A DNA stretch of 64,000 nt from Gemmatimonadota bacterium (GTDB lineage: Bacteria; Gemmatimonadota; Gemmatimonadetes; Gemmatimonadales; Gemmatimonadaceae), in contig JAJTGR010000004.1 of assembly GCA_021299375.1 (NCBI GenBank), positions 1 through 64,000 of the forward strand. The letters are read 5' to 3'. Shown here in pieces: positions 1 through 64,000 of this stretch. The notes under the pieces were generated by a model that was not told where the DNA came from, searched no databases, and saw nothing but the letters and a program-made list of their open reading frames with translations. The translations under genes and the position numbers were made by a program. Every line of letters starts with the position of its first letter. Position 1 is the stretch's first letter.

Positions 1-446
1 CACGGAGGAATCGTGATGGCTCCTCGGTGGCCTCACCGTCCTCGGTGCCCTCCGTGTGAGGCTGTTTCCGAGGAACCTCGCATGGCGGAACAGCTTCCCA
101 CGGCGGGTGCTGTGGATGGTAAGGACACGAGGTATCGTGATGGCTCCTCGGTGGCCTCACCGTCCTCGGTGCCCTCCGTGTGAGGCTGTTTCCGAGGAAC
201 CTCGCATGGCGGAACAGTTTCCCACGGCGGGTGCTGTGGATGGTAAGGACACGAGGTATCGTGATGGCTCCTCGGTGGCCTCACCGTCCTCGGCGCCCTC
301 CGTGTGAGGCTGTTTCCGAGGAACCTCGCATGGCGGAACAGCTTCCCACGGCGGGTGCTGTGGATGGTGACGGCACGGAGGAATCGTGATGGCTCCTCGG
401 TGGCCTCACCGTCCTCGGTGGCCTCCGTGTGAACTGTTCCGCCATG
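1..446. repeat. 124-bp tandem repeat array with inverted ends
   Basis: About three and a half copies of a 124-bp unit run from the window edge to 15 bp before the next gene. The shared string GATGGCTCCTCGG starts at 15, 139, 263 and 388, giving periods of 124, 124 and 125. Inside each unit two related pieces (CCTCGGTGGCCTC and CCTCGGTGCCCTC) follow each other. The outermost form is an inverted repeat: CACGGAGG at 1-8 faces CCTCCGTG at 49-56, and the same at 374-381 and 422-429. Positions 432-446 (AACTGTTCCGCCATG) are the reverse complement of a segment inside each unit, for example 205-219. All frames give low-complexity peptides, so I regard the array as non-coding. It may continue left of the window. 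Confidence 0.9.
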
Positions 447-460
447 CTAGCTTCCCGGGC

Positions 461-1663
461 ATGAGCTCGGCCGAGGACCCCACCCCGCGCCTGCACACGC
501 GCCCCCCGCAGACCACGCCTGCGCACCGCAAGCAGCTGCGCCAGCTCGTGCGCGCCGGCGTCGAGAACCGCCCTGGGGTGTACCGCATGCTTGGCCCCAC
601 GGGCACGGTCATCTACGTGGGGCAGTCGCGGGTGCTGCGCACGCGGCTGCTGAGCTACTTCCGCGCCAAGGGGCGGCGCAACAAGGCCACGCGCATCCTG
701 CGGCACGCGTTCCAGATCGAGTGGGAGTACACGCACACCGAGTTCGGGGCGCTGCTGCGCGAGTTGCGGCTCATCAAGCAGCACCGCCCGCACTTCAACA
801 CCATGATGGTCATGGACGAGTGGCCGCGCGCGTACGTGGCCCTTACCGGCGGTGCGGTGCCGGGGCTGCGTGTGGTGGCCCGCTCCGACGATCCTTCCGC
901 CGTCGCCCTCTTCGGCCCCTTCCGTCGTGTGGCCCAGTTGCGCGATGCCGTACGGGCGCTGGCGGAGGCAACGGGGCTGCGTGACTGCACGCTGGAAGAT
1001 GCGGTGCGCGGCGAGGGCGCCGCGCGCGGCAGTGCGCTCTGGTTCACCGCCGATCCCGCCACGCGTCCGCGCGGAGGCACGCCGCGTTCGCGCGCGCCGG
1101 GCTGCCTGCGGCACGACGTCGGCACCTGCGCCGGCCCGTGTATCGGCGCCGGTCAGCCGACAGCCTACCGCGAGGCGGCGCACGACGTGCGCGAGTTTCT
1201 CGAGGGGCGCAGCGAGGCGCCCGTGCGCACGCTCGAGCGGGCCATGGCACACGCCGCCGAGCAGTTGGCGTTCGAACGGGCCGGTGTGCTGCGCGACCGG
1301 TTGGCCCTCGTGCGCTGGCTGCACGAGCGGGTGCAGCACTTTCACGCCAATGTCGACCGGCTCACGTTCCGGTATCACGCCATCGGCCACGCTGACCGCG
1401 AGTGGGTGTATCTCGTGCGGCGTGGCACCGTGCGCGCCGAGGTGCCCGCACCACGCACCTCCGAGGAGCAGGCCGCATTCGATGCGCTGGTTGCCCGGGT
1501 GTACGAGGGCGCCGATCCCACCGGCGCCGACATCCCCACGCACGACCTCGACGAGTTCTATCTCGTGGCCAGCTGGTTCCGTCGGCGGCCCACGGAGAAG
1601 GCGCGGACGCGCGCGATTGAGCCGGTGAGGACACGCCTGCACGGAGGGCACCGAGGCAGGTGA
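461..1663 (+). CDS. UvrC-like GIY-YIG protein without the C-terminal nuclease domain
   Basis: 400 aa. A GIY-YIG nuclease domain lies near the N-terminus (GVY at 39-41, YVG at 52-54). A UvrC-type four-cysteine iron-sulfur motif follows: an RDC motif near 171, then CLRHDVGTCAGPC with C215, C223 and C227. A UVR-like helix pair sits near 240-280. Full UvrC (about 600 aa) continues with an RNase H-like endonuclease and HhH repeats that make the 5' incision; these are absent. The protein could make a single 3' incision like Cho, or act in another DNA-processing step. The ATG at 461 is preceded by TAGCTT at 448-453 and no Shine-Dalgarno. The last codons (HGGHRGR) are encoded by an inverted copy of the upstream repeat, so the C-terminus was probably reshaped by that element. 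Confidence 0.8.
   Translation: MSSAEDPTPRLHTRPPQTTPAHRKQLRQLVRAGVENRPGVYRMLGPTGTVIYVGQSRVLRTRLLSYFRAKGRRNKATRILRHAFQIEWEYTHTEFGALLRELRLIKQHRPHFNTMMVMDEWPRAYVALTGGAVPGLRVVARSDDPSAVALFGPFRRVAQLRDAVRALAEATGLRDCTLEDAVRGEGAARGSALWFTADPATRPRGGTPRSRAPGCLRHDVGTCAGPCIGAGQPTAYREAAHDVREFLEGRSEAPVRTLERAMAHAAEQLAFERAGVLRDRLALVRWLHERVQHFHANVDRLTFRYHAIGHADREWVYLVRRGTVRAEVPAPRTSEEQAAFDALVARVYEGADPTGADIPTHDLDEFYLVASWFRRRPTEKARTRAIEPVRTRLHGGHRGR
1640..1656 (-). repeat. inverted copy of the 124-bp repeat core
   Basis: Seventeen bases (CACGGAGGGCACCGAGG) are the exact reverse complement of the repeat core at 40-56. They form the last codons of the UvrC-like gene. The gene is therefore bracketed by inverted copies of one element. 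Confidence 0.75.
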
Positions 1664-1751
1664 GTCCACGGCGCAGTACATGAGGCTGGTGCGGATGCGC
1701 GCCACTCGTGGACGGCCGCGGAACCGGTCAGCATTCGGCCGTCCCGGTCCG

Positions 1752-1757
1752 TAGCTT
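1752..1757 (+). promoter_or_regulatory. possible -10 box upstream of the Vgb-like gene
   Basis: TAGCTT would place transcription start near 1764, giving a leader of about 53 nt with GGAGAG (1807-1812) in Shine-Dalgarno position before the ATG at 1818. No clear -35 is visible. Confidence 0.3.
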
Positions 1758-1817
1758 TCCGAGTATGGCTGCGCCTCGCGTGCGGCCCCGACAGGTCCCT
1801 CCCCCGGAGAGTCGTCC

Positions 1818-2867
1818 ATGCCCCGCTACTCCTTTGCCGGGCCCACCGCTGCCCTCGTCACGATGGCGGCGTTCGGCGTGCCCGCCGCTACGCTGACCGC
1901 CCAGGCGCGCAGCGCCGACTCCGTTGCCCTCACCGAGTGGGACGTACCGTGGGGCGCCGCCGGCCGCCCGCGCGATCCCAGCGTCGACCCGCAGGGGCGC
2001 GTGTGGTTCGTGGGGCAGGAGGGCAACTACGTCGCGCGCCTCGACCCCAGGACCGGCAACTTCGAGCGCTTCGAGATCGACCCCGGCACCAACCCGCACA
2101 CCGTGAACGTCGATCCGCAGGGCGACGCGTGGTACGCCGGCAATCGCAACGGCATGATCGGCCGCATCGACGGCAAGACCGGCAAGATCACGCGCTATCC
2201 CATGCCCGAGGCCGCAGCGAAGGATCCGCACACCATCACCTTCGATGCCAGGGGCAACCTCTGGTTCACGCTGCAGAACAGCAACATGGTCGGCTTCCTC
2301 GATCGTGCGAGCGGGCAGGTGAAGCTGGCGAGCATGCCCACCCCGCGGTCGCGGCCGTACGGCATCGTGATGGACCGGACGGGACGCCCGTGGTTCGATC
2401 TCTTCGGCACCAACAAGATCGGCACCATCGACCCGCAGAGCATGCGCGTGCGCGAGTATCCGTTGCCCGATGAGCGCGCGCGGCCGCGTCGCATCGCCCT
2501 CACCAGCGACGGCGCCGTGTGGTACGGCGACTATTCGCGCGGCTACGTCGGGCGTCTCGACCCCGTGAGCGGCACCGTGAAGGAGTGGGCGCTCCCCGGC
2601 GGTGGCACGAGCATGCCGTACGCCATGACGGTGGATGACAACGACCGCCTCTGGCTCGTGGAGACGGGACGTCAGCCCAACCGGCTCGTCGGCTTCGATC
2701 CGCGCAGCAACGCCTTCTTCGCCCAGACGGATGTCGGCCCGGTGCAGCCCAACACCATCCGGCACATGGTGTTCGACAAGAAGACGCAGAGCATCTGGTT
2801 CGGCAGCGATCGCGGCACGATCGGGCGCGCGGTGGTGCCAGCGGCGGGGAAGAAGCCGATCGGGTGA
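1818..2867 (+). CDS. Vgb-like exported beta-propeller (streptogramin B lyase family)
   Basis: 349 aa. The N-terminus is a Sec signal peptide ending near the LTAQA stretch (about residue 31). The rest is a run of about six or seven NHL/Vgb-type blades with the pattern DPQGRVWFV, DARGNLWFT, DRTGRPWFD, DNDRLWLVE. Virginiamycin B lyase opens streptogramin B by elimination, but most exported proteins of this fold in environmental bacteria have unknown substrates. The active-site histidines cannot be assigned confidently here. The gene stands alone, convergent with vapC 20 bp downstream. The ATG follows a GGAGAG ribosome site. Confidence 0.8.
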   Translation: MPRYSFAGPTAALVTMAAFGVPAATLTAQARSADSVALTEWDVPWGAAGRPRDPSVDPQGRVWFVGQEGNYVARLDPRTGNFERFEIDPGTNPHTVNVDPQGDAWYAGNRNGMIGRIDGKTGKITRYPMPEAAAKDPHTITFDARGNLWFTLQNSNMVGFLDRASGQVKLASMPTPRSRPYGIVMDRTGRPWFDLFGTNKIGTIDPQSMRVREYPLPDERARPRRIALTSDGAVWYGDYSRGYVGRLDPVSGTVKEWALPGGGTSMPYAMTVDDNDRLWLVETGRQPNRLVGFDPRSNAFFAQTDVGPVQPNTIRHMVFDKKTQSIWFGSDRGTIGRAVVPAAGKKPIG

Positions 2868-2886
2868 CTGAAGGTCCCGGTGCTGG

Positions 2887-3273
2887 CTACCAGGTCAGCA
2901 GCGGAAGTCCCGGGATCTCGCGAAAGTCGTCGCCGTTCCGCGTCACCACCGTTGCCCGATGGGCGAGCGCCTGGGCGGCGATCATGCGGTCCAGCAGCTT
3001 CCGGCGCGAGTACCCGAGCTGGGCGACGATCGAGGCGTAGTGATCGGCCGAGGTGACGTCGAACGCGAGTGTGGGAATGGCGGCGAGCATCGTGTCGAGG
3101 CGCGCCCTGCGTATGGTGGCGAAGGCCGGTTCCCGATAGACGCCCCCCTCGAGTTCGACGCGGGTGACGACCGACATCAGCACCGCCCCCTCGAGCGCGG
3201 CGACCCGATCGAGCACCGTCGGGTCGCCGTCGCGCAGGTGGATCATGACGTTCGTGTCGAGCAGCCAGGCCAT
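2887..3273 (-). CDS. vapC: VapC-family PIN-domain toxin
   Basis: 128 aa, usual length for VapC. PIN-domain acidic residues are visible: D in LLDTNVMIHL near residue 6, E in VELEGG near 41, and D in LLDRMIAAQAL and RNGDDFREI toward the C-terminus. VapC toxins are Mg-dependent RNases that typically cleave tRNA or rRNA. It lies 5 bp downstream of the antitoxin gene, so the two are co-transcribed. Confidence 0.92.
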   Translation of the reverse strand: MAWLLDTNVMIHLRDGDPTVLDRVAALEGAVLMSVVTRVELEGGVYREPAFATIRRARLDTMLAAIPTLAFDVTSADHYASIVAQLGYSRRKLLDRMIAAQALAHRATVVTRNGDDFREIPGLPLLTW

Positions 3274-3278
3274 GGCGG

Positions 3279-3518
3279 CTACAGCCCGTGGCGCTCGGGA
3301 ATCTCCGTCTCGTCGCGCCGTTCCACCGTGGGCGGTACCGGCAAGTCGCGCAATCGGGCCACCATGTCCGGGATGGAGAGGCTCGTCGGGTACACGGTCA
3401 GCACGTCACCGGACCGCACAAGCACGAGCTCGACGTCCGGGCCGAAGGCGACGTCCTTGGGCAGGCGGATCGCCTCACTGTTGCCACTGCGAAAGGTGCG
3501 GCTTCTGGCGACGGACAT
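3279..3518 (-). CDS. vapB: VapB-family AbrB/SpoVT-type antitoxin
   Basis: 79 aa. The N-terminal half matches the swapped-hairpin AbrB DNA-binding fold (FRSGNSEAIRLPKDVAF, residues 9-25). The acidic/proline-rich C-terminus would wrap and neutralise VapC. It is the first gene of the pair and is expected to autoregulate through the palindrome just upstream. Confidence 0.9.
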   Translation of the reverse strand: MSVARSRTFRSGNSEAIRLPKDVAFGPDVELVLVRSGDVLTVYPTSLSIPDMVARLRDLPVPPTVERRDETEIPERHGL

Positions 3519-3534
3519 TGGCGCTCCGATTGGG

Positions 3535-3548
3535 ATATACGCGTATAT
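3535..3548. promoter_or_regulatory. 14-bp perfect palindrome, likely VapB operator
   Basis: ATATACGCGTATAT lies 17 bp upstream of the vapB start in otherwise GC-rich sequence. AbrB-type antitoxins bind short palindromes over their own promoter. The TATA steps could also serve as the -10 region. Confidence 0.6.
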
Positions 3549-3590
3549 ACCAACTCATCTTCCACCCCGCAAGGTGGGGCGACGCGCCCC

Positions 3591-3839
3591 TTACGCTGCC
3601 CCGTGCGCCGGACCGGTCGGACGAATAGCGAGCAGGTCGTCGTCGGCCACCGGGCGGATATCGTCGCGATGCAGCACATGGAGTGCCTGCGTGCGTCCCG
3701 CCGCAGTGACGAACTCGACCTCGAATGCATCCGGGCTATACACCTGCACGACGGCGCCGAGGTCACCGGTGCGCAGACCAGCCTCTGGCACATCGCGTGT
3801 GAGCACGACCGTGTCGAGCTCTCGGATTGCGTTGCTCAT
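3591..3839 (-). CDS. DUF4926 family small protein
   Basis: 82 aa with the DUF4926 pattern: LDTVVLTRDVPEAGLRTGD, then GAVVQVY, then an FEVEFV strand near 40-45. These are small SH3-like barrels of unknown function, often second in a two-gene unit with DUF6883. The start overlaps the stop of the upstream gene by ATGA, so they are translated together. A toxin-antitoxin role is possible but unproven. Confidence 0.75.
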   Translation of the reverse strand: MSNAIRELDTVVLTRDVPEAGLRTGDLGAVVQVYSPDAFEVEFVTAAGRTQALHVLHRDDIRPVADDDLLAIRPTGPAHGAA

Positions 3840-4174
3840 GCGCGCGCTCCCGGCAGGGCTGTGACCAACCGGGGGACAACCTCCCCCCGCAGGATGATCC
3901 AGACGGATACGACCGCCGCTTTGCGGCCGCTCGGTCCCTCGATAATGCCCTCGACTTCGAACTTTCGTCCATACGGGCTCGGCACTTCCCGGGCTCGACC
4001 GAGGCGTCCATGCCGCTCGAGTGCGGTCCGAAGCCGGGGCCAGTCCGTCGGATGGAATCCCAGTGCCATGAAGAAACGCGCCTCGGCCTGACCCACGGGG
4101 TGTTCCGGCGAGAGCAGATAGCCTCGGAGCTTCATGGGGTCGATGGACGCCTGATCAGCATTCGGCAGTCGCAT
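3836..4174 (-). CDS. DUF6883 family protein
   Basis: 112 aa. The N-terminus (LPNADQASIDPMKLRGYLLS) followed by HPVGQAEARFFMALGF fits DUF6883, a family of unknown function regularly found beside DUF4926. It is translationally coupled to the downstream DUF4926 gene (ATGA overlap). The pair sits between a VapBC operon and a truncated chorismate mutase, so this stretch looks like an inserted accessory module. Confidence 0.75.
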   Translation of the reverse strand: MRLPNADQASIDPMKLRGYLLSPEHPVGQAEARFFMALGFHPTDWPRLRTALERHGRLGRAREVPSPYGRKFEVEGIIEGPSGRKAAVVSVWIILRGEVVPRLVTALPGARA

Positions 4175-4378
4175 CAGGAGGTCTTTCGTGAGGTAAGCCG
4201 GACCATACTTCGTTCCGTTGCCTCCTCACGCTGTCGGCACCTGTCACCACCGCGTCAGCGCAGCGTTCTGTGTGACCCGACGCGAACACCCCGTCCCCGC
4301 GATCCACGATCTCCATTGCGAACGTCGGGCGCGGATCACCGCCGTACCGAGGCCGCAGGGCGGAAGCAACGAAAAAGC
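4175..4378. other. intergenic region, no gene seen
   Basis: Between the truncated chorismate mutase and the DUF6883 gene. Only short overlapping frames without recognisable similarity are present. It probably holds the promoter of the DUF6883/DUF4926 pair and the junction where the mutase gene lost its 3' half. Confidence 0.4.
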
Positions 4379-4567
4379 CTATCGGGTGCATGAGTCGGCG
4401 GATGACGGGTAGATCGTCTCCTGATGCTGCCCCCGTGCACGCTGCTTCACCACCCGGATCTCTCTGGCCAGCGCCATGCGCTGCGCCAGGGCGTCGATGA
4501 TCACGGCGTCCACCGCCTCGATCTCGCGGCGCAGCGCCTCCAGCGCCACCGCATCGGCGGGGCTCAT
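4379..4567 (-). CDS. truncated chorismate mutase (AroQ type)
   Basis: 62 aa. Helix 1 of the AroQ fold is clear ([20 protein letters not shown], residues 11-30), and the next segment ([13 protein letters not shown]) carries the expected Arg and Lys. The normal enzyme is about 90 aa; everything after the lysine is replaced by an unrelated tail ending SADSCTR. The glutamine and glutamate of the second half of the active site are missing, so I expect it to be inactive or only a remnant. The start overlaps the DAHP synthase stop (ATGA), as in intact aroF-mutase operons. Confidence 0.65.
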
Positions 4568-5631
4568 GCGGTCACCTCACGGCGCCATCCCCCAGCCGCG
4601 GCACCCACGGCGCACTCCCGCCCCACCGCCCGCGCCACCGCCTGCACCTGCCGCATCATCTCGGCGAACACGTCGAACGTCAGACTCTGCTCGCCGTCGC
4701 TCTTCGCACACGCGGGGTCGGGGTGCACCTCCACGATGAGTCCGTCCGCGCCCGCGGCCACCGCCGCCAAGGCCAGCGGCGTCACCAGATGCGCCCGCCC
4801 ACCAGCGTGCGAAGGATCGACAATCACCGGCAGGTGCGTCTCCCGCTTCAGCACGGGAATCGCCGCCACGTCCATCGTATTGCGCGTGGCCGTCTCGTAG
4901 GTGCGAATGCCACGCTCGCACAGCATCACATCAGCATTGCCCTGTGCCATGATGTACTCGGCGGCCATCAGCAATTCCGTGATGGTCCCCGAGAGCCCGC
5001 GCTTGAGCAGCACAGGTCGTTGTACGCGCCCGACCTCCGACAGCAGCGCGAAGTTCTGCATGTTGCGCGCCCCGATCTGCATCACGTCGGCATAGCGCGC
5101 CACCAGCTCCACCTGCCGCGGGTCCATCACTTCCGTCACCACCGGCATGCCCGTCTCGGCGCGCACATCGGCCAGAATCTTCAGGCCATCCTCGCCCATC
5201 CCCTGAAACGCGTACGGCGAACTCCGGGGCTTGAACGCCCCGCCGCGCAGCAGGCGCGCGCCGGCTCTTTGCACGGCGAGCGCCGTGTCTCGCATCATGC
5301 CGGCGCCTTCAACCGAACACGGCCCGGCCATCACCACCACCTCGCGCCCGCCCACCACGGTGTCGGCGGGATCGCCGAGGCGGATGGCCGTGTCCCCCAC
5401 CGAAAACTCGCGCGACGCCAGCTTGTAGGGCTTGAGCACGGGCATCACGCACTCGACGCCCTCGAGCTGCGTGAGGCCATGTTCGCTCAGCAGCCCGTCG
5501 TCGCCGATGCACCCGACGATGGTGCGATGTTCGCCGCGCGAGACGTGCGCGCGCAGACCGGCGGCCTCGACATGTTGAATGAGGCGGTCGAGCGCGTCGG
5601 GGGAGATGCCGGCGGTGGTGACGATGATCAT
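4564..5631 (-). CDS. aroF: 3-deoxy-7-phosphoheptulonate (DAHP) synthase, type I beta
   Basis: 355 aa from the ATG at 5631 ([10 protein letters not shown]). It condenses PEP and erythrose 4-phosphate, the first step of the shikimate pathway. Residues 1-90 form the FL/ACT-like regulatory domain of the type I beta group. The barrel follows with MAGPCSVEG, the [13 protein letters not shown] site, [12 protein letters not shown], and [10 protein letters not shown] for metal and substrate binding. A longer frame to 5688 would begin inside the terminator-proximal leader and is unlikely. Transcription appears controlled by an attenuator at 5691-5841 that senses Phe and Tyr. The truncated chorismate mutase overlaps its stop. 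Confidence 0.93.
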
Positions 5632-5690
5632 GGGGTCCTCGCGGGTGAGCGGATCGCGAGGCTCCGGCAGCGACAGGCCCCGAAACAACC

Positions 5691-5715
5691 GAGGCCCGTG
5701 CGATGCACGGGCCTC
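5691..5715 (-). terminator. attenuator terminator hairpin before aroF
   Basis: A perfect 11-bp stem (GAGGCCCGTGC / GCACGGGCCTC) with a 3-nt loop. On the minus strand it is followed by GGTTGTTTC, a weak U-tract. It lies 36 nt after the leader-peptide stop and about 60 nt before aroF. Confidence 0.8.
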
Positions 5716-5796
5716 TCGGTGGTCGGGAGCGTCAGTGAGTCGGTGGACTCGTCAGCTGCGCATGCCAATCGTGCCGGGGCCCATGCGGGTCGGCAC
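5705..5796 (-). promoter_or_regulatory. attenuator pause and antiterminator region
   Basis: Directly after the Phe-Tyr-Tyr codons the transcript can form a pause hairpin: GTGCCG (5796-5791) with CGGCAC (5776-5771). Its 3' arm contains GGGCC, which can instead pair with GGCCC in the first arm of the terminator (5715-5705). This gives the mutually exclusive 1:2, 2:3 and 3:4 pairings of a classical amino-acid attenuator. Ribosome stalling at Phe/Tyr codons would favour 2:3 and read-through into aroF. Confidence 0.6.
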
Positions 5797-5841
5797 GTAA
5801 TAGAACCGGCAGGCGAGCGGTGCGGCAGCGTGTTGCGTCAT
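5752..5841 (-). CDS. aroF leader peptide with Phe-Tyr-Tyr codons
   Basis: A 29-codon reading frame, MTQHAAAPLACRFYYVPTRM and nine more residues ending in GMRS. Tandem Phe-Tyr-Tyr (TTC TAT TAC, 5805-5797) sits just before the pause hairpin, and the stop is 36 nt before the terminator. The gene controlled makes the common precursor of Phe and Tyr. The ATG is only 7 nt after a -10-like box (5854-5849), so the transcript is probably leaderless. The conserved-looking PTRMGPG tail after the FYY codons could add a nascent-chain effect, but that is speculation. Confidence 0.7.
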   Translation of the reverse strand: MTQHAAAPLACRFYYVPTRMGPGTIGMRS

Positions 5842-5848
5842 GCGGCGC

Positions 5849-5877
5849 AGGCTATGCCACACCGCGCGATCCGTCAA
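5849..5877 (-). promoter_or_regulatory. promoter of the aroF leader
   Basis: On the minus strand, TTGACG (5877-5872), a 17-nt spacer and TAGCCT (5854-5849). Transcription would start almost on the leader-peptide ATG at 5841. The pheA-like gene starts at 5890 in the other direction, so this 48-bp gap is a divergent promoter. Confidence 0.6.
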
Positions 5878-5889
5878 TAGCTTGCGGTC

Positions 5890-6468
5890 ATGGCCGCGCT
5901 TCCGGACCTCCTTCCCCGCGTGTCGTTCCAAGGCGAACTGGGCGCCTTCAGCGAGCAGGCCATCTGCCAGCAGTGGCCATTGGGGGCCACGCCGCTCCCC
6001 TGCCCCAGCTTCGACGCCGCGGTGCAGGCCGTCGACGACGGCGTCGCCGATTTTGCCGTGATCCCGGTCGAGAACGCGATCGTGGGGCCGGTGCACGCCG
6101 GGCTCGCGGCCCTTGCGCAGGCCGAGACCCGGCTCGACAGGCGCGCCGAGGTGCGGCTGCCCATTCACCTGTGCCTGATGGCGCCCGCGGGGGCCACGCT
6201 CGCCGGCCTGCGCCAGGTGCAGAGCCACGGCGTGGCCCTCGCGCAATGCCGCGCATTTTTCTTGCGCCACGGCTGGCTCAAGCCGGTGGTGCACGCCGAT
6301 ACCGCCGGCGCCGCGCGCGAAGTGGCCGCTGCCCGGGATCGCTCGCGTGGCGCGGTGGCGAGCAGCGTGGCCGCCGAGCGCTATGGCCTCGAGATCATCG
6401 CCCGCAGCATCGAGGACGTGCCGGCCAACTGGACCCGCTTCGTAGTGATCAGCCGCGCCGGCGACTGA
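5890..6468 (+). CDS. pheA: prephenate dehydratase lacking the ACT domain
   Basis: 192 aa. Prephenate dehydratase converts prephenate to phenylpyruvate, the committed step to Phe. The N-terminal VSFQGELGAFSEQA and VIPVENAIVG motifs and the catalytic NWTRFVVI near the C-terminus (about 180-187) are present. The protein stops right after the catalytic domain, with no C-terminal ACT domain for Phe feedback. It is divergent from the attenuated aroF operon, so Phe control may lie mainly at that attenuator. TAGCTT (5878-5883) lies 6 nt before the ATG with no Shine-Dalgarno, suggesting a leaderless start. Confidence 0.9.
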   Translation: MAALPDLLPRVSFQGELGAFSEQAICQQWPLGATPLPCPSFDAAVQAVDDGVADFAVIPVENAIVGPVHAGLAALAQAETRLDRRAEVRLPIHLCLMAPAGATLAGLRQVQSHGVALAQCRAFFLRHGWLKPVVHADTAGAAREVAAARDRSRGAVASSVAAERYGLEIIARSIEDVPANWTRFVVISRAGD

Positions 6469-6485
6469 GCGGCCGCACAGCAGCC

Positions 6486-6941
6486 TCAGGCCGGCGGCTG
6501 CCCCGCTTTCTTGATACGGAACGCCTTGTGACTGTCGCGCTGCTGGTCCTTCATGGCGTCGATGATCGCCAGGGCCTCGGTGTTCTTCCCCGCCTTCACC
6601 GCAGCCCGCAGCTTCTCCACGGTCACGAGGAACTCCTTCATGCCCGCCTGGTAGTCGGCCACGAACTTCGCCTGCTCCGCTGCCGGCACCTTGGCCTTCT
6701 TCTCGGGCTCCAGCGTGAGCGCCGCCTTGGCATTCGTCTCGATGATGTCGAGTTGCGCCAGCGTACTCGCGTTCTTCGACGGGTCCTCGATCTGACGCCC
6801 GATCGCCTTGAAGGCGGTATTCATGGCACTCATCTTCTTGCCGAGTGGGGTCTTTTCCTCGCGCTCCTGGGCGTGAGCGACCTGCGTGAAGGCAACGATG
6901 AGCGCGACGGTGGCACCGAACTGGCGAACGAAGTGGGACAT
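6486..6941 (-). CDS. periplasmic cytochrome b562-like protein
   Basis: 151 aa from the ATG at 6941 (MSHFVRQFG), which gives a clean signal peptide ending VAHAQ. The mature part is a four-helix-bundle candidate. The position of the b562 haem ligands is matched by Met in KKMSAMNTAFKAI and by His in QQRDSHKAFRIKK near the C-terminus. If it binds haem it would carry electrons in the periplasm; the quinol:cytochrome c oxidoreductase genes lie divergently next door. The family also includes members without haem, so cofactor binding is inferred. It converges on pheA. Confidence 0.7.
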   Translation of the reverse strand: MSHFVRQFGATVALIVAFTQVAHAQEREEKTPLGKKMSAMNTAFKAIGRQIEDPSKNASTLAQLDIIETNAKAALTLEPEKKAKVPAAEQAKFVADYQAGMKEFLVTVEKLRAAVKAGKNTEALAIIDAMKDQQRDSHKAFRIKKAGQPPA

Positions 6942-7164
6942 GGCTGGCGTGCGTACGAGGTGAGAGTGATGGCCACCGACCGGCAACCCTCCGGTGACGA
7001 ACTGCCACGAAAGAACGCATGACGCGCCCCAATCGCTGAGGCCGGACATCCGGCCCGGTCGTTCCGGACCATCCCCCCCCGGCCGGCTCCAGCGCCCGGC
7101 GCCCGCGCCCGGCTCCTGCGCCTCACCGACAGCGAACTCCCGGCACGCGCCGTACTATCAGCGC
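6942..7164. other. divergent intergenic region upstream of the Rieske operon
   Basis: Separates the b562-like gene from the Rieske gene. TACTAT (7153-7158) sits 6 nt before the Rieske ATG and may be the -10 of a leaderless transcript. No gene is recognised. Confidence 0.4.
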
Positions 7165-7707
7165 ATGCTCGATGATTCCTCCCCCGCCGGCCCTGACCGT
7201 CGCAACTTCGTCAGCAAGGCCGCCTCGATCGTGCTGGGTGGCCTCGCGGTGATCGTCGCGCCCGTCGCCGGCCTCCTCACGGTGTTCGATCCGCTCCGCC
7301 GGAAGGGTGACACGCGCGGCCTCGTGCGCGTCACCTCGCTCGCCGCGCTCCCCGAAGGCGGCGAACCACGCAAGTTCCCCGTGCTCGACACGCTGGTCGA
7401 CGCGTGGAACCGTACCGACAACGTGCCTGTGGGGTCCGTGTACGTGCAGCGCACGGGGCCGGACACCGTGCGCGTCCTCAATTCCGTGTGTCCACACCTC
7501 GGCTGTTCGGTGGGCTTCAACGCGGCCACGCGCGGCTACTTCTGCCCGTGCCACAAGAGCCGCTTCGCGCTCGATGGGGCCATTGCCGATCCCAACAGCC
7601 CGAGTCCGCGCGCCATGGATGCACTCGACGCGATGGTGAAGGACGGCGAAGTCTGGGTGAAGTTCCAGAACTTCCGCAAAGGCTCCCCCGACAAGATTCC
7701 CGTTTGA
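7165..7707 (+). CDS. petA: Rieske [2Fe-2S] iron-sulfur protein of a bc-type complex
   Basis: 180 aa. The two cluster-binding loops are CPHLGC (109-114) and CPCHKS (127-132). The N-terminus has RRNFV followed by a hydrophobic helix, a Tat-like signal anchor that would keep the domain in the periplasm. It accepts electrons from quinol at the Qo site of cytochrome b. Its stop overlaps the next ATG (TGATG), so it is coupled to the cytochrome b gene. A longer upstream frame exists but lacks the signal-anchor arrangement. Confidence 0.95.
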   Translation: MLDDSSPAGPDRRNFVSKAASIVLGGLAVIVAPVAGLLTVFDPLRRKGDTRGLVRVTSLAALPEGGEPRKFPVLDTLVDAWNRTDNVPVGSVYVQRTGPDTVRVLNSVCPHLGCSVGFNAATRGYFCPCHKSRFALDGAIADPNSPSPRAMDALDAMVKDGEVWVKFQNFRKGSPDKIPV

Positions 7708-9494
7708 TGGCCGACTTGCGTACGTGGCTCGACCAGCGCACCGGCTATCGCGGGCTGGTCAGGGAAGCCCTGTTCGAGAACGTCCCCGGCGGCGCTCGCT
7801 GGCGCTACGTCTGGGGGAGCACCCTCACGTTCTGCTTCGCGGTGCAGGTCATCACCGGGCTGTTCCTGTGGATGTCCTACAGCCCGAGTTCGCAGACGGC
7901 GTGGGAGAGCGTGTACTACATCCAGCACCAGATGTGGGGCGGCTGGTTCTTGCGCGGATTGCATCATTTCACCGCGCAAGCCATGACGGTGCTGCTGGTG
8001 CTCCACCTCATGCAGGTGGTCATCGACGGCGCCTACAAGGCCCCGCGCGAGGTGAACTTCTGGTTCGGCGTTGTGCTGCTGCTGTTTACGCTCGTCCTCT
8101 CGCTCACCGGCTACCTGCTGCCGTGGGACCAGAACGGCTACTGGTCCACCGCGGTCTCCACGAACATCGTGGGCATGAGCCCCATCGTCGGACCGGCGCT
8201 GCAGACGCTGCTGGTGGGCGGCGCCAGCTACGGGCATCACACACTCACCCGTTTCTTCGCGTTGCACGCCGGACTCGTGCCGGCGCTCATCGTGGTGTTC
8301 ATCGTGGGCCACGTGGCGCTGTTCCGTCGCCATGGCCTCACTCCGAAGCTGCCGCGCAAGGGGCCGGACGAGGGCTTCTGGCCCGAGCAGATCCTGCGCG
8401 ACGCGGTGGCCTGCCTCGCCGTACTGGCCGCGGTCGTGTTCCTGGTGGTGCGCGAGCATGGCGCACCGCTGGGCGCTCCGGCCGACCCCGCCGAACAGTT
8501 CGCGGCCGCGCGCCCCGAGTGGTACTTCCTGTTTCTCTTCGAATTCCTCAAGTACTTCCCGGGCAAGCTCGAGATCATCGGCGCCATCGTGGTGCCCACG
8601 CTGCTTCTGCTGCTGCTCGTGGCCATGCCGCTGCTGGGCGGCTGGCGACTGGGGCATCGCTTCAACCTGGGCTTCCTTGGCGTCATGCTGCTCGGCGCGG
8701 GCCTTCTCACGTGGAAGGCCGTGGCGGCCGACCGTGGCGACGAGAGCTACCAGGTCGCGCGGGCCACCTCGCGGCGCGACGCGGCGAGGGCGGTCGAACT
8801 GGCAAGTGCGGGGGTGCCCATCACCGGGGCCCTCACCCTCGTGCGCGATGATGCCTACACGCAGGGCCCGCGCATCTTCTCGCGCAACTGCGCCTCCTGC
8901 CACCGCTTCGACGGACACGACGGCCTCGGGAATGTGCTCCCCCAGGACTCGATCTCGGCGTCCGACCTCAAGGGGTTCGCTTCCCGGGCCTGGGTGCGCG
9001 GGTTCCTGCATCCCGACTCCATACTCACGCATCGGTATTGGGGCGGCACGGCCCACACGGAAGGCGACATGGCACTCTGGCTCGCCGATCACATCCCCGA
9101 GAGCGACGAGGAACGGGTGACGCGCGGCCACGTGGTGCTGGCGCTGTCGTCGCAGGCGCGGCTTGCCTCGCAGGCCGCGCTCGACCAGCGCGACAGCGCG
9201 CAGATTGCCGCCGGCATCGCCTTCATGCGCAACACCAGCACTGGGTGCGCCGAATGCCACGTCTTTCAGGACGTCGGCACGGACAGTCCCGAACTCACCG
9301 GCTGGGGCTCGCGGCAATGGATGATCGACTTCGTGCACGACCCGTCGCACCCGCGCTTCTTCGGCCGGGACAACGACCGCATGCCGAGCTACGGCAAGGA
9401 GAAGAGCCTCAGCGACCGCGAAATCGAGATGGTCGTGGACTGGATCCGGGAGGAATGGATGACGCCCAAGGGCGTGGCCCGGAGGCCGCGATGA
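7707..9494 (+). CDS. cytochrome b fused to a di-haem cytochrome c domain
   Basis: 595 aa. Residues 1 to about 335 are a complete cytochrome b. Paired histidines occur in the helix with RGLHHFTAQAM and again in HHTLTRFFALHAG, and the Qo-site PEWY is present (about 270). The C-terminal part carries two c-type haem sites: CASCH at 395-399 and CAECH at 514-518. It replaces the separate cytochrome c1 of classical bc1 complexes. With the Rieske protein it should form a quinol:cytochrome c oxidoreductase in two genes. The ATGA overlap with the peptidase gene downstream suggests one transcript. Confidence 0.93.
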   Translation: MADLRTWLDQRTGYRGLVREALFENVPGGARWRYVWGSTLTFCFAVQVITGLFLWMSYSPSSQTAWESVYYIQHQMWGGWFLRGLHHFTAQAMTVLLVLHLMQVVIDGAYKAPREVNFWFGVVLLLFTLVLSLTGYLLPWDQNGYWSTAVSTNIVGMSPIVGPALQTLLVGGASYGHHTLTRFFALHAGLVPALIVVFIVGHVALFRRHGLTPKLPRKGPDEGFWPEQILRDAVACLAVLAAVVFLVVREHGAPLGAPADPAEQFAAARPEWYFLFLFEFLKYFPGKLEIIGAIVVPTLLLLLLVAMPLLGGWRLGHRFNLGFLGVMLLGAGLLTWKAVAADRGDESYQVARATSRRDAARAVELASAGVPITGALTLVRDDAYTQGPRIFSRNCASCHRFDGHDGLGNVLPQDSISASDLKGFASRAWVRGFLHPDSILTHRYWGGTAHTEGDMALWLADHIPESDEERVTRGHVVLALSSQARLASQAALDQRDSAQIAAGIAFMRNTSTGCAECHVFQDVGTDSPELTGWGSRQWMIDFVHDPSHPRFFGRDNDRMPSYGKEKSLSDREIEMVVDWIREEWMTPKGVARRPR

Positions 9495-11224
9495 GCGGAC
9501 GTCCGCGGCATCCGTGGCGGCGTGTACTGGGTGCTGCCCTGCTGACGGCACCTGGTGCCCTTGCCGCGCAGGACCGTACGCCGCCCGCTTTCGTTCCGGT
9601 CACCCAAGCCGTCCACCGCGACATCGACGGCCAGCGCGCGTTTCGGATGGTGGAGTACGTGCAGCGCTTCTTCCGCCTGCCCGGCAACCACGGCTTCGAC
9701 GCCGCCATCGACTCCGTGGCCAGCCTGTTGCGCGCCGCCGGCTATGTGCGCGAGGACAGCGCCCCGCCCTCGGCCCGCCTCGTGTACCGCATCGAGTCGC
9801 GCCCCATGCGCGACCCGGCATGGACGCCGCTCGACGCCGCCATCACCCTGGCCGGCCACACCACGCCGCTGCAGCAGTTCGCGACCAACATGAACATGAT
9901 CGCGATCAACTCGGTCTCCACGCCGGAGGGCGGCGTCACCGCGCCCATCGTGGATGTGGGCGCCGGCACTGAAGCCGACTTCGCGCGCCAGTCGGTGCGC
10001 GGCCGGATCGTGCTCACCAACGGCAATGTGCGGGTGGTGCAGCAGCGCGCCATGCAGCAGGGAGCCGCCGGGGTACTCGCCACCCAACAGCTGCCCGCGT
10101 ATCTGCAGCAGGACAAGAACCGCCGCGCCATCCAGTTCACCGGCATCGCGCGCGACTCCATCAATCCCGGGTGGCTGCTGTTCGTGTCGCGCGCCTCGCA
10201 CGACTCGCTCGCTGCGGCCATGCGCGCGGGGCCGGTCACGGCCACCGTGCGCATCAGCACCCTGCTCGAACGCCGTCCCGAGCGCACCCTCATCGCCGAA
10301 ATTCGCGGCGCCGCACGCCCCACCGAACGGTTCGTCTACTCGGCGCATGTGCAGGAGCCCGGCGCCAACGACAACGCGTCAGGCGTGGGTGCCCTGGCCG
10401 AGATGGCCCGCGTCGCCGCCAATCTGGTGCAGCGCGGCATTGCCGCCCCCCAGCGCTCCCTCACGTTCCTCTGGGGCGACGAGATCCGCAGCACCGACCG
10501 CTACATCAAGGAAGACAGCGTCCGCCGCACCGGCATCAGGTGGGGCATGTCGCTGGACATGGTGGGCGAGAACACCGCCACCACCGGCGGCACGTTTCTC
10601 ATCGAAAAGATGCCCGATCCCTCCGCCGTCTGGGTGCGCGGCGAGGACCAGCACACCGAGTGGGGCGGCCGCCCGCTCGCCGAAAAGGACATCCGCGCCC
10701 ACTGGTTCAACGACTTCGTCCGCCAGCGCTGCCTCGACCGCGCGCGGGCCACCGGGTGGGTGGTGAAGGCCAATCCGTTCGAGGGCGGCAGCGACCACAC
10801 GCCGTTCCTCAATGCGAACATCCCCGCCGTCCTGCTCTGGCACTTCACCGACCAGTTCTACCACACCGACCTCGATCGCATCGAGCAGGTGAGCGCCACG
10901 ACCCTCGGCAATGTGGGCGCCTGCGCCCTCACCACGGGCCTTCTGCTCGCCGACGGCTCCCGCGCCGTGACGCTCGCCGCCCTCGACGAACTCACCCGCG
11001 TGGCCGAGCAGACCCTGCGCACCCAGGCTGCCCTCAGCCGCGATACGCTCGCACGCGGCGGCAGCGCAGCGCACGAGCAGCACATCCTCGACACCTGGCG
11101 CGACTACTACCTCGCCGCCCTCGACCGCATCCCCGACATCGCCTCAGCCCCCTTCGACATCACCCAGCCGCTCAACGCCGCCAAGCGTCGCCTCCGCGAG
11201 GCATCCCAGCGGTTATCCAAGTGA
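9491..11224 (+). CDS. exported M28-family zinc peptidase with PA domain
   Basis: 577 aa. A signal peptide ends around ALAAQD (residue 26). A protease-associated insert is likely at about 130-220. The M28 catalytic region follows, with SAHVQEPGANDNASG (His and Asp ligands), LWGDEI, a DMVGEN segment, GGSDHTPFL and a later HTDLD. M28 enzymes are aminopeptidases or carboxypeptidases with two zinc ions. It overlaps the cytochrome gene by ATGA, an odd partner that may reflect only shared transcription. A hairpin follows the stop. Confidence 0.85.
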   Translation: MSGRPRHPWRRVLGAALLTAPGALAAQDRTPPAFVPVTQAVHRDIDGQRAFRMVEYVQRFFRLPGNHGFDAAIDSVASLLRAAGYVREDSAPPSARLVYRIESRPMRDPAWTPLDAAITLAGHTTPLQQFATNMNMIAINSVSTPEGGVTAPIVDVGAGTEADFARQSVRGRIVLTNGNVRVVQQRAMQQGAAGVLATQQLPAYLQQDKNRRAIQFTGIARDSINPGWLLFVSRASHDSLAAAMRAGPVTATVRISTLLERRPERTLIAEIRGAARPTERFVYSAHVQEPGANDNASGVGALAEMARVAANLVQRGIAAPQRSLTFLWGDEIRSTDRYIKEDSVRRTGIRWGMSLDMVGENTATTGGTFLIEKMPDPSAVWVRGEDQHTEWGGRPLAEKDIRAHWFNDFVRQRCLDRARATGWVVKANPFEGGSDHTPFLNANIPAVLLWHFTDQFYHTDLDRIEQVSATTLGNVGACALTTGLLLADGSRAVTLAALDELTRVAEQTLRTQAALSRDTLARGGSAAHEQHILDTWRDYYLAALDRIPDIASAPFDITQPLNAAKRRLREASQRLSK

Positions 11225-11226
11225 TC

Positions 11227-11246
11227 GCGCCGGCGAACGCCGGCGC
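11227..11246 (+). terminator. short GC hairpin after the M28 peptidase
   Basis: GCGCCGGC, loop GAAC, GCCGGCGC: a perfect 8-bp stem three bases after the stop codon. There is no U-tract, so termination strength is uncertain. Confidence 0.45.
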
Positions 11247-11263
11247 CCACTGTCTCAAATCTC

Positions 11264-12352
11264 ATGTACCGCACCTGCCTCTTCTGCAGTTCCGCGCTCG
11301 GCGCCAACCAGCAGTTCGAGGCGTTTCCCGTCGGCCGGCGCCTCGCGTTCGACGGGGCCAAGGGCCGCTTGTGGGTCATCTGCCCGCGGTGTGTGCGCTG
11401 GAACCTCTCACCGCTCGACATTCGGTGGGAGGCCATCGAGGCCATGGAGCGCGCCTATCGCGACACGAGGCTCCGCGCCGCCACCGACCAGATTGGACTC
11501 GCCAAGCTCAAGGACGGTACGGAGCTCGTGCGCATCGGCAAACCGCTGCTGCCGGAGTTCGCGGCGTGGCGGTATGGGCGGTTGCTGAGTCAGCGCTTCA
11601 CTCGCGAGTCCCGATGGATGTGGGGTCTGAATGGTCTGGCGATCACGGCGTTGGGTTTGGACTTCGCCGGCGTTCAGGTGCCTCAGCTCTTGGGTATCAT
11701 GTCGATGTATTCGGTCGTACAGATGGTCAGCGTCACACGGCTCCTCAATCAGCGCCACCGTCCGCGACTGCCGCTGCGTCTCGACAATGGTCAACGACTT
11801 CGCCTGACGGCCTACAACGCTGGCCTCTCGCGACTGCGACGAGACGAACAGGGTGACTGGTACCTGCGGCTGCACCACGCGGACCAGGTGCCGACAGGGC
11901 GCATGTTGCGTGCCGTCGGCCTCACGCATCGGCGGAGCGCCGAGTCGACGTACACCAACCTGTACGGGCCGCGCGTTCTGTCCGATGTCGGACGGCTCCT
12001 CCCGCTGGTGAACGTCGCGGGTGCCAACACGAAGGGGGTCGCGGAGGCGGTCGAGCGGCTCGTCACAGTGCGCACGGCCGAGGGCCTGCTGGACCAGGCG
12101 AGTCAGTCGCGCCTCGCGCGCGACGGACAACCCATGATCTTCAGCGAGATGGACCCCGGCCTCCGCCTCGCTCTCGAAATGGCCCTCCACGAGGCCGACG
12201 AACGCCGCGCCCTCGACGGGGAACTCGCCGACCTCGAAGCCCGCTGGCGCGAAGCCGAGGAGATCGCCGGCATCGCCGACAACCTGCTCCTGCCAGCGGA
12301 CATCGACATGCGATTGGCCGAACTCAAGCAGCCCCCGTCCGCGAATCCCTGA
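11264..12352 (+). CDS. uncharacterised protein with N-terminal zinc-ribbon-like cysteines
   Basis: 362 aa, not recognised. The N-terminus has CLFC (6-9) and CPRC (40-43), a treble-clef or zinc-ribbon pattern. A short hydrophobic stretch (about 120-155) may be one hairpin of two membrane helices. The C-terminal third is charged and helical ([13 protein letters not shown], then an [13 protein letters not shown] coiled-coil-like segment). It lies between the M28 gene and bchE in the same direction, without obvious coupling. Codon use matches the neighbours. Confidence 0.65.
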
Positions 12353-12440
12353 CCAGGCCCCGGGCAGATCACCGACTGAACCATTCCCCCCCCGAGCGCA
12401 CCCTGTGGAGGTCATGTCCACATCCTCAACGGGAGATCCG

Positions 12441-14042
12441 ATGCGCCTCGTGTTCGTGCAGCCCAATTATCATGCCGGCGGCGCCGAGATCGCCGGCAAC
12501 TGGCCGCCGGGCTGGGTCGCCTACATCGGGGGCGCCCTGAAGCACGCCGGGTTCACGGACATCACCTTCGTGGACGCGATGACCAACCACATCGACGACG
12601 AGTCGCTGCGGCAACGGCTCACGGAGCTCAAGCCCGACGCGGTGCTGGCCACGGCCATCACCCCCATGATCTACCAGGCGCAGCGCACCCTCCAGATCGC
12701 GCGCGAGGTGAATCCGGCCGCCCACACCATTCTCGGCGGCATTCACCCCACCTTCATGTACCAGCAAGTGTTCAATGAGGCGCCGTGGATTGATTACATC
12801 GTCCGCGGTGAAGGCGAGGAGATCATCGTCGAACTGATGAACCACCTGCGTGATGGCACCGCCCTCGCCACGCGGCGCGACATTCGCGGCATCGCGTTCG
12901 TGGAAGATGGCCAGGTGGTGGCCACACCGGCCCGCCCACCCATCGCCAACCTCGACGACCTCACCCCCGACTGGTCGCTGCTCGAGTGGGACAAGTACAT
13001 CTACATCCCGCTCAACTGCCGCGTGGCCGTGCCCAACTTCGCCCGCGGGTGTCCGTTCACCTGCCGCTTCTGCTCGCAGTGGAAGTTCTGGCGCAAGTAC
13101 CGCACCCGCGACCCGAAGAAGTTCGTCGACGAGATCGAAGTGCTGGTGAGGGAGCACAAGGTCGGCTTCTTCATCCTCGCCGACGAAGAGCCCACGATCA
13201 ACAAGAAGAAGTTCATCGCGCTGTGCAATGAACTCATCGAGCGCAACCTGCCGGTGCACTGGGGCATCAACACCCGCGTCACCGACATCCTGCGCGACGA
13301 GAAGGAGCTGCCGCTCTACCGCAAGGCAGGGCTCGTGCACGTGTCGCTCGGCACCGAGGCCGCCGCCCAGCTCAAGCTGGACCGCTTCCGCAAGCAGACG
13401 ACGCTCGAGCAGAACAAGCGCGCCATCACGATGCTGAAGGACGCCGGCATGATCGCCGAGGCGCAGTTCATCATCGGGCTCGAAAACGAGACGCCGGAGA
13501 CCATCGAGGAGACATACAAGTACTCGCAGGACTGGCAGCCCGACATGGCCAACTGGAACATGTACACGCCGTGGCCCTTTGCGGAGCTGTTCCAGGAGCT
13601 GGGGGAGCGCGTGGAAGTGCGCGACTACGCCAAGTACAACTTCGTCACGCCCATCATCCAGCCCGATGCGATGACGCGCGACCAGGTGCTCAAGGGCGTG
13701 CTGCGCAACTACGCGCGCTTCTACGCCAAGAAGGCATTCCTCTCGTACCCGTGGCAGAAGGACCCGTTCAAGCGGAAGTACCTGCGTGGCTGCCTGCGCG
13801 CCTTCGCCAGGACCACCATCAACAAGAAGTTCTACGACCTCGAGCGCCTCAAGTTCAACGGCACCGGTATCGACGCGGACTTCGGCTTCGACGAGGACAA
13901 GGTGTTCACGCGCGAGGAGCTGCGCACCATGAGCGAGGCGCGCCCCGAGTTCGCCGCCGACGTGGACTTCTCCGGCAGCGTGCCGGTGCTGGGTCACGCC
14001 CCGTCGCGGCCACAGGAGGAGGAAGCCGTCCGTGCCTGCTAG
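12441..14042 (+). CDS. bchE: Mg-protoporphyrin IX monomethyl ester anaerobic oxidative cyclase
   Basis: 533 aa. BchE builds ring E of bacteriochlorophyll without O2, using radical SAM and cobalamin. The N-terminal B12-binding half begins with the BchE signature [18 protein letters not shown]. The SAM cluster motif CPFTCRFC has C204, C208 and C211, followed by [10 protein letters not shown] and [11 protein letters not shown] as in known BchE. The ATG at 12441 was chosen because GGGAG lies 5-8 nt upstream and homologues start here; earlier starts at 12405 and 12414 lack this. It overlaps hemN by 11 nt. Other radical SAM-B12 proteins share the fold but not these strings. Confidence 0.93.
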
Positions 14043-15396
14043 CCTGCACGTCCCCAATGTGACGCCCGCGCTGCTCGCCAAGTACGACATCCCGGGGCCG
14101 CGCTACACCAGCTATCCTGCCGTGCCCGACTGGCACGGCGCCTTCGACGCCGACGCCTGGGCCAGTCACCTCGCGGTGCTTGGCGCCACCGACGCGCCGC
14201 TGGCGCTGTACGTGCACCTCCCCTTTTGCGCCTCCAAGTGCCTGTACTGCGGTTGCAACGCCACCGTCACCACGCGCACCGGGATCGTCGAGCGGTATCT
14301 TTCGCGGCTTGGCACCGAGCTGCAGCTCCTCGCCCGGGCCATGGGCGAGCGGCCGCGCGTCGTGGAGATGCACTGGGGCGGTGGCACGCCCAACTTCCTG
14401 CTCGACGGCCAGATCGAACGGCTGCACGACCTCCTGCTGGGCACCTTCGACATCGACGGCCGCACGGAGCTGTCGGTGGAGGCCGACCCCCGCCTCGTGA
14501 CGCGGTCGCAGCTGCGCACGCTGCGCCAGCTCGGGTTCACGCGCATCAGCTACGGCGTGCAGGATCTCGATCCGCTGGTGCAGGAGGCCATCGGGCGTAT
14601 CCAGCCGGTGTCGCTTGTGCGCGATGCGGTCACGCTGGCGCGCGAGGAGGGATTCTCGGGGCTCAACCTCGACCTCATCTACGGCCTGCCGCACCAGACC
14701 CCCGATCGCTTCGCCCGTACGGTGGAGGGCGCGCTTTCGTACAGCCCAGACCGGGTCGCCTGCTTCGGGTACGCCCACGTGCCGTGGATGCGTGCCCATC
14801 AGAAGCGCATCGACGAATCGGTGCTGCCCATCGCGTGGGAGCGGTTCGCCCTGTTCCGTGATGCCGTGACGCGCTTCGTCGATGCGGGATACCGGTGGAT
14901 CGGCATCGATCACTTTGCCCGTCCGGAGGACCCGCTGGCCCTCGCCGCCGACGCGGGACGGCTGCACCGCAACTTCATGGGCTACACCACGCGCAGCGGT
15001 GAGCACCTGCTGGGCGTGGGCACGAGCTCCATCTCCGAAGTGGGCGGCTGGTTCGCGCAGAACGCCCCCGAACTCGGTGACTGGCAGCGGGCCATCGACG
15101 CCGGGCACCTGCCGGTCGCGCGTGGCCACGTGCTGAGCGACGACGACACGGCGCGCCGCACCGCCATCGCGCACCTCATGTGCAACGCCGAGCTCCCTTT
15201 CGACCTGTTCGTGGGCGATGTAGACGCGCTGGTGGACCGCTACGAGCAGTTTGCCGCCGACGGGTTGATCGAGTTCGAACCTGATCGCATCACGGTCACA
15301 CCGCTCGGCCGCTTCTTCCTCCGTAACCTGGCTTTCCCGCTCGATGCGTATCGTAGCGCCACCGACGGTCCCCGGCGCTTCTCCCGCGCCGTCTAG
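14032..15396 (+). CDS. hemN: oxygen-independent coproporphyrinogen III oxidase
   Basis: 454 aa, close to the usual length. A radical SAM enzyme that decarboxylates coproporphyrinogen III to protoporphyrinogen IX. The HemN cluster motif [10 protein letters not shown] gives C66, C70, C73 and C75. [10 protein letters not shown] and [14 protein letters not shown] follow as in the family. It starts with GTG after a strong AGGAGGAGG site that lies inside the bchE 3' end. It supplies the pathway that HemJ and BchE continue, so the operon order is logical for low-oxygen pigment synthesis. Confidence 0.94.
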
Positions 15397-16012
15397 CCCG
15401 GCCGCGCAGGCCGATACCGGCGGGCCGATCGCCCGCATCGGCCCCAACGCCATCATCCAGTCCGTGTACGTGCTGCGAGACCGGCTGGGAGCAGGCGAAG
15501 CCGATCGGCTGCTGCGCCGCGCCACCGGCTACGACCTGGCCCACCTGCCGCACGAGATGGTGGACGAACGGGAGCCACTGGCGCTGGTGCGCACCGTCAT
15601 GGATGCCCTGGGCGAGCCGCAGGCCACCCGCGTACTGCGTGAGGCAGGGCGACACACCGCCGACTACCTGCTCGCCCACCGCATCCCCCGCCCTGCCCAG
15701 TGGATCATGCGCGCCGCGCCGCGCCGCGTCGGGCTGGCGCTGCTGCTGCGGGCCATGGCGGCCAACGCCTGGACCTTTGCCGGAAGCGCCACCTTCACCG
15801 TGGTCCGTGCCCGCGCGGTCACGACACTCAGCTTTCACGACTGCGCCATGTGCCGCGGCATCGAGTCCGCCGGCCCCATGTGCGACTTCTATGCCGGCAC
15901 TTTCGAGCACCTCACTCGTGCACTCGTGACGCCCCGCGCCGAGGTGGTGGAGGTGGAGTGCCAGGCCCACGGGGGCCGTGACTGCCGCTTCGAGGTGCGC
16001 GGCATACATTAG
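15344..16012 (+). CDS. bchJ: BchJ-like V4R domain protein
   Basis: 222 aa. The region of about 120-220 matches the 4-vinyl reductase (V4R) domain, with the cysteine-rich FHDCAMCRGI and a CQAHGGRDCRFEV ending. BchJ was first named a vinyl reductase and is now thought to be an accessory or carrier for Mg-porphyrin intermediates. The first 30 residues are Pro/Ala-rich and overlap the hemN 3' end by 53 nt in another frame. A downstream start is possible. Its position between hemN and hemJ supports a tetrapyrrole role. Confidence 0.85.
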   Translation: MRIVAPPTVPGASPAPSSPAAQADTGGPIARIGPNAIIQSVYVLRDRLGAGEADRLLRRATGYDLAHLPHEMVDEREPLALVRTVMDALGEPQATRVLREAGRHTADYLLAHRIPRPAQWIMRAAPRRVGLALLLRAMAANAWTFAGSATFTVVRARAVTTLSFHDCAMCRGIESAGPMCDFYAGTFEHLTRALVTPRAEVVEVECQAHGGRDCRFEVRGIH

Positions 16013-16017
16013 GCCGC

Positions 16018-16452
16018 ATGGCCGACACCTACCTGTGGATCAAGGCGTTTCACGTCATTGCTGTCATCGCGTGGTACGCCGGGCTGTTCTACATCTTCCG
16101 CCTGTTCGTCTATCACGTGCAGAAGCGCGACGAACCCGCCGTGGTGGCCACCCTCGAAGTCATGGAGCGGCGGCTCATGCGCGGGATCATGATGCCCGCC
16201 ATGGTCGTGTCCCTTGGGCTGGGCACCTGGATGCTGACGCTCAACCCGTCGCTACTGCGCATGCCGTGGATGCACATGAAGCTGGGGGCCATCGTGTTCC
16301 TGCTCGGCTATCACGGCTTTTCGTCGTACACCCGCAAGCGGTTCCTGAACGGGGATTACTTTCTCAGTGAGACCGCCTGCCGCTGGATCAACGAGGCGCC
16401 CACGGTGCTGCTCTTCTTCATCGTGATCGGCGTGATCGTGCGGACGCCGTGA
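16018..16452 (+). CDS. hemJ: HemJ-type protoporphyrinogen IX oxidase
   Basis: 144 aa with four hydrophobic helices, typical for HemJ. The conserved start is present (WIKAFHVIAVIAWYAGLFY, with the His of helix 1). So are the charged loop before RGIMMPAMV and the HMKLG motif. It oxidises protoporphyrinogen IX to protoporphyrin IX, directly after HemN and before Mg or Fe insertion. It follows bchJ by 5 bp and closes the four-gene block. The next signal is a separate promoter at 16474. Confidence 0.93.
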   Translation: MADTYLWIKAFHVIAVIAWYAGLFYIFRLFVYHVQKRDEPAVVATLEVMERRLMRGIMMPAMVVSLGLGTWMLTLNPSLLRMPWMHMKLGAIVFLLGYHGFSSYTRKRFLNGDYFLSETACRWINEAPTVLLFFIVIGVIVRTP

Positions 16453-16473
16453 ATCGGGCGAGCCGCCTCCCCG

Positions 16474-16503
16474 TTGACAGTCGCGGCCGGCCCCGTCTAC
16501 TTT
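16474..16503 (+). promoter_or_regulatory. sigma70-type promoter before the Mn2+ riboswitch
   Basis: TTGACA (16474-16479), an 18-nt spacer and TACTTT (16498-16503). Transcription would begin near 16510, exactly where the riboswitch P1 helix starts. This is one of the best -35/-10 pairs in the window. Confidence 0.8.
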
Positions 16504-16510
16504 TCCCGCG

Positions 16511-16640
16511 CTTGGTTGGGGAGTAGCCGTTCGCCGCGGTTGCGGCGAAGCACACGATCGTCAGTCCGAGGCGCTGCCTCCGGTCGTGTCCCTGCAGAGT
16601 CCACCCGCACGTCGGGGGTCTGCAGTGCGCGAGACCACCG
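16511..16640 (+). promoter_or_regulatory. yybP-ykoY manganese riboswitch
   Basis: All consensus parts occur in order. P1 is TGGT (16513-16516) with ACCA (16634-16637). The conserved 5' loop GGGGAGTAGC is at 16518-16527. P2 is the hairpin TTCGCCGC/GCGGCGAA. P3 is ACACGA paired with TCGTGT, enclosing the conserved TCGTCA and, after a GAGGC/GCCTC hairpin, the opposite CGG. The next helix is CTGCAGA/TCTGCAG, and the conserved 3' strand GAGACC is at 16631-16636. In known members Mn2+ joins the two loops and switches the downstream gene on. No obvious terminator lies between the aptamer and the gene, so translational control is more likely. Confidence 0.9.
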
Positions 16641-16721
16641 CACGTTCATTCGTGCCGTGGCTCGTCGCGTCTCCCCAGGTGACGTCCATGGTGCAGTCGT
16701 CCACGCCCATATCGACGTCCC

Positions 16722-17552
16722 ATGCCGCTCTGGCTCCTGCTCCATCGTCTGCTGCGCCGTTCGGTGCAGCGCATCCTGCGCCCCGGTGCGCGCCGCTCCC
16801 TCGCGCTGTGGCTGGCGCCCGTGTCGTGGTGTGCCTCCGGTTCACTTGCGTGGGGGCTTCTGGCCGCTCCCGCCATGCTCGGGGCCCAGCAGACCGTCAT
16901 CAATGCGCCCTCGGTGGACCAGACGGCCAAGGGACGGGTCTTTGCACTCCACGAGTCGCAGGTGCGCTCCTGGGGCGACACGAGCTTCTGGCAGACCACG
17001 CAGTTCGTGACGTACGGCGTGACGAAGCACGTGGAGCTCGCCATCACCGCGTACAACCTCGGCACACCGCTCAAGCGCGTCGCCACGCTCGGCGTGGGGT
17101 GGAAGGGTGCCGCGGACATCCCGGGCCTTGCCACACAGGCACCAGCGTGGGAACCCAAGGTGGGGGCTGGGCAGATGGTCGCCATCCCGCTGCGTGGGGA
17201 GCGGCTCGGGGTGTGGAGCTATCTGCAGACGAGCGTCCGGTTGCCCGTGCTGCGCACACGGCTCATGGCCGGTGTCAGCGACGGTCCGCCCGCCATGTTC
17301 GGCAAAGCCACCACCCACTTCATGGGCAGCTTCGAGCAACCGCTCGCCGCACTCCCCGGCGCGCTCGGCCACGCGTTGCACGACATCACCCTGCTCGGGG
17401 AATGGTGGGCCGGTCAACACGAGTTCGCAGACTTCGTGCCTGGTTTCAACTGGCACCGCGGCAAGACCGTCGTCATCGTAGGCTACAAGCTCGCCAATAC
17501 GCCGGGCACCCGCGGCGATGGGCTTGTGTTCGAGATTGGGCGAACGTTCTGA
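16722..17552 (+). CDS. exported, probable outer-membrane protein under Mn2+ riboswitch control
   Basis: 276 aa, family not recognised. A long basic N-terminus (residues 1-30) precedes a hydrophobic stretch and a cleavage-like site at LGAQQ (about 56), so it is exported. The rest has alternating amphipathic strands such as KHVELAITAYNLG, VWSYLQTSVRLPVL and KTVVIVGYKLAN, and ends in EIGRTF. A C-terminal Phe is typical of outer-membrane barrels. It has no multi-helix membrane region and does not resemble MntP, TerC, UPF0016 or P-type ATPase exporters. The start has no clear Shine-Dalgarno. It is the only gene downstream of the riboswitch; dfrA and thyA face it. Confidence 0.7.
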   Translation: MPLWLLLHRLLRRSVQRILRPGARRSLALWLAPVSWCASGSLAWGLLAAPAMLGAQQTVINAPSVDQTAKGRVFALHESQVRSWGDTSFWQTTQFVTYGVTKHVELAITAYNLGTPLKRVATLGVGWKGAADIPGLATQAPAWEPKVGAGQMVAIPLRGERLGVWSYLQTSVRLPVLRTRLMAGVSDGPPAMFGKATTHFMGSFEQPLAALPGALGHALHDITLLGEWWAGQHEFADFVPGFNWHRGKTVVIVGYKLANTPGTRGDGLVFEIGRTF

Positions 17553-17588
17553 CGCGTGGCGCGATGGGGACGCGCGAGCGCCGGTTCG

Positions 17589-18146
17589 CTAGGCGCCGCC
17601 GGAGGGGCGGCCACCGGGAGGCGGCGGCGCGCGGTGGCTGCCACCGTCCGCGCCGCGCGCCCGCCGCCGGTAGGTCACGAAGTGGTACGCCCAGCCGGCG
17701 TCGCTCACCTGACTGACGCGGGACAGCTCCTCGAACGCCGAACGGTCCCAGTCGGGAAAGAAGGTGTCGCCGTCGAAGTCGGCGTCGATTTCCGTGAGCA
17801 CGAGCAGGTCGGCCATGGGTAGCGCCTCGGCGTACAGCTCACCCCCTCCAATCACGAACACCTGGCCGGTGTCACGCAGCAGGTCGAGGGCCGCCTCGAG
17901 CGAGCGGACCACGTCGGCACCTGGCGCGTCCCACGCCGCGTTACGCGTGACGACCACATTGCGGCGTCCCGGCAACGGCCGGAACGCTGCCGGCAGCGAC
18001 TCCCACGTCTTGCGCCCCATCACCACCGGCGCGCCGGCCGTGGTGCGCCTGAAGTGCTGGAGGTCGGCGGGCAGTCGCCAGAGCAAGGCGTTGTCCTTGC
18101 CAATGGCGCCATTGCGCGCCACGGCCGCAATCAGCGCCAGCGTCAT
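17589..18146 (-). CDS. dfrA: dihydrofolate reductase
   Basis: 185 aa from the ATG at 18146. Reduces dihydrofolate to tetrahydrofolate with NADPH. Typical motifs are IAAVARNGAIGKDNALLWRL, the VMGRKTWESLP cofactor loop, VVVTRN and VFVIGGGELY. The last 20 residues (Gly/Pro/Arg-rich, after FVTYRRRAR) extend beyond the usual end and look unstructured. It follows thyA by 16 bp in the usual thyA-folA order: ThyA produces the dihydrofolate that this enzyme recycles. Confidence 0.95.
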   Translation of the reverse strand: MTLALIAAVARNGAIGKDNALLWRLPADLQHFRRTTAGAPVVMGRKTWESLPAAFRPLPGRRNVVVTRNAAWDAPGADVVRSLEAALDLLRDTGQVFVIGGGELYAEALPMADLLVLTEIDADFDGDTFFPDWDRSAFEELSRVSQVSDAGWAYHFVTYRRRARGADGGSHRAPPPPGGRPSGGA

Positions 18147-18162
18147 GCGCCAACGCCCGCAT

Positions 18163-18978
18163 TCATACGGCCACCGGTGCCTTGATCGCCGGATGCGGGT
18201 CGTACCCCTCGAACACGAAGTCCTCCCGCTCGTACTCGAAGATGGACGCCGGCCGCCGCGTGATGACGAGCCGTGGATACGGACGCGGCTCGCGCGAGAG
18301 TTGCAGCTCCACCTGTTCCGCGTGGTTGCTGTACAGGTGACAGTCGCCGCCGGTCCAGATGAACTCACCGACCTCGAGGTCGCACTGCTGCGCCAGCATG
18401 TGCGTGAGCAACGCGTAGCTCGCGATGTTGAACGGTACCCCCAGAAAGATGTCGGCGCTGCGCTGATAGAGCTGGCAGCTCAGGCGCCCCTGGGCCACGT
18501 AGAACTGGAAGAGGGCGTGACAGGGCATCAATGCCATGCGCGACAGATCGGCCACGTTCCACGCGCTTACGACCATGCGGCGCGAATCCGGATTGGTACG
18601 CAGCTGCTCCACCACCTGGGCGATCTGGTCGATATGGCCGCCATCGGGCGTCGGCCAGCTCCGCCACTGCACCCCGTACACCGGCCCCAACTCGCCGTCT
18701 GGCGCCGCCCACTCATTCCAGATCGTCACCCCGCGCTCCTGCAGCCAGCGCACGTTCGAATCGCCGCGAAGAAACCACAGCAGTTCGAGAATGACGCTGG
18801 TGATATGGACTTTCTTGGTCGTGATGAGCGGGAAGCCGGCCTGCAGGTCGAAGCGCAGCTGATGACCGAAGACGCTCGTGGTACCAGTGCCGGTGCGATC
18901 GGCCTTGAAGACCCCGTGGTCGCGCACGTGGCGCATCAGGTCTTCGTACGGGGTGGGAATGACAGTCACGGCGTGCAT
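18163..18978 (-). CDS. thyA: thymidylate synthase (ThyA)
   Basis: 271 aa from the ATG at 18978. Methylates dUMP with methylene-tetrahydrofolate. The family is unmistakable: [30 protein letters not shown], the catalytic [10 protein letters not shown] cysteine, [16 protein letters not shown], and the C-terminal [15 protein letters not shown] longer frame to 19017 adds 13 residues not found in homologues. It forms an operon with dfrA. Confidence 0.96.
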
Positions 18979-19053
18979 GGATCGAAAGGAGGGGCGCCGG
19001 AAAGAGCACGGGATCACCGCACAACCTAATGGCCGCCGCGGGGCAGTCGAAGC

Positions 19054-19854
19054 CTACCGCACCCGCACCTGCCGCAACAGCGCCGTTGGCCCCAGCATGG
19101 TCTCCATCTGCAGCAGGTCATGGGACTGCTTGCCGATCCACACCACCGACTCGCGCCCCTTGCCGAGCGTGAACAGCACCACGTACGCCTCCTCACCCTG
19201 CACCGTGGTGCTCCCGGTCACGGCAACGTGGTACTCGCGCAGGCCGGCATCGGGGTCGTACACCGGGAAGCGCGCCGTGAAGCCCTTCTCGAGCGGAAGC
19301 GCACGCACCAGCAGGTCCCAGTTGCCGGAGTCGAACACCGGTACCGGCAGCGTGGTGTCGATCGGCACCGGCGGGACATCGTTGGGCCCGACCGAACCCT
19401 TCACGCGGCGCCCGCCGAATTCGAGCACGGCACGCCGCGTGGCCTGCAGCGACCGATGCCAGCGCGGCGCCAGAGTGGCGAAGTCAGTGCGCGTCGAATC
19501 GATCAGCTCCATCGTGCCGCGCTGCAGGCGCTGCACACGTCGCAGCAGCACGGCGCCCGGCACCGTGTCAATGCGGATCTCGTCGGCGAGTCGCCCCACC
19601 GGGATCTCATCGGCGTCACGGTAGGCGGTCAGGGCGTAGCGCACCGTGCCCGCCGCAATTCTGCTGCCGCGCACGGTGCTGTCCCCTGGCAACACGAGCG
19701 GCGCCGGCGCGGATGCTGCCGGGGGGGATGCCGGCGGCGCGACCTGCGCGTGGCCGCCAACCACCGGCGCACACCACGTCGCGATCGCGAGGAGCGAGGC
19801 GGGCCCGCGCCATGCGCGGCCCGCGCGCACCGAGGACATCCGGAACCTATGCAT
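19054..19854 (-). CDS. exported protein of unknown function
   Basis: About 266 aa. A signal peptide ends near GGHAQV. A Pro/Ala linker leads into a domain that may resemble DUF3108-type periplasmic proteins (strands ending GSTTVQGEEAYVVLFTL, VWIGKQSHDLLQMETML). The start is uncertain among 19872, 19854 and 19839. The 19854 ATG is preceded by TTGACG and TGCATT boxes, although their spacing of 18-19 nt is loose. It is divergent from the TonB-dependent receptor, sharing a 100-bp promoter region. No close functional match is recognised. Confidence 0.6.
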   Translation of the reverse strand: MHRFRMSSVRAGRAWRGPASLLAIATWCAPVVGGHAQVAPPASPPAASAPAPLVLPGDSTVRGSRIAAGTVRYALTAYRDADEIPVGRLADEIRIDTVPGAVLLRRVQRLQRGTMELIDSTRTDFATLAPRWHRSLQATRRAVLEFGGRRVKGSVGPNDVPPVPIDTTLPVPVFDSGNWDLLVRALPLEKGFTARFPVYDPDAGLREYHVAVTGSTTVQGEEAYVVLFTLGKGRESVVWIGKQSHDLLQMETMLGPTALLRQVRVR

Positions 19855-19954
19855 GGCGAATGCATGCTCCACCGGCCGTCAGCCGTCAATGCGTCGCTCT
19901 GCCACGCACCGTGCCCCATGCAACCATTTGCCCGCCGGACACGTCGTATGCGAC

Positions 19955-22900
19955 ATGCCCCTTCACCCCTTGCCTTCCCGGTGGCTGGCCCTGGCCCTGA
20001 CCGTCGCCATGCCGCTCGGCGCCCAGAATGCCGAGGTCGTCCGTGGCCGTGTTCTCGACGACTCGGCCCGCGCCCTCGTGGGCGTCGTGGTCAGCATCAC
20101 CCGCGGCCCCGACCGCCTCGTGCAGCAGACCACCACCGACTCGGCCGGCCGCTACAGCAGCCGCTTCGATCCCGGCACCGGCGACTACCTCGTGAGCGTC
20201 TCGGCACTCGGCTTTCGCTCGGCCCGCCGCCGCGTGGAACGCGTGGGCACCGAGCGGGAGCTCGTGGCCGACTTCACCATGGCACGCGACATGGCGGCCG
20301 TACTGGCCGCGGTGAACATCCGGGCCAATCGCGCCGTGCGCGCCGAGGCCCAGGTGGCGAGCGCGTTTCAGCGCGAGGTGGGCGCCTCCGAGACGTACGA
20401 TCAGGGCGTGCAGGGGCGCGTGAGCCCCAATGCGGCGGGCAACCTGAACGCCATAGCCGGCACCATGCCCGGGGTGACCATGACGCCCAGCGGGCCGAGC
20501 ATCCTCGGCGCGCCGGCGTCGTCCAATCTCACCACACTCAATGGCATGGCGCTGCCCGGTGGCTCGCTGCCGCGTGCCGCCCGCGCCGACGTGCGTGTGA
20601 GCGGTGCCACCTTCGATGCCACGCGTGGTGGTTTTGCCGGCGCCAACATCGATGTCCGCCTCGGCGCCGGCGATCGCAACTATCAGAATCGCAACAGCTA
20701 CCTCACGCTCAACGCGCCGCAGCTGCAGGCCACCGATGCCGTCGGACGCTCCCTGGGACTCACCACCGGCGGCTTCCGAGCCAGCGTTGGCGCCGACGGC
20801 GAGGCCATTCGGCGGGCCCTCACCTACAACGTGGCGCTCGATGCCGGCCGCACGGTGAGTGATCCGGCCACACTGCTCAGCAGCAACGCCGGTGCACTCC
20901 GGCGCGCCGGCCTCTCCCCCGACTCCGCACAACGCGCCCAGACCGTGGCCGCCGGCATCGGCCTGCCGCTCGCGGGTGGCGGCATTCCCACCCAACGCGT
21001 GCAGCAGAACATCACCTGGCTCGGCCGCCTCGACGACGTGCGCGACACGCTGCGCACGCTCACCCTCACCAGCTACGTCGCCAACAGTAACGAGGGCGCA
21101 CTCGGCTTCGGCCCGCTCACCTCACCCAGCGCCGGCGGCCGGCAGTCACAGCAGACCATGGGTGTGCAGTTCGTGCACAGTCAGTATGTGGGCGCCGGCT
21201 ACACCACGCTCATGGAGAACCGTCTTGCCGCCAGCCGGGTGCGCGAGCAGGTCACGCCGTATCGGTTGCTCCCCGGCGCCACGGTGCTGGCGCGCTCGTC
21301 GTCGGACGCGGCCACCAGCGACGTGGTACCGCTGCAGCTCGGCGGCAATCCGTTCCTCGACACCGACGACACCCGTTGGACCCTCGAAGGCGCCAACGAG
21401 ATGGTGTGGAACGCACGCGGCCGCACCCATCGCTTCAAGACCTCGGTGTGGGGCCGCGCCGACGGGCTCACGCAGCAGGGGCAGCCCAATGCGCTGGGCG
21501 CGTACACGTTCATGTCGATCGCCGACCTCCAGGCCAACCGCCCCGCCGCCTACACGCGCACCATCACCCAGCCGGTGCGCCAGGCCACCAGCTTCAACGG
21601 CGCGCTGGCCTTCTCGCACCAGTGGAATCCGTCGCGCTGGCTGAGTGTGATCTCGGGCGCTCGCCTCGAGGGCAACGCCTTCGGCGACGCGCCACCGGCG
21701 AACGCCACCCTCGAGCAGGCGCTCGGGGTGCGATCCGGCGTGTCTCCACGCGCGCTGCATGTGTCTCCGCGGGTGGGCTTCTCGTACACCTACTCGCGCT
21801 CACGCGAGAACGACAACGGGCAGATGGTCACCAACACCGGCTCGTGGTACCGCAACACCATGGGCATCATCCGTGGCGGCATCGGGGAGTTCCGCGACCT
21901 GTATCGCCCCGGGACGCTGGCCGACGCCATGGTGAATGCCGGGCTCCCCGGTGGCACCCTCGCCCTGGCATGCGTGGGGAGCGCCGTGCCGGTGCCCGAC
22001 TGGACCGCGTATGCCAATGGCGCCGCCGTCATACCCGCCGCCTGCGCCGACGGTTCGGGCGCGCTCGCTGAACGTGCGCCCAGCGTGACCCTCGTCGATC
22101 CCTCGTTCGACGTGCCGCGCAGCTGGCGCGCGTCGCTCGGATGGGCCACATCCACCAAGGGGTGGATGCTCAAGGTGGACGGCCTCGCCTCGTACGACCT
22201 GTCGCAGCCCAGTACCCTCGACGCGAACTTCAGCGGCGCCTCGCGATTCGTCCTCGCCGGCGAGGGCAACCGGCCCATGTTCGTGAGCCCTGCCTCCATC
22301 GATGTCGCCTCGGGTGCGGTGACGGCGCGTGACTCGCGCCGCCGCGCTGACTTCGGCCGCGTGGCGTTGCGCACGAGCGACCTGCGCGGCTATGGCACCC
22401 AGCTCACCACCACGCTGCAGCCCGATCTCTTTCGCGGCCGCCGCGGTCCGCCGCCGCTGATGTTCTCGCTGGGCTACACCATCCAGCAGGTACGCCAGCA
22501 GTTCCGCGGCGCCGACGGCGGCAACTTCGGCGACCCGTTCACCAAGGAGTGGGCCTCCGGGATGAACGACGCGCGGCATGCGCTCGTGGCCCAGGCCGGC
22601 ATCGGCATTCCCAAGGTGGGCACGCTCACGCTGTTCACGCGCCTGCAGTCGGGCACCCCCTTCACGCCACTCGTGCGCGGGGACCTCGATGGCGATGGAC
22701 GCCCCAACGATCGGGCATTCGTGCCCAGTGCGGCCACGGAGCCCGACGCGGCGCTGCGCACACAGATGCAGGCCCTGCTCGCGTCGGCGCCGGGCAACGT
22801 GCGGCGCTGCCTCGAAGCACAAGGCGGCATAGTGGCGGGACGCATGAGCTGCCGCGGCCCGTGGACGCAGCAGATGAACCTCATGCTGCAGCCGAACGTG

Positions 22901-23731
22901 GGGCGTATTCGCGGCCGCCGTACGCAGCTCAACGTGGTGTTCGAGAATCCGCTCGCCGGCCTCGACCAGCTGCTGCATGGCGAAAGTGGCCTGCGCGGTT
23001 GGGGCTCGCAGGCCATGCCTGACCCGGTGCTGCTGCTGCCCCGCGGCTTCGACGCCGCCGCGCAGCGCTTCCGCTACGACGTGAACCCCCGCTTCGGCGA
23101 CACGCGCGCCTTCCGCACCCTCTCGCGCATCCCGTTCCGCGTGGTCGTCGACGTGCAGATGGACCTGTCGGTGCCCTACGACCTGCAGACGTTGCGCCGC
23201 GCCCTCGAGCCGGTGAAGCAGCGTGACAAGGACACGAAGCGCGTCACCTGGACGCGGCGCGGCGCCGACAGCATTGCCGCGCTGTACCTGAGCCGCACCT
23301 CCAACCTGCACCGGCTGCTGCTGGCCGAGAGCGACTCGCTGTTCCTCACGAAGGAGCAGATCGGCGCCCTGCTCAAGGCCGACAGCGTATACTCGGCCAG
23401 GGTGCGCGACCTGTACCTGCCGCTGGCACGCTTCCTCGCCGAGCAGAAGGACGGGGTGGCCGGCAAGGCCGCGCTCGACAGTGTGCAGGCCACCACGAAA
23501 CGGTACTGGCCGCTGTTCTGGGAGCAGGTGGACATCGTACAACCGATCGTTCAGCCACAACAGCGCGAGCTGCTGCCGCTGCTGGCCAACATCAGCGCCA
23601 CCACCACGGAGCAGCGCAAGAACAGCCAGTGGCAGTTCGGGTACCCCGTGCCGCTCACGCACAACCGCCCCCGCGTGGGCGGCGATCCCGGAGGACCGGG
23701 TCAGACGTCGATCTCGCGGGATTCGCCGTGA
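19955..23731 (+). CDS. TonB-dependent receptor with N-terminal carboxypeptidase-regulatory-like domain
   Basis: 1258 aa. A signal peptide ends at LGAQNA. A CarboxypepD-reg-like beta-sandwich follows (VVRGRVLDDSARALVGVVVS to about residue 105), then a plug-like region and a large beta-barrel rich in aromatic strand ends. Such receptors import large ligands across the outer membrane using TonB energy. The length and N-terminal domain fit the SusC-like/Oar-like group, but no SusD partner is adjacent. The ATG at 19955 was preferred to upstream starts because it begins the signal peptide. The ligand cannot be predicted. Confidence 0.85.
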   Translation: MPLHPLPSRWLALALTVAMPLGAQNAEVVRGRVLDDSARALVGVVVSITRGPDRLVQQTTTDSAGRYSSRFDPGTGDYLVSVSALGFRSARRRVERVGTERELVADFTMARDMAAVLAAVNIRANRAVRAEAQVASAFQREVGASETYDQGVQGRVSPNAAGNLNAIAGTMPGVTMTPSGPSILGAPASSNLTTLNGMALPGGSLPRAARADVRVSGATFDATRGGFAGANIDVRLGAGDRNYQNRNSYLTLNAPQLQATDAVGRSLGLTTGGFRASVGADGEAIRRALTYNVALDAGRTVSDPATLLSSNAGALRRAGLSPDSAQRAQTVAAGIGLPLAGGGIPTQRVQQNITWLGRLDDVRDTLRTLTLTSYVANSNEGALGFGPLTSPSAGGRQSQQTMGVQFVHSQYVGAGYTTLMENRLAASRVREQVTPYRLLPGATVLARSSSDAATSDVVPLQLGGNPFLDTDDTRWTLEGANEMVWNARGRTHRFKTSVWGRADGLTQQGQPNALGAYTFMSIADLQANRPAAYTRTITQPVRQATSFNGALAFSHQWNPSRWLSVISGARLEGNAFGDAPPANATLEQALGVRSGVSPRALHVSPRVGFSYTYSRSRENDNGQMVTNTGSWYRNTMGIIRGGIGEFRDLYRPGTLADAMVNAGLPGGTLALACVGSAVPVPDWTAYANGAAVIPAACADGSGALAERAPSVTLVDPSFDVPRSWRASLGWATSTKGWMLKVDGLASYDLSQPSTLDANFSGASRFVLAGEGNRPMFVSPASIDVASGAVTARDSRRRADFGRVALRTSDLRGYGTQLTTTLQPDLFRGRRGPPPLMFSLGYTIQQVRQQFRGADGGNFGDPFTKEWASGMNDARHALVAQAGIGIPKVGTLTLFTRLQSGTPFTPLVRGDLDGDGRPNDRAFVPSAATEPDAALRTQMQALLASAPGNVRRCLEAQGGIVAGRMSCRGPWTQQMNLMLQPNVGRIRGRRTQLNVVFENPLAGLDQLLHGESGLRGWGSQAMPDPVLLLPRGFDAAAQRFRYDVNPRFGDTRAFRTLSRIPFRVVVDVQMDLSVPYDLQTLRRALEPVKQRDKDTKRVTWTRRGADSIAALYLSRTSNLHRLLLAESDSLFLTKEQIGALLKADSVYSARVRDLYLPLARFLAEQKDGVAGKAALDSVQATTKRYWPLFWEQVDIVQPIVQPQQRELLPLLANISATTTEQRKNSQWQFGYPVPLTHNRPRVGGDPGGPGQTSISRDSP

Positions 23732-23739
23732 GCGGGTGA

Positions 23740-23768
23740 CGGCGGCCGTCTCGGCACGACGGCCGCCG
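23740..23768 (+). terminator. hairpin after the TonB-dependent receptor
   Basis: An 11-bp perfect stem, CGGCGGCCGTC with GACGGCCGCCG, and a 7-nt loop, 9 nt after the stop. There is no clear U-tract. Confidence 0.55.
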
Positions 23769-24196
23769 CCGCGACGTGCGGGCACCACGGGGGCACGCGG
23801 TCCGCACAGGCAGGCGCGCTGCGGTCGCTGTACGCCCTGTGCGCGCATCGCGTGTGCACGGACGCGCGCCGCGATGGTCAGTGGGTGGTGACGTGAATGG
23901 GTGCACCTGACAGGCGCATGCCCACCGACGCTGGCGCATGACGACACGCGGCCGTGTTGGCCAGGACTGCTGCAGGGAGTGCAAGGCACCGGTGGGACAC
24001 GGACGTGGCGGGTGATGTGCGAGGGCGGCCCATTGTCGTTCGCGCCGCAATGCCGGAGGGCGCGTCAGAATCCGGCGCGTCCTCGATACCATCGGTGAGC
24101 GCGTTCATCGCTGGCGCTGTACGTGGGCGCGCTGATTGTGGGCAAGGCGTTGGCCTCGGCCCATCAGCGGGCTGCCCCTCGCGGTGACCGCTCTGC
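23769..24196. other. intergenic stretch without a recognised gene
   Basis: About 430 bp between the receptor and the PIN remnant. Only short frames with unusual, Arg/Cys/Pro-rich translations are present on either strand, and none looks like a protein. It may be debris of a lost gene next to the truncated PIN gene. Confidence 0.5.
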
Positions 24197-24589
24197 GTGA
24201 ACAGTGACACGAACTTCGTGTTCCACGAGATTCATGTCATGAAGAACGTGACCGTCACCCTCGACAGTGTGCAGATGCTGCAGGAGTTCTACGTGACCGG
24301 CGCGCGCAAACTGCGCCCCGGACTGTCGGCAACCGAGGCGCAGCGGGAAGTCCGAGCGCTCCTGCCGTGGTCACCCATCGAGAGCTCCCCCACCATCCTC
24401 GAGCGTGCCTGGTTTGTCGAGCCCCGCCATCAGCTCTCGTGGTGGGACGCGCGCATCGTGGCCAGTGTACAGCCCCTCGGCTGTCGCACGCTGCTCACCG
24501 AAGATCGGCAGCACGGACAGGACTTCGATGGACTCGTGGTGGTCAGCCCATTGCGCGTGAGCCCCAGCCAACGCTTCGACCGGCGCTGA
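24197..24589 (+). pseudogene. 5'-truncated PIN-domain (VapC-like) remnant
   Basis: 130 codons. From residue 29 on it matches the middle and end of a VapC-like PIN protein: LQEFYVTGARKLRPGLSATE, then LSWWDARIVASVQ and LLTEDRQHGQDF. The first 40 residues of the family, with the catalytic Asp of the VDTN motif, are missing. They are replaced by an unrelated N-terminus (SDTNFVFHEIHVMKN) and are not found in the upstream frames. No antitoxin gene is adjacent. It is probably inactive. Confidence 0.65.
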
Positions 24590-24810
24590 GCGCCGTACCC
24601 GTCCGTCTTGCGGACCCAGCCATCGGACCTCCGACGTCGGACGGTGCTTCACAGTGCGCGCGCAATTCTTCCAGTGTACCTGCGCGTCGAGTCCCCGCCA
24701 ATCACAGGAACGCGCGATGGTCGTTGGCCGCCCACCCCTCCCATCCGGACTCCGACCTCGATAGCTGCCTCACAGCGAGGCCGGAGTCCTGACAAGCGGC
24801 AGGCGCCTGC

Positions 24811-26301
<1,491 letters not shown>

Positions 26302-26352
26302 AGCCAGAGAGTCCGGGATGAAGTGAGAAGACGAAACGGAAAACAGCGACGG

Positions 26353-27318
26353 CTAGGCGACGACCAACGCCGGCATCGGCACCATCGTCGCGGTACAGCT
26401 GAACAACGCGGGCCCGGTCGCCGCCGGGTCCACGGGGAGCGGCACGTAATGCATGCCCTCGAACCCGGCCTCGCGCAGCCACGTGCCGAGCGCCTCGGGC
26501 GCAAAGCCGAGCCAGACATGACCCATGGTTTCGCGATAGCGTTCGTGGGTGTGCGGCCGCATGTCGGTGACGAGCAGGCGACCGGCCGGGCGCAGCACGC
26601 GGTGCACCTCGCGCAGCGCCCGCACCGGGTCGGCCACGTGGTGCAGCACCAGCATGAGCACGGCCACGTCGAGGGAGGCGTCGGGGAGCGGCAGCGCCTC
26701 GAGCGCGCCTTCGGTGACCGTGACGTTGCCGAACGCCGCCAGACGACCCGACGCCGCTGCCAGCATGGCCGACGACGCATCCACGGCGTGCACCTGTGCC
26801 ACATGCGGCGCGAGAGCGGCGGAGAGCACCCCCGTGCCACACCCCAGGTCGCCCACCACCAGGGCGGGGTCGAGCAGCGCCAGCGCCGCCGCAAGGTCGG
26901 CCCGCGCGCCGAACATCTCCGTGCGCAGCGCATCCCACGCCGCACTGGCGGTGGCGAAGAACGCCTGCGTCCCCGTTCGCCGCGCCGCCACCACCGCATC
27001 GATGCGCGCGGCGTCCTGCAGCACACCAGGGCTCGTGGCCATGGCCGACCGCACCAACTCCCAGAGGCCCAGCATGTCGGTGTCGAGCAGCGGGTGGCGG
27101 CGATACCACCGGCTGGCCCCCTCCGCCCGCGACGAGATCCACGCCTGGTCGGCGAGGATCCGCAGGTGCCGGCTCACGGTACTCTGGGGAAGCTGCAGGG
27201 CCGACGCGAGTTCGCCCACGGTGAGCTCCTGCCGCTCCAACGCCGCGAGCAGCCGGCACCGGGTGGTGTCGGCGAGCTCGACCATATGATCGTGGATGGC
27301 AAGACGGGGCGCGGTCAT
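26353..27318 (-). CDS. ArsR-type regulator fused to a SAM-dependent methyltransferase domain (SahR-like)
   Basis: 321 aa from the ATG at 27318. Residues 1-80 form a winged helix of the ArsR family (ALERQELTVGELASALQLPQ, TVSRHLRIL). Residues from about 150 on are a class I methyltransferase fold with GDLGCGTGVLS and an LHHVADPVRALREVHRVLRP segment. SahR of Proteobacteria has this architecture and represses methyl-cycle genes according to SAH level. The adjacent ahcY makes the same role likely, though it is inferred. TATATT lies 6 nt before this ATG, with no Shine-Dalgarno. A longer start at 27339 would lie inside the operator-like palindrome. Confidence 0.82.
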   Translation of the reverse strand: MTAPRLAIHDHMVELADTTRCRLLAALERQELTVGELASALQLPQSTVSRHLRILADQAWISSRAEGASRWYRRHPLLDTDMLGLWELVRSAMATSPGVLQDAARIDAVVAARRTGTQAFFATASAAWDALRTEMFGARADLAAALALLDPALVVGDLGCGTGVLSAALAPHVAQVHAVDASSAMLAAASGRLAAFGNVTVTEGALEALPLPDASLDVAVLMLVLHHVADPVRALREVHRVLRPAGRLLVTDMRPHTHERYRETMGHVWLGFAPEALGTWLREAGFEGMHYVPLPVDPAATGPALFSCTATMVPMPALVVA

Positions 27319-27336
27319 CGCCGTAATATATTCATG

Positions 27337-27346
27337 CATCCGGATG
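27337..27346. promoter_or_regulatory. palindrome upstream of the SahR-like gene, candidate operator
   Basis: CATCCGGATG is a perfect 10-bp palindrome set in an A/T-rich patch (ATATATTCAT to its left, AAAGGATAG to its right). It lies 18 bp upstream of the likely start at 27318 and just beyond the TATATT box. This is where an ArsR-type autorepressor would bind. It also lies in the divergent gap toward the MgtC-like gene. Confidence 0.4.
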
Positions 27347-27427
27347 AAAGGATAGCCATGTGGCGCGCACAGGCCGACGTGAGGTTTTCCCCCTCGCGTA
27401 TCCCGTCGCGGACGCTAGGATGGAGCC

Positions 27428-28726
27428 GTGATGCTCGACCTTGTCCTCGCCTCCGATCTGCTGGTCGCCGCCCTGGTCGGGTTGGCGGTCGGCGTCGAGC
27501 GTGAATGGTCGGGCCACTGCGAGGGTCCCGACGGCCGATTCGCCGGTGCCCGCACCTTCGCGCTGCTGGGTGCCATCGGCGGGTTCGCCGGGTGGTTTTT
27601 CCGGCTCGACCAGCCCGTGCTCGCCACCGTACTGGTGGCGGGCGGGGTCCTGTTCCCGATCGTGGCGTTCTTCACCGCCATGCAGCGCCCCGGCACCACC
27701 GCGGACAGCACCACCGAGGTCGTCGCCATTCTCGTGGTCGCCCTCGGCGCCACCGCGGGCCTCGGCAACCGCACCATCGCCAGCGCGGCGGCGGCCGTGG
27801 TGCTCGTGCTGCTGGCCGAGAAGTCCAAGCTGCAGCGCGCCTTGCAGAGAGTGGATGCCACCGAGATGCGTGCCGCGCTGCAGTTTGCGGTGCTGGCGCT
27901 GGTCATCCTGCCGTTACTCCCCGATCGCGCCATCGGCCCCTACGAGGCCTTCCGGCCGCGGTCGTTGTGGATCGTGGTGCTGCTCTTCTCGGGGCTCAAC
28001 TTCGCAGGCTACATCGCCCGGCGCGCCATCGGCGAGACGCGCGGCCTCGGCGTGACCGGCCTGCTGGGCGGTGTGGTCTCCTCCACCGCCGTCACCCTCA
28101 CCTTCAGCCGCCGCAGCCGCGATGACGTCGCGCAGGCCGAACCGCTCGCCGAATCGCTCGCGCTGGGCGTGGTGGCGGCGTGCACGGTGCTCGTGCCGCG
28201 TGTGCTCATCGTGTCCACCGTGCTGCAGCCTGCCGTTGGCCTTGCCGCGCTCCCGGTGCTGGCGCCGGCGTTCGTAGCGGGGGCGTCCGTCATCGCCGGG
28301 GTGCTCTGGCGCGAGCGGCGTCGGCAGGCCGGCGTCGCCCGCTCCGATGGAGTTTCCGGCGCGCTCGGCCAGAGCCCGCTCGGACTGCGGGCCTCGCTCC
28401 AGATGGCGGTTGCCTTTCAGCTCGTGCTGTTCATCATTGCGTGGGTGCAGAGCAATGCCGGAAACACGGGCGTGCTGGTCTCGGCCACGCTGCTGGGCCT
28501 GACCGACGTGGATGCGCTGACGGTCTCGATGACGCGCTACGGTGCCGATGCGACGCGCGTCGCGGTGGCTGCCGCCGCCATGGGCATCGGCGTGCTCTCG
28601 AATACCTTGCTCAAGCTCGTGCTCGTGCTCACCATCGGGGCGCCGCGCTACCGCCGGCACGCGGCCTCCGGCCTGCTGATCCTCACGGCCGGCAGCGTCA
28701 TCGGCCTCTGGATCGGCTGGCCATGA
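27428..28726 (+). CDS. MgtC/SapB family membrane protein with DUF4010
   Basis: 432 aa, about 11-12 hydrophobic helices. The N-terminal third matches MgtC (LLVAALVGLAVGVEREW, with the GxERE-type motif, then GARTFALLGAIGGFAG). The C-terminal two thirds match DUF4010, including TRGLGVTGLLGGVVSSTAV and a GLTDVDALTVSM segment. MgtC proteins modulate membrane energetics or Mg2+ adaptation; the DUF4010 fusion has no assigned substrate. The start may be GTG 27428 or ATG 27431. TAGGAT (27416-27421) is close upstream. It overlaps mlaE by ATGA. Confidence 0.82.
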   Translation: MMLDLVLASDLLVAALVGLAVGVEREWSGHCEGPDGRFAGARTFALLGAIGGFAGWFFRLDQPVLATVLVAGGVLFPIVAFFTAMQRPGTTADSTTEVVAILVVALGATAGLGNRTIASAAAAVVLVLLAEKSKLQRALQRVDATEMRAALQFAVLALVILPLLPDRAIGPYEAFRPRSLWIVVLLFSGLNFAGYIARRAIGETRGLGVTGLLGGVVSSTAVTLTFSRRSRDDVAQAEPLAESLALGVVAACTVLVPRVLIVSTVLQPAVGLAALPVLAPAFVAGASVIAGVLWRERRRQAGVARSDGVSGALGQSPLGLRASLQMAVAFQLVLFIIAWVQSNAGNTGVLVSATLLGLTDVDALTVSMTRYGADATRVAVAAAAMGIGVLSNTLLKLVLVLTIGAPRYRRHAASGLLILTAGSVIGLWIGWP

Positions 28727-29541
28727 GCGAGCCGACCACGACCTCACCGCCGGGCATCGCCCAGGTCAGCGCTATCGGCCGCCGCGCACGGCGCGCCATC
28801 GAGCCGGTGGGTACGGGGGCACGCTTCGTGGCCGACGTCGCGCGCGCCATGCGCGCCACCGGGGAGTGGGTTCCCGAGTTCTCCACTCACGCGCGCATCC
28901 TTGGCGTGGAGTCGCTGCCCATCGGCATCTTCATCGCGCTCTTCACCGGCATCGTGCTCGCGCTGCTGGCGAGCTACAGCGTGGGCGATCTCGTGCCGCC
29001 GTATTTCGTGGGAACGCTGGTGCAGAAAACGGTGACCCTCGAACTTGCGCCCGTGCTCACGGGCCTCGCCTTGGCAGGACGCGTGGGCGCCAACATCGCC
29101 GCCGAGCTGGGCACGATGCGCGTCACCGAGCAGATCGACGCCCTGGAGACGCTCACTTTCGACCCGATGAGCCACCTGGTGGTGCCGCGGGTACTTGCGT
29201 CGGCGCTCATGTTCCCGGTGGTGGTGGGAGTGGCGATGCTGGTGGGGCTGCTCTCGGGGTGGCTCGCATCGCTGGCGCTGCTGGACATCTCCACGCCACA
29301 ATTTCTCAAGGGGGTGCGGATGTTCTTCCAGGCGTTCGACGTGCGCTACGGGCTCGTGAAGTCGGCCAGCTTCGGCGCGGCCGTCGCGCTCATCGGCTGC
29401 CGCGCCGGGCTCACCACCATGGGCGGTGCGCAGGGCGTGGGGCGGAGTGCCACACGGGCCGTGGTCATCTCGGCAGTGATGATCCTCGTGCTCGATGCCT
29501 TCTGGGCGCTGGTCTGGCTCACCAACCGCACCATCCGCTAG
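28723..29541 (+). CDS. mlaE: MlaE-family ABC transporter permease
   Basis: 272 aa. MlaE is the inner-membrane permease of the Mla phospholipid transporter. Typical features are the [27 protein letters not shown] stretch (about 110-140, the coupling helix that contacts the ATPase) and helices at both ends. The gene overlaps the MgtC-like gene by 4 nt and is followed after 37 bp by mlaD. The ATPase MlaF is not in this cluster and must be encoded elsewhere. Confidence 0.92.
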
Positions 29542-29578
29542 CCTCCACAATGGCTGCACTCGCCATGGGACCCGCTCG

Positions 29579-30592
29579 ATGACCACCTCCAAACGCCGCA
29601 GTGACTTCGTCGTCGGGCTCACCGTGCTGGTGGTGACGGTGGTCCTCGTGGGCAGTGTGCTGTGGCTGAAGCAGGCCGATCTCGCCGGGCGCACACGGCG
29701 CCTCGTGGCGCGCACCCGCGATGTGGGCGGGGTGGCGCTCGGCAACCCCGTGGTCATCCGCGGTGTGCGCTCGGGGCGCGTGGAGTCGATCGCGCTGGGC
29801 GAGCCGGGGTGGGTGGTGCTGACGCTGGGGCTCGAGAAGGACGCGCTGCTGCCCCGCGATCCGGTGGTGCTGCTCACGGCCTCGAGCCTCTTTGGTGAAT
29901 GGCAGGTGACGATCACCGACCCCGAGGGCGTTCCCCCCGACCGGCAGATCCGGGCCGCGATCGCCGAGGCGCGCACCACAGGGGATACCGTGGCCGGTGC
30001 CATGCTCCCCGACATCGCCCAGCTCACCACGGTGGCCGGACGTCTGGCCAACGATGTCGCCACCGTGGCCGACCGCTTCCAGACCGCGTTCGACGATGCC
30101 GCCGCGAAAGAGCTGCGCGCGTCCATCCGCAACGTGGCCGATCTGTCGACCGAGCTGGCGCGCACGGTGAGAGTGCAGTCGAAGAACCTCGACAACATCA
30201 GCGCCGACGTGCGTACCGGCATCGCCACGATCAACAGCACCGCCGAGCGCCTCAATGGATTTGCCGGTCGCGTGGACTCGGCCACCAGCCGCGGTGAGCT
30301 GCAGACGATCGTGAGCAACTCGCAGACCGCCGCCCGCGAACTCGTTACCGCCGCCACCCACCTGCGGGAGATCACCGAGCGACTCGACCGCACCGAGACC
30401 AACCTCTCGCGCGCGGTCGCGCGCGCCGACTCGGTGTTCGCCAAGGCCAACGGCCGCGAGGGCTCGGTGGGGCTGCTGATCAACGATCCCGCGCTCTACC
30501 AGCAGAGCGACACGCTGGTGCGGGAGCTCCGGGCGCTGGTGGCGGATCTGCGGAAGAATCCGCGGCGGTATATCAGCCTTCGCCTTTTCTGA
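29579..30592 (+). CDS. mlaD: MlaD-family (MCE domain) substrate-binding protein
   Basis: 337 aa. One N-terminal membrane anchor ([20 protein letters not shown], residues 11-30) is followed by a single MCE domain (about 38-115, [18 protein letters not shown]). The rest is a long helical C-terminal region with repeated Leu/Val heptads that probably forms part of the hexameric channel or tunnel. MCE proteins carry lipid between the membranes. The start at 29579 was chosen because it puts the anchor at the N-terminus. Confidence 0.9.
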
Positions 30593-30605
30593 CGGCAACG
30601 GCGAA

Positions 30606-30745
30606 CGGCGGCACCAATAACGGCGGCACCAACAACAGCGTCATGGAAACGACGTAATCGGTCATCGGAACCCCGCAGGCCCCCGCCCATCGATCACGTC
30701 GTTTTCATGACGCCGTTCTCGGTATCGCCGTTAGTGATTCCGCCG
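30606..30745. repeat. long imperfect inverted repeat between mlaD and usp
   Basis: Two 50-bp arms (30606-30655 and 30696-30745) match at 41 of 50 positions as reverse complements, with a 40-nt loop. The inner ends, ACGACGT and ACGTCGT, match perfectly. It starts 14 bp after the mlaD stop. Both arms contain 15-nt sub-units related to the adjacent tandem array, so arm and array share an origin. It could act as a bidirectional terminator. Confidence 0.8.
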
Positions 30746-30865
30746 TTAGTGACTCCGCCGGTAGCGATTCCGCCGTTGGCGATTCCGCCGGTAGCGATTC
30801 CGCCGGTAGCGATTCCGCCGTTGGCGATTGCGCCGTTGGCAATTCCGCCGGTAGCGTTGCCGCGG
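30716..30865. repeat. 15-bp tandem repeat, ten units, ending at the usp stop codon
   Basis: Ten consecutive 15-bp units, consensus GTAGCGATTCCGCCG with TTAGTGATTCCGCCG and TTGGCGATTCCGCCG variants. Unit 10 (30851-30865) ends on the base before the usp stop codon at 30866-30868. The array overlaps the second inverted-repeat arm. There are no spacers, so it is not a CRISPR. Reading frames through it give monotonous AIPPV or ESLPA peptides with no start signals, so I treat it as non-coding. Confidence 0.85.
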
Positions 30866-31798
30866 TCAGCTCGCCCCCACCTCTCCCGGCACCGCCAGCA
30901 CCCCCACCCGCGCCGTGCGCAGCACCCGCGTGGCCACCGAGCCCACCACCAGCCGCTCCACGAAACGGTGGCGCTGGGTGCCGACGGCTATGAGATCCGC
31001 GTTGGCCTGCTGCGCATACGACAGCAGCGTCGGCGCCGGGTCGCCGCGAACGGTGACGGTCTCGATGATGATCCCCTTGTCCGACTGGAGATCCGCCCGC
31101 AGCTGCTCGAAGAGCGGAGGCAGCGTCCTGCTGTAGTCGGCATCCCAGGCCTGCCAGTCGGTGGACGGGTGCTCGAAGCGCGGTCGCACGTGCACCAGCG
31201 TGAGCCGTCCACCGGGGCCCAGCAGCTGGAGGGCCAGGTGCGCGGCCTTCACGCTGGCGGCACTGAAGTCGAGCCCCACCACGGCGTGCATCGGCAGGGC
31301 CGGGAAACCGGAGCCGACCGCCAGCACCGGCACCCGCGATTCCCGCAGCGTGGCGAGCGTGGTCTCGGTGCCGAACAGGCGGTCGAGCGGATTGTGCCGG
31401 CCGATGCCCATGACCAGCAGTGACGCCTGACGGCGCTGGGCCTCGCGCGCCAGCGTACGCGGTGGGGATCCGAGCACGACCGTGATGGGCCACGACGGAT
31501 CACCGGCAGCGGCGATCTGCACCGCGCGCCGGAGGTCGTCGAGCATGGTGGCCCGGCGTGATTCGTCGAGATCCGCCGGGACGGGAAGCACATCCATGCC
31601 GGCCGATACGCCAGGCATCGGCTCACAGACGCCAATCACCTCGAGAGCGCCACCGAGGGCGGCCGACGCCAGCCGCGCGGCGTTGAAGAGGGCGTCGCAC
31701 GACCCCGCCGAGCCATCGCAGGCCATGAGCACGGGCCCGCCTGAAGGCACTGGTGATGGAATCGAGGTGGGCTCGGGTATGATGATGGTGGCGTTCAT
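30866..31798 (-). CDS. tandem universal stress protein (two Usp domains)
   Basis: 310 aa with two UspA folds (about 20-160 and 165-308). Each ends in the nucleotide-binding pattern: VMGIGRHNPLDRLFGTET in domain 1, VGTQRHRFVERLVVGSVAT in domain 2. The second matches the GxxG(9x)GS ATP-binding signature best. Such proteins respond to starvation or hypoxia. The gene is alone, convergent with mlaD, and its stop abuts the 15-bp repeat array. Confidence 0.9.
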   Translation of the reverse strand: MNATIIIPEPTSIPSPVPSGGPVLMACDGSAGSCDALFNAARLASAALGGALEVIGVCEPMPGVSAGMDVLPVPADLDESRRATMLDDLRRAVQIAAAGDPSWPITVVLGSPPRTLAREAQRRQASLLVMGIGRHNPLDRLFGTETTLATLRESRVPVLAVGSGFPALPMHAVVGLDFSAASVKAAHLALQLLGPGGRLTLVHVRPRFEHPSTDWQAWDADYSRTLPPLFEQLRADLQSDKGIIIETVTVRGDPAPTLLSYAQQANADLIAVGTQRHRFVERLVVGSVATRVLRTARVGVLAVPGEVGAS

Positions 31799-32017
31799 GG
31801 AACAGGCTCCGGGCGACGAGTGCCGGTCTCCGGCCGCGACGGTACGCCGGTTCCGAGATCAGGAACAGGGCTCGCGCACCTCGCGACACAGGAGAAAGGG
31901 TCGCATCGGAACTGCCTCCGCTCCATCGGGGACTCCTGCCCCTCCCGTCAGGGAATCCCGCACATCGAGGTGCGGTACCGGCCGACAAGGAGACGGCGGC
32001 CGTGCGTGACCGCCGGC
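31799..32017. other. intergenic region between cls and usp
   Basis: About 220 bp between two minus-strand genes. No ORF with recognisable content is present; it should contain the usp promoter. Confidence 0.4.
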
Positions 32018-33388
32018 CTACAAGGCCCAGCGCATGGCGCGGGCAACGATGTCCCCCACGCGATGCCCCACCGGGCGCTGCCGCCACCGGTCGCGCGTGA
32101 TCTCGGTACTCGCCGCCAGATCGGCCACGAAACTGGCTTCGAGCTCGGCCCCGAAGCGGTCATCGAACACCAGCAGGTTACACTCCGCGTTCAGCCAGAA
32201 CGACCGGAAATCGAGGTTCGAGGAGCCGATCACGCTGGCGAAGCCATCCACCACCAGTGTCTTGGCGTGCAGCATGGCCCGCTGGTACTCGTAGATGCGT
32301 ACGCCCTGCGCCAGCAGCGTGGCATAGGCCCCATGAGCCGCGTGTCGCGCGATCGGCACGTCGGTGCGTTCCCCGGGCAGCAGCAACCGCACGTCGATGC
32401 CGCGCTGCGCGGCCGCAGTGAGCAGCCCGAGCGCTCGGGACGGTGGCGCGAAGTACGGCGTGGTGACCCAGAGCCGCTCGCGGGCACCGCCCACCAGCGC
32501 GGCAAGCACGGTGAGCATCTCGCGCTGCCCACGCCCGGGACGCGGGTCCATCACCAGCACCGCCGGCACGTCATCGCCGGCGAGCTCCGCCTGCCGCCGC
32601 ACCCGCCGCCCGCGGCGACGATCCTCGCGGCGGGCACGCCGAGCCTGGAGTTGCCACTGCAGACGCTCCTGCAACGCCCGCGCGCGGGGCGGGCGCGCCA
32701 CGTCGGGTGCCGGGGCGACACGCTCGTTCCAGCTCACGTACGCCAGCCCCGGCAACGCGGCGCCACCGGCGCGATCCCACCCCTCGGCGAACACGGCCGC
32801 CAGTTCCCGCGCCACCGAGCCGGCGGTTTCCACGAACGAATCGCGCCACGCCTCCGCCTGCACCGTCGGATTCGACCCGTACTCATTGCCGATGTTCATG
32901 CCGCCGGTGAACGCGATCGCCCGGTCGATCACCAGCAGCTTGCGGTGGTCGCGCCGCACGGCGTCGAAGGGATGGTACCAGAACCGGTGGAAGTGCCGGA
33001 CCTGCACGCCGGCCGCCTCCAGCGTGACCCAGAAGCGGTCGGCGGTACGAAACGACCCGAGCGCATCGGCCAGCACCGACACCCGTACCCCACGCCGCGC
33101 CGCCTCCATGAGCGTTGTCTGCATCGTGTGCCCGAGCCGGTCGTCGCGCAGGATGTATGTCTCCAGCAGGACCTCGTCGCGCGCCCCGGCGATGGCCGCC
33201 CGCATGCGCGTGAAGGCCGCCTCCCCATCGGGCAACAGCAGAGGCGACGGACCGGCGTGCAGCGGTCCGCCATCCACCTGCTGCACAAGCGCCCGGAATG
33301 CGGGCTCACGTACGCCGCCCGCCAGCCGGCGGGCCACTCCCCACGCCCGCCACCCGCGCAACGCGCGGGGAGTGGGGACGTCAGCCAT
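32018..33388 (-). CDS. cls: cardiolipin synthase-like phospholipase D family protein
   Basis: 456 aa. Two HKD motifs typical of the PLD superfamily are present: HRKLLVIDRAIAFTGG (about 147) and HAKTLVVDGFASVIGSSN (about 371). It probably makes cardiolipin from phosphatidylglycerol. The long N-terminal membrane helices of ClsA are missing, as in ClsB/ClsC-like forms. A very basic insert (RRARREDRRRGRRVRRQ, about 250-265) separates the two halves. The start overlaps the WYL gene upstream by 8 nt, so it is the third gene of that operon. Confidence 0.88.
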   Translation of the reverse strand: MADVPTPRALRGWRAWGVARRLAGGVREPAFRALVQQVDGGPLHAGPSPLLLPDGEAAFTRMRAAIAGARDEVLLETYILRDDRLGHTMQTTLMEAARRGVRVSVLADALGSFRTADRFWVTLEAAGVQVRHFHRFWYHPFDAVRRDHRKLLVIDRAIAFTGGMNIGNEYGSNPTVQAEAWRDSFVETAGSVARELAAVFAEGWDRAGGAALPGLAYVSWNERVAPAPDVARPPRARALQERLQWQLQARRARREDRRRGRRVRRQAELAGDDVPAVLVMDPRPGRGQREMLTVLAALVGGARERLWVTTPYFAPPSRALGLLTAAAQRGIDVRLLLPGERTDVPIARHAAHGAYATLLAQGVRIYEYQRAMLHAKTLVVDGFASVIGSSNLDFRSFWLNAECNLLVFDDRFGAELEASFVADLAASTEITRDRWRQRPVGHRVGDIVARAMRWAL

Positions 33389-34364
33389 CGCCCAACGCGT
33401 CGAGCAACGCCAAGACGCGCGCGCGCACCGCCTCCGGCGAGACGATCACGGCGTCGGGACCGTACTGCAGCACGTGCCGCACCGCCCATCCTTCGTCAGC
33501 CAGCGGATACGCCACCTCGAGGCCCCCATCGGCGTCGCAGGCCACGCCCTCCCGTTCGGCGATCCAGCGGGCCACCCGCGGCGAATACCGAATGTGCAAC
33601 GTCGGCACCAGGTCCTCGTCCTGCTGGAAAACCCGGCCCTGCTGCAGCACCTGCTCCACCCGGAAATCCGCCGGCACGAGGAACGTGTCGTCGGTGAGGG
33701 TGGCCTCGGTGACCCGGTCAAGCCGGAACACGCGCAGCGCGCCGGCCCGCTCGCAGTGCCCCACGATGTACACGTTGGCGTGGGCCCGGACCAGGGCATA
33801 GGGACGCACACGCCGAGGGCTGGAGGTCGGTTCCTCGGGACGCTGGTAGTCGAGCGTCACCACCACCCCCCGCTCCAGCGCGCGGTGCAGGGTGGCGAGC
33901 GCGCTGAGGTCACGAGGCGGGGCCGGTTCGACGTGCACGGGTGTGCCGGTACCCGCTGCCCCCGGTCCGCGTCGCGGGTCGGCCACGGTGGTCACGATCG
34001 GCACGGTCACCCGCTGCAACCGGCGACGCGCCTCCTGCACCGCCGCCCGCTCGTCGACCGGCACCTCCTGTTCCAGCATCCCGAGTCCGAGCTCGAGCGC
34101 CACCAGTTCGGGGCGCGTGAGCCGCTGCGGGCGTTTGAAGTGCGCCGACCGCATGGTGGTACCAGCGGTGCCGATCTCCAGCTGGACGGCCTCGATGAAC
34201 CCGGCCGGCACGTCATCGCGCTCGAGCGACAGCAGATCGGCGCGCAGGGTTCGGGCGTCGGTCCCGATGCGCGCGGCCAGCGCCTCCATGGTGAGCTGCG
34301 GCTCGTCGGCCATCAGGGGAAAGGCGTGCAGCAATCGCTGCAGCCGAGCATCGGCGCGCGTCAT
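33381..34364 (-). CDS. WYL-domain transcription regulator (PafC-like)
   Basis: 327 aa from the ATG at 34364. It has an N-terminal helical DNA-binding region (LTMEALAARIGTDARTLRADL, about 25-45) and a WYL domain at about 160-230 (VVTLDYQRPEE, RPYALVRAHANVYIVGHCE). A C-terminal WCX-type extension follows. WYL domains sense nucleic acid or nucleotides. It is coupled by ATGA to another WYL gene upstream, the arrangement of PafB/PafC, which activate DNA-damage genes as a pair. Confidence 0.85.
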   Translation of the reverse strand: MTRADARLQRLLHAFPLMADEPQLTMEALAARIGTDARTLRADLLSLERDDVPAGFIEAVQLEIGTAGTTMRSAHFKRPQRLTRPELVALELGLGMLEQEVPVDERAAVQEARRRLQRVTVPIVTTVADPRRGPGAAGTGTPVHVEPAPPRDLSALATLHRALERGVVVTLDYQRPEEPTSSPRRVRPYALVRAHANVYIVGHCERAGALRVFRLDRVTEATLTDDTFLVPADFRVEQVLQQGRVFQQDEDLVPTLHIRYSPRVARWIAEREGVACDADGGLEVAYPLADEGWAVRHVLQYGPDAVIVSPEAVRARVLALLDALGDG

Positions 34365-35557
34365 GCGGTGGCCTCCGGGGTTGCCGCGGCCCGATGGGCG
34401 GCCCGCGTCTCCGCGAGCAGGCGCTGCCACGCGTCCACCACGGGCGGCGGGGCCACCGGGCGCGCCTCGCCGGCAAAGCTCAGCACCCAGCGCAGGAAGG
34501 GGTCCGCGCGCCGCACGCGGAAGCGCCGCGGCGTGGCCGGCGGGTGTCCAACAGCAGCGGCCGTCTCCGCCGCGTGGTCCGCGTTGGCACCGGTGTCGAC
34601 CGGTTCCCCGAGCGCGAGCCCCTGCGTGACCGTCCCGCTCGTGCCCGTGAACACGACGATCACCTCGAGCAGGTCGCCGTCACCCAGCTCCCACGCCTGG
34701 CGGGAGGTGGCATGCCGCGACAGGTCGAAGTCGGCGGGGATGTCGTAGTCCGGGTGCTGGCGCTTCGTGTTTGTCATTGCCGCCTCGCGGATGCGGCTGA
34801 CGCGAAACTGACGCAGCGCGTCGGCTTCGACATCGCGAGCCACGAGGTACCAGTGCCCGGTCAGGAACACGAGGCCGTACGGTGCGACAGTGCGCAGCCC
34901 CACCTGGTCGCGCCCCATGCTGTGATATGCGAAGCGGACCAGCTTGCGCAGGGCAAGGGCGTCGCCGAGCACGTCGAAGGCCCCACCATCGACCGTGGAC
35001 GTCCCGCCGGCAGACGTCCCACCGGGGGGCGTCGCGGCGGCCGGGAGGTCGCCCGAGAAGTCCGCGAGATCGAACTGCAGCTTGCGTAACGCGCTCGCCG
35101 CATCGGACGCCAGCACCGGATGCCCGAGCCCGCGCACACGCGCGGCCGCGCGGCGCAACGCCAGACATTCATCGGGGGTCAGCGACAGCACCGGCAGCTC
35201 CTGAAACCCGATGCCCGTCGGGCGGCGTGGTGCATCGCGGGGCACCTGGCGCAGCTCCGCCTGCAGCGGCCACGCCGTTTCGCACACCGACAGCAACGGC
35301 AGGTAGAAGTCGCCCGGCTTGAGGCGGTAGGCGACCACGCCCTCCGGATCGGGCGGCATCGTCTCGATGGCCACGCCCAACTCGCGCAGCTCGTCCTTGT
35401 CCCGCTCGAACATGCGGAGGATGCTCTCTTCCTTCACGCCGTCGAGGTCATACCCCGGCACATCACGGCGCAGGTCGGAAAACCTGGCGGGATAGCGGCG
35501 GCGCAGGAGGGCCGCGAGCAGGTCGAGCCAGCGATGCAGTTTGTCGGTAGCAGCCAT
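34361..35557 (-). CDS. WYL-domain transcription regulator (PafB-like)
   Basis: 398 aa. The first 60 residues form a helical DNA-binding segment (KLHRWLDLLAALLRRRYPAR). The WYL domain is near 205-275 (LRKLVRFAYHSMGRDQ, APYGLVFLTGHWYLVARD). A Gly/Thr-rich linker (about 170-190, GGTSAGGTSTVDGG) separates the parts, and the C-terminal extension is long. It is first in an operon with a second WYL protein and a cardiolipin synthase. Like PafB/PafC the two may act as a heterodimer. Target genes are unknown. Confidence 0.83.
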   Translation of the reverse strand: MAATDKLHRWLDLLAALLRRRYPARFSDLRRDVPGYDLDGVKEESILRMFERDKDELRELGVAIETMPPDPEGVVAYRLKPGDFYLPLLSVCETAWPLQAELRQVPRDAPRRPTGIGFQELPVLSLTPDECLALRRAAARVRGLGHPVLASDAASALRKLQFDLADFSGDLPAAATPPGGTSAGGTSTVDGGAFDVLGDALALRKLVRFAYHSMGRDQVGLRTVAPYGLVFLTGHWYLVARDVEADALRQFRVSRIREAAMTNTKRQHPDYDIPADFDLSRHATSRQAWELGDGDLLEVIVVFTGTSGTVTQGLALGEPVDTGANADHAAETAAAVGHPPATPRRFRVRRADPFLRWVLSFAGEARPVAPPPVVDAWQRLLAETRAAHRAAATPEATA

Positions 35558-35642
35558 GCGGAGAAGCTACGGGTCGGGCTGACAAACGCAGGAGGGGGAC
35601 GGCGGCCGGGCGAACCACCCGATGTCGGGTGGGCGTGGCGGG

Positions 35643-36890
35643 TTATCGCGCGAAGAACCCGATGAACAGCTGGCAGAACACGGCCGCCACCAGCGCCATG
35701 GCGAAGCCCCAGAGCAGCAGCTGGCGAAACAGCCGCTTCATGTCCACCCCCGCCGGCACGGCCGCAATGCACAGGCTGCCCAGCGTGGACAGCGGCGACA
35801 CGTCGACCATCGCCGCGCCCACATTGATGCTGAGCGCAATCTCCAGCGGGTTCCCCCCGCCGAGCTTCTCCACCAGCCCCGCCACGGCGGGGAGGAACGC
35901 CGGATACACCACTCCCGACGTCGAACTGTACGTCGACAGCAGCCCGGTCACGCCGGCGATCACGCCGTTCACCGTGGCCGGTGTGGCCAGCTTCGCGAGC
36001 AAGGTGGTGAAGAGGTCCATGCCGCCGGTCTTCTCGAGTACGCCCACCAGTACGCTCACGCCGCACACCATCACGATCACCGGCCACGGCACCTGCTTGA
36101 GCATCGCGCTGTCGTCGCCCAGCCCCGCCAGCACCAGCACGGCCGCGCCGACGAAGGCGGTGAGCCCGGGGTTGGCCTTGAACACCAGCACCCCGAGCAT
36201 CCAGCACACGCCCACGGCGAGTGTCCAGGCATGCCGGCGCGTGAACGTCGCCCCGTCGATGCCCAACTCGGCGCGCGGCGCCTTCCGCAGCGCCGGCCCG
36301 CCGAAGAGCGCCCACGCCGCCAGCGCCACCAGCGCGTGCGCGGCGAAGTTGGCGCTCCATACCGCGAACGCATGCCCGGGGAGCCCCGCCTTGTCCATGA
36401 GCGACAGGACCAGCGCGCCGATGGCGCTGATGGGCGACAGATTGCCGGCGTTGGCGCCGTTGCCCACCATGAGCGCCGTCAGGAACATCGGCATGCCGGC
36501 CCGATGCGCGAGCCCCATCGCGAGCGGCGCGAGCAGCGCCACCGTGGCAATCGACCCCGGCCCGCTGGTACTGATCGTGAAGGCCAGCAGGAAGAGCAGC
36601 AGCGGCAGCCGCGCCGTCTGTCCGCGCAGCCGCCGTACACCCGCCTGAGTGATGGCGGCCATGGTGCCGTTGGCCTGCGCCACCCCGAAGAGCAGCGTGA
36701 CCCCCACCAGCGTGAGGAACAGCGACGACGGGAAGGCGGCCATCACCTGCTCCACCTTCCACCCCGCCGCGAACACGCCCACCGCCCACGCCAGCGCCAC
36801 CGACAGCACACCCACGTTGAGGCGCGTGGTGAGGCTCGTGGCCACCACCACGAGCAACGCCAGCAGCGACAGCGCCGCGGGGCTCAGCAC
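35643..36890 (-). CDS. matC: MatC-like dicarboxylate (malonate) transporter
   Basis: 415 aa, about 12 hydrophobic helices. The N-terminal 150 residues match the MatC N-terminal family (LLFGVAQANGTMAAITQAGV, TSGPGSIATVALLAPLAMG). The C-terminal half repeats the pattern with STYSSTSGVVYPAFLP. It likely imports malonate or a related dicarboxylate. The next gene upstream on the same strand is a MatB-type ligase 28 bp away, which supports malonate as substrate. Confidence 0.8.
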   Translation of the reverse strand: MLSPAALSLLALLVVVATSLTTRLNVGVLSVALAWAVGVFAAGWKVEQVMAAFPSSLFLTLVGVTLLFGVAQANGTMAAITQAGVRRLRGQTARLPLLLFLLAFTISTSGPGSIATVALLAPLAMGLAHRAGMPMFLTALMVGNGANAGNLSPISAIGALVLSLMDKAGLPGHAFAVWSANFAAHALVALAAWALFGGPALRKAPRAELGIDGATFTRRHAWTLAVGVCWMLGVLVFKANPGLTAFVGAAVLVLAGLGDDSAMLKQVPWPVIVMVCGVSVLVGVLEKTGGMDLFTTLLAKLATPATVNGVIAGVTGLLSTYSSTSGVVYPAFLPAVAGLVEKLGGGNPLEIALSINVGAAMVDVSPLSTLGSLCIAAVPAGVDMKRLFRQLLLWGFAMALVAAVFCQLFIGFFAR

Positions 36891-36918
36891 GGCGCGGTTC
36901 CCGCGTCACGCTGAGGCG

Positions 36919-38415
36919 TCATGCGTCCGTCGCGGCCGACGACAGCGTCCACGGCGGCAGCAGGTGCCGCTGCACTTTGCCCAGCGCCGTGCGCGGCAGC
37001 CCGTCCACGCGCACGAAGGCGCGCGGCACCTTGAACGACGCGATCTGCGCCCGCAGCGTGCTGGCAAGGCGGTCGACTGCCACGGTGTCGTCGCACACGA
37101 GATACGCCACCGGCACCTCGCCGCGCACCGCGTCCTTCACGCCGACCACGGCCGCTTCACGCACCCCCGGCAGCTCGGTCAGCAGCTCCTCGATCTCGCG
37201 CGGATAGATGTTGAAGCCGCCCGAAATGATGAGGTCACTGCGCCGCCCTTCGAGCGTGATGTAGCCGTCGGCCGCGCGTACCCCCACATCACCGGTGCGG
37301 AACCAGCCGCCCTGAAACGCCGCCGCCGTGGCCTCGGGACGGCGCCAGTAGCCGGCGCACACGTGGGGGCCGCGCACCAGCAACTCGCCGCTCGTGCCGT
37401 CGGGCACGTCCTCGCCCGCCTCGTTCACGAGGCGCACCGCCGTCATGGGCAGCGGGAACCCCACCGTGCCTGCCCGCCGCTCGCCGTGATACGGGTTGCT
37501 CACGTTCATGAGCGTCTCCGTCATGCCGTACCGCTCCAGAATCACCTGACCGTAGCGAGCCCGGAACGCCTCCAGCACCGGCGCCGGCAGCGGCGCCGAA
37601 CCGGACACGAACAGGCGCATGTGCGCTCCGATCTCGCGCGCCGTGTCCTCGGGCAGCGCCAGCAGCCGCACGAACATGGTGGGCACGCCGAAGAACAGCG
37701 TGGGCCGATGCGTGAGGAACCAGTCGGCCGCGCGCTCCTGCGCGAAGCGCTCCACGAGGGTCATGTGACAGCCGCTGAGCAGCCAGAGATGCACGCCATT
37801 GGCCAGGCCGTGCACATGAAAGAGCGGCAGCACCGCCAGGTAGCGGTCGTCGGCGGTGACCTCCCAGGCCTGCACCAGCGCCAGCGCATTGGCGGCGAAG
37901 TTGCCGTGCGTGAGGATCGCGCCCTTCGAGGCACCCGTGGTGCCCGACGTGTACACGAGCGCGGCCGGAGTCTCGCTGTCGGCGTGCACGGCCGGGCGCG
38001 CGTCCGACGCAGACTCCGCCTCCTGCCCCAGCGTGCCCACATCCCAGGGCACGGTGTCGGCGGGCAGCAGCGCCGCCTGCTCGGCGGTCGTCACCACCGC
38101 CACCGGCGCCGCATCGTGCACGATGTGCGCGATCTCCCGCTCGCGATACAGCACGTTGATGGGCACCACGATCACGCCCAGCTTCACGCACGCCAGCCAC
38201 AGGTCGATGAACGCCGGCTGGTTCACCAGATACAGTGCCAGCCGGTCCCCGGCACGCAATCCGCGCGCCCGCAACACCGCCGCCACACGATTGCTGCGCG
38301 CCTCCAGCTCGCCGAACGTCCACGAGGTGGTCACCCCCGCCGCATCCTCGTAGGTCAGCGCCGCCTGCGACGCGCGGCCGATCAGCGACCGGTCGTACAA
38401 TCCGAGAAGCGCCAT
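36919..38415 (-). CDS. matB: malonyl-CoA synthetase-like acyl-CoA ligase (MatB)
   Basis: 498 aa ANL-superfamily enzyme. The P-loop is YTSGTTGASKGAILTHGNFA (about 175). PLFHVHGL, VSGSAPLPAPVLEAF, ILERYGMTETLMNVSNPY and the C-terminal lysine loop RTALGKVQRHLL are all as in MatB. It activates malonate to malonyl-CoA with ATP. With MatC it would supply malonyl-CoA directly for fatty acid synthesis. The start lies 3 nt after the stop of a small unknown gene. Confidence 0.87.
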   Translation of the reverse strand: MALLGLYDRSLIGRASQAALTYEDAAGVTTSWTFGELEARSNRVAAVLRARGLRAGDRLALYLVNQPAFIDLWLACVKLGVIVVPINVLYREREIAHIVHDAAPVAVVTTAEQAALLPADTVPWDVGTLGQEAESASDARPAVHADSETPAALVYTSGTTGASKGAILTHGNFAANALALVQAWEVTADDRYLAVLPLFHVHGLANGVHLWLLSGCHMTLVERFAQERAADWFLTHRPTLFFGVPTMFVRLLALPEDTAREIGAHMRLFVSGSAPLPAPVLEAFRARYGQVILERYGMTETLMNVSNPYHGERRAGTVGFPLPMTAVRLVNEAGEDVPDGTSGELLVRGPHVCAGYWRRPEATAAAFQGGWFRTGDVGVRAADGYITLEGRRSDLIISGGFNIYPREIEELLTELPGVREAAVVGVKDAVRGEVPVAYLVCDDTVAVDRLASTLRAQIASFKVPRAFVRVDGLPRTALGKVQRHLLPPWTLSSAATDA

Positions 38416-38418
38416 GCG

Positions 38419-38889
38419 TCAGCGCAGCCCCAGCTCCTGCACGATCGCCCGCACCCCCTGCAGCGACAGCCCGTCCTCCTCGAACACGATCACGCCCATC
38501 AGCGCCCGGCTCACGTCGTCGGGAAGCCAATCGGCGCGAAAGGCCTGAATCACCGGCCCCATCGCCATCGCCTCCCCCAGCCGAGGATGCGACCACCCGG
38601 CCGCCAACGTGGGCTCGCTGTCATGGCCGTCGGCGAGAATGGCCGGCAACCGGGTGGCCGCCGTGCCCCGATACGCCAGCGGTGGCACCGCCCCGCCGAA
38701 GCTGCGCTCGAACAGCACCTGCCAGGCCATGGGACGGGCCCCACCCGTCCGCGTACCCGAGGCCACCACGATACGCGGCGAACGCGCGAGCACGTGCATG
38801 CGTTCTACCGCATCGCGGAGATCGTCGAGGATGCGCGTGTCCCGGTCCGCCGGCGTACCGGGGCCCGAACTGCCGGATTGCTGGGTCAT
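38419..38889 (-). CDS. uncharacterised protein at the head of the mat operon
   Basis: 156 aa, not recognised. The first 15 residues are Ser/Gly-rich; then a helix (ILDDLRDAVERMHVLA) and a strand IVVASGTRTGGARP follow. The end (GVIVFEEDGLSLQGVRAIVQ) reads as an alpha/beta segment. There is no signal peptide or membrane helix. It sits 3 nt before matB, so it is probably co-transcribed. It is too short for malonyl-CoA decarboxylase. Confidence 0.6.
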   Translation of the reverse strand: MTQQSGSSGPGTPADRDTRILDDLRDAVERMHVLARSPRIVVASGTRTGGARPMAWQVLFERSFGGAVPPLAYRGTAATRLPAILADGHDSEPTLAAGWSHPRLGEAMAMGPVIQAFRADWLPDDVSRALMGVIVFEEDGLSLQGVRAIVQELGLR

Positions 38890-38935
38890 CCCCCAATCTT
38901 CGCGTCCGATTGCGTCCCCAGCCACCCCGCGCGCC

Positions 38936-40102
38936 GTGTTCACGCTGTTCGTCATCGTCTTTCTCGACCTGATCGGCTTCGGCATGATCATCCCGGTCTT
39001 CCCGTTCTACGCCGAACGGGTCGGGGTCGCGCCGTCCACCGTCATCTTCTTCCTCGGCCTCTACTCGGCAGGTCAACTCGTCGGCGCCCCTCTGTGGGGC
39101 AGCCTCTCCGACCGCATTGGCCGCCGCCCGGTTCTCCTCGCCACCCTGCTCGCCAACGCCGCCTCGGCCTTCATGCTGGCGGAAAGTGACACCGGGCTGA
39201 CGCTGGCCCTCTCGCGCATCATTGCCGGCCTGGCCGCCGGCAACATCTCCACGGCCTATGCCTACACCACCGACATCACCACCGACGCCACGCGTCCCAA
39301 GGCGCTCGGCCTGCTGGGCTCCGCCTTCGGCATGGGGTTCATCCTCGGCCCGGCCTTGGGGGGGCTGCTCGCCGGCGGCAACGCCGACGACGGCTCCTCA
39401 CTCGGGCGGGTGGCGATGGGGGCCGCGGCGCTGTCGCTGGTGGCGTTCGTGCTGACGTTCGTTCGCCTCCCCGAGTCCCTGCCGCCGGAGAAGCGCCGCC
39501 AGAAGCACACCAAGCGCGCCGGGTTCGGCGTCTACCTGGCCCGGCCCACACTGCGCGGGCTGCTGCTGGCCACGGTGATCGTGGTGGCCGCGGTCGCCCT
39601 CTTTCAGAGCACCATGGCGCTGTTCGGCGCCGAGCGGCTGGGGATCGGCCCACGCACGTTGGGGTGGATTTACGGGTTCGTCGGCGTGATCTCGGTGGCG
39701 GTGCAGGCGGGCATCATCGGCAAGCTCACCACCCGGTTCGGCCCGCAGCGCCTCACGCGCGCCGGCGCCGTGCTCATTGCCATCGGCATGGCCGGCATTC
39801 CGCTGGCCCAGCAGTTGCCGTGGCTGCTCGCCACGCTCGCCGTGTTCGGGGTGGGCTCGGCGCTCTTCAACCCCAGCATGAGCGGCCTGGTGGCCGGCTC
39901 CGCCGCGCCGCACGAACGCGGCGGCGTGCTCGGCGCCTATCAGGCCGCCGCGTCGCTGGGGCGCGTGATCGGCCCCATGGCGGCGAGCGGCGTGGCCCAG
40001 GTGGCTGGACTGGCGTGGCCGTTCGTGGTGGGGGCGGCGGTGTCGGTGCTCGGATTGCTGTTCATCACCAGCACGCCACGCATGGCGCCACCGGGTCAGT
40101 AG
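38936..40102 (+). CDS. MFS exporter (DHA1, TetA-like)
   Basis: 388 aa from a GTG start at 38936, which places the first helix at residue 1 (FTLFVIVFLDLIGFGMIIPV). The family motif GSLSDRIGRRPVLL (loop 2-3) and GSAFGMGFILGPALGG (motif C of drug/H+ antiporters) are clear. About 12 helices are present. It probably exports a drug or metabolite by proton antiport. It is divergent from the mat operon with a 46-bp gap. An ATT at 38909 is an alternative, less likely start. Confidence 0.86.
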   Translation: MFTLFVIVFLDLIGFGMIIPVFPFYAERVGVAPSTVIFFLGLYSAGQLVGAPLWGSLSDRIGRRPVLLATLLANAASAFMLAESDTGLTLALSRIIAGLAAGNISTAYAYTTDITTDATRPKALGLLGSAFGMGFILGPALGGLLAGGNADDGSSLGRVAMGAAALSLVAFVLTFVRLPESLPPEKRRQKHTKRAGFGVYLARPTLRGLLLATVIVVAAVALFQSTMALFGAERLGIGPRTLGWIYGFVGVISVAVQAGIIGKLTTRFGPQRLTRAGAVLIAIGMAGIPLAQQLPWLLATLAVFGVGSALFNPSMSGLVAGSAAPHERGGVLGAYQAAASLGRVIGPMAASGVAQVAGLAWPFVVGAAVSVLGLLFITSTPRMAPPGQ

Positions 40103-40359
40103 TCGGCGTTGGGTAGCCCCGTTGTTTCCGACGCGGACTCTGTTGTCCCCGACGCGGAGTACCTTACCCGATGACGCAGAGGCAATGAGCCCAGGAGGCA
40201 ACGACATCGCAGTGTTGGCGTTGTTCATTTCCTGCATGGAAATAGCACCAAACGCGTGATGTCCGTGCCTCCTCACCTCCAGACCTCTGCGCGATCAGGT
40301 CCGTCTCAACTCTCCCATCTCCAGGCCGTGCGTGATCAGCGACGTCCCGATCGCGCCAC
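40103..40359. other. intergenic region with two 21-bp direct repeats
   Basis: Between the convergent MFS and M48 genes. GTTGTTTCCGACGCGGA (from 40121) is repeated as GTTGTCCCCGACGCGGA (from 40142), a 21-bp period with one mismatch in 17. No gene is recognised in the remaining 200 bp. Confidence 0.5.
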
Positions 40360-41793
40360 TCACCGACCAACGCCCCCCACCACGCGCTTGAGCAACGTGC
40401 CGCGCGGCACCACCGTCGTCGCCTCGATGCCGTTGATGATGTACACCTGCTCGGCGGGGATGCTGCTCGGATAGCGCTGCACGAACTGCGCGCCGCTGAG
40501 CGGCTCGGGGAGCGAGACGAGCTCCACCCGCGCTGGTTGCACGTTGAGCGCCGCCGCGTCGGTGAGCGCCCGGAATGAGCGAATCGCCGCTTCGAGTTCG
40601 GGGCCGCGCGGCGACGCCACCGGTGGCGCCATCAGCCCGAGCAGCACGTACGTCGCGTTCTGGTACGACAGCGACGCCACGATGCCGGTGAGCGTGCCCT
40701 GCTGCGCCTGCGCGTCGAACGTCGCCATCACCGCGGGAATGCCGTTGATCGTGGTCTGGCCGGACTGCCGCGTGGTGATGCCCTGCCGCTGCAGGAACGC
40801 CTGCAGCGCCTGCGCCGGCGTGCCCTGCCCGAAAGCCAGCTGCAGCTGCGCGCCCTGGTCGGGGCTCAGCGCCAGAACCGCATCGGGTTGGTTCGCCACC
40901 TGCCACCCGCGCGGGAAGTCGAGCTGGAAGCGCAGGTCGGGATGCAGAAAACGCGTACCCTGAAAGAACCCGTTCCGCGGATTCTCGCCGAACACCATGC
41001 CCTGCAGCAGTCGCAGGTATTCGTCGCGGTTGACCCGCGTGCCCGTCAGTGCACTCGCCGGCGTCTGCGCCACGCGCTGCTCGGCCCGCTGAATGCGATT
41101 GCCCGGATCGGGGTGCGTACTCTGCCACTCGGGCACACGCCCCGTGCCGGCCCCGAGGCGCCCCAGCGTGGCGAACACCTTCGGCGCCTCGCGCACGTCG
41201 TAGCCCTGCGCCAGCGCGTACTTGAAGCCCAGCGCGTCCGACTGCAGCTCGTCGTCGCGCCCGAACTTGAGGAACAGCAGCGACGCGCTGGTGCCGAGCA
41301 CGTCGCCGTACTTCGCGACCGTGGGCGAGAAGATGCTCGCACCCACCAACCCGATCTGCGCCACCTGCTGCTGGCTCATCGCCGCCACGGTGTGCTTGGC
41401 CGTGACGTGGCCGATCTCGTGCCCCACCACCTCGGCCAGTTCCGCCTCGCTGTTCAGGTGCGTCAGCAGCCCGCGCGTGACGAAGATGAAGCCGCCCGGA
41501 TAGGCGAAGGCATTCACCGCCGCATCGTCGAGTACATGAAACTCCCATGGCAGACTCGGCCGCTCGGACTTCGCCGCCATCTGGGCCCCCATGCGGCGCA
41601 CCAGCGCCTGCACGGCGGGATGGTCCAGCGCGCCCACGCGCTGCAGGTCGCCACGTGACGCCTCCCGGCCCATCTGGATCTCCTGCGATTCCGGGATGAG
41701 CGACAGCTCGCGTCGTCCGGTCACCGGATTCGTGGCACAGCTCGCCGTCAGCGCGAGGCCGGCCAACCGCAGGTATCGGACGGGATATCGCAT
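40360..41793 (-). CDS. M48-family metalloprotease lipoprotein
   Basis: 477 aa from the ATG at 41793, with GGGGAGG at ribosome-site distance. The lipobox ends LTASC (Cys 19), so it is anchored in the periplasm. The HEIGH zinc motif is at 125-129, with a following glutamate in the DELQSDALG segment. The C-terminal 250 residues are typical of BepA/LoiP-like proteases with an accessory domain; this one includes LALSPDQGAQLQLAFGQG and two similar strands. It probably helps outer-membrane protein quality control. TAGAAT at 41882-41877 may be its -10. Confidence 0.9.
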   Translation of the reverse strand: MRYPVRYLRLAGLALTASCATNPVTGRRELSLIPESQEIQMGREASRGDLQRVGALDHPAVQALVRRMGAQMAAKSERPSLPWEFHVLDDAAVNAFAYPGGFIFVTRGLLTHLNSEAELAEVVGHEIGHVTAKHTVAAMSQQQVAQIGLVGASIFSPTVAKYGDVLGTSASLLFLKFGRDDELQSDALGFKYALAQGYDVREAPKVFATLGRLGAGTGRVPEWQSTHPDPGNRIQRAEQRVAQTPASALTGTRVNRDEYLRLLQGMVFGENPRNGFFQGTRFLHPDLRFQLDFPRGWQVANQPDAVLALSPDQGAQLQLAFGQGTPAQALQAFLQRQGITTRQSGQTTINGIPAVMATFDAQAQQGTLTGIVASLSYQNATYVLLGLMAPPVASPRGPELEAAIRSFRALTDAAALNVQPARVELVSLPEPLSGAQFVQRYPSSIPAEQVYIINGIEATTVVPRGTLLKRVVGGVGR

Positions 41794-41876
41794 GATGCCT
41801 CCCCGAGGCTGCCCAGGATTCCGGTCATCCGTGACACTGCGCACAGACGACGTGACGATCGGAGCACCATCGCTTG

Positions 41877-41882
41877 ATTCTA
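41877..41882 (-). promoter_or_regulatory. possible -10 of the M48 gene
   Basis: TAGAAT on the minus strand, about 84 nt before the ATG. No good -35 is seen 17 nt upstream. Confidence 0.3.
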
Positions 41883-41949
41883 CCACATCCGCGCCCCACA
41901 TTCGCGGACGCATGACCATCCGCTCGTGCCTCCCCGACTGTCCCTCACC

Positions 41950-42945
41950 ATGCTGCCAATGATCGTGCGCCTTCTGCGCATGCCCCCGCGCGCGTCCCGC
42001 GCCTGGTGCGCCCCTGTCCTGCCGGCCCTCACGGCGCTGCTCGCCGCGTGCGGCGGTCCCGGACCGACGCCTTCGCCCACCCCCATGGCCGGCGCTGACG
42101 CGCGCGCCATGGCCAGTGAGCAGAGCCGAGGCCTTGGCCCGCGCGGGACCGTCGGTGTGCCGCCGTTCGCGACCAGCGCCCAGGACACCACGCTGTCGCC
42201 GCTGTCGTTCGCGCTCGCCGATCTCGTCGCCACCGACCTCTCGCGCAGCAAGGCGGTGCGCATCGTCGAGCGGGCCCGGTTCGCCGAGGTGCTGCGCGAA
42301 CTCGACCTCGCCGCGTCGGGACGCGTCGACTCGGCCACGGCGCCGCGTGTCGGCCGCCTGGTGAGCGCCGAACGCCTCGTCTTCGGCTCGGTGTCGGCGC
42401 TCCCCGACGGTCGCACCCTGCGCCTCGGTGCCCGCATCGGCGACGTCGAGCGCGGCGCCGTCACGCAGGCCGTCGACGCGCAGGCGCCGCTGGCCGAGAT
42501 CCTGGCCGCCGAGAAGGCGCTCGTGCTGCGCCTCTTCGAGTCGCTCGGCGTGGTGCTCACGCCGGCCGAAAAGGCGGAGGTCGAGCAGCAGCCCACAAAG
42601 AACATCGCGGCGCTGCTGGCCTACGGCCGTGGTGTGCAGCGCACGTACGAGGGCGACTACCGCGGCGCGGCGGCAGCGTTCCGCGACGCGCAGCGCCTCG
42701 ACCCCGCCTTCGGTCAGGCGCGCACCCGCGAACTGCAGGTCCGCTCCGTCGGCGCCATGGGCACCGGCTCACCGGTCTCCATTCCCGGCCTGCGCCCGCT
42801 CGACGGCGCGATCTCGAGTACGGTCGATCGGCTGAACCGCCCGCTCGACCTCATCACCAACGTGTCACGCGCCGTGAGTACGGCCCTCGACCCCGCGTTC
42901 CCCGCCTCGCAGGCGACCGTCATCATCACGATCACCCGCCCATGA
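41950..42945 (+). CDS. CsgG/LpoB-like lipoprotein
   Basis: About 331 aa from the ATG at 41950. GTG 41926 or ATG 41980 are alternatives; the latter gives a normal 24-residue signal. The lipobox is ALLAAC. The domain after residue about 80 has the CsgG/LpoB pattern: DLVATDLSRSKAVRIVERAR, then LRELDLAASGRVDSATAPRV and LVFGSVSALPDGRTLRL. A C-terminal TPR-like stretch (AYGRGVQRTYEGDYRGAAAA) follows. Such proteins assemble outer-membrane export pores or regulate cell-wall synthases. It overlaps the next gene by ATGA. Confidence 0.72.
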   Translation: MLPMIVRLLRMPPRASRAWCAPVLPALTALLAACGGPGPTPSPTPMAGADARAMASEQSRGLGPRGTVGVPPFATSAQDTTLSPLSFALADLVATDLSRSKAVRIVERARFAEVLRELDLAASGRVDSATAPRVGRLVSAERLVFGSVSALPDGRTLRLGARIGDVERGAVTQAVDAQAPLAEILAAEKALVLRLFESLGVVLTPAEKAEVEQQPTKNIAALLAYGRGVQRTYEGDYRGAAAAFRDAQRLDPAFGQARTRELQVRSVGAMGTGSPVSIPGLRPLDGAISSTVDRLNRPLDLITNVSRAVSTALDPAFPASQATVIITITRP

Positions 42946-44201
42946 CCTTCTCGCGTACCGTTCTCCACCGCGCGCGGTCGATGCGGCGCTCCGTCGCCCT
43001 GTTCCCCGCCGTGGCCCTCACGCCGGCGCTGCTGTCGGCCCAGGATCGCCTCATCGGCACCGGCGCCCTCGGCGTCGGCGCCACCGTCGATGCCATCTCG
43101 TTCGGCGGCGTGGGCTTCCAGCAGCCCGGCGCCGCCGGGCGTGACTCCATCCGCCTGCGCAGCATCCAGCAGTTCTCGGTGCCCGTCTCGGTGGCGTTAC
43201 CCATCGGTACCGCCTGGACCGTCGACCTGCAGTCGGCGTTTGCGTACCAGCGCCTGACCTTCGACCCCAAGTTGGGCACCGCCGGTCCCCGCCAGACGTC
43301 CACGCTCTATGGCCCCACCGATGTGCGCGTGCGCGCCACCGGCCGGCTCTGGAACGACGCGCTCACGCTGACCGCTGGCTTCAACGCCCCCACCGGCAAG
43401 ACCGAGCTCACCAGCAGCAATCTCACTGTGCTGCGCGCCGCCGCCGCCCCCGCCCTCGGACTCGGCACACCGCCGGTCGGGGCGGGCCCCAGCGGCACCA
43501 TGGGCGCCGTCGTGGCCACGCAGGTGCTGGGCTGGGCCGTCGCCCTCGGTGGGTCGTACGAGTATCGCGGCACCTATCAGCCCATCGCCGCCCTCGCCGC
43601 CGGCTCGCCATCGCTCGACTTCCAGCCCGGTGCGGTGGTGCGCGGCTCGCTGGGCCTCGATCGCCTGGTCGGCAACCACCGCCTCAGCGTCACCGGCGCC
43701 GTCGACGTCTACTCCGACGACGAACTGCGCGGGCCGCTGGGCGCCTCGGCGGCGCCGATCTCCACGGTCCGCCTTGGCCCCATCTACACCACCGACGTGC
43801 AACTGCAGCTCGCCGCTCCGCGCCTGCGCGAGTTCGTGCTCTGGGGCTCGAACCGCTTCCGCACGCGCTACCAGCTCGACGGCGTCGAGCGGGCCGGCAC
43901 AAGCGGGAACTACCTCGACGGCGGGGTGCGTACCCGCATCCCGTTGTCCGGCGGCACCGACCTGCTGCTCACCGGTGACGGCCGGTGGCACACCGGTCTC
44001 GCCATCAACCAGGGGCTCGCCACCTCCGGCGTCATCAGCGGCGGCGGCACCATCGGCCTCATCACGCAAGCCGGCGCCTTCTCCATTCAGCCGTACATCC
44101 GGGGCCAGGGCGGCCAGCTGCGCCCCCGCGTCTCCGGCACCGCCCCCCGCACCTCCTTCGTCGGTGGCTCCGCGGGTCTCGTCATCGTGACCCGGTTCTA
44201 A
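42942..44201 (+). CDS. outer-membrane beta-barrel protein
   Basis: 419 aa. A signal peptide ends at ALLSAQD (about 34). Regular amphipathic strands run to the end, and the last residue is Phe (GLVIVTRF), typical for barrels recognised by BAM. The strands in the GFNAPTGKTELTSSN region resemble FadL/MetA-pathway-type transporter barrels, but I cannot assign a family. It is coupled to the CsgG/LpoB-like gene before it and 6 bp from the lipoprotein gene after it. Confidence 0.7.
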   Translation: MTFSRTVLHRARSMRRSVALFPAVALTPALLSAQDRLIGTGALGVGATVDAISFGGVGFQQPGAAGRDSIRLRSIQQFSVPVSVALPIGTAWTVDLQSAFAYQRLTFDPKLGTAGPRQTSTLYGPTDVRVRATGRLWNDALTLTAGFNAPTGKTELTSSNLTVLRAAAAPALGLGTPPVGAGPSGTMGAVVATQVLGWAVALGGSYEYRGTYQPIAALAAGSPSLDFQPGAVVRGSLGLDRLVGNHRLSVTGAVDVYSDDELRGPLGASAAPISTVRLGPIYTTDVQLQLAAPRLREFVLWGSNRFRTRYQLDGVERAGTSGNYLDGGVRTRIPLSGGTDLLLTGDGRWHTGLAINQGLATSGVISGGGTIGLITQAGAFSIQPYIRGQGGQLRPRVSGTAPRTSFVGGSAGLVIVTRF

Positions 44202-44207
44202 TCGCCC

Positions 44208-46901
44208 ATGCCCACCATGCTCATGTCCACTCGTCGGGCGCGACCCGCGACGTTCGCCCTGCTCGCCGGCCTCACGGCAGCCCTTGGCGCCTGCGCCGAC
44301 GGCGCCGGGGTCGCCGATTCGGTCGCACCCGGCATGCCCGGCGGCGACCGACCGGCCCGCGTCGCCGTCGCCGCCGCCGTCTCCTACAGCGCCGCCGCCG
44401 TCGCCGAGGTCCGCGTCACGGCCCGCTACCGCCTCCAGGGCGGCGCGTTGGCCCCGCTCAGCACCCAGAGCATCACGCTCACTGACGTGCCGAGTCAGCA
44501 GGTCCCCATCAGCCTCGACCTCGCCAACTGCCTGCGCGACGCCACGCGGGCCGGCCTCGGCAGCGCCGCTGCGGCAGCCGACGAGTGCGTCGTGCAGCTC
44601 GAGCTGCAGCTGTTCCTCGATGGCGTGTCGGTCGACCGCCAGCTGGTCGGCCCGCTGTCGCTGCGCCCCGGCCAGACCAGCACCATCACCGAGCCCGTGC
44701 CGCTCAGCGACATCGCCGAGGTCCGCCTGACCGCCCCGCCGGCGAATGTGGTGACCCCGGGCCAGCCGTTGCGCGTCGAAGTCGCGCGCACCATGGCGCT
44801 CACCGCGCAGGTACTCGACCGGACCGGTCGCACGCTTACCGGCCGCACGCCGGTGTGGAACAGCTCGGCGCCCAGCGTCGCCACCGTCAGCGCCACCGGC
44901 GTGGTGACAGCCATCGCGCCGGGTGCTGCCCGCATCACCGCCGAGGTCGGCAACCGGCAGGCCAGCGTCGATGTGCGCGTGGTGCCGCCCCCGCAGGTGC
45001 TCACCGTGGTCGCGGCCGGTATCAGCGGCGGCGGGCGGGTCACGTCGGCACCGGCCGGTGTCGATTGTGTCGTGAACGGGACCCAGACCACCGGCGTCTG
45101 CACGTTCACGTTCCCGGGCGACATCCAGGCCGTGCTCACGGCTACGCCGGCCTCCGGCAGCGAGCTGGTGGGCTGGTCGGGTGACTGCGCCGGCACACAG
45201 GGCGCGGCCTGCACCCTCTCCATGGCCCAGCCGCGTACCGCCGGCATCGTGTTCCGCGCCCGACGCAGCCTGAACGTGACGGCGCTCGGCGGCGGCATCG
45301 GCTCGGTGGCCTCCGACTTGGGCGGCATCGTCTGCGTCATGCAGGCCGGCACCACCAGCGGCCCGTGCAGCGCCACGTATCTCGACGGCACGGTCGTGAC
45401 GCTCTCGGCCACCGCCGCTGGCTCGAGTGTCTTCCGTGGCTGGTCGGGCGACTGCGCCGGCGTGAGCGGCCCGGTCTGCCAGCTGACGATGAACGCCAAC
45501 CGCACGGCGACCGCTCGCTTCGAGGCGCCGGTGAGCGTCTCCATCAGCGGGACCGGTCTCGGCAACGGGCTGATCACCTCGTCGCCGACCGGTCTGTCCT
45601 GCTCGCTGCAGGGCAGCAACGGCAGCGGCGCCTGCACGGCACTGTTCATCGACGGCACCAGCATTACGCTCACCGCCAACGCGTCCAGCGGCAGCACCTT
45701 CCGCGGCTGGGGCGGCGACTGCGCCACGGCCAGTGGCACCACCTGCACGCTGCTGGTCACAGGCGGCAGCAAGGCGGTCACCGCCCGCTTCGATCCGCCG
45801 GCCACGCTCAGCGTGATCCCCAGCGGCACCGGTGACGGCCAGGTGTTCGCCGGCAACGTCATCAGCTGTCTGCGCGCCAACACCGCCAACAGCGGCACCT
45901 GCAGTGCGACCGTGGCCAACGGCACCATTCTCACCCTCACGGCACTCCCGGACGGCGAGAGCCAGTTCACGGGCTGGACCGGTGCCTGCAGTGGCACGAG
46001 TCTCTGCCAGGTCACCATGGACCAGGCGCGCACGGTCGGCGCCGTGTTCACCCGCCGTCAGGTGCAGCTCACCCTCACGCTGACCGGCCCCGGCTTCGGC
46101 AATGTCCGGCTCAACAACGGGTTCACCTGCACACTCGCCGAGGGTGAGTCGAGCAAGGAGTGTGTCACCTTCGTCGACGTGAGCCGCCAGCTCACGCTCA
46201 CCGCAACCCCCGCACAGGGGCAGGTGTTCTCGTCGTACAGCGGCCTGTGCACGTCGAGCAGTGCCGTGTGCACGTTCATCGTGACCGGCCCGTCGTCGAT
46301 CACCGCCACGTTCGGGCTGGCCACGGGGACGGTGTTCGTCGCTCCGGCCTCCACGTCCACCGGCAACGGGGTGGTGTACACCTCCACCGAGTCGATCAGC
46401 TGCTCCATGACCGGCACGTCGGTCACTACCCAGAGCACCTGCAGCCTCACCGTGCCCTCCGGCACCCAGATCACGCTGTTCGCCGCGGCATCCTCGGGGT
46501 CGAGCTTCACCGAGTGGGGCGGCGGCTGCGCGTCGGCCGGCAGCAACTCCACGTGCACGATCACGGCGACGGGCAATGTCTCGGTCACGGCGCGCTTCGC
46601 GCTCGTTCCGACGGTGACCGTCGCGGTGTCGCTCACGGGGGCAGGGGGAATCATGCAGGCCAGCGGGAGCGGATTCTCGGAAACCTGCACACGCCCGACC
46701 GGCTCCATCGCCCCCACCACCGCCTGCAGCTGGTCCATTCCGCAGGGGCAGTCGTTCGGGGTGACGCTGCTGGGCCTGAGTGGCTCGGTCGGCACCTTCA
46801 ACTCGTCCTCGTTGCAGCTCTGCTACATGGTCAGCAGTCCGTGCACGGTGGGCGGACTCACGAACGGCAACAGTATCGCCGCCGTGTTCACCGTACCGTA
46901 G
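44208..46901 (+). CDS. large lipoprotein with a BIG2 domain and seven GWSGDC-type repeats
   Basis: 897 aa. The lipobox is ALGAC (about 29). Residues about 180-260 form a bacterial Ig-like BIG2 domain (VWNSSAPSVATVSATGVVTA). Repeats of about 75 residues then follow, each with a F/LxGWSGDCAG core and closing Cys, such as LVGWSGDCAGTQGAACTLSM, FRGWSGDCAGVSGPVCQLTM and FTGWTGACSGTSLCQVTM. These resemble the InlB-B/divergent bacterial repeat family found in surface adhesins. The cysteines come in pairs and would form disulfides. It is third in the operon; a strong hairpin follows. Confidence 0.8.
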   Translation: MPTMLMSTRRARPATFALLAGLTAALGACADGAGVADSVAPGMPGGDRPARVAVAAAVSYSAAAVAEVRVTARYRLQGGALAPLSTQSITLTDVPSQQVPISLDLANCLRDATRAGLGSAAAAADECVVQLELQLFLDGVSVDRQLVGPLSLRPGQTSTITEPVPLSDIAEVRLTAPPANVVTPGQPLRVEVARTMALTAQVLDRTGRTLTGRTPVWNSSAPSVATVSATGVVTAIAPGAARITAEVGNRQASVDVRVVPPPQVLTVVAAGISGGGRVTSAPAGVDCVVNGTQTTGVCTFTFPGDIQAVLTATPASGSELVGWSGDCAGTQGAACTLSMAQPRTAGIVFRARRSLNVTALGGGIGSVASDLGGIVCVMQAGTTSGPCSATYLDGTVVTLSATAAGSSVFRGWSGDCAGVSGPVCQLTMNANRTATARFEAPVSVSISGTGLGNGLITSSPTGLSCSLQGSNGSGACTALFIDGTSITLTANASSGSTFRGWGGDCATASGTTCTLLVTGGSKAVTARFDPPATLSVIPSGTGDGQVFAGNVISCLRANTANSGTCSATVANGTILTLTALPDGESQFTGWTGACSGTSLCQVTMDQARTVGAVFTRRQVQLTLTLTGPGFGNVRLNNGFTCTLAEGESSKECVTFVDVSRQLTLTATPAQGQVFSSYSGLCTSSSAVCTFIVTGPSSITATFGLATGTVFVAPASTSTGNGVVYTSTESISCSMTGTSVTTQSTCSLTVPSGTQITLFAAASSGSSFTEWGGGCASAGSNSTCTITATGNVSVTARFALVPTVTVAVSLTGAGGIMQASGSGFSETCTRPTGSIAPTTACSWSIPQGQSFGVTLLGLSGSVGTFNSSSLQLCYMVSSPCTVGGLTNGNSIAAVFTVP

Positions 46902-46922
46902 GCGACGGTGTGGGAGAAACCA

Positions 46923-46955
46923 CGCGGGGCGTGATCCTGGTGATCACGCCCCGCG
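46923..46955. terminator. bidirectional terminator hairpin
   Basis: A 14-bp perfect stem: CGCGGGGCGTGATC (46923-46936), loop CTGGT, GATCACGCCCCGCG (46942-46955). It lies between convergent genes. A weak U-rich tail (CTGTCTTTCC) follows on the plus strand. Confidence 0.75.
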
Positions 46956-47015
46956 CTGTCTTTCCGGCGTGGCTCCGCACACGCGGTGCTGACGGACTGC
47001 CCCGCGGTCTGCGCC

Positions 47016-47780
47016 TTACTGCGACCCCTTCTCTAGAGTTGCCAGCAGCGTCTTGGCCCGCGTGTTGTCCGGGTTGGCCTGCAGCGACTCCTTGTACAAG
47101 GCCACCGCCTGCGCCGTGTTCTTGCGGTCCTGCTGCTCGAGCGCCCGGCTCAGCAGCATCATGGACTTGAGCTGGTTGGGCCCCTTGGCCCCCACCGCCG
47201 ACCCTTCCTGGAACCCGCTCGGCACCGCCGGCAGCTTGAGGCCCGTGTTGAGCTTGCTGCCGAGTTGGACCAGCAGCTCAAGCATGGTGTCGGCCTTCCC
47301 CGACACCGACGCCGCGTACTCGAGCTCTGAGGTTTCGGTGTTGATGGCCCGGATGTCCATGCGCATCCGCTCCTTGGAATCGATCACGAAGCTGCCCATG
47401 AGCATGTGCAGCGCGCCGAGCGTCTTCCCGATCCTGGCCGCGGTTTCCTTCTCCACGCGCCCGCTGCCGCCGAGGTTCTGCTCCTCGAGCAGCGCCTGCA
47501 GCCGGTCGCGCTCCACTACCCGGATGTTGGTGTTGGCCGCCAGCTCGGTGATGAGCATCTCGGCCAGCCCCTTGCTGAGCGGGGCATAGTCGGCGTTGTT
47601 GCCGAGGGCGCCGTTGGTGAAGTACATCACGGCGACGGTGGGCTTTCCGCCGGCCGCCGCCTGCGCGGTCGCGTCGGTGGCCAGGAACGGCGCGGTCACC
47701 AGCGGCAGACCAAGCGCGACAGCCCAGGTCCGGCGGGTGCGGCGGGGGAGCAAAGTGAACGGCACGGGGATATTCTCCAT
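47016..47780 (-). CDS. CsgG-like exported protein with C-terminal TPR
   Basis: 254 aa from the ATG at 47780. A signal peptide ends near ATDATAQ. The CsgG/FlgO-like core has VAVMYFTNGALGNN, GLAEMLITELAANTNIRVVERDRL and ALLEEQNLGGSGRVEKETAA. The end is a single TPR-like repeat (ALEQQDRKNTAQAVALYKES). No lipobox cysteine is visible, unlike the related gene at 41950. It is divergent from the kinase gene at the edge of the type VI locus, sharing a 100-bp promoter region. Confidence 0.75.
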   Translation of the reverse strand: MENIPVPFTLLPRRTRRTWAVALGLPLVTAPFLATDATAQAAAGGKPTVAVMYFTNGALGNNADYAPLSKGLAEMLITELAANTNIRVVERDRLQALLEEQNLGGSGRVEKETAARIGKTLGALHMLMGSFVIDSKERMRMDIRAINTETSELEYAASVSGKADTMLELLVQLGSKLNTGLKLPAVPSGFQEGSAVGAKGPNQLKSMMLLSRALEQQDRKNTAQAVALYKESLQANPDNTRAKTLLATLEKGSQ

Positions 47781-47883
47781 GGCGGGGGGTTCCCGGAACA
47801 TACCTCGGCACCCGGATTTCGTTCAGCCCGGCGCGCCCCGGCCCCCCGGCGCCGTCCCTCTCTGCACCGCCCTTCCGACCTGC

Positions 47884-49689
47884 ATGCCCAAAGTCTGTCC
47901 CGTCTGCGGCGTCAGCTACCCCGATTCGAACGCCTTCTGCCCCGCCGACGGCACCACGCTGCGCGCCGCTGACGCCGATGGGGATCTGATCGGGTCGGTC
48001 GTCGCCGATCGCTACCTCGTCACCGATCTGCTGGGTGAAGGCGGCATGGGCAAGGTCTACCTCGCGCGGCATGTGCGCCTGCCGCTGCAGGCGGCCATCA
48101 AGGTGCTGCGCCCGGAGCTGCTCCAGGACCCGGCGGCTGTCGCCCGCTTCAACCGCGAGGCGGCCAACGCCAGCCGCATCGAACATGAGCGCGTGGCGCG
48201 CGTCTTCGACTTCGGCGAGACGAGCGACGGCCTCGTGTACCTCGCCATGGAGTACGTGGCGGGACAGACGCTCAAGGGGCTGCTCGCCACGTCCGGCCCA
48301 CTGCCGCTGCCGCGCACTGCCGCGATCATCCGCCAGGTTGCTGACGGGCTCGATGCCGCCCACCGCATGGGCATCGTGCACCGCGACCTCAAACCGGACA
48401 ACATCCTCGTCACGCAGGACGAAGATGGCTCCGATCGCTGCAAGGTGGTGGACTTCGGCATCGCCAAGGCCATCGGCAGCAACGAGAAGGAATCGGGCCT
48501 CACCCGCACCGGCTTCGTGGTCGGCACGCCGGAGTTCATGAGCCCCGAGCAGCTGCTCGGGGGCGACATCGATCACCGCAGCGACATCTACGCGCTGGCG
48601 CTGGTGGCGTACGAGTGCCTCACGCTCGATATGCCGTTCGACACCAACACCCCCGACCGCGGCATGACCGCGCGTCTGGTGTCGACGCCGCGCCCGCTGC
48701 AGGCGGTCAAGAGCGACGTCGCGTGGCCGCCCGCCCTGCAACGGGTACTCGACCAGGCCCTGGACAAGGATCCGGCCAACCGCACGGTGTCCGCCGGGGC
48801 CTTCGCCAAGGCGTTCGACGGTGCGCTCGCCATCTCGGCGGGCGCGCGCGCGCCCGCCAGCCCGGCAGACGCCGACGAGCCGGTGAACACCCCCGGCGCC
48901 GCCCGCGTCATTGCCGCCGTGCCCAAGGACGAGGTGAAGAAGGAGGTCGTCAACAGCCGCGACGTGATCAAGCGGGGCAAGCCGGCCGCACCGACTCCCC
49001 AGGCGGCAGCGACGCCGGTGGCCGCACCGCGCGTCGACGTGCAGCCGTCACGCCGTGGCTTCAGCTGGCCCCGGCTGCCACTCCCAAGCCTGTCCATGGT
49101 CATCGTGGCCGCGGCTGGGTGGTGGTGGTATACCAAGCAGCGGCCGCCACGCCCGTCGGACATCGACAAGCTGGTGGGCGGAGCCGCCAGCACCGCCGGC
49201 AAGCTGGTGACCGGCGCGCAGGAAGCCGCCAAGACGGTGACGCAGGAGGTCGGCTCGGCGGCCGCAGCGGCCAAGGAGGTCGTTGGGAGCCGCCCCACCG
49301 CCGCACCGGCCGCACCCGCTGCACCGGCCGCGTCCGGGGGGCCGTCGGGCGCTCCCAAGCCCAAGCCGGACACGCCCACTCCCGCCAGGGTCATCTCCCC
49401 CGGCGGCGCCGCAGCCCGTGAAACGCTCGACAGCATCACCAAGGCGCTCGAGAGTACCGACGACGCGGGCGCCCAGGCGGCGGTCGCGACGTTGCGCACC
49501 ATTCTTCTCCGCCTGCCCACGGCGCAGGACAGCACGTGGGCCTACATCCGCATGGCCGAGGCGCACATCGCGCTCGACGAGGTCAAGAACGCCTGTACCG
49601 CGCTGCGCGCGGCGCGCGGCAGCGCCGGCTCGATGATCCAGGCCGACGTGATCAAGCAGTACAGCGGCCAGCTGGGGTGCGCGCAGTAG
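47884..49689 (+). CDS. membrane Ser/Thr protein kinase with zinc-ribbon N-terminus
   Basis: 601 aa. The N-terminus is a zinc-ribbon candidate (CPVCG at 5-9, then FCPADG at about 19). The kinase domain (about 45-310) has a Gly-rich LLGEGGMGKVYLA loop, catalytic Lys 73, HRDLKPDN from 166 and DFG from 190. One membrane helix (LPSLSMVIVAAAGWWWY, about 400) leads to an Ala/Pro-rich and helical periplasmic part. It stands at the start of the T6SS genes, so it may be the PpkA-like kinase that activates secretion. No PppA phosphatase or Fha gene is seen here. Confidence 0.88.
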   Translation: MPKVCPVCGVSYPDSNAFCPADGTTLRAADADGDLIGSVVADRYLVTDLLGEGGMGKVYLARHVRLPLQAAIKVLRPELLQDPAAVARFNREAANASRIEHERVARVFDFGETSDGLVYLAMEYVAGQTLKGLLATSGPLPLPRTAAIIRQVADGLDAAHRMGIVHRDLKPDNILVTQDEDGSDRCKVVDFGIAKAIGSNEKESGLTRTGFVVGTPEFMSPEQLLGGDIDHRSDIYALALVAYECLTLDMPFDTNTPDRGMTARLVSTPRPLQAVKSDVAWPPALQRVLDQALDKDPANRTVSAGAFAKAFDGALAISAGARAPASPADADEPVNTPGAARVIAAVPKDEVKKEVVNSRDVIKRGKPAAPTPQAAATPVAAPRVDVQPSRRGFSWPRLPLPSLSMVIVAAAGWWWYTKQRPPRPSDIDKLVGGAASTAGKLVTGAQEAAKTVTQEVGSAAAAAKEVVGSRPTAAPAAPAAPAASGGPSGAPKPKPDTPTPARVISPGGAAARETLDSITKALESTDDAGAQAAVATLRTILLRLPTAQDSTWAYIRMAEAHIALDEVKNACTALRAARGSAGSMIQADVIKQYSGQLGCAQ

Positions 49690-49716
49690 GCGGCACCCCC
49701 GAGGTCGTTCACACGG

Positions 49717-52700
49717 TCACTTCGTCACCTGCGCCACGCAGCTCATCTGCCCCAGCCAGCCGCGCGTGAGCACGTTGGCCGCTTCGCGCCGCAGCGCCTC
49801 GAACTTCACCACCACCGGCTCGGCGTCCTTGCCGGTAGCGTTCCACGTCACGCTCTGCCCCTCGAACACATCGGCCGACGCCACGAGGCGGAAAATCGCC
49901 CAGTCGCCGACGGCCGTGCGCACCGTGACCGGCTTGTTCTTCTTGAACGTGGCCTGCAGCTGCGCCTCGCGGCCGTTGGTGGCCGGCCACACCACTTCGT
50001 TCTTGAACGACTTCTTGTCGAAGCGCGCTTCCTTGCCGTTGTTCTTGAGCGTGAGCAGCGGTGTGCGCTCGGTGATCACGCCGCTTGCCAGCCACCGCAC
50101 CATCGGCGTCGACGGGTCTTCGGCGAACAGCGCCGCCGACACCTCGGACGCCCGGTTGAAGAAGTCGACGAAGCTTTTCGACAGTTCGACCTTGCCGCCC
50201 GTCTTGGCCACCCACGCGTTCCCCTGCTTTTCGAGGTAGGGCGCCAGCGCCTCCTGCTGGAATACGAACAGCTCGCCCTCGCCGGGCACGAGAATGGCCT
50301 TCACGTCAGCAAGGCTGGCGTCGGCGGTCGCCGTCGGGTTGAACGGAAAGCGGGCCGTGAGCTGCTCCACGCGCGCGCACACCGCGCGCCCTCGTTCGTT
50401 GAGGCGTGCCGCTTCGGCGGCGGCGGCGGCACCACCGCCGCCACCGCCGGCGGCCGGTGCTGCAGCCACCACCTTGCGAGGAGCCTGCACCTTCAAGTTC
50501 ATCGCATCGCGCAGCACCCCCTCCGCCGCTGCAATCGGCTCCTGCAGCAGCTTGTCCACCGCGCTCACCACCGGCGACGACGCCGCGGTGAGCGAGAAGG
50601 TGGCGACGAGCTTCTGCTCCGCCTGCCGCGCCATCCCGGCATTCGACAGCGTCATCTGCGCCGTGCGGCGATAGTCCTCGATCGCCTGCGTATCCGTCAG
50701 CGCTGGCCGATCGGGCACACTGGCCAGCGCCGTGCGCAGGAAACCCAGTCCGCCGATGTACTCCTGGTTCTTTTCCGATACGAACTTGTCGGTGACCGGC
50801 GGCGGCGTGACGGCGTGCACCGGCTGGAACGTCGCCCGTACGACCGAGTCGACATCGGTGTTGGTGGCGACCATGCGGAGCACCTGGAGAATGGGCGACT
50901 GCACACCGCTGAGCTGCTCGAGCTTGGCCGCCGCATCCTTGACATTTGACGGACGTGCCAGCGCCGCTGTCTGCACCACCTGCGCCCACGTGCGCACGTA
51001 ATCGGCGCGATAGCGCTCGCGCAGCGCCGTGGCGATGGCGGCATTGTCGGTCGCGCGCGACGCCTCGGCCGTGCCCACCACCCACGTCTCGCGCTTGGTG
51101 TACTCGTCGATGTTGGCGAGCGCCCGCTGCATGAACGCGTACCCCGCGCTGCTGTAGGCCCCCGCCACCTCGGGAATCGCCGTGAGCACACCGGGCGCCT
51201 GCGGGACCTTCACCGCCTCGGCGCCCTTGTTCGCCGCCGCGATCATGTTCAGGTAGATCTGCTCGACGCCGGCGAACGTGAGCACGAACTCCCGCGTGTG
51301 CTGCAGCGTGTACGCATCCACCCGCTGCGGCAGGGGATTCACCGTCGGCAGCAGGTCGGCGTAGTACGCGAACTGCTTCCGCGCGAGCGCCACCACCGCC
51401 GAGTCGTTGATCGTCCCGCGCCGCCACGTGGACTCGAGCACCGGCGCCAGCACGGCGGCCGAACTGCTGTCGTTCACACTGGTGATGATCACGTAGCTCT
51501 TGAGCCACCCGTACGTGCTCATGTAGTCGCTGCTCGCCGTGGGCGCATCGGGCAGCGCCTTGAGCGAATCGTTGAGCGTGCTCCACGTCTCGGCGAACAG
51601 CTGGCGGCGGAACCCTTCCACCCACACCGGACGCGCCGCGTCCAGCAACGCCGCCCCGCGCCAGAGGCCGAAGCGCAGCCGCAGCGGCGGGCCGGCCGAA
51701 TCCTGCTGGTGCATCGTGTCGAGCAGCGCCCGCAAGTGCTCGAGCTGCGCGAGCCCGCCTTCGCTGGGCATCGTGATGGCTCCCGGCGCCGACTGCACAA
51801 CCGGCAATGCCGCCACCGCGCGCGCCGCCTCGCTCACGCGGGACTGCAGGCCACGGTTGCCGAGCCACGACACGGTCACCGCGAGCAGCAGCAGCGCCGC
51901 CGCACCCATGGCGCCGCCGAGCATGGCACGCCGCGTCCGCTGCACACGCACCCCGCCGCGCGCCACCGACGCGGCGCCGGTGTCGGCAAGGACGACCTCG
52001 CGCAGGAACCGATCGAGAAACACCCACTCCGGCACCTTGCGCGACACCGGCGTGGGCGCGGTGGTTGCCGCTACCGGCGCCGCGCCCAGCGTGAACAGCT
52101 GCGTCGCGTCGGAGCGCCCTGGGGCGGCCGGCGCCGACGCAGCGGACGCCGCAGCCACATCGCTCACCACCACCGGCCGCGCGCCGGTGAAGTAGAACCC
52201 GCGCAGCAGCGGGCTGGCGCCAAGCTGCGTGGGCCGGCACAGCTCCACCAGAAACTGTGACACCGACGCCTGCAGTTTGCGCAATTCGCGCGGCAGTTCG
52301 TACGCGGCATACCGGCGGTCGAGCTGCGCGTCGCGCCCCAGCAGGTCCACCCGGCGCGCCCCCACCCTGTCGGCGATCTCGGCGAACGCCGCGTCGATGC
52401 GCGGCGCGAGGCGTTCGGCGTAGTTGCCCGTGTTCGACGCCGCATCGAACGCGAACGACGCGCCGAGCGGCGCCCGCAGTTCGTCCTTCATGAACACGCT
52501 GATCCACGGCTCGAAGTGCGGCACGCGATCGAGCTTGGTGAACATCACGTACACCGGCAGCGCCAGCCCCAGCTCACGGGCCGCCTCGGCGAGGCGCTGC
52601 CGCAGCGCTTGCGCCAGCTTCGGCAGCTGTTCGCCGTTCCCGCCGGCATAAAACAGATCGCACGGCACGCACACCACAGCGGCGCGCGGTGCGATCTCGC

Positions 52701-53244
52701 CCTGGCCCATGGCGGCGGCCACGCGCGGCGCCCGCAGCGCCTTCACGACCTTGGTGAAGCGCGCGGCGTCCGAGAGGAGACCGCTCGCCAGTTCGGCGAC
52801 CACCGCCTGCTGCATCACCCAGACGTTGGCAGTCTTTGTCGAAGGCGGGACCTCGTTCGCGCCGCGGGGGGCCTCGCCGGCCAGCAGTTCGGGGTCGCCG
52901 CCGGAGCGCGACACCAGCGTGGTCTTGGCGCTCCCCTCGGGGCCCAGCACCAGCACGAGCGGACGTGACCCGAAGCTGCTCCGCGGCAGGCGCGCACGCG
53001 CGGACCCGATGACGAGCAGCACGTCGTCGCCGGGATCGAGCACCGGCTCCTGCTCCTGAGGCCGCAGGTACCACAGAATGGCCCCGGCGGCCACGAGCCC
53101 CAGCAGGATCAGGCCGAGGCGCAGCGCCCAGGTGGACGTCGCATCGAGGGTCAGCGTGCGCTCGAGTACCACGAGCACGACGAGGAACAGGAGGAGCACG
53201 GCGGCGGCGATGAGCCACCGCGTGGCAGGCTTGCGATCCGTCAT
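49717..53244 (-). CDS. tssM: type VI secretion inner-membrane protein TssM (IcmF)
   Basis: 1175 aa from the ATG at 53244 (a GTG lies 6 nt upstream). Two N-terminal helices (about 10-60) precede a cytoplasmic NTPase-like domain. Its P-loop region reads LGPEGSAKTTL, so the Gly before the Lys of a standard Walker A is Ala. A third helix (LGGAMGAAALLLLAVTVSWL, about 445) leads to the large periplasmic part ending in the TssM C-terminal domain. TssM spans the envelope and normally contacts the TssJ lipoprotein, which is absent here. It is followed upstream by tssL and tssK in the same direction. Confidence 0.92.
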   Translation of the reverse strand: MTDRKPATRWLIAAAVLLLFLVVLVVLERTLTLDATSTWALRLGLILLGLVAAGAILWYLRPQEQEPVLDPGDDVLLVIGSARARLPRSSFGSRPLVLVLGPEGSAKTTLVSRSGGDPELLAGEAPRGANEVPPSTKTANVWVMQQAVVAELASGLLSDAARFTKVVKALRAPRVAAAMGQGEIAPRAAVVCVPCDLFYAGGNGEQLPKLAQALRQRLAEAARELGLALPVYVMFTKLDRVPHFEPWISVFMKDELRAPLGASFAFDAASNTGNYAERLAPRIDAAFAEIADRVGARRVDLLGRDAQLDRRYAAYELPRELRKLQASVSQFLVELCRPTQLGASPLLRGFYFTGARPVVVSDVAAASAASAPAAPGRSDATQLFTLGAAPVAATTAPTPVSRKVPEWVFLDRFLREVVLADTGAASVARGGVRVQRTRRAMLGGAMGAAALLLLAVTVSWLGNRGLQSRVSEAARAVAALPVVQSAPGAITMPSEGGLAQLEHLRALLDTMHQQDSAGPPLRLRFGLWRGAALLDAARPVWVEGFRRQLFAETWSTLNDSLKALPDAPTASSDYMSTYGWLKSYVIITSVNDSSSAAVLAPVLESTWRRGTINDSAVVALARKQFAYYADLLPTVNPLPQRVDAYTLQHTREFVLTFAGVEQIYLNMIAAANKGAEAVKVPQAPGVLTAIPEVAGAYSSAGYAFMQRALANIDEYTKRETWVVGTAEASRATDNAAIATALRERYRADYVRTWAQVVQTAALARPSNVKDAAAKLEQLSGVQSPILQVLRMVATNTDVDSVVRATFQPVHAVTPPPVTDKFVSEKNQEYIGGLGFLRTALASVPDRPALTDTQAIEDYRRTAQMTLSNAGMARQAEQKLVATFSLTAASSPVVSAVDKLLQEPIAAAEGVLRDAMNLKVQAPRKVVAAAPAAGGGGGGAAAAAEAARLNERGRAVCARVEQLTARFPFNPTATADASLADVKAILVPGEGELFVFQQEALAPYLEKQGNAWVAKTGGKVELSKSFVDFFNRASEVSAALFAEDPSTPMVRWLASGVITERTPLLTLKNNGKEARFDKKSFKNEVVWPATNGREAQLQATFKKNKPVTVRTAVGDWAIFRLVASADVFEGQSVTWNATGKDAEPVVVKFEALRREAANVLTRGWLGQMSCVAQVTK

Positions 53245-53265
53245 TGGCACGTGTCCGGTTCGCGG

Positions 53266-53973
53266 TTAGCGGGAAGCCGCGGTGCTGGCCGGCGCCAGCG
53301 CGCGCACGGCGTCGGTACCGCTGCGCAGGGTGAAGGCATAGGTGCCCCACAGCACGAACAGCACGATCACGGTGCCGAGGGCGCCAAGGGCCAGCGGTTT
53401 GAGCCATGGGTCACGCGCATCGACCCGGTCGGCGGGAGGCTGCCAATGCGGGGCCAGATCGCCGCCTGCACGAGGCAATCGGCCAAGGCGCTCGGCCACT
53501 CGCATGGTGTAGCCGTGGAGCTGGCCCTGGTCCCCGGTGCCGAATTTGCCCCGGAAGCCCAGCAGCAGGCACAGCTGGTACACCTCGAGCAGCTCAGTGA
53601 GCTCCGGGCTGTCGGGGCGGGCGAGCAACTGGTCGACATGCTGAAAGAACCATTCGCCGCCCATGTGGCCGCCGAAGAGCTCGTCCTGCAACGGGCGCCG
53701 TGCCCAGTCGGCCAGGGCGGGCACGCGCGTGTTGAGCACCGATTCGTCGAGAAACGCCACCACCGCGAAGATCGCCAGACGGGCGTCCTGCGTCGTGAGC
53801 CCCATCGCCAGGGCATCCTGTTCGGCGCGCGCGAGCAGTTGCAGGATCTGGGCGCGGAACGCGGCCGCGTCGGGCACCGCCTGCCGGTCGGCGCGCAGGC
53901 GCACCACCGCAGTCAGCGATTCCTGCAGGGCGCCGGCAAGGCGACCCGCGGCGACGGTCGACGAAACGGTCAC
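53266..53973 (-). CDS. tssL: type VI secretion protein TssL (DotU)
   Basis: 235 aa with a GTG start. The cytoplasmic helical domain has FAVVAFLDESVLNTRV, a WARRPLQDELFGGHMGGEWF segment and LLEVYQLCLLLGFRGKF, all DotU hallmarks. One C-terminal membrane helix (about 190-215) ends the protein. There is no OmpA-like peptidoglycan-binding domain, so anchoring must come from another protein. The gene lies 21 bp upstream of tssM in the transcript. Confidence 0.93.
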   Translation of the reverse strand: MTVSSTVAAGRLAGALQESLTAVVRLRADRQAVPDAAAFRAQILQLLARAEQDALAMGLTTQDARLAIFAVVAFLDESVLNTRVPALADWARRPLQDELFGGHMGGEWFFQHVDQLLARPDSPELTELLEVYQLCLLLGFRGKFGTGDQGQLHGYTMRVAERLGRLPRAGGDLAPHWQPPADRVDARDPWLKPLALGALGTVIVLFVLWGTYAFTLRSGTDAVRALAPASTAASR

Positions 53974-54018
53974 GGCAAACCTCGGGGCGTATGGAGGGGA
54001 CGGCGCGAAGGCCGCCGG

Positions 54019-55419
54019 TTACGTGTGCGGCAGAAGGATGGCCAGCTCGACATAGGCGCCCGGCAGCGCCTCGGGGACATACACGCCCACCTCGCGGCTT
54101 TCCTGCAGCGAGAGCGCGCACGGCCCGGCCAGCGTCAGCTCGAAATACGCCAGGTCGGGCTTGGGGGCGAGTCCGGCGGGTGGCATGGGCAGATGTTCCG
54201 TCGTCAGGCCGTTGAAGGCGCGCCGCACCAGTTCGAGCACGAACTTGGCGGCGCAGGTCTTCGTGAGCCGCTGTACGCGGTCGATCAGGTCCGCCGCCCC
54301 CACGTCGGCTCGCATGGCCAGGAACCAACGGGCGCCCGGTTCGAAGACCCGCGGATCGGTGAGCACCCCCGTGTGCAGCACGTCGCTCACCCGCTGCAGC
54401 GGCAGCACCAGCGCCCGCGAGGAGATCACGACGTCCAGCGAGAGGCGGAGCATGCGCTCGAGCGCATCGAACGTCTCGGTGGGCGTGTCGTGTTCGTACA
54501 GCGGCACGTCGCGCGGGTGACTCGTCATGGAGAAGGTGCACAGCGCCCCCGCCAGCCGGGCCAGCTCGGCGTACAGCCGCTCGGGGTGGGCGCGCCGCGT
54601 CAGCAGCAGGTGCCGCAGCGGGGCGTCGGCCGAGCGCACGGCGTGCAGCAGCCAGCGGGTGGCCAGCTCGTTGCCCACGTACGCCGCCGCACCGCCGGTG
54701 GCGCCGGAGGGGGCCTGCGAAAGCGTGGCCACGAGGGCCGTGCCCTTCGCCTCCAGCAGGCTGACGATCTGGCGCGTGAGTTCGAGCAGACGTTCGCTGG
54801 CGCCGATCTGCAGGGTCGGCGGCACGAAGTCGCGATCGAGCTGGAACTGGCCGCGCCCGTCGCGGCGGATGCGCGCCAACGGTAGCGCGATGAGATCGTC
54901 GGTGAGTTCGTCGTCGAAGAGCAGGCGCAGGTCGCGCGCGGCGAAACGTACCGCCACCGGATCGCCGCCGGTCGATTCATCGGTGAGCACTTCCTCGCGC
55001 ACCCGAAACCGGGTCGGCGCGCTGAACGCATCCTGCGGCACGTTGGCCGCGTCGGGACGCCATGGGGCGAGCGCGAGATACACCACATGCGTATCCCGCG
55101 TCGGGGAGAAGCGCTCGGCCACGGCCACCGGCGCCGGGGCCTCGTCGGCATCGGGGCAATGAAACACCGTGCCATCGGGAAGCACACCGCGGGCCTGGAC
55201 GAGCGCGACGGTGCCGTTGCGCAGGGCCTCCTCGTCCACGGCAATCGACGACAGGCCATGGGCGAACGGCGCCAGCACCGTGATCGTACGCGCCGTCTGT
55301 TCGTCATGGTAGCGGCGCTGCGCCTGGAAGTGCTGGGGCGTCAGGTGCATGCCGTCCTCCCAGACAACCCGGCGCGACGGTGGCGTGGTCAGGCGCACAG
55401 GCAGGACTCCGAGCGACAC
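54019..55419 (-). CDS. tssK: type VI secretion baseplate protein TssK, copy 1
   Basis: 466 aa from a GTG start. TssK is the trimeric baseplate adaptor that binds the membrane complex (TssL/TssM). The TssK start signature is VVWEDGMHLTPQHFQAQRRY (about 18-37); the first 17 residues may be too many. Late motifs are RWFLAMRADVGAADLIDRV and YFELTLAGPCALSLQES. It is transcribed with tssL and tssM. A second, divergent TssK lies 2 kb away. Confidence 0.9.
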   Translation of the reverse strand: MSLGVLPVRLTTPPSRRVVWEDGMHLTPQHFQAQRRYHDEQTARTITVLAPFAHGLSSIAVDEEALRNGTVALVQARGVLPDGTVFHCPDADEAPAPVAVAERFSPTRDTHVVYLALAPWRPDAANVPQDAFSAPTRFRVREEVLTDESTGGDPVAVRFAARDLRLLFDDELTDDLIALPLARIRRDGRGQFQLDRDFVPPTLQIGASERLLELTRQIVSLLEAKGTALVATLSQAPSGATGGAAAYVGNELATRWLLHAVRSADAPLRHLLLTRRAHPERLYAELARLAGALCTFSMTSHPRDVPLYEHDTPTETFDALERMLRLSLDVVISSRALVLPLQRVSDVLHTGVLTDPRVFEPGARWFLAMRADVGAADLIDRVQRLTKTCAAKFVLELVRRAFNGLTTEHLPMPPAGLAPKPDLAYFELTLAGPCALSLQESREVGVYVPEALPGAYVELAILLPHT

Positions 55420-55581
55420 GGCGAGTGGCGAGGACGACGCAGGCGCATGGGGACGGGCGTGGCGGGAACAGCGCGATTGCGCGCGGCAGGCGGCACGTGA
55501 ACAATTGAAGAATACATCCGCGTATCGGTTGTCGCGCCGTTTCCGGCGGCGCCGCGCGCCTCACCCACGGCTTCCTCCCAT

Positions 55582-57336
55582 ATGAGCGACGATTTCAACG
55601 CGCGGTACCGCCTGCTCAAGTGCGTCGCGGTGGACGATGGCATCCGCACCCACAACGCCCAGGAGCTGGCCACCGGCCGCGTGGTGATGGTGCACCTGGC
55701 CGATGCCGCGGGACCCGACGAGGTCGATCGGTTGCGCGGAATGCTGGGACGCTTGGGTGGCGCCGACAAGAATCGGGTGCTGGAGACGGCGACCCTGCCC
55801 TCAGGCTTTGCCATCGTCACCGAATTCCTGGCTGGCATGGCGTCGTTTCCGGCGTGGCTGGGGCAGCGGGCCTCGCCGTCGACAGCGGCTGATGCGGCTG
55901 GTCCCGTGGTGCTGGGGATGCCGGAAGAGACGATCTCACCCCCGATGCCGACGCGGAGCCAGAGCGAGTCGGCGGCGCCGGTGAGTGCGCCGGTTACGGC
56001 GGCGGTTACGGCGGCGGTTACCGCGCCGACTCCACCGCCGCCGCCGGCGTCCGGAGCGTCGGAGTCTGGGGCCTTCACCTTGATGTTCGGGGCACCCGCG
56101 GTGCCGGAAGCCGCGGTGCCGGAAGCCGCGGTGCCGGAAGCCGCGGTGCCGGCACCCGTCGTAGCAGCACCCAGCGTCCCGGCACCCACCGTAGCAGCAC
56201 CCAGCGTCCCGGCACCCGCAGTGCCGGACGCCGCGTGGCGCCTCGGGGAGGTTCCGGGTGTGTCGGCGGCGTCGCTGGCCCCGGCTGCGCCACCCGTGCC
56301 TGCCCCTGGCGCCTTCACCCAGATGTTCGGGGCGCCGGCGGTGCCGACCGCGCCACCCGCCATGACGCCACCCGCCATGACGCCACCCCCCATGACGCCG
56401 GCGCCGGCAAGCGTGGCCCCGTCCGTTCCGGTCACCCCGACCGCGCCGCCGCCGGTGGCTGCGCCGGGGGCGTTCACCCAGATGTTCGGCGCCCCCAGCG
56501 TCTCGGCCGCGCCTCCAGCCGTGCCGTACGTGGCACCGGCAGCGGTCCCACCGGCGTTGCCTGCCGCCCCCGTGCTGCCGTCACCCGAGCCGCCGCGCCC
56601 CGCCGTAGGGGAGTTCACTCGCATGTTTTCGGCGCCGAGCACCGCCGCTCCGCTGCCGCAGTCGGTGCCTCCGTCGCCGGTGGTGCCGGCGGCGCCGGCC
56701 TCCCCGCCGTTCGGGGCGTCCCCCATGGGAGGGCTCTCCATGGGAGGCCTCCCCGCGAGCGGTCTCCCCACGCCGGTGACCCCCCCTTCGTGGCCGGCAT
56801 CGTCACCGCCCCCGATCGGTGCGCCATTGAGTGCCGCGGGAGCTGCCCCGTCGCCACTGTTCGGTGGCGCACCAGTGGCTGGCAGCGCGCCGGCGCCTCT
56901 CGCGGTGCCGCCGATGGCGCCCGCCCCCGCCACGCCGCCGCTTGCCCCACCGATCACGGCTGCGGCACCTGGCATGCCCGGCGGGCCGGCCATCGTGCCG
57001 CCGCCAATCTTCGCGCGCGACGCGGGCACCACGCCGCTGTCACCGATGGGCGGCGCCATGGCGCCATCCGCCTCGGCCGGCCCAAGCGACTTCACCCGCA
57101 TGATCAGCAAGGCCCCAGCCCCCGTCGTGCCCGAGCCCAAGGCCCCGGAGCCGGTGGCCTCCAGCCTCTCCCCCGCGGCCGCCAAGCGGACCATCCCCCT
57201 GGGCCTGATCCTCGTGATCAACGCCGTCCTGATCGCGGCCGTGCTGCTCATCGTACTCGTCCTGCGTCGCCCCACCCCGACCGTACCCGCCGCGCCCGCC
57301 GTGCCCACCGCGCCCGCCACATCCCCCGCCCCCTAG
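55582..57336 (+). CDS. pseudokinase-like N-terminus, proline-rich protein with five FTxM motifs and a C-terminal membrane anchor
   Basis: 584 aa, no named family recognised. Residues 1-95 read like the N-lobe of a Ser/Thr kinase without its catalytic Lys: FNARYRLLKCVAVDDG, ATGRVVMVHLAD, SGFAIVTEFL. No C-lobe follows. The next 430 residues are Pro/Ala/Val-rich and presumably unfolded. They carry a repeated motif around FT[L/Q/R]MFxAP with Phe at 165, 245, 298 and 345, and a variant FTRMI at 504. A helix of about 25 residues near 540 and a short tail end the protein. The DNA has its own tandem repeats (15 bp at 56101-56145, 30 bp at 56161-56220). It lies between the two tssK genes, so a type VI role is likely. 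Confidence 0.7.
   Translation: MSDDFNARYRLLKCVAVDDGIRTHNAQELATGRVVMVHLADAAGPDEVDRLRGMLGRLGGADKNRVLETATLPSGFAIVTEFLAGMASFPAWLGQRASPSTAADAAGPVVLGMPEETISPPMPTRSQSESAAPVSAPVTAAVTAAVTAPTPPPPPASGASESGAFTLMFGAPAVPEAAVPEAAVPEAAVPAPVVAAPSVPAPTVAAPSVPAPAVPDAAWRLGEVPGVSAASLAPAAPPVPAPGAFTQMFGAPAVPTAPPAMTPPAMTPPPMTPAPASVAPSVPVTPTAPPPVAAPGAFTQMFGAPSVSAAPPAVPYVAPAAVPPALPAAPVLPSPEPPRPAVGEFTRMFSAPSTAAPLPQSVPPSPVVPAAPASPPFGASPMGGLSMGGLPASGLPTPVTPPSWPASSPPPIGAPLSAAGAAPSPLFGGAPVAGSAPAPLAVPPMAPAPATPPLAPPITAAAPGMPGGPAIVPPPIFARDAGTTPLSPMGGAMAPSASAGPSDFTRMISKAPAPVVPEPKAPEPVASSLSPAAAKRTIPLGLILVINAVLIAAVLLIVLVLRRPTPTVPAAPAVPTAPATSPAP
56101..56220 (+). repeat. in-gene 15-bp and 30-bp tandem repeats
   Basis: GTGCCGGAAGCCGCG occurs three times in a row (56101-56145, encoding VPEAA). 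A 30-bp unit encoding VAAPSVPAPT/A then occurs twice (56161-56220). Both keep the reading frame and vary only the length of the linker. Confidence 0.85.
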
Positions 57337-57457
57337 CTCGCGCCGTCTAGCTCGCGCCGTTTAGCCCGCGCCGTCCAGCTCGCGCCGTTTAGCTCGCGCC
57401 GTCTAGCTCGCGCCGTTTAGCCCGCGCCGTCCAGCCCGCGCCGTCCAGCTCGCGCCC
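57334..57457. repeat. 14-bp tandem repeat filling a stop-to-stop gap
   Basis: Almost nine units of TAGCTCGCGCCGTC, with TAGCCCGCGCCGTC and CAGCTCGCGCCGTT variants. Unit 1 begins with the TAG stop codon of the FTxM protein (57334-57336). The last partial unit (57446-57457) runs into the stop codon of tssK2 (57457-57459). The whole convergent intergenic gap is therefore repeat. Confidence 0.9.
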
Positions 57458-58803
57458 TACCGCAACACAATCACCAGTTCAAACCGCGCGTCCACCAGTT
57501 CTGCCGGCACGTACACGGCGAGATTCCGGGCTCGGGCGATCGCGTCCCACGCCGCGCCGGCCTTCCGGACCGCGAAGTACTGAAAGTCGAGCTTCACCGG
57601 TACCGCCGGCGGCGGCGCCGACACGTGGGCCAGTTCGATCCCCGGCAGCGCCTGACGGATGAGCGTGTCCACCACGTCCGCCGAGCCCACCTTGCACCCC
57701 TGCAGCACCTTCGGGATGAGCTCCTGCTGACGCAGCGGGGCACTCACCGCGAGGAACCACTGCGGGGCATCCAGCCACCCCGCCTGCTCCACGGCGGCCG
57801 CGTGCAGCGTGGGCCGCACCGCCTTGAGCGGCACCGACACCGCGGCGTCCACCACCGCGCCGTCGAGCAATTCGAACAGCCGTCGCTCCAACTCGGTGAA
57901 GCAGGGGCCGAGGCGCAGATGGTCATACGCCGGCAGGGTGCGCGCATCGGCGCCCGTGGAAAACGCCGACAACGCGCCGACCAGCGCCAGCATCGCTTCC
58001 CAGAGCGCCGAGGGATGTCCGCAGCGGACGTCCTGGAGGTGCCGCAGCGCCGGCAGATGGGTGTTGACGGTGTAGAGGAGCCAGAAGCTCCCGACATCGG
58101 CCACCGAGAAGTCTGCCAGGTCCTGATTGCGCTGGCGCCGGCTGCCGGCCAGCGATGCGCTGCGGGCCGACAGGCGCTCCACGAGGCGTCGCATGAGCCC
58201 GGACAGCGCCTCACTGGCCGTCAGGTCGAGCAGCGGTGGTACGAACGTATGGTCGAGCGAGAGTTCACCGCTGGCACTGCGCTCCACGCGGGCGATCGGC
58301 ATGGCCGTATACCCCTCGAGACTCTCGCCCTCGAGCACCAGGCGCAGCGTCGGCGGGGCCACCTGAATGGGGCGCTCCGTCATCCCGGTGGTTTCGTCGC
58401 GGGCCAGCTGCTCATCGGCCTGCCAGCGGGTCAGCACCGCATCGCCGGCCCGAGCCACGTTGCGGGCACCGGGGCGATACTCAGGGACGACCAGATAGAC
58501 GAGCAGCGTCCGCTGATCGGGGCCGAATGCGGTCGTGACGTCCTTGGGCGGCGGGGTCGGCCCGCCCAGTGGGGCATCGAAGAGCAACCCGTCGGGAAAC
58601 CGTCCGGCGACGGCATGCACGACCAGGGTGCCACCCCCGAGGGCGTCGCGATCGATGGCCAGCTGCGAGAACCCCCAGGCACAGAACGCGAGCGTCCCCA
58701 CCTGAAAGGCCAGCGCTTCCTCGTGATGGCGATCCTGCGCCTGCAGGTGCTGCGGGGTGAGCAGCACCCCTTTCGACCAGAGTACCGGGGGCAAGTGACG
58801 CAT
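57457..58803 (-). CDS. tssK: type VI secretion baseplate protein TssK, copy 2
   Basis: 448 aa from the ATG at 58803 (a TTG at 58809 is also possible). The TssK N-terminal signature is PPVLWSKGVLLTPQHLQAQD. WFLAVSAPLRQQELIPKVLQ and YFAVRKAGAAWDAIARA match the C-terminal half of copy 1 in position. Sequence similarity with copy 1 is clear but moderate, so it is an old duplication or an independent acquisition. It is convergent with the FTxM gene and divergent from tssB. Confidence 0.85.
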   Translation of the reverse strand: MRHLPPVLWSKGVLLTPQHLQAQDRHHEEALAFQVGTLAFCAWGFSQLAIDRDALGGGTLVVHAVAGRFPDGLLFDAPLGGPTPPPKDVTTAFGPDQRTLLVYLVVPEYRPGARNVARAGDAVLTRWQADEQLARDETTGMTERPIQVAPPTLRLVLEGESLEGYTAMPIARVERSASGELSLDHTFVPPLLDLTASEALSGLMRRLVERLSARSASLAGSRRQRNQDLADFSVADVGSFWLLYTVNTHLPALRHLQDVRCGHPSALWEAMLALVGALSAFSTGADARTLPAYDHLRLGPCFTELERRLFELLDGAVVDAAVSVPLKAVRPTLHAAAVEQAGWLDAPQWFLAVSAPLRQQELIPKVLQGCKVGSADVVDTLIRQALPGIELAHVSAPPPAVPVKLDFQYFAVRKAGAAWDAIARARNLAVYVPAELVDARFELVIVLR

Positions 58804-58937
58804 ACCCAAACGTATGCGCGAGTCGGGAGGATGGTCAGAGGTTACGGCTCTGTCCGCTTTCCCAGCCTCGGAAGATGGAGCGTGTGTCGGGACCGTAACG
58901 CGTCAGCCCCGTGTCATCACGCCATCGTGAAGTTGTC

Positions 58938-58966
58938 TTGACATGCACGATGCCCGACGATCACTT
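58938..58966 (+). promoter_or_regulatory. possible promoter of the tssB-tssA operon
   Basis: TTGACA (58938-58943) and TCACTT (58961-58966) with a 17-nt spacer, 55 nt before tssB. The -10 is weak. No sigma54-type GG/GC pair was seen. Confidence 0.35.
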
Positions 58967-59020
58967 GGATCCTTCTCACGTGCAGTCTCACCGTCAGGCT
59001 CATCCGCGCCGGAGTGAAGT

Positions 59021-59527
59021 ATGGCCGACAGTACCCAAAAGAAACTGGAGCGCGTCCGTCCGCCCCGTATCCAGATCTCGTACGAGGTGGAGACCGGCGG
59101 CGCCATCGAAATGAAGGAGCTCCCGTTCCTCATGGGCGTTCTCGGCGATTTCAGCGGCAACCCCGCCGAACCGCTCCCGCGGCTCAAGGACCGCAAGTTC
59201 GTCGAGATCACCCCCGACAACTTCGACGACACGCTGGCCAGCATGAAGCCGCGCCTGCAGTTCTCGGTCGAGAACAAGCTGAGCGAAGATCCGGATGCCC
59301 CGAAGCTCGGCATCGAACTCAACTTCCGCAGCATGGACGACTTCTCGCCCGACGCGGTCGCCCAGCAGGTCAAGCCGCTGCGCGAACTGCTCGAGCTGCG
59401 CACCGAGCTCGCCAACCTGCGGGCCAATCTGCAGACCAACGAGAAGCTCGACGAAGTGCTGCAGGACACCCTTGGCGACGCCGACAAGATGGCCAAGCTG
59501 AAGGCCGAACTCGGACTGGAGAGCTGA
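59021..59527 (+). CDS. tssB: type VI secretion sheath small subunit TssB
   Basis: 168 aa, standard length. The TssB pattern is clear: RVRPPRIQISYEVETGGA, ELPFLMGVLGDFSGNP, KFVEITPDNFDDTLASMKP and FRSMDDFSPDAVAQQV. It co-assembles with TssC into the contractile sheath. It is the first gene of the right-hand plus-strand operon, 3 bp before tssC. Confidence 0.96.
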   Translation: MADSTQKKLERVRPPRIQISYEVETGGAIEMKELPFLMGVLGDFSGNPAEPLPRLKDRKFVEITPDNFDDTLASMKPRLQFSVENKLSEDPDAPKLGIELNFRSMDDFSPDAVAQQVKPLRELLELRTELANLRANLQTNEKLDEVLQDTLGDADKMAKLKAELGLES

Positions 59528-59530
59528 CCC

Positions 59531-61009
59531 ATGGCCGATCCGACCAAGGCCGCCGCGCAGGCCGTCACCACCGACGCCGAACTCTCGCTGCTCGACCAGA
59601 TCGTCGAGCAGGGCAAGCTCGGCAAGGATGCCGAGGCGAAGTCGAAGGGCAAGGACCTCGTCAAGCGCTTCGTGAGCGAGGTGCTCGAGGGCGCCATCAC
59701 GATCAACCGTGATACCGAGACGATGATCAACGCGCGCATCGCGCAGATCGATCATCTCCTGTCGCTCCAGCTCAACGAGATCCTGCACCACCCCGAGTTC
59801 CAGAAGCTCGAGGGCTCGTGGCGCGGCCTGCAGTACCTGCTCAAGCAGAGCGAGACGGGCACCATGCTCAAGATCAAGGTGCTCAACGTCTCCAAGAAGG
59901 ACCTGCTCCGCGACCTGCAGCGCGCCCCGGAGTTCGACCAGAGCGCGCTCTTCAAGAAGGTGTACGAGGAGGAGTACGGCGTCTTCGGCGGCACGCCCTT
60001 CGGCGCGCTGGTGGGCGACTACTATTTCGACAAGAGCGGACAGGACATCGAGCTGCTCGAGAAGGTCTCGCAGGTGGCGGCGGCGGCGCACGCCCCGTTC
60101 ATCAGCGCCGCCTCGCACGAGATGCTCAACCTCGAGACGTGGGCCGACCTCGACACGCCGCGCGACCTCGCCAAGATCTTCGACAGCACCGAGTACGCCA
60201 AGTGGAAGGGCTTCCGCAACAGCGAGGACTCCCGCTACGTGGCCCTCACCGCGCCGCGCGTGCTGGCCCGTGAGCCGTACGGCAGCGCCACCGTGCCCAT
60301 CGAGGCCTTCAACTACGAAGAGCGCGTCGACGGCACCAACCACGACCACTACTGCTGGACGAACGCCGCCTACTCCATGGCGGCCAACATCAACAAGGCG
60401 TTCGCGCTGTATGGCTGGTGCGCGTCCATCCGCGGCGTGGAGAGCGGCGGCCTGGTCGAGGGGCTGCCGGTGCACAACTTCCGCACCGAGTCGGGCGAGA
60501 TCGCCATGAAGTGCCCGACCGAGGTGCAGATCACCGACCGGCGCGAAAAGGAACTCGCCGATCTCGGCTTCGCCCCGCTCGTGCACCAGAAGGGCACCGA
60601 CAACGCCGCGTTCTTCTCGGTGCAGTCGGCGCAGAAGGCCAAGGTGTACGACGACCCCAAGGCGTCGGCCAGCGCGCGCATGTCGGCGCAGCTGCCGTAC
60701 ATCTTCGCGACGTCCCGCTTCGCGCATTACCTCAAGGTCATGATGCGCGACAAGATCGGCGGCTACACGTCACGCAGCCAGATCGACGCGTTCCTCAACA
60801 AGTGGATCCAGAATTACGTGGCGCCGACGGACGCGCCGGGCATGGTCAAGGCCAAGCGCCCGCTCTCCGAAGCGCGCATCGATGTCGTCGAGGTGGCAGG
60901 AAAGCCGGGCGTGTTCCGCGCCGTGGCGTTCCTCAAGCCGCACTATCAGCTCGACGAACTGGCGGTGTCCATGCGCCTGGTGGCGGAGCTGCCGCCGCCG
61001 GCCGCGTGA
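59531..61009 (+). CDS. tssC: type VI secretion sheath large subunit TssC
   Basis: 492 aa, standard length. Family landmarks are INRDTETMINARIAQIDHLL, the HHPEFQKLEGSWRGLQYLL start of the core, and FGALVGDYYF. The region WADLDTPRDLAKIFDSTEYA is equally typical, and SQIDAFLNKWIQNY lies near the end. It forms the sheath with TssB and surrounds the Hcp tube. It is translated directly after tssB. Confidence 0.97.
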   Translation: MADPTKAAAQAVTTDAELSLLDQIVEQGKLGKDAEAKSKGKDLVKRFVSEVLEGAITINRDTETMINARIAQIDHLLSLQLNEILHHPEFQKLEGSWRGLQYLLKQSETGTMLKIKVLNVSKKDLLRDLQRAPEFDQSALFKKVYEEEYGVFGGTPFGALVGDYYFDKSGQDIELLEKVSQVAAAAHAPFISAASHEMLNLETWADLDTPRDLAKIFDSTEYAKWKGFRNSEDSRYVALTAPRVLAREPYGSATVPIEAFNYEERVDGTNHDHYCWTNAAYSMAANINKAFALYGWCASIRGVESGGLVEGLPVHNFRTESGEIAMKCPTEVQITDRREKELADLGFAPLVHQKGTDNAAFFSVQSAQKAKVYDDPKASASARMSAQLPYIFATSRFAHYLKVMMRDKIGGYTSRSQIDAFLNKWIQNYVAPTDAPGMVKAKRPLSEARIDVVEVAGKPGVFRAVAFLKPHYQLDELAVSMRLVAELPPPAA

Positions 61010-61092
61010 CCCCGCTCCTGCCTCACCGGTAGTCGCCACCGTTCCGCATCAGTCCACGCAGTCCACCCCTTTCCATTCGGAGCACTTGTACC

Positions 61093-61590
61093 ATGGCCTT
61101 TAACGCGTACCTCAAGATCGAAGGCATCGACGGCGAAGCCACCCAGAAGGGCATGGAGAAGGCGATCGAGATCCACTCGTTCAGCTGGGGCGCCTCCAAC
61201 CCCTCGAGCATGGGCCCCGGCAGCTCCGGGCATGGCTCGGGCCGCGTCAGCATCTCCGATTTCAGTGCCATGAAGAAGTCCGAGGTCTCCTCCGCCAAGC
61301 TGTTCAATTACTGTTGCGAAGGCACCGCGATCCCCACGATCACGATGCACCTCCTCAAGGCCGGCGGCAAGGACACGACCGTGGAGTTCCTGAAGTACAC
61401 GTTCTCGGACTGCGTCATCACATCGATCCAGTGGAGCGGCGCGGCGGGCGGTGACGACCAGCCCACCGAGAGCCTCTCCATCGCCTTCAGGAAAATCGAG
61501 ATCGACTACATGCAGCAGACCACCAAGGACCAGAAGGGCAAGAAGGCCGGCCTGGCCGCGTGGGACATCGCCCTGAACTCCGCCAACTGA
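61093..61590 (+). CDS. hcp: type VI secretion tube protein Hcp
   Basis: 165 aa, usual length. Hcp forms stacked hexamer rings that are pushed out by the sheath. Motifs are FNAYLKIEGIDGEATQKGME, EIHSFSWGASNP, an FNYCCEGTAIPTITMHLLKA stretch, and the C-terminal FRKIEIDYMQQ. The Gly/Ser-rich loop GPGSSGHGSGRVS (about 40-52) is the extended loop between rings. An 83-bp gap from tssC may allow separate strong expression. Confidence 0.96.
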   Translation: MAFNAYLKIEGIDGEATQKGMEKAIEIHSFSWGASNPSSMGPGSSGHGSGRVSISDFSAMKKSEVSSAKLFNYCCEGTAIPTITMHLLKAGGKDTTVEFLKYTFSDCVITSIQWSGAAGGDDQPTESLSIAFRKIEIDYMQQTTKDQKGKKAGLAAWDIALNSAN

Positions 61591-61605
61591 GGCCACGGTC
61601 GCGCC

Positions 61606-62307
61606 ATGGCATCCGCGCAGCAGTTGTACGCCGCCGGCCAGCTTGGCGCGGCCATCGAGGCGTTGGGCATCGAGTTGCGGGGCAACCCCACCGATGCCCA
61701 GCGTCGCGCGTTTCTCTTCGAGCTGCTCACGTTCTCGGGTGACTGGGCCCGGGCTGAGAAGCAGCTCGACGTGCTCGCCAAGGCCGGCAACATGGCCGAG
61801 GCGGGCGCGATGCAGTTCAAGGCCGCCATCACCGCCGAGCGCGTGCGCGAGCACATGTTCGACACCGGCGACTTTCCGGCGGAACCGGCGCCCGCGCCGG
61901 TCGCCGGTACCCTCAACGGCACCCCGTTCTCCAGCATTGAGGACGCCGATCCTCGCCTCGGCGCCCGCCTCGAGGTCATCGCTGGCGGCCGCTATCTCTG
62001 GATCCCGTTCGCGCACCTGGCCTCGGTGACCATGGCGGCACCGAGCAAGCTGCGCGACCTGCACTGGGGCACCGCGCAGCTACGCACCGGTCCCTCGGTT
62101 CGCGATCTCGAATTGGGCGAAGTCCTGCTGCCGGCCATCACGCCGGCCGCTTGGCGTGCCACCGACGACGAGCTCCGCCTCGGCCGGGCGACCGACTGGG
62201 AGGAAACTCCCGACGGTGACTTCATTCCAGTCGGGCAGAAGCTGCTGCGCGTGGACGATCGCCTGGTGCCCCTGCTCGACGTGCGCGAACTGCACATCAC
62301 GTCGTGA
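61606..62307 (+). CDS. tagJ: TagJ/ImpE (SciE) type VI accessory protein
   Basis: 233 aa. The N-terminal half is a TPR-like helical bundle (LYAAGQLGAAIEALGIELRG, LLTFSGDWARAEKQLDVLAK). The C-terminal half is the ImpE beta domain with ARLEVIAGGRYLWIPFAHLA and ARTDWEE-like acidic segments. TagJ binds the TssB N-terminus and may influence sheath recycling by ClpV. It lies 15 bp after hcp. Confidence 0.88.
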   Translation: MASAQQLYAAGQLGAAIEALGIELRGNPTDAQRRAFLFELLTFSGDWARAEKQLDVLAKAGNMAEAGAMQFKAAITAERVREHMFDTGDFPAEPAPAPVAGTLNGTPFSSIEDADPRLGARLEVIAGGRYLWIPFAHLASVTMAAPSKLRDLHWGTAQLRTGPSVRDLELGEVLLPAITPAAWRATDDELRLGRATDWEETPDGDFIPVGQKLLRVDDRLVPLLDVRELHITS

Positions 62308-62375
62308 TCCTGTCGGGCGCGCGGTGATGCGCCGCGTCCGGCCCGGTCCTGCTTTCCATCGGTCGTTCCCCAGGC

Positions 62376-64000
62376 ATGCCCGTCAACGCTGAACTGCTCG
62401 CTTCCCTGCTCGCTCCCGTCGCTGGCGATCAGCCGGCCGGCCGGGACCTCCGGTACGACGCCAAGTACGAGGCGTTTCGCGAGGCCCGCCGCGAGGACCT
62501 CGCCATCCCTGGCGAAGACGACCCCAATCGCAAGGTCGCCGACTGGAACCAGGCGTTCGCGCTTGGCACCGACCTGTTCGGCCAGACCAAGGACCTGCAG
62601 CTCGCGGCGTGGATGGTCGAAGTCCTCCTGCGCAAGCAGGGGGTCGCCGGGCTGACCACCGGGCTCGCTGTCCTGCAGGGGATCCTCGAGCAGTACTGGG
62701 ACGGCTGCTTCCCGGAAATCGAGGACGACGATCTCGAATTGCGTGCCGGGCCACTGGAGTGGGTCGGGGCCAAGCTGGGCGTGCCGGTACGGCAGGTGGC
62801 GGTCGCGTCCGGTGGCGTCTCGCTGCTCGACGTGAACACCGCGCAGGAGATTCCCACGGAAGCGGCCATCGCCGACGCCGACTACGACGACGCCAAGGCG
62901 CTGCGCGAACGGCGCGGCGAGGCGGAGCAGTTCGGGAAGACGATGCCCGAGGCGGTCGACACCGCCGTCGAGTCGACCGGCAAGCCGTTCTACAAGGCGC
63001 TGCTGGCCGAGGTGGACGGGGCGCTCGCCGCGGTCGCCGCGCTCGAGAAAGTGTCCGACGAGCGCTTCGGACGCGATGCGCCGGCGTTCACGGGGCTGCG
63101 CGGCGTACTCGACGAACTCCGGCGGTTCACCGCGTCGACGCTCGCGCGCAAGCTGGAGCTCGACCCCGATCCCGTCGATGTCACCGCGTCCGAAGACGGC
63201 ACGGCAGCCGTTGTGGTGGACGACAGCGGCCCCCTCACCCCGGAGCCGGCGAACAGGCAGGACGCCGCCAACCGCCTCGGGGTCGTGGCCCGCTGGATGC
63301 GCCAGCAGGACGCCACCAACCCGGCGCCGTACGCGTTGCTGCGCGCCTTCCGATGGGGCGAACTGCGCCCGTCGCTCCCCGACGGTGACCTGAAGCTGCT
63401 GGAGGCGCCGCCCACCCTCGTGCGCACCCGCCTCAAGACGCTGCTGCTCGACGGCAAGTGGGCCGACCTGCTCGAACAGAGCGAACAGGTCATGGCCACG
63501 CCGGCGGGCCGCGGCTGGCTCGACCTCCAGCGCTATGCCCTCACGGCCTGCAGCAACCTCGGCGCCTCGCATGACGCCGTGGCCGCGGTCATCCGCGGTG
63601 AACTGCGGTCGTTGCTCGCTGCCTGGCCCACGCTTCCCCGCCTGACGCTCATGGACGATACGCCCACCGCCAACGACGACACCCGGGAATGGCTCGCCCA
63701 GGTCGCGGACGCGGACACCCCCGCGGCCGATGAGCCGGAAGCGGCGTCCACCGCCGAGGAAGACGTCACCCCCGACGACGGCGCCGACGACCTCGGTGAC
63801 GCCGTGGCCAGTGATCCCGGCGCCGTGCCGCAGGGCGGCCTCACGCGCACGGTGCGCCGGACCACGGTCCGTGCCCGCGATGCGTTCGAACTCGCCCGCG
63901 CCGAACTGGCGCAGGGGCGGCCGCATCGCGCCATCGAACTCCTGGGAGCCGAACTGGCCAAGGATCAGTCGCCGCGCGCCCGCTTCGTGCGACAGACCCA
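62376..64000 (+). CDS. tssA: type VI secretion protein TssA (partial, runs off the window)
   Basis: 541 codons to the window edge. The N-terminal ImpA domain is clear (AGRDLRYDAKYEAFREARRE, WMVEVLLRKQGVAGLTTGLA, EQYWDGCFPEIEDDD). A variable middle region follows, and after an acidic linker (about 445-485) comes a helical C-terminal segment. TssA caps the growing tube and primes sheath assembly. The long form with a C-terminal extension resembles the TssA class seen with TagJ. The stop codon lies beyond 64000. Confidence 0.92.
   Translation, partial: MPVNAELLASLLAPVAGDQPAGRDLRYDAKYEAFREARREDLAIPGEDDPNRKVADWNQAFALGTDLFGQTKDLQLAAWMVEVLLRKQGVAGLTTGLAVLQGILEQYWDGCFPEIEDDDLELRAGPLEWVGAKLGVPVRQVAVASGGVSLLDVNTAQEIPTEAAIADADYDDAKALRERRGEAEQFGKTMPEAVDTAVESTGKPFYKALLAEVDGALAAVAALEKVSDERFGRDAPAFTGLRGVLDELRRFTASTLARKLELDPDPVDVTASEDGTAAVVVDDSGPLTPEPANRQDAANRLGVVARWMRQQDATNPAPYALLRAFRWGELRPSLPDGDLKLLEAPPTLVRTRLKTLLLDGKWADLLEQSEQVMATPAGRGWLDLQRYALTACSNLGASHDAVAAVIRGELRSLLAAWPTLPRLTLMDDTPTANDDTREWLAQVADADTPAADEPEAASTAEEDVTPDDGADDLGDAVASDPGAVPQGGLTRTVRRTTVRARDAFELARAELAQGRPHRAIELLGAELAKDQSPRARFVRQT

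Follow-up and report, generated by a model that had tools for sequence, protein, structure and literature searches.

Copies of a dispersed REPIN-like hairpin repeat beside and within a UvrC-like gene of a Gemmatimonadota bacterium, and a probable GxxExxY nuclease partner

The stretch of DNA analysed here (the window, 64,000 nucleotides) is the start of contig C36 in a Gemmatimonadota assembly of 4.48 Mb and 116 contigs. It opens with a tandem array, followed by a gene for a UvrC-like nuclease, whose very end is overlapped by a further copy of part of the repeat, and then by a gene for a Vgb-lyase-like protein:

1-432, no strand: tandem array, 3.4 copies of a 124-bp unit (Tandem Repeats Finder, direct repeats, half-unit scan and contig overlap)
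23-58, plus strand: half-unit, CTCCGTG strand, 34/36 to the consensus
97-132, minus strand: degenerate half-unit, inverted, 25/36
147-182, plus strand: half-unit, 34/36
221-256, minus strand: degenerate half-unit, inverted, 25/36
271-306, plus strand: half-unit, 33/36
345-380, minus strand: degenerate half-unit, inverted, 28/36
396-431, plus strand: half-unit, the final one in the array, 33/36
333-443, no strand: a whole doublet, which folds into one hairpin with a DNA folding energy of -36.2 kcal/mol and z -6.3
432-446, no strand: array edge AACTGTTCCGCCATG, the outer arm of a doublet and inverse of the inter-doublet spacer
461-1663, plus strand: UvrC-like nuclease gene with GIY-YIG and UVR domains (PF01541, E 3.9e-7; PF02151, E 2.7e-5)
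1638-1673, minus strand: lone inverted half-unit over the gene end, encoding HGGHRGR and the TGA stop, 29/36 to the consensus
1818-2867, plus strand: Vgb-lyase-like gene, the syntenic downstream neighbour in some relatives (L057, L067, L071)

Tandem Repeats Finder gives a period of 124 for positions 5-432, with 3.4 copies and 96% matches; the copies occupy 5-128, 129-252 and 253-376, followed by a partial copy to 432. The half-unit scan resolves each 124-bp unit into a complete inverted doublet (two inverted half-units) plus a spacer, the CTCCGTG-strand half-units at 23, 147, 271 and 396 alternating along the array with degenerate ones on the minus strand at 97, 221 and 345. A preliminary description of this DNA had reported inverted pieces within the units and an inverted segment at the array edge, and both are borne out, the segment at 432-446 being the reverse complement of the spacer CATGGCGGAACAGTT. 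Only eight half-units in the whole window score at least 25/36, all of them at 23-431 or 1638-1673. The best score elsewhere is 21 between 447 and 1637 and 23 after 1674, and 60 Markov-1 sequences simulated for the 62-kb remainder reach no more than 25, so that the half-unit at 1638-1673, with its 29/36, is not to be put down to chance. No Rfam family was found in the window.

The array begins at base 1 of C36 and is cut by the contig start. Contig C20 starts with the opposite end of an array of this kind, shares an exact 30-bp overlap with C36 and also has a photolyase-like gene; the overlap and this gene content together place the array between the photolyase-like gene and the UvrC-like gene.

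The UvrC-like gene has matches in all 61 genomes searched. The half-unit over its end shows 90% identity over 30 nt to the repeat in the genome search; an exact 17-mer, CACGGAGGGCACCGAGG, taken from the other strand of the array, lies at 1640-1656, confirming that the core of the repeat reappears inverted as the last codons of the gene, and the inverted match around it extends to 37 nt at 84%. The stop codon has its counterpart in the repeat as well (CGGTGAG in the half-unit consensus, AGGTGAG at the gene). Among the 28 readable ortholog C-termini from the 29 relatives' loci that were read (L074 being left out), none ends in HGGHRGR, and none of the 28 loci (1.4-4.2 kb each, with flanks of at most 1.5 kb) holds a half-unit at the threshold used; the orthologs diverge after RRRPxEKxRTR into variable short tails. 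Comparison of these ends indicates that a half-unit has replaced or extended the variable tail of the UvrC-like gene, supplying its stop. The earlier proposal that the repeat replaced the natural 3' end stands insofar as the C-terminus is repeat-derived, but the recoded part is a variable tail and not a conserved end. The gene had also been described as bracketed by the repeat, which fits the array upstream, but on the other side there is only a single degenerate half-unit that overlaps the gene end.

Relatives without the repeat keep the order photolyase-like, uvrC-like, vgb, and in L055, L057 and L058 the gap between the first two genes is 45-104 bp, as measured between alignment edges, with no repeats. 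Aligning the gene end downstream to L057 gave no clean insertion boundary. An early idea, that a response regulator gene is the usual downstream neighbour of uvrC and that the order in the window results from rearrangement, was dropped, as other relatives also have vgb downstream. In four relatives' loci (L047, L048, L050 and L051) the photolyase-to-uvrC spacer is 410-550 bp long, with another large palindromic sequence (around CCCCGTTCGCTGCTCTCTTCGGGGGTGGCC).

The 124-bp unit is dispersed in its own genome, with 48 matches on 11 contigs; a doublet query gives 66 matches, some on further contigs, and an exact 11-mer search gives 18, versus 1 in the control. Outside the arrays of C20/C36 and of contig C69, all ten doublets are ordered CACGGAG then CTCCGTG, and the five doublets that were folded have z scores of -5 to -15. 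The copies are mostly intergenic by simple ORF scoring, several sites lying between convergent genes, and one pair is inside a coding linker of a DnaE-like gene. The arms within a doublet are no more alike than arms across doublets (permutation p 0.12 and 0.18), a negative result for covariation that lends no support to copying of the whole doublet in one piece. What the preliminary description had seen as a mobile or hairpin-forming element is indeed hairpin-forming and dispersed, but consists of separate copies of a genome-wide family, not of one element around the gene.

In the 60 relatives searched, matches occur only in G005 (1), G010 (4), G015 (1) and G058 (6); since the family is dispersed here and nearly absent from relatives, the copies are recent. 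At one site, on contig C41, a spacer between convergent genes measures 132 bp and holds a doublet, versus 19 bp in the relative G014. In five other relatives (G005, G015, G009, G006 and G017; loci L185-L189) the same spacer holds unrelated long inverted repeats built from other short tandem units, so that the spacer is refilled by differing families and lineages have hairpin families of their own, which are quickly replaced. In the DnaE-like linker on contig C62 (L039, 1707-1921), in-frame half-units flank a conserved segment on both sides. G010, G005 and G015 have TEGTEGT or VPSVPS-like stretches at this linker, and because these are possible decayed remnants we rejected it as a clean empty site; the linker looks like a place that such repeats have hit repeatedly or long ago.

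Further copies lie on C69, where seven half-units one way, a GxxExxY gene and fourteen opposed half-units follow one another. The gene is a clear member of the TIGR04256/PF13366 family (GxxExxY / PDDEXK_3), with profile matches over the cut-off (PF13366, E 4.6e-35; TIGR04256, E 1.9e-36), and its protein retains the PD-(D/E)XK residues E30, D70, E80 and K82. The genome has four GxxExxY genes, and the other three lack both this kind of repeat and any long inverted repeat in their vicinity. The Y1 transposase domain characteristic of RAYTs (PF01797) is absent from the genome, which is 96% complete. A predicted model of the GxxExxY homologue L079, from the cultured Draconibacterium aestuarii (mean pLDDT 91.8), weakly resembles 4ic1 (SSO0001), a Cas4 protein, followed by Bax1, lambda exonuclease and a Holliday junction resolvase, with a best E of 4e-3; a search of the PDB by sequence with the GxxExxY alignment gave no match. 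Our literature search found no function for the GxxExxY family, which spans several phyla, and, judging by titles, nothing on repeats under PF13366, PDDEXK_3, TIGR04256 or GxxExxY. In L090, the repeats that flank a GxxExxY gene (3614-4099) appear to encode its own N- and C-terminal ends.

The arrangement recurs at GxxExxY genes elsewhere. At 29 genus and family loci, 30 TC[CTG]GTG pairs lie within 400 bp of the gene and none beyond 700 bp; at 30 loci from named genomes, which by their record titles belong to Bacteroidota, Acidobacteria and Proteobacteria, the figures are 17 and 0. A more general form of the unit is CRCVRAG, recurring at intervals of 9-10 nt (CACGGAG, CACGAAG, CGCAGAG, CGCGAAG). 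Both motifs were defined after viewing L042, L125-L153 and L154-L183, so that only 40 new loci form an independent test: with the fixed CRCVRAG motif, 8 of these 40 are positive within 400 bp, comprising 5 of 20 from other phyla (a level reached by none of 200 permuted units) and 3 of 20 from the genus and family (reached by 3 of 200). The other-phyla set has 16 motif matches in 15.7 kb near the gene versus 4 in 29.9 kb far from it, and the reversed unit, used as a control, has no match near the gene in any of the 40 new loci. A motif-free measure, inverted similarity between the two flanks, picks out 7 of 32 and 11 of 30 GxxExxY loci, versus 2 of 29 uvrC loci.

When all loci are pooled, tandem CRCVRAG or TCNGTG lies within 400 bp at 47 of 101 GxxExxY loci versus 1 of 40 Y1_Tnp loci, many of the latter drawn from the same genomes; the 101 leave out L045 (whose gene was not located by tblastn), one duplicate, and L076-L096, which largely overlap L154-L183. 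Most of the nearest matches have opposite orientations on the two sides of the gene (on the left 16 plus and 8 minus, on the right 6 plus and 17 minus). Neither motif is present at the remaining 54 of the 101, some of which have other hairpins while in others none was seen. Twenty further loci outside the 101, chosen from repeat-rich genomes, include 12 positives. To judge from these counts, the association of GxxExxY genes with such repeats is general, across several phyla; the titles and abstract openings that our literature search returned contain no report of it.

The same association can be looked at across whole genomes. The pattern of three tandem CRCVRAG units was tallied across 80 genomes, G003 and G027, the least complete, being left out both here and in the Y1_Tnp tally. 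In the 59 genomes of the window's order, at least 8 matches are found in 12 of 32 with PF13366 versus none of 27 without, a correlation that is confounded by phylogeny, as the genomes lacking the gene come mostly from other families and only 5 of them are from the window's own. All 12 repeat-rich genomes among these 59 relatives thus have PF13366 and 8 of the 12 are without Y1_Tnp, which shows no such relation to repeat-richness (4 of 21 versus 8 of 38). The window's own genome scores 0 with the three-unit pattern because its units differ. G058 has repeats and neither PF13366 nor Y1_Tnp, and is a counterexample to strict dependence.

One of the genomes counted, G029, is complete in one contig, with 107 pattern matches and no Y1_Tnp (PF01797). 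Five of its six GxxExxY genes adjoin a hairpin or repeat visible by eye, and these belong to differing sequence families. In 400 kb of this genome (20 stretches, 11 of them picked for known pattern matches), each dispersed site resembles the flanks of just a single GxxExxY paralog: about 9 sites for L325, 4 for L324, 2 for L131, 2-3 for L238, two weak ones for L326 and none for L244. Among 300 random 260-bp control segments, 20 match another site and 3 match two or more.

A pairing of repeat families with particular paralogs resembles that of REPINs with RAYTs. REPINs, as set out by Bertels and Rainey 2011 (PMC3116915), are inverted REP doublets that form hairpins and are extragenic and dispersed, with tandem arrays, and their repeat groups match specific partner genes, the RAYTs, near the repeats. 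Inverted hairpin doublets, dispersal in many copies, mainly extragenic, tandem arrays and groups matched to nearby partner genes are all found here too. The differences are that the partner is a PD-(D/E)XK GxxExxY protein rather than a Y1 HUH transposase, and that the half-units are about 45 bp long and made of 9-nt subunits; a RAYT flanked by the repeat is a REPIN feature, whereas the present genome is without PF01797. The GTAG/CGTC REPs, as described by Di Nocera et al. 2013 (PMC3733652), are intergenic, mostly between convergent or co-directional genes, give genes their stop codons, and occur inside DNA-repair genes (excinuclease ABC proteins, DnaE2, photoreactivating enzyme); for CGTC REPs without a RAYT, that paper gives the agent as not known. 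The present family shares the intergenic sites and the stop codon given to a gene, and its copies lie at the end of a UvrC-like gene, beside a photolyase-like gene and inside the linker of a DnaE-like gene. A terminal GTAG tag is seen at none of the 63 half-units here, and CGTC or GACG is near an end in 7 of 63; unlike in CGTC REPs, CGTC lies inside the unit, mostly with no terminal tag. Having neither RAYT nor GTAG tag, the family is REPIN-like but fails two defining features. We know of no agent so far for REP-like repeats that lack a RAYT. MITEs, short non-autonomous elements with inverted ends, offer a further comparison: the doublets could have arisen from a longer element that carries the gene (arm, GxxExxY gene, arm), but the arms here, unlike theirs, are internally 9-nt periodic.

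We consider it probable that the array and the half-unit at the gene end belong to a dispersed REPIN-like hairpin family whose partner is a GxxExxY nuclease. Two half-units of about 45 bp, each made of 9-nt subunits and set in fixed polarity (CACGGAG...CTCCGTG), form a hairpin of about 100 nt; doublets or half-units can expand into arrays, and one copy has come to lie over the 3' end of the UvrC-like gene, where it provides the last codons and the stop. The putative partner, in a genome with no RAYT, would be the small PD-(D/E)XK nuclease encoded on C69 between opposed arrays of the same half-unit, which would act on the extruded hairpin and thereby spread or maintain the repeats. More widely, gene positions and motifs show the association, and GxxExxY nucleases are probably the partners, and perhaps the mobilisers, of REPIN-like repeats; we infer the mobilisation. 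The fuller form of this idea is more tentative, and we would not put it beyond a fair suspicion: GxxExxY proteins may serve a second class of REPIN-like repeats, independent of RAYTs, as its dedicated partners, each paralog cutting or copying its own family's hairpin, with the arm-gene-arm locus as the autonomous parent. Against the GxxExxY reading we count the three unflanked paralogs here, the 54 motif-free loci, G058, the phylogenetic confounding of the genome-wide correlation, the arms that are no more alike within doublets, the absence of any observed movement of the repeats and the weakness of the fold match. If true, the reading would explain how repeats become part of coding regions, the UvrC-like gene with its altered tail being an example. 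A widespread nuclease family would gain a concrete candidate role, and the tandem 9-nt hairpin units beside its genes would serve as a visible signature for finding matched nuclease-repeat pairs in many genomes.

Other explanations account for part of these observations. It is unlikely, though it deserves serious weight, that REP-like hairpins persist because they serve as 3'-end, terminator or mRNA-stability elements and are distributed by some unknown agent, with GxxExxY genes merely sharing the same flexible intergenic places. The sites between convergent genes would suit such a function, as would the unrelated inverted repeats in the relatives' C41 spacer and the repeats of G058, which has no GxxExxY gene. 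Shared location alone, however, sits badly with the near absence of the motifs at Y1_Tnp genes, which are also small and mobile-type and in many cases come from the same genomes, with the far flanks of GxxExxY genes, nearly empty of the motif, and with the paralog-matched families of G029.

Somewhat less likely still is a stationary GxxExxY nuclease with a role in defence or regulation; the hairpins beside its gene would then be its operators or substrates, and the dispersed copies by-products or further targets, not cargo. A fold nearest to Cas4-like and exonuclease-like proteins and the position of the repeats right at the gene ends are consistent with it, but the dispersed, recent repeats of the present genome need a spreading mechanism, and different paralogs go with different dispersed families. 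That this is a standard REPIN family moved by a RAYT is very improbable: it shares with REPs, so far as the two sources above describe them, the plan of the doublet, the tandem arrays, the intergenic location and the DNA-repair genes hit, but with no PF01797 in either the window's genome (96% complete) or the complete and repeat-rich G029 we rejected a RAYT as the agent in both, and the GTAG tag is missing from every half-unit. A single mobile element bracketing the UvrC-like gene and moving with it, suggested by an array on one side and an inverted half-unit on the other, can scarcely be credited, being disfavoured by the gene order kept in repeat-free relatives and by the repeat's many other sites without a UvrC-like gene.

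The window contains two further repeats. At 30604-30863 there is a second inverted array, in which about nine 15-bp CGCCGTTAGCGATTC units are opposed to AACGGCGGCACCAA units, possibly another hairpin repeat family, and at 57333-57456 there are nearly nine tandem copies of the 14-bp unit CTAGCTCGCGCCGT.

Follow-up and report, generated by a model that had tools for sequence, protein, structure and literature searches.

A divergent yybP-ykoY-type RNA precedes a predicted outer-membrane barrel gene in Gemmatimonadota

In the 64,000-nucleotide stretch of Gemmatimonadota DNA analysed here (the window), the leader at positions 16514-16676 is best explained as a yybP-ykoY Mn2+ riboswitch that controls a single gene, whose predicted product is a 12-stranded barrel, and that probably belongs to a manganese-responsive envelope-maintenance regulon. 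We hold this reading with good confidence. This RNA adds a new, divergent representative to a known class and brings with it a new type of target. Of greater interest is the regulon. Known manganese riboswitches have been described mainly as controllers of exporters. The RNA class, its conservation, the competing structures, the barrel fold and the target genes were computed directly, and Mn-responsive control of the barrel gene is likely, judging from sequence.

Architecture of the leader RNA

All of the riboswitch parts named in a preliminary description of this DNA, namely the L1 and L3 loops and the pairing helices, are present at the locus, as follows.

16514-16639, plus strand: yybP-ykoY-type (Mn2+) riboswitch aptamer, identified by the R1 model, covariation and reciprocal matches (RF00080 score 14.9 bits, below 45)
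16514-16519, plus strand: 5′ strand of P1, GGU(U)GG, pairing with CCACC at 16635-16639
16518-16527, plus strand: 5′ half of L1, GGGGAGUAGC, the last two bases of which form an inner pair with 16629-16630
16530-16549, plus strand: P2 hairpin
16550-16591, plus strand: P3 with the L3 bulge UCAGUCC (7 nt, 16561-16567)
16592-16625, plus strand: P4 hairpin, with six of seven pairs changed on both sides
16629-16634, plus strand: 3′ half of L1, GCGAGA (the GCGAGACC motif)

The L1 motif, consisting of GGGGAGUAGC and GCGAGACC closed by P1, is present, and the pairs of P1 are kept with changes. Specifically, a G-C pair is replaced by A-U in two copies of the RNA, and the orthologous loci L006 and L007 carry a CGU/ACG variant. 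The bulges of the solved Mn riboswitches from L. lactis (UCAAUUC) and X. oryzae (ACAUACU) are each 7 nt long (PMC6754395), and by comparison with these L3 has the same length and likewise an A at position 3. By sequence, this residue, A16563, would be the counterpart of A41, which contacts Mn in L. lactis. In addition, A58 and C57 of the L3 region are invariant in 28 copies. The 7 nt L3 is thus common to this RNA and to the L. lactis (4Y1I) and X. oryzae (6N2V) riboswitches; those RNAs regulate Mn exporter genes, whereas the RNA described here is a predicted binder.

Membership in the yybP-ykoY class

The Rfam yybP-ykoY model (RF00080) yields no match above its cut-off in the window. Taken literally, the covariance-model check put forward in the preliminary description therefore failed: the segment at 16516-16626 scores 14.9 bits against a gathering threshold of 45, a value that is a detection limit rather than a biological trait of the class, and it is the top-ranked place in the whole genome. 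Scans of the window and of 20 loci with gathering and E-value settings likewise never brought RF00080 over the cut-off. The model misses the class across the whole phylum, in that none of 298 Gemmatimonadota genomes passes and the matches are mostly short, partial and low in score. The printed RF00080 consensus includes GGGGAGUAGC and the P3/L3 region and lacks both the P1 pairs and the 3′ GCGAGACC, so that a failure of sensitivity is a likelier reading of the low score than non-membership. Other low-scoring Rfam matches in the window and the 20 loci were rejected as chance.

A search for the spaced motif GGGGAGUAGC-N72..102-GCGAGACC returned 28 occurrences in 18 of 61 related genomes, three of them in the source genome, versus two for the reversed control. 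The L1 halves are part of the collecting pattern, and the invariance of L1, including its 5′ half, is by construction and not independent evidence; P3/L3, P2, P4 and the outer part of P1 lie outside the pattern. Two subtypes can be distinguished among the copies, A2 (which includes the window copy) and A3. Aligning all 28 together with MAFFT gave nothing usable for folding because the subtypes differ in P2 and P4, and the set was split into A2 and A3.

Within A2, 17 of 36 proposed pairs are changed on both sides with pairing kept, a result reached by none of 500 shuffles, and the covariation signal is lost when the partner strand is slid. The A3 alignment agrees with A2 except in one of five measures, which was reached by 19 of 500 shuffles. 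Two models, R1 and R2, were built from Gemmatimonadota copies only, without any known riboswitch. R1 recognizes the window copy, which is part of its own alignment, with an E-value of 2.1e-27. In 24 kb of E. coli K-12 sequence, taken as two 12-kb pieces, R1 found only the mntP and alx leaders (E 1.2e-7 and 2.1e-7), and R2 gave exactly the same two matches.

The proposition that GC-rich DNA produced the hairpins and the motif by chance could draw on the low Rfam score and on the unremarkable thermodynamic stability of the aptamer alone (z -1.0). It is refuted, and left with negligible probability, by the motif counts relative to the reversed control, by the covariation, by the reciprocal matches and by the placement of 90 sites in the phylum before a few gene families. 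The assignment to the yybP-ykoY class is instead backed by the reciprocal model test, the L1/L3 anatomy and the switch architecture, and the window RNA is very likely a divergent member of this Mn2+-sensing class. It resembles the RF00080 class in its L1 halves, its 7 nt L3 with the Mn-contacting A, its four helices and its anti-P1 competitor. It differs from that class in scoring below the Rfam cut-off, in its GC-rich helices, in the bulged U of P1, in having no U-tract and in having an outer-membrane barrel, not an inner-membrane exporter, as its target.

Competing structures downstream of the aptamer

Two segments 3′ of the aptamer can pair with parts of it.

16628-16669, plus strand: anti-P1 hairpin of 42 nt, competing with P1 and the 3′ half of L1
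16671-16676, plus strand: CUCCCC, complementary to GGGGAG of L1 and forming a second competing pairing in predicted folds

The anti-P1 hairpin has a folding energy of -23.7 kcal/mol (z -3.4), matched by none of 200 shuffles, and a C-rich stretch similar to CUCCCC occurs in most close orthologues. For an RNA ending at 16650, forcing the aptamer fold costs approximately 5 kcal/mol; extension of the RNA to 16680 raises this to approximately 24. Furthermore, P1 and the anti-P1 hairpin vary in step, as seen with the CGU/ACG variant of L006 and L007. No U-tract is present 3′ of the hairpin at this locus or in the barrel class, and no clear ribosome-binding site is found at the barrel locus. Equivalent hairpins occur in the other target classes, except that SPFH leaders mostly have no obvious one in the stretch scanned. 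The terC and htpX copies mostly carry classical anti-P1 terminators, many with U-tracts, which is the layout of an ON switch.

These features suggest the following mechanism, in which we infer both Mn binding here and the ON direction. When Mn2+ is scarce, the anti-P1 hairpin and the GGGGAG/CUCCCC pairing would break P1 and both L1 halves, and expression would be low. When Mn2+ is in excess, L1 would lock to L3, P1 would be stabilized, the hairpin would be prevented from forming and the gene would be on. Since no U-tract follows the hairpin, the output would more likely be translational or Rho-dependent than intrinsic termination.

The barrel gene and its linkage to the RNA

One gene lies downstream of these structures.

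16722-17552, plus strand: gene for a 276-aa signal-peptide protein, a predicted 12-stranded outer-membrane beta-barrel, with the mature part from about residue 56

The outer-membrane-like character proposed in the preliminary description holds up: a signal peptide is present, the amphipathic strands end in Phe, the C-terminal residue is likewise Phe, and there are no transporter helices. AlphaFold2, supplied with 17 sequences, predicts 12 strands after the signal peptide with a mean pLDDT of 82 (mostly above 90 in the barrel), and the product is accordingly predicted to be a 12-stranded outer-membrane barrel. The protein matches no Pfam or NCBIfam family, and a PDB sequence search with it returned nothing meaningful. 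The closest solved folds are FapF (5O68), the COG4313 channel (4RL8) and the KdgM porins, all 12-stranded barrels (VIA Z 17.5-18.6 over 167-198 residues). Their likeness is one of fold only, with about 8-9% identity and no sequence family found in common, and their functions are not transferable to this protein.

The RNA precedes seven of seven genus orthologues of the barrel gene (R1, E < 1e-18); these orthologues are closely related, with synteny in several cases, and do not count as independent of one another. The suggestion that this RNA class has acquired a new target is sustained, with the barrel as a new kind of target conserved in all seven. Searches with R1 found no such RNA before barrel paralogues or before homologues outside the genus; the latter occur in Acidobacteria, a myxobacterium and a melainabacterium. 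Because barrel homologues elsewhere lack the RNA, it was apparently recruited to the barrel gene in one clade.

A genuine RNA might also have a merely passive neighbour in the barrel gene, the switch having decayed or regulating nothing useful, as the missing U-tract and the restriction of the pairing to one genus would allow. We regard this as very unlikely, given that RNA, anti-P1 hairpin and gene stay together in orthologues down to 67-68% identity with the window protein and that P1 and the hairpin co-vary (CGU/ACG in L006 and L007).

Two irregular barrel genes were seen along the way. The orthologue in G006 is split between two frames (L009/L010; L101), reflecting either a sequencing error or true decay. 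At L110:2911-4704 a homologue continues in frame into a part that by eye is glycine amidinotransferase-like, which represents a fusion or a missed stop.

The preliminary description suggested that the protein serves Mn handling in the outer membrane, as an efflux path or as an Mn-dependent shell. The position of the barrel behind an Mn riboswitch, the channel-like predicted fold of 12 strands and a distant fold likeness to the copper protein PcoB, one among many barrels, are in keeping with a dedicated Mn2+ channel or efflux route. However, the top fold matches are a protein-secretion pore, the COG4313 channel and sugar-acid porins, homologues in other phyla lack the Mn RNA, and no metal-binding motif was identified in the barrel. 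We therefore consider a dedicated Mn2+ path unlikely. The barrel is better accounted for by a wider envelope-maintenance regulon linked to Mn, since the RNA lies mostly before htpX and terC in the phylum. The barrel would probably be one effector of that regulon, perhaps a channel of importance when Mn is in excess.

Targets of the RNA across the phylum

Scanning 298 phylum genomes with R1 and R2, and adding earlier matches, gave 90 distinct RNA sites in 65 genomes. The commonest next gene is htpX (41 of 90, mostly with anti-P1 terminator-like hairpins, as in L034, L116, L119 and L124), followed by terC (22), an SPFH lipoprotein gene (8), the barrel gene (7) and an operon encoding a 177-aa protein and a Skp/OmpH-like protein (7). 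A P-type ATPase, a CDF exporter and a universal stress protein each follow once, and two sites are cut by contig ends. In the source genome, the three copies precede the barrel gene, the Skp/OmpH operon and htpX, and neither R1 nor R2 gives a convincingly scored RNA at its TerC and SPFH genes. Outside the phylum, the RNA was found in three of 149 acidobacterial genomes.

Several individual loci merit a brief record. The universal stress protein gene preceded by the RNA is in G112 (L126). An acidobacterial locus, L189, has the RNA followed by a gene that by eye is universal stress protein-like and then by terC. The first gene of the RNA-preceded Skp/OmpH operon, encoding the 177-aa protein (L025:1620-2150), belongs to no Pfam or NCBIfam family. 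On the minus strand of L183, at about 2265-2165, the leader of the SPFH gene of the source genome, scored by neither model, resembles by eye a decayed copy of the RNA (GAAGGGGCGCCGC ... GGAGACCACC).

The preponderance of quality-control genes among the targets (htpX, SPFH, Skp/OmpH) invites the alternative that the RNA keeps the yybP-ykoY scaffold and senses pH or a general envelope or transcription stress, with Mn incidental. Consistent with this alternative, the E. coli mntP riboswitch is tied, under Mn stress, to an alkalization circuit in the abstract of PMC9603457. Against it, L3 and the invariant Mn-contacting A are kept, and this RNA also stands before canonical exporter genes within the phylum, in some cases within one genome. 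For example, G087, G275 and G294 have the RNA before both terC and htpX, and copies at both genes in one genome make a single ligand likely. Canonical exporters under the same RNA, sometimes in the same genome as an htpX copy, support Mn2+ as that ligand, and we judge a different ligand to be decidedly improbable.

We lean modestly towards a general form of the manganese reading, in which the Gemmatimonadota Mn2+ riboswitch is the switch of an envelope-maintenance regulon (HtpX, SPFH, Skp/OmpH and the barrel) alongside TerC and other exporters. HtpX, SPFH, Skp/OmpH, TerC and cation exporters would be the further members in the phylum. With HtpX as the commonest target, together with SPFH, Skp/OmpH and the barrel, this target set would tie Mn sensing to envelope protein quality control. 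If true, these bacteria would use the Mn2+ level as an indicator of membrane-protein quality or of metalation stress.

In B. subtilis, the TerC proteins MeeF and MeeY co-purify with HtpX, FtsH, PrsA and the flotillins FloA and FloT, and FtsH becomes essential in cells without TerC proteins (PMC10550928). The Gemmatimonadota targets (terC, htpX, SPFH and Skp/OmpH) form a functional set similar to this TerC secretosome and independently echo the co-purification finding. The link in Bacillus is physical co-purification, whereas that in Gemmatimonadota is a common regulatory RNA, found by computation only. These genes provide entry points for testing why manganese is tied to the maintenance of membrane proteins. 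The open-access papers searched contained no report of a yybP-ykoY RNA before htpX, SPFH or Skp genes or before a gene for an outer-membrane barrel; only the TerC paper (PMC10550928) mentions yybP-ykoY together with htpX, and none does so with Gemmatimonadetes. On open-access text, these targets appear to be unreported.

Promoter and upstream genes

The leader is preceded by a candidate promoter.

16474-16503, plus strand: putative promoter, with a -35 element TTGACA at 16474-16479 and a weak -10 element TACTTT at 16498-16503

The preliminary description called this a good promoter, a view that stands for the TTGACA element, since sequence comparison finds TTGAC and the same -35/-10 spacing in close orthologues. 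It does not stand for the weak -10 element, and a consensus promoter scan gave no match at 16474-16503.

Directly upstream, at 12405-16452 of the window, lie bchE, hemN, bchJ and hemJ, as identified by NCBIfam equivalog matches, and this interval is the margin of a gene cluster for photosynthesis. The gene order hemN-bchJ-hemJ-RNA-barrel is retained in L097-L099. Among genomes of the genus, the barrel gene is present in six of ten with bchJ over the cut-off, versus one of 20 without.
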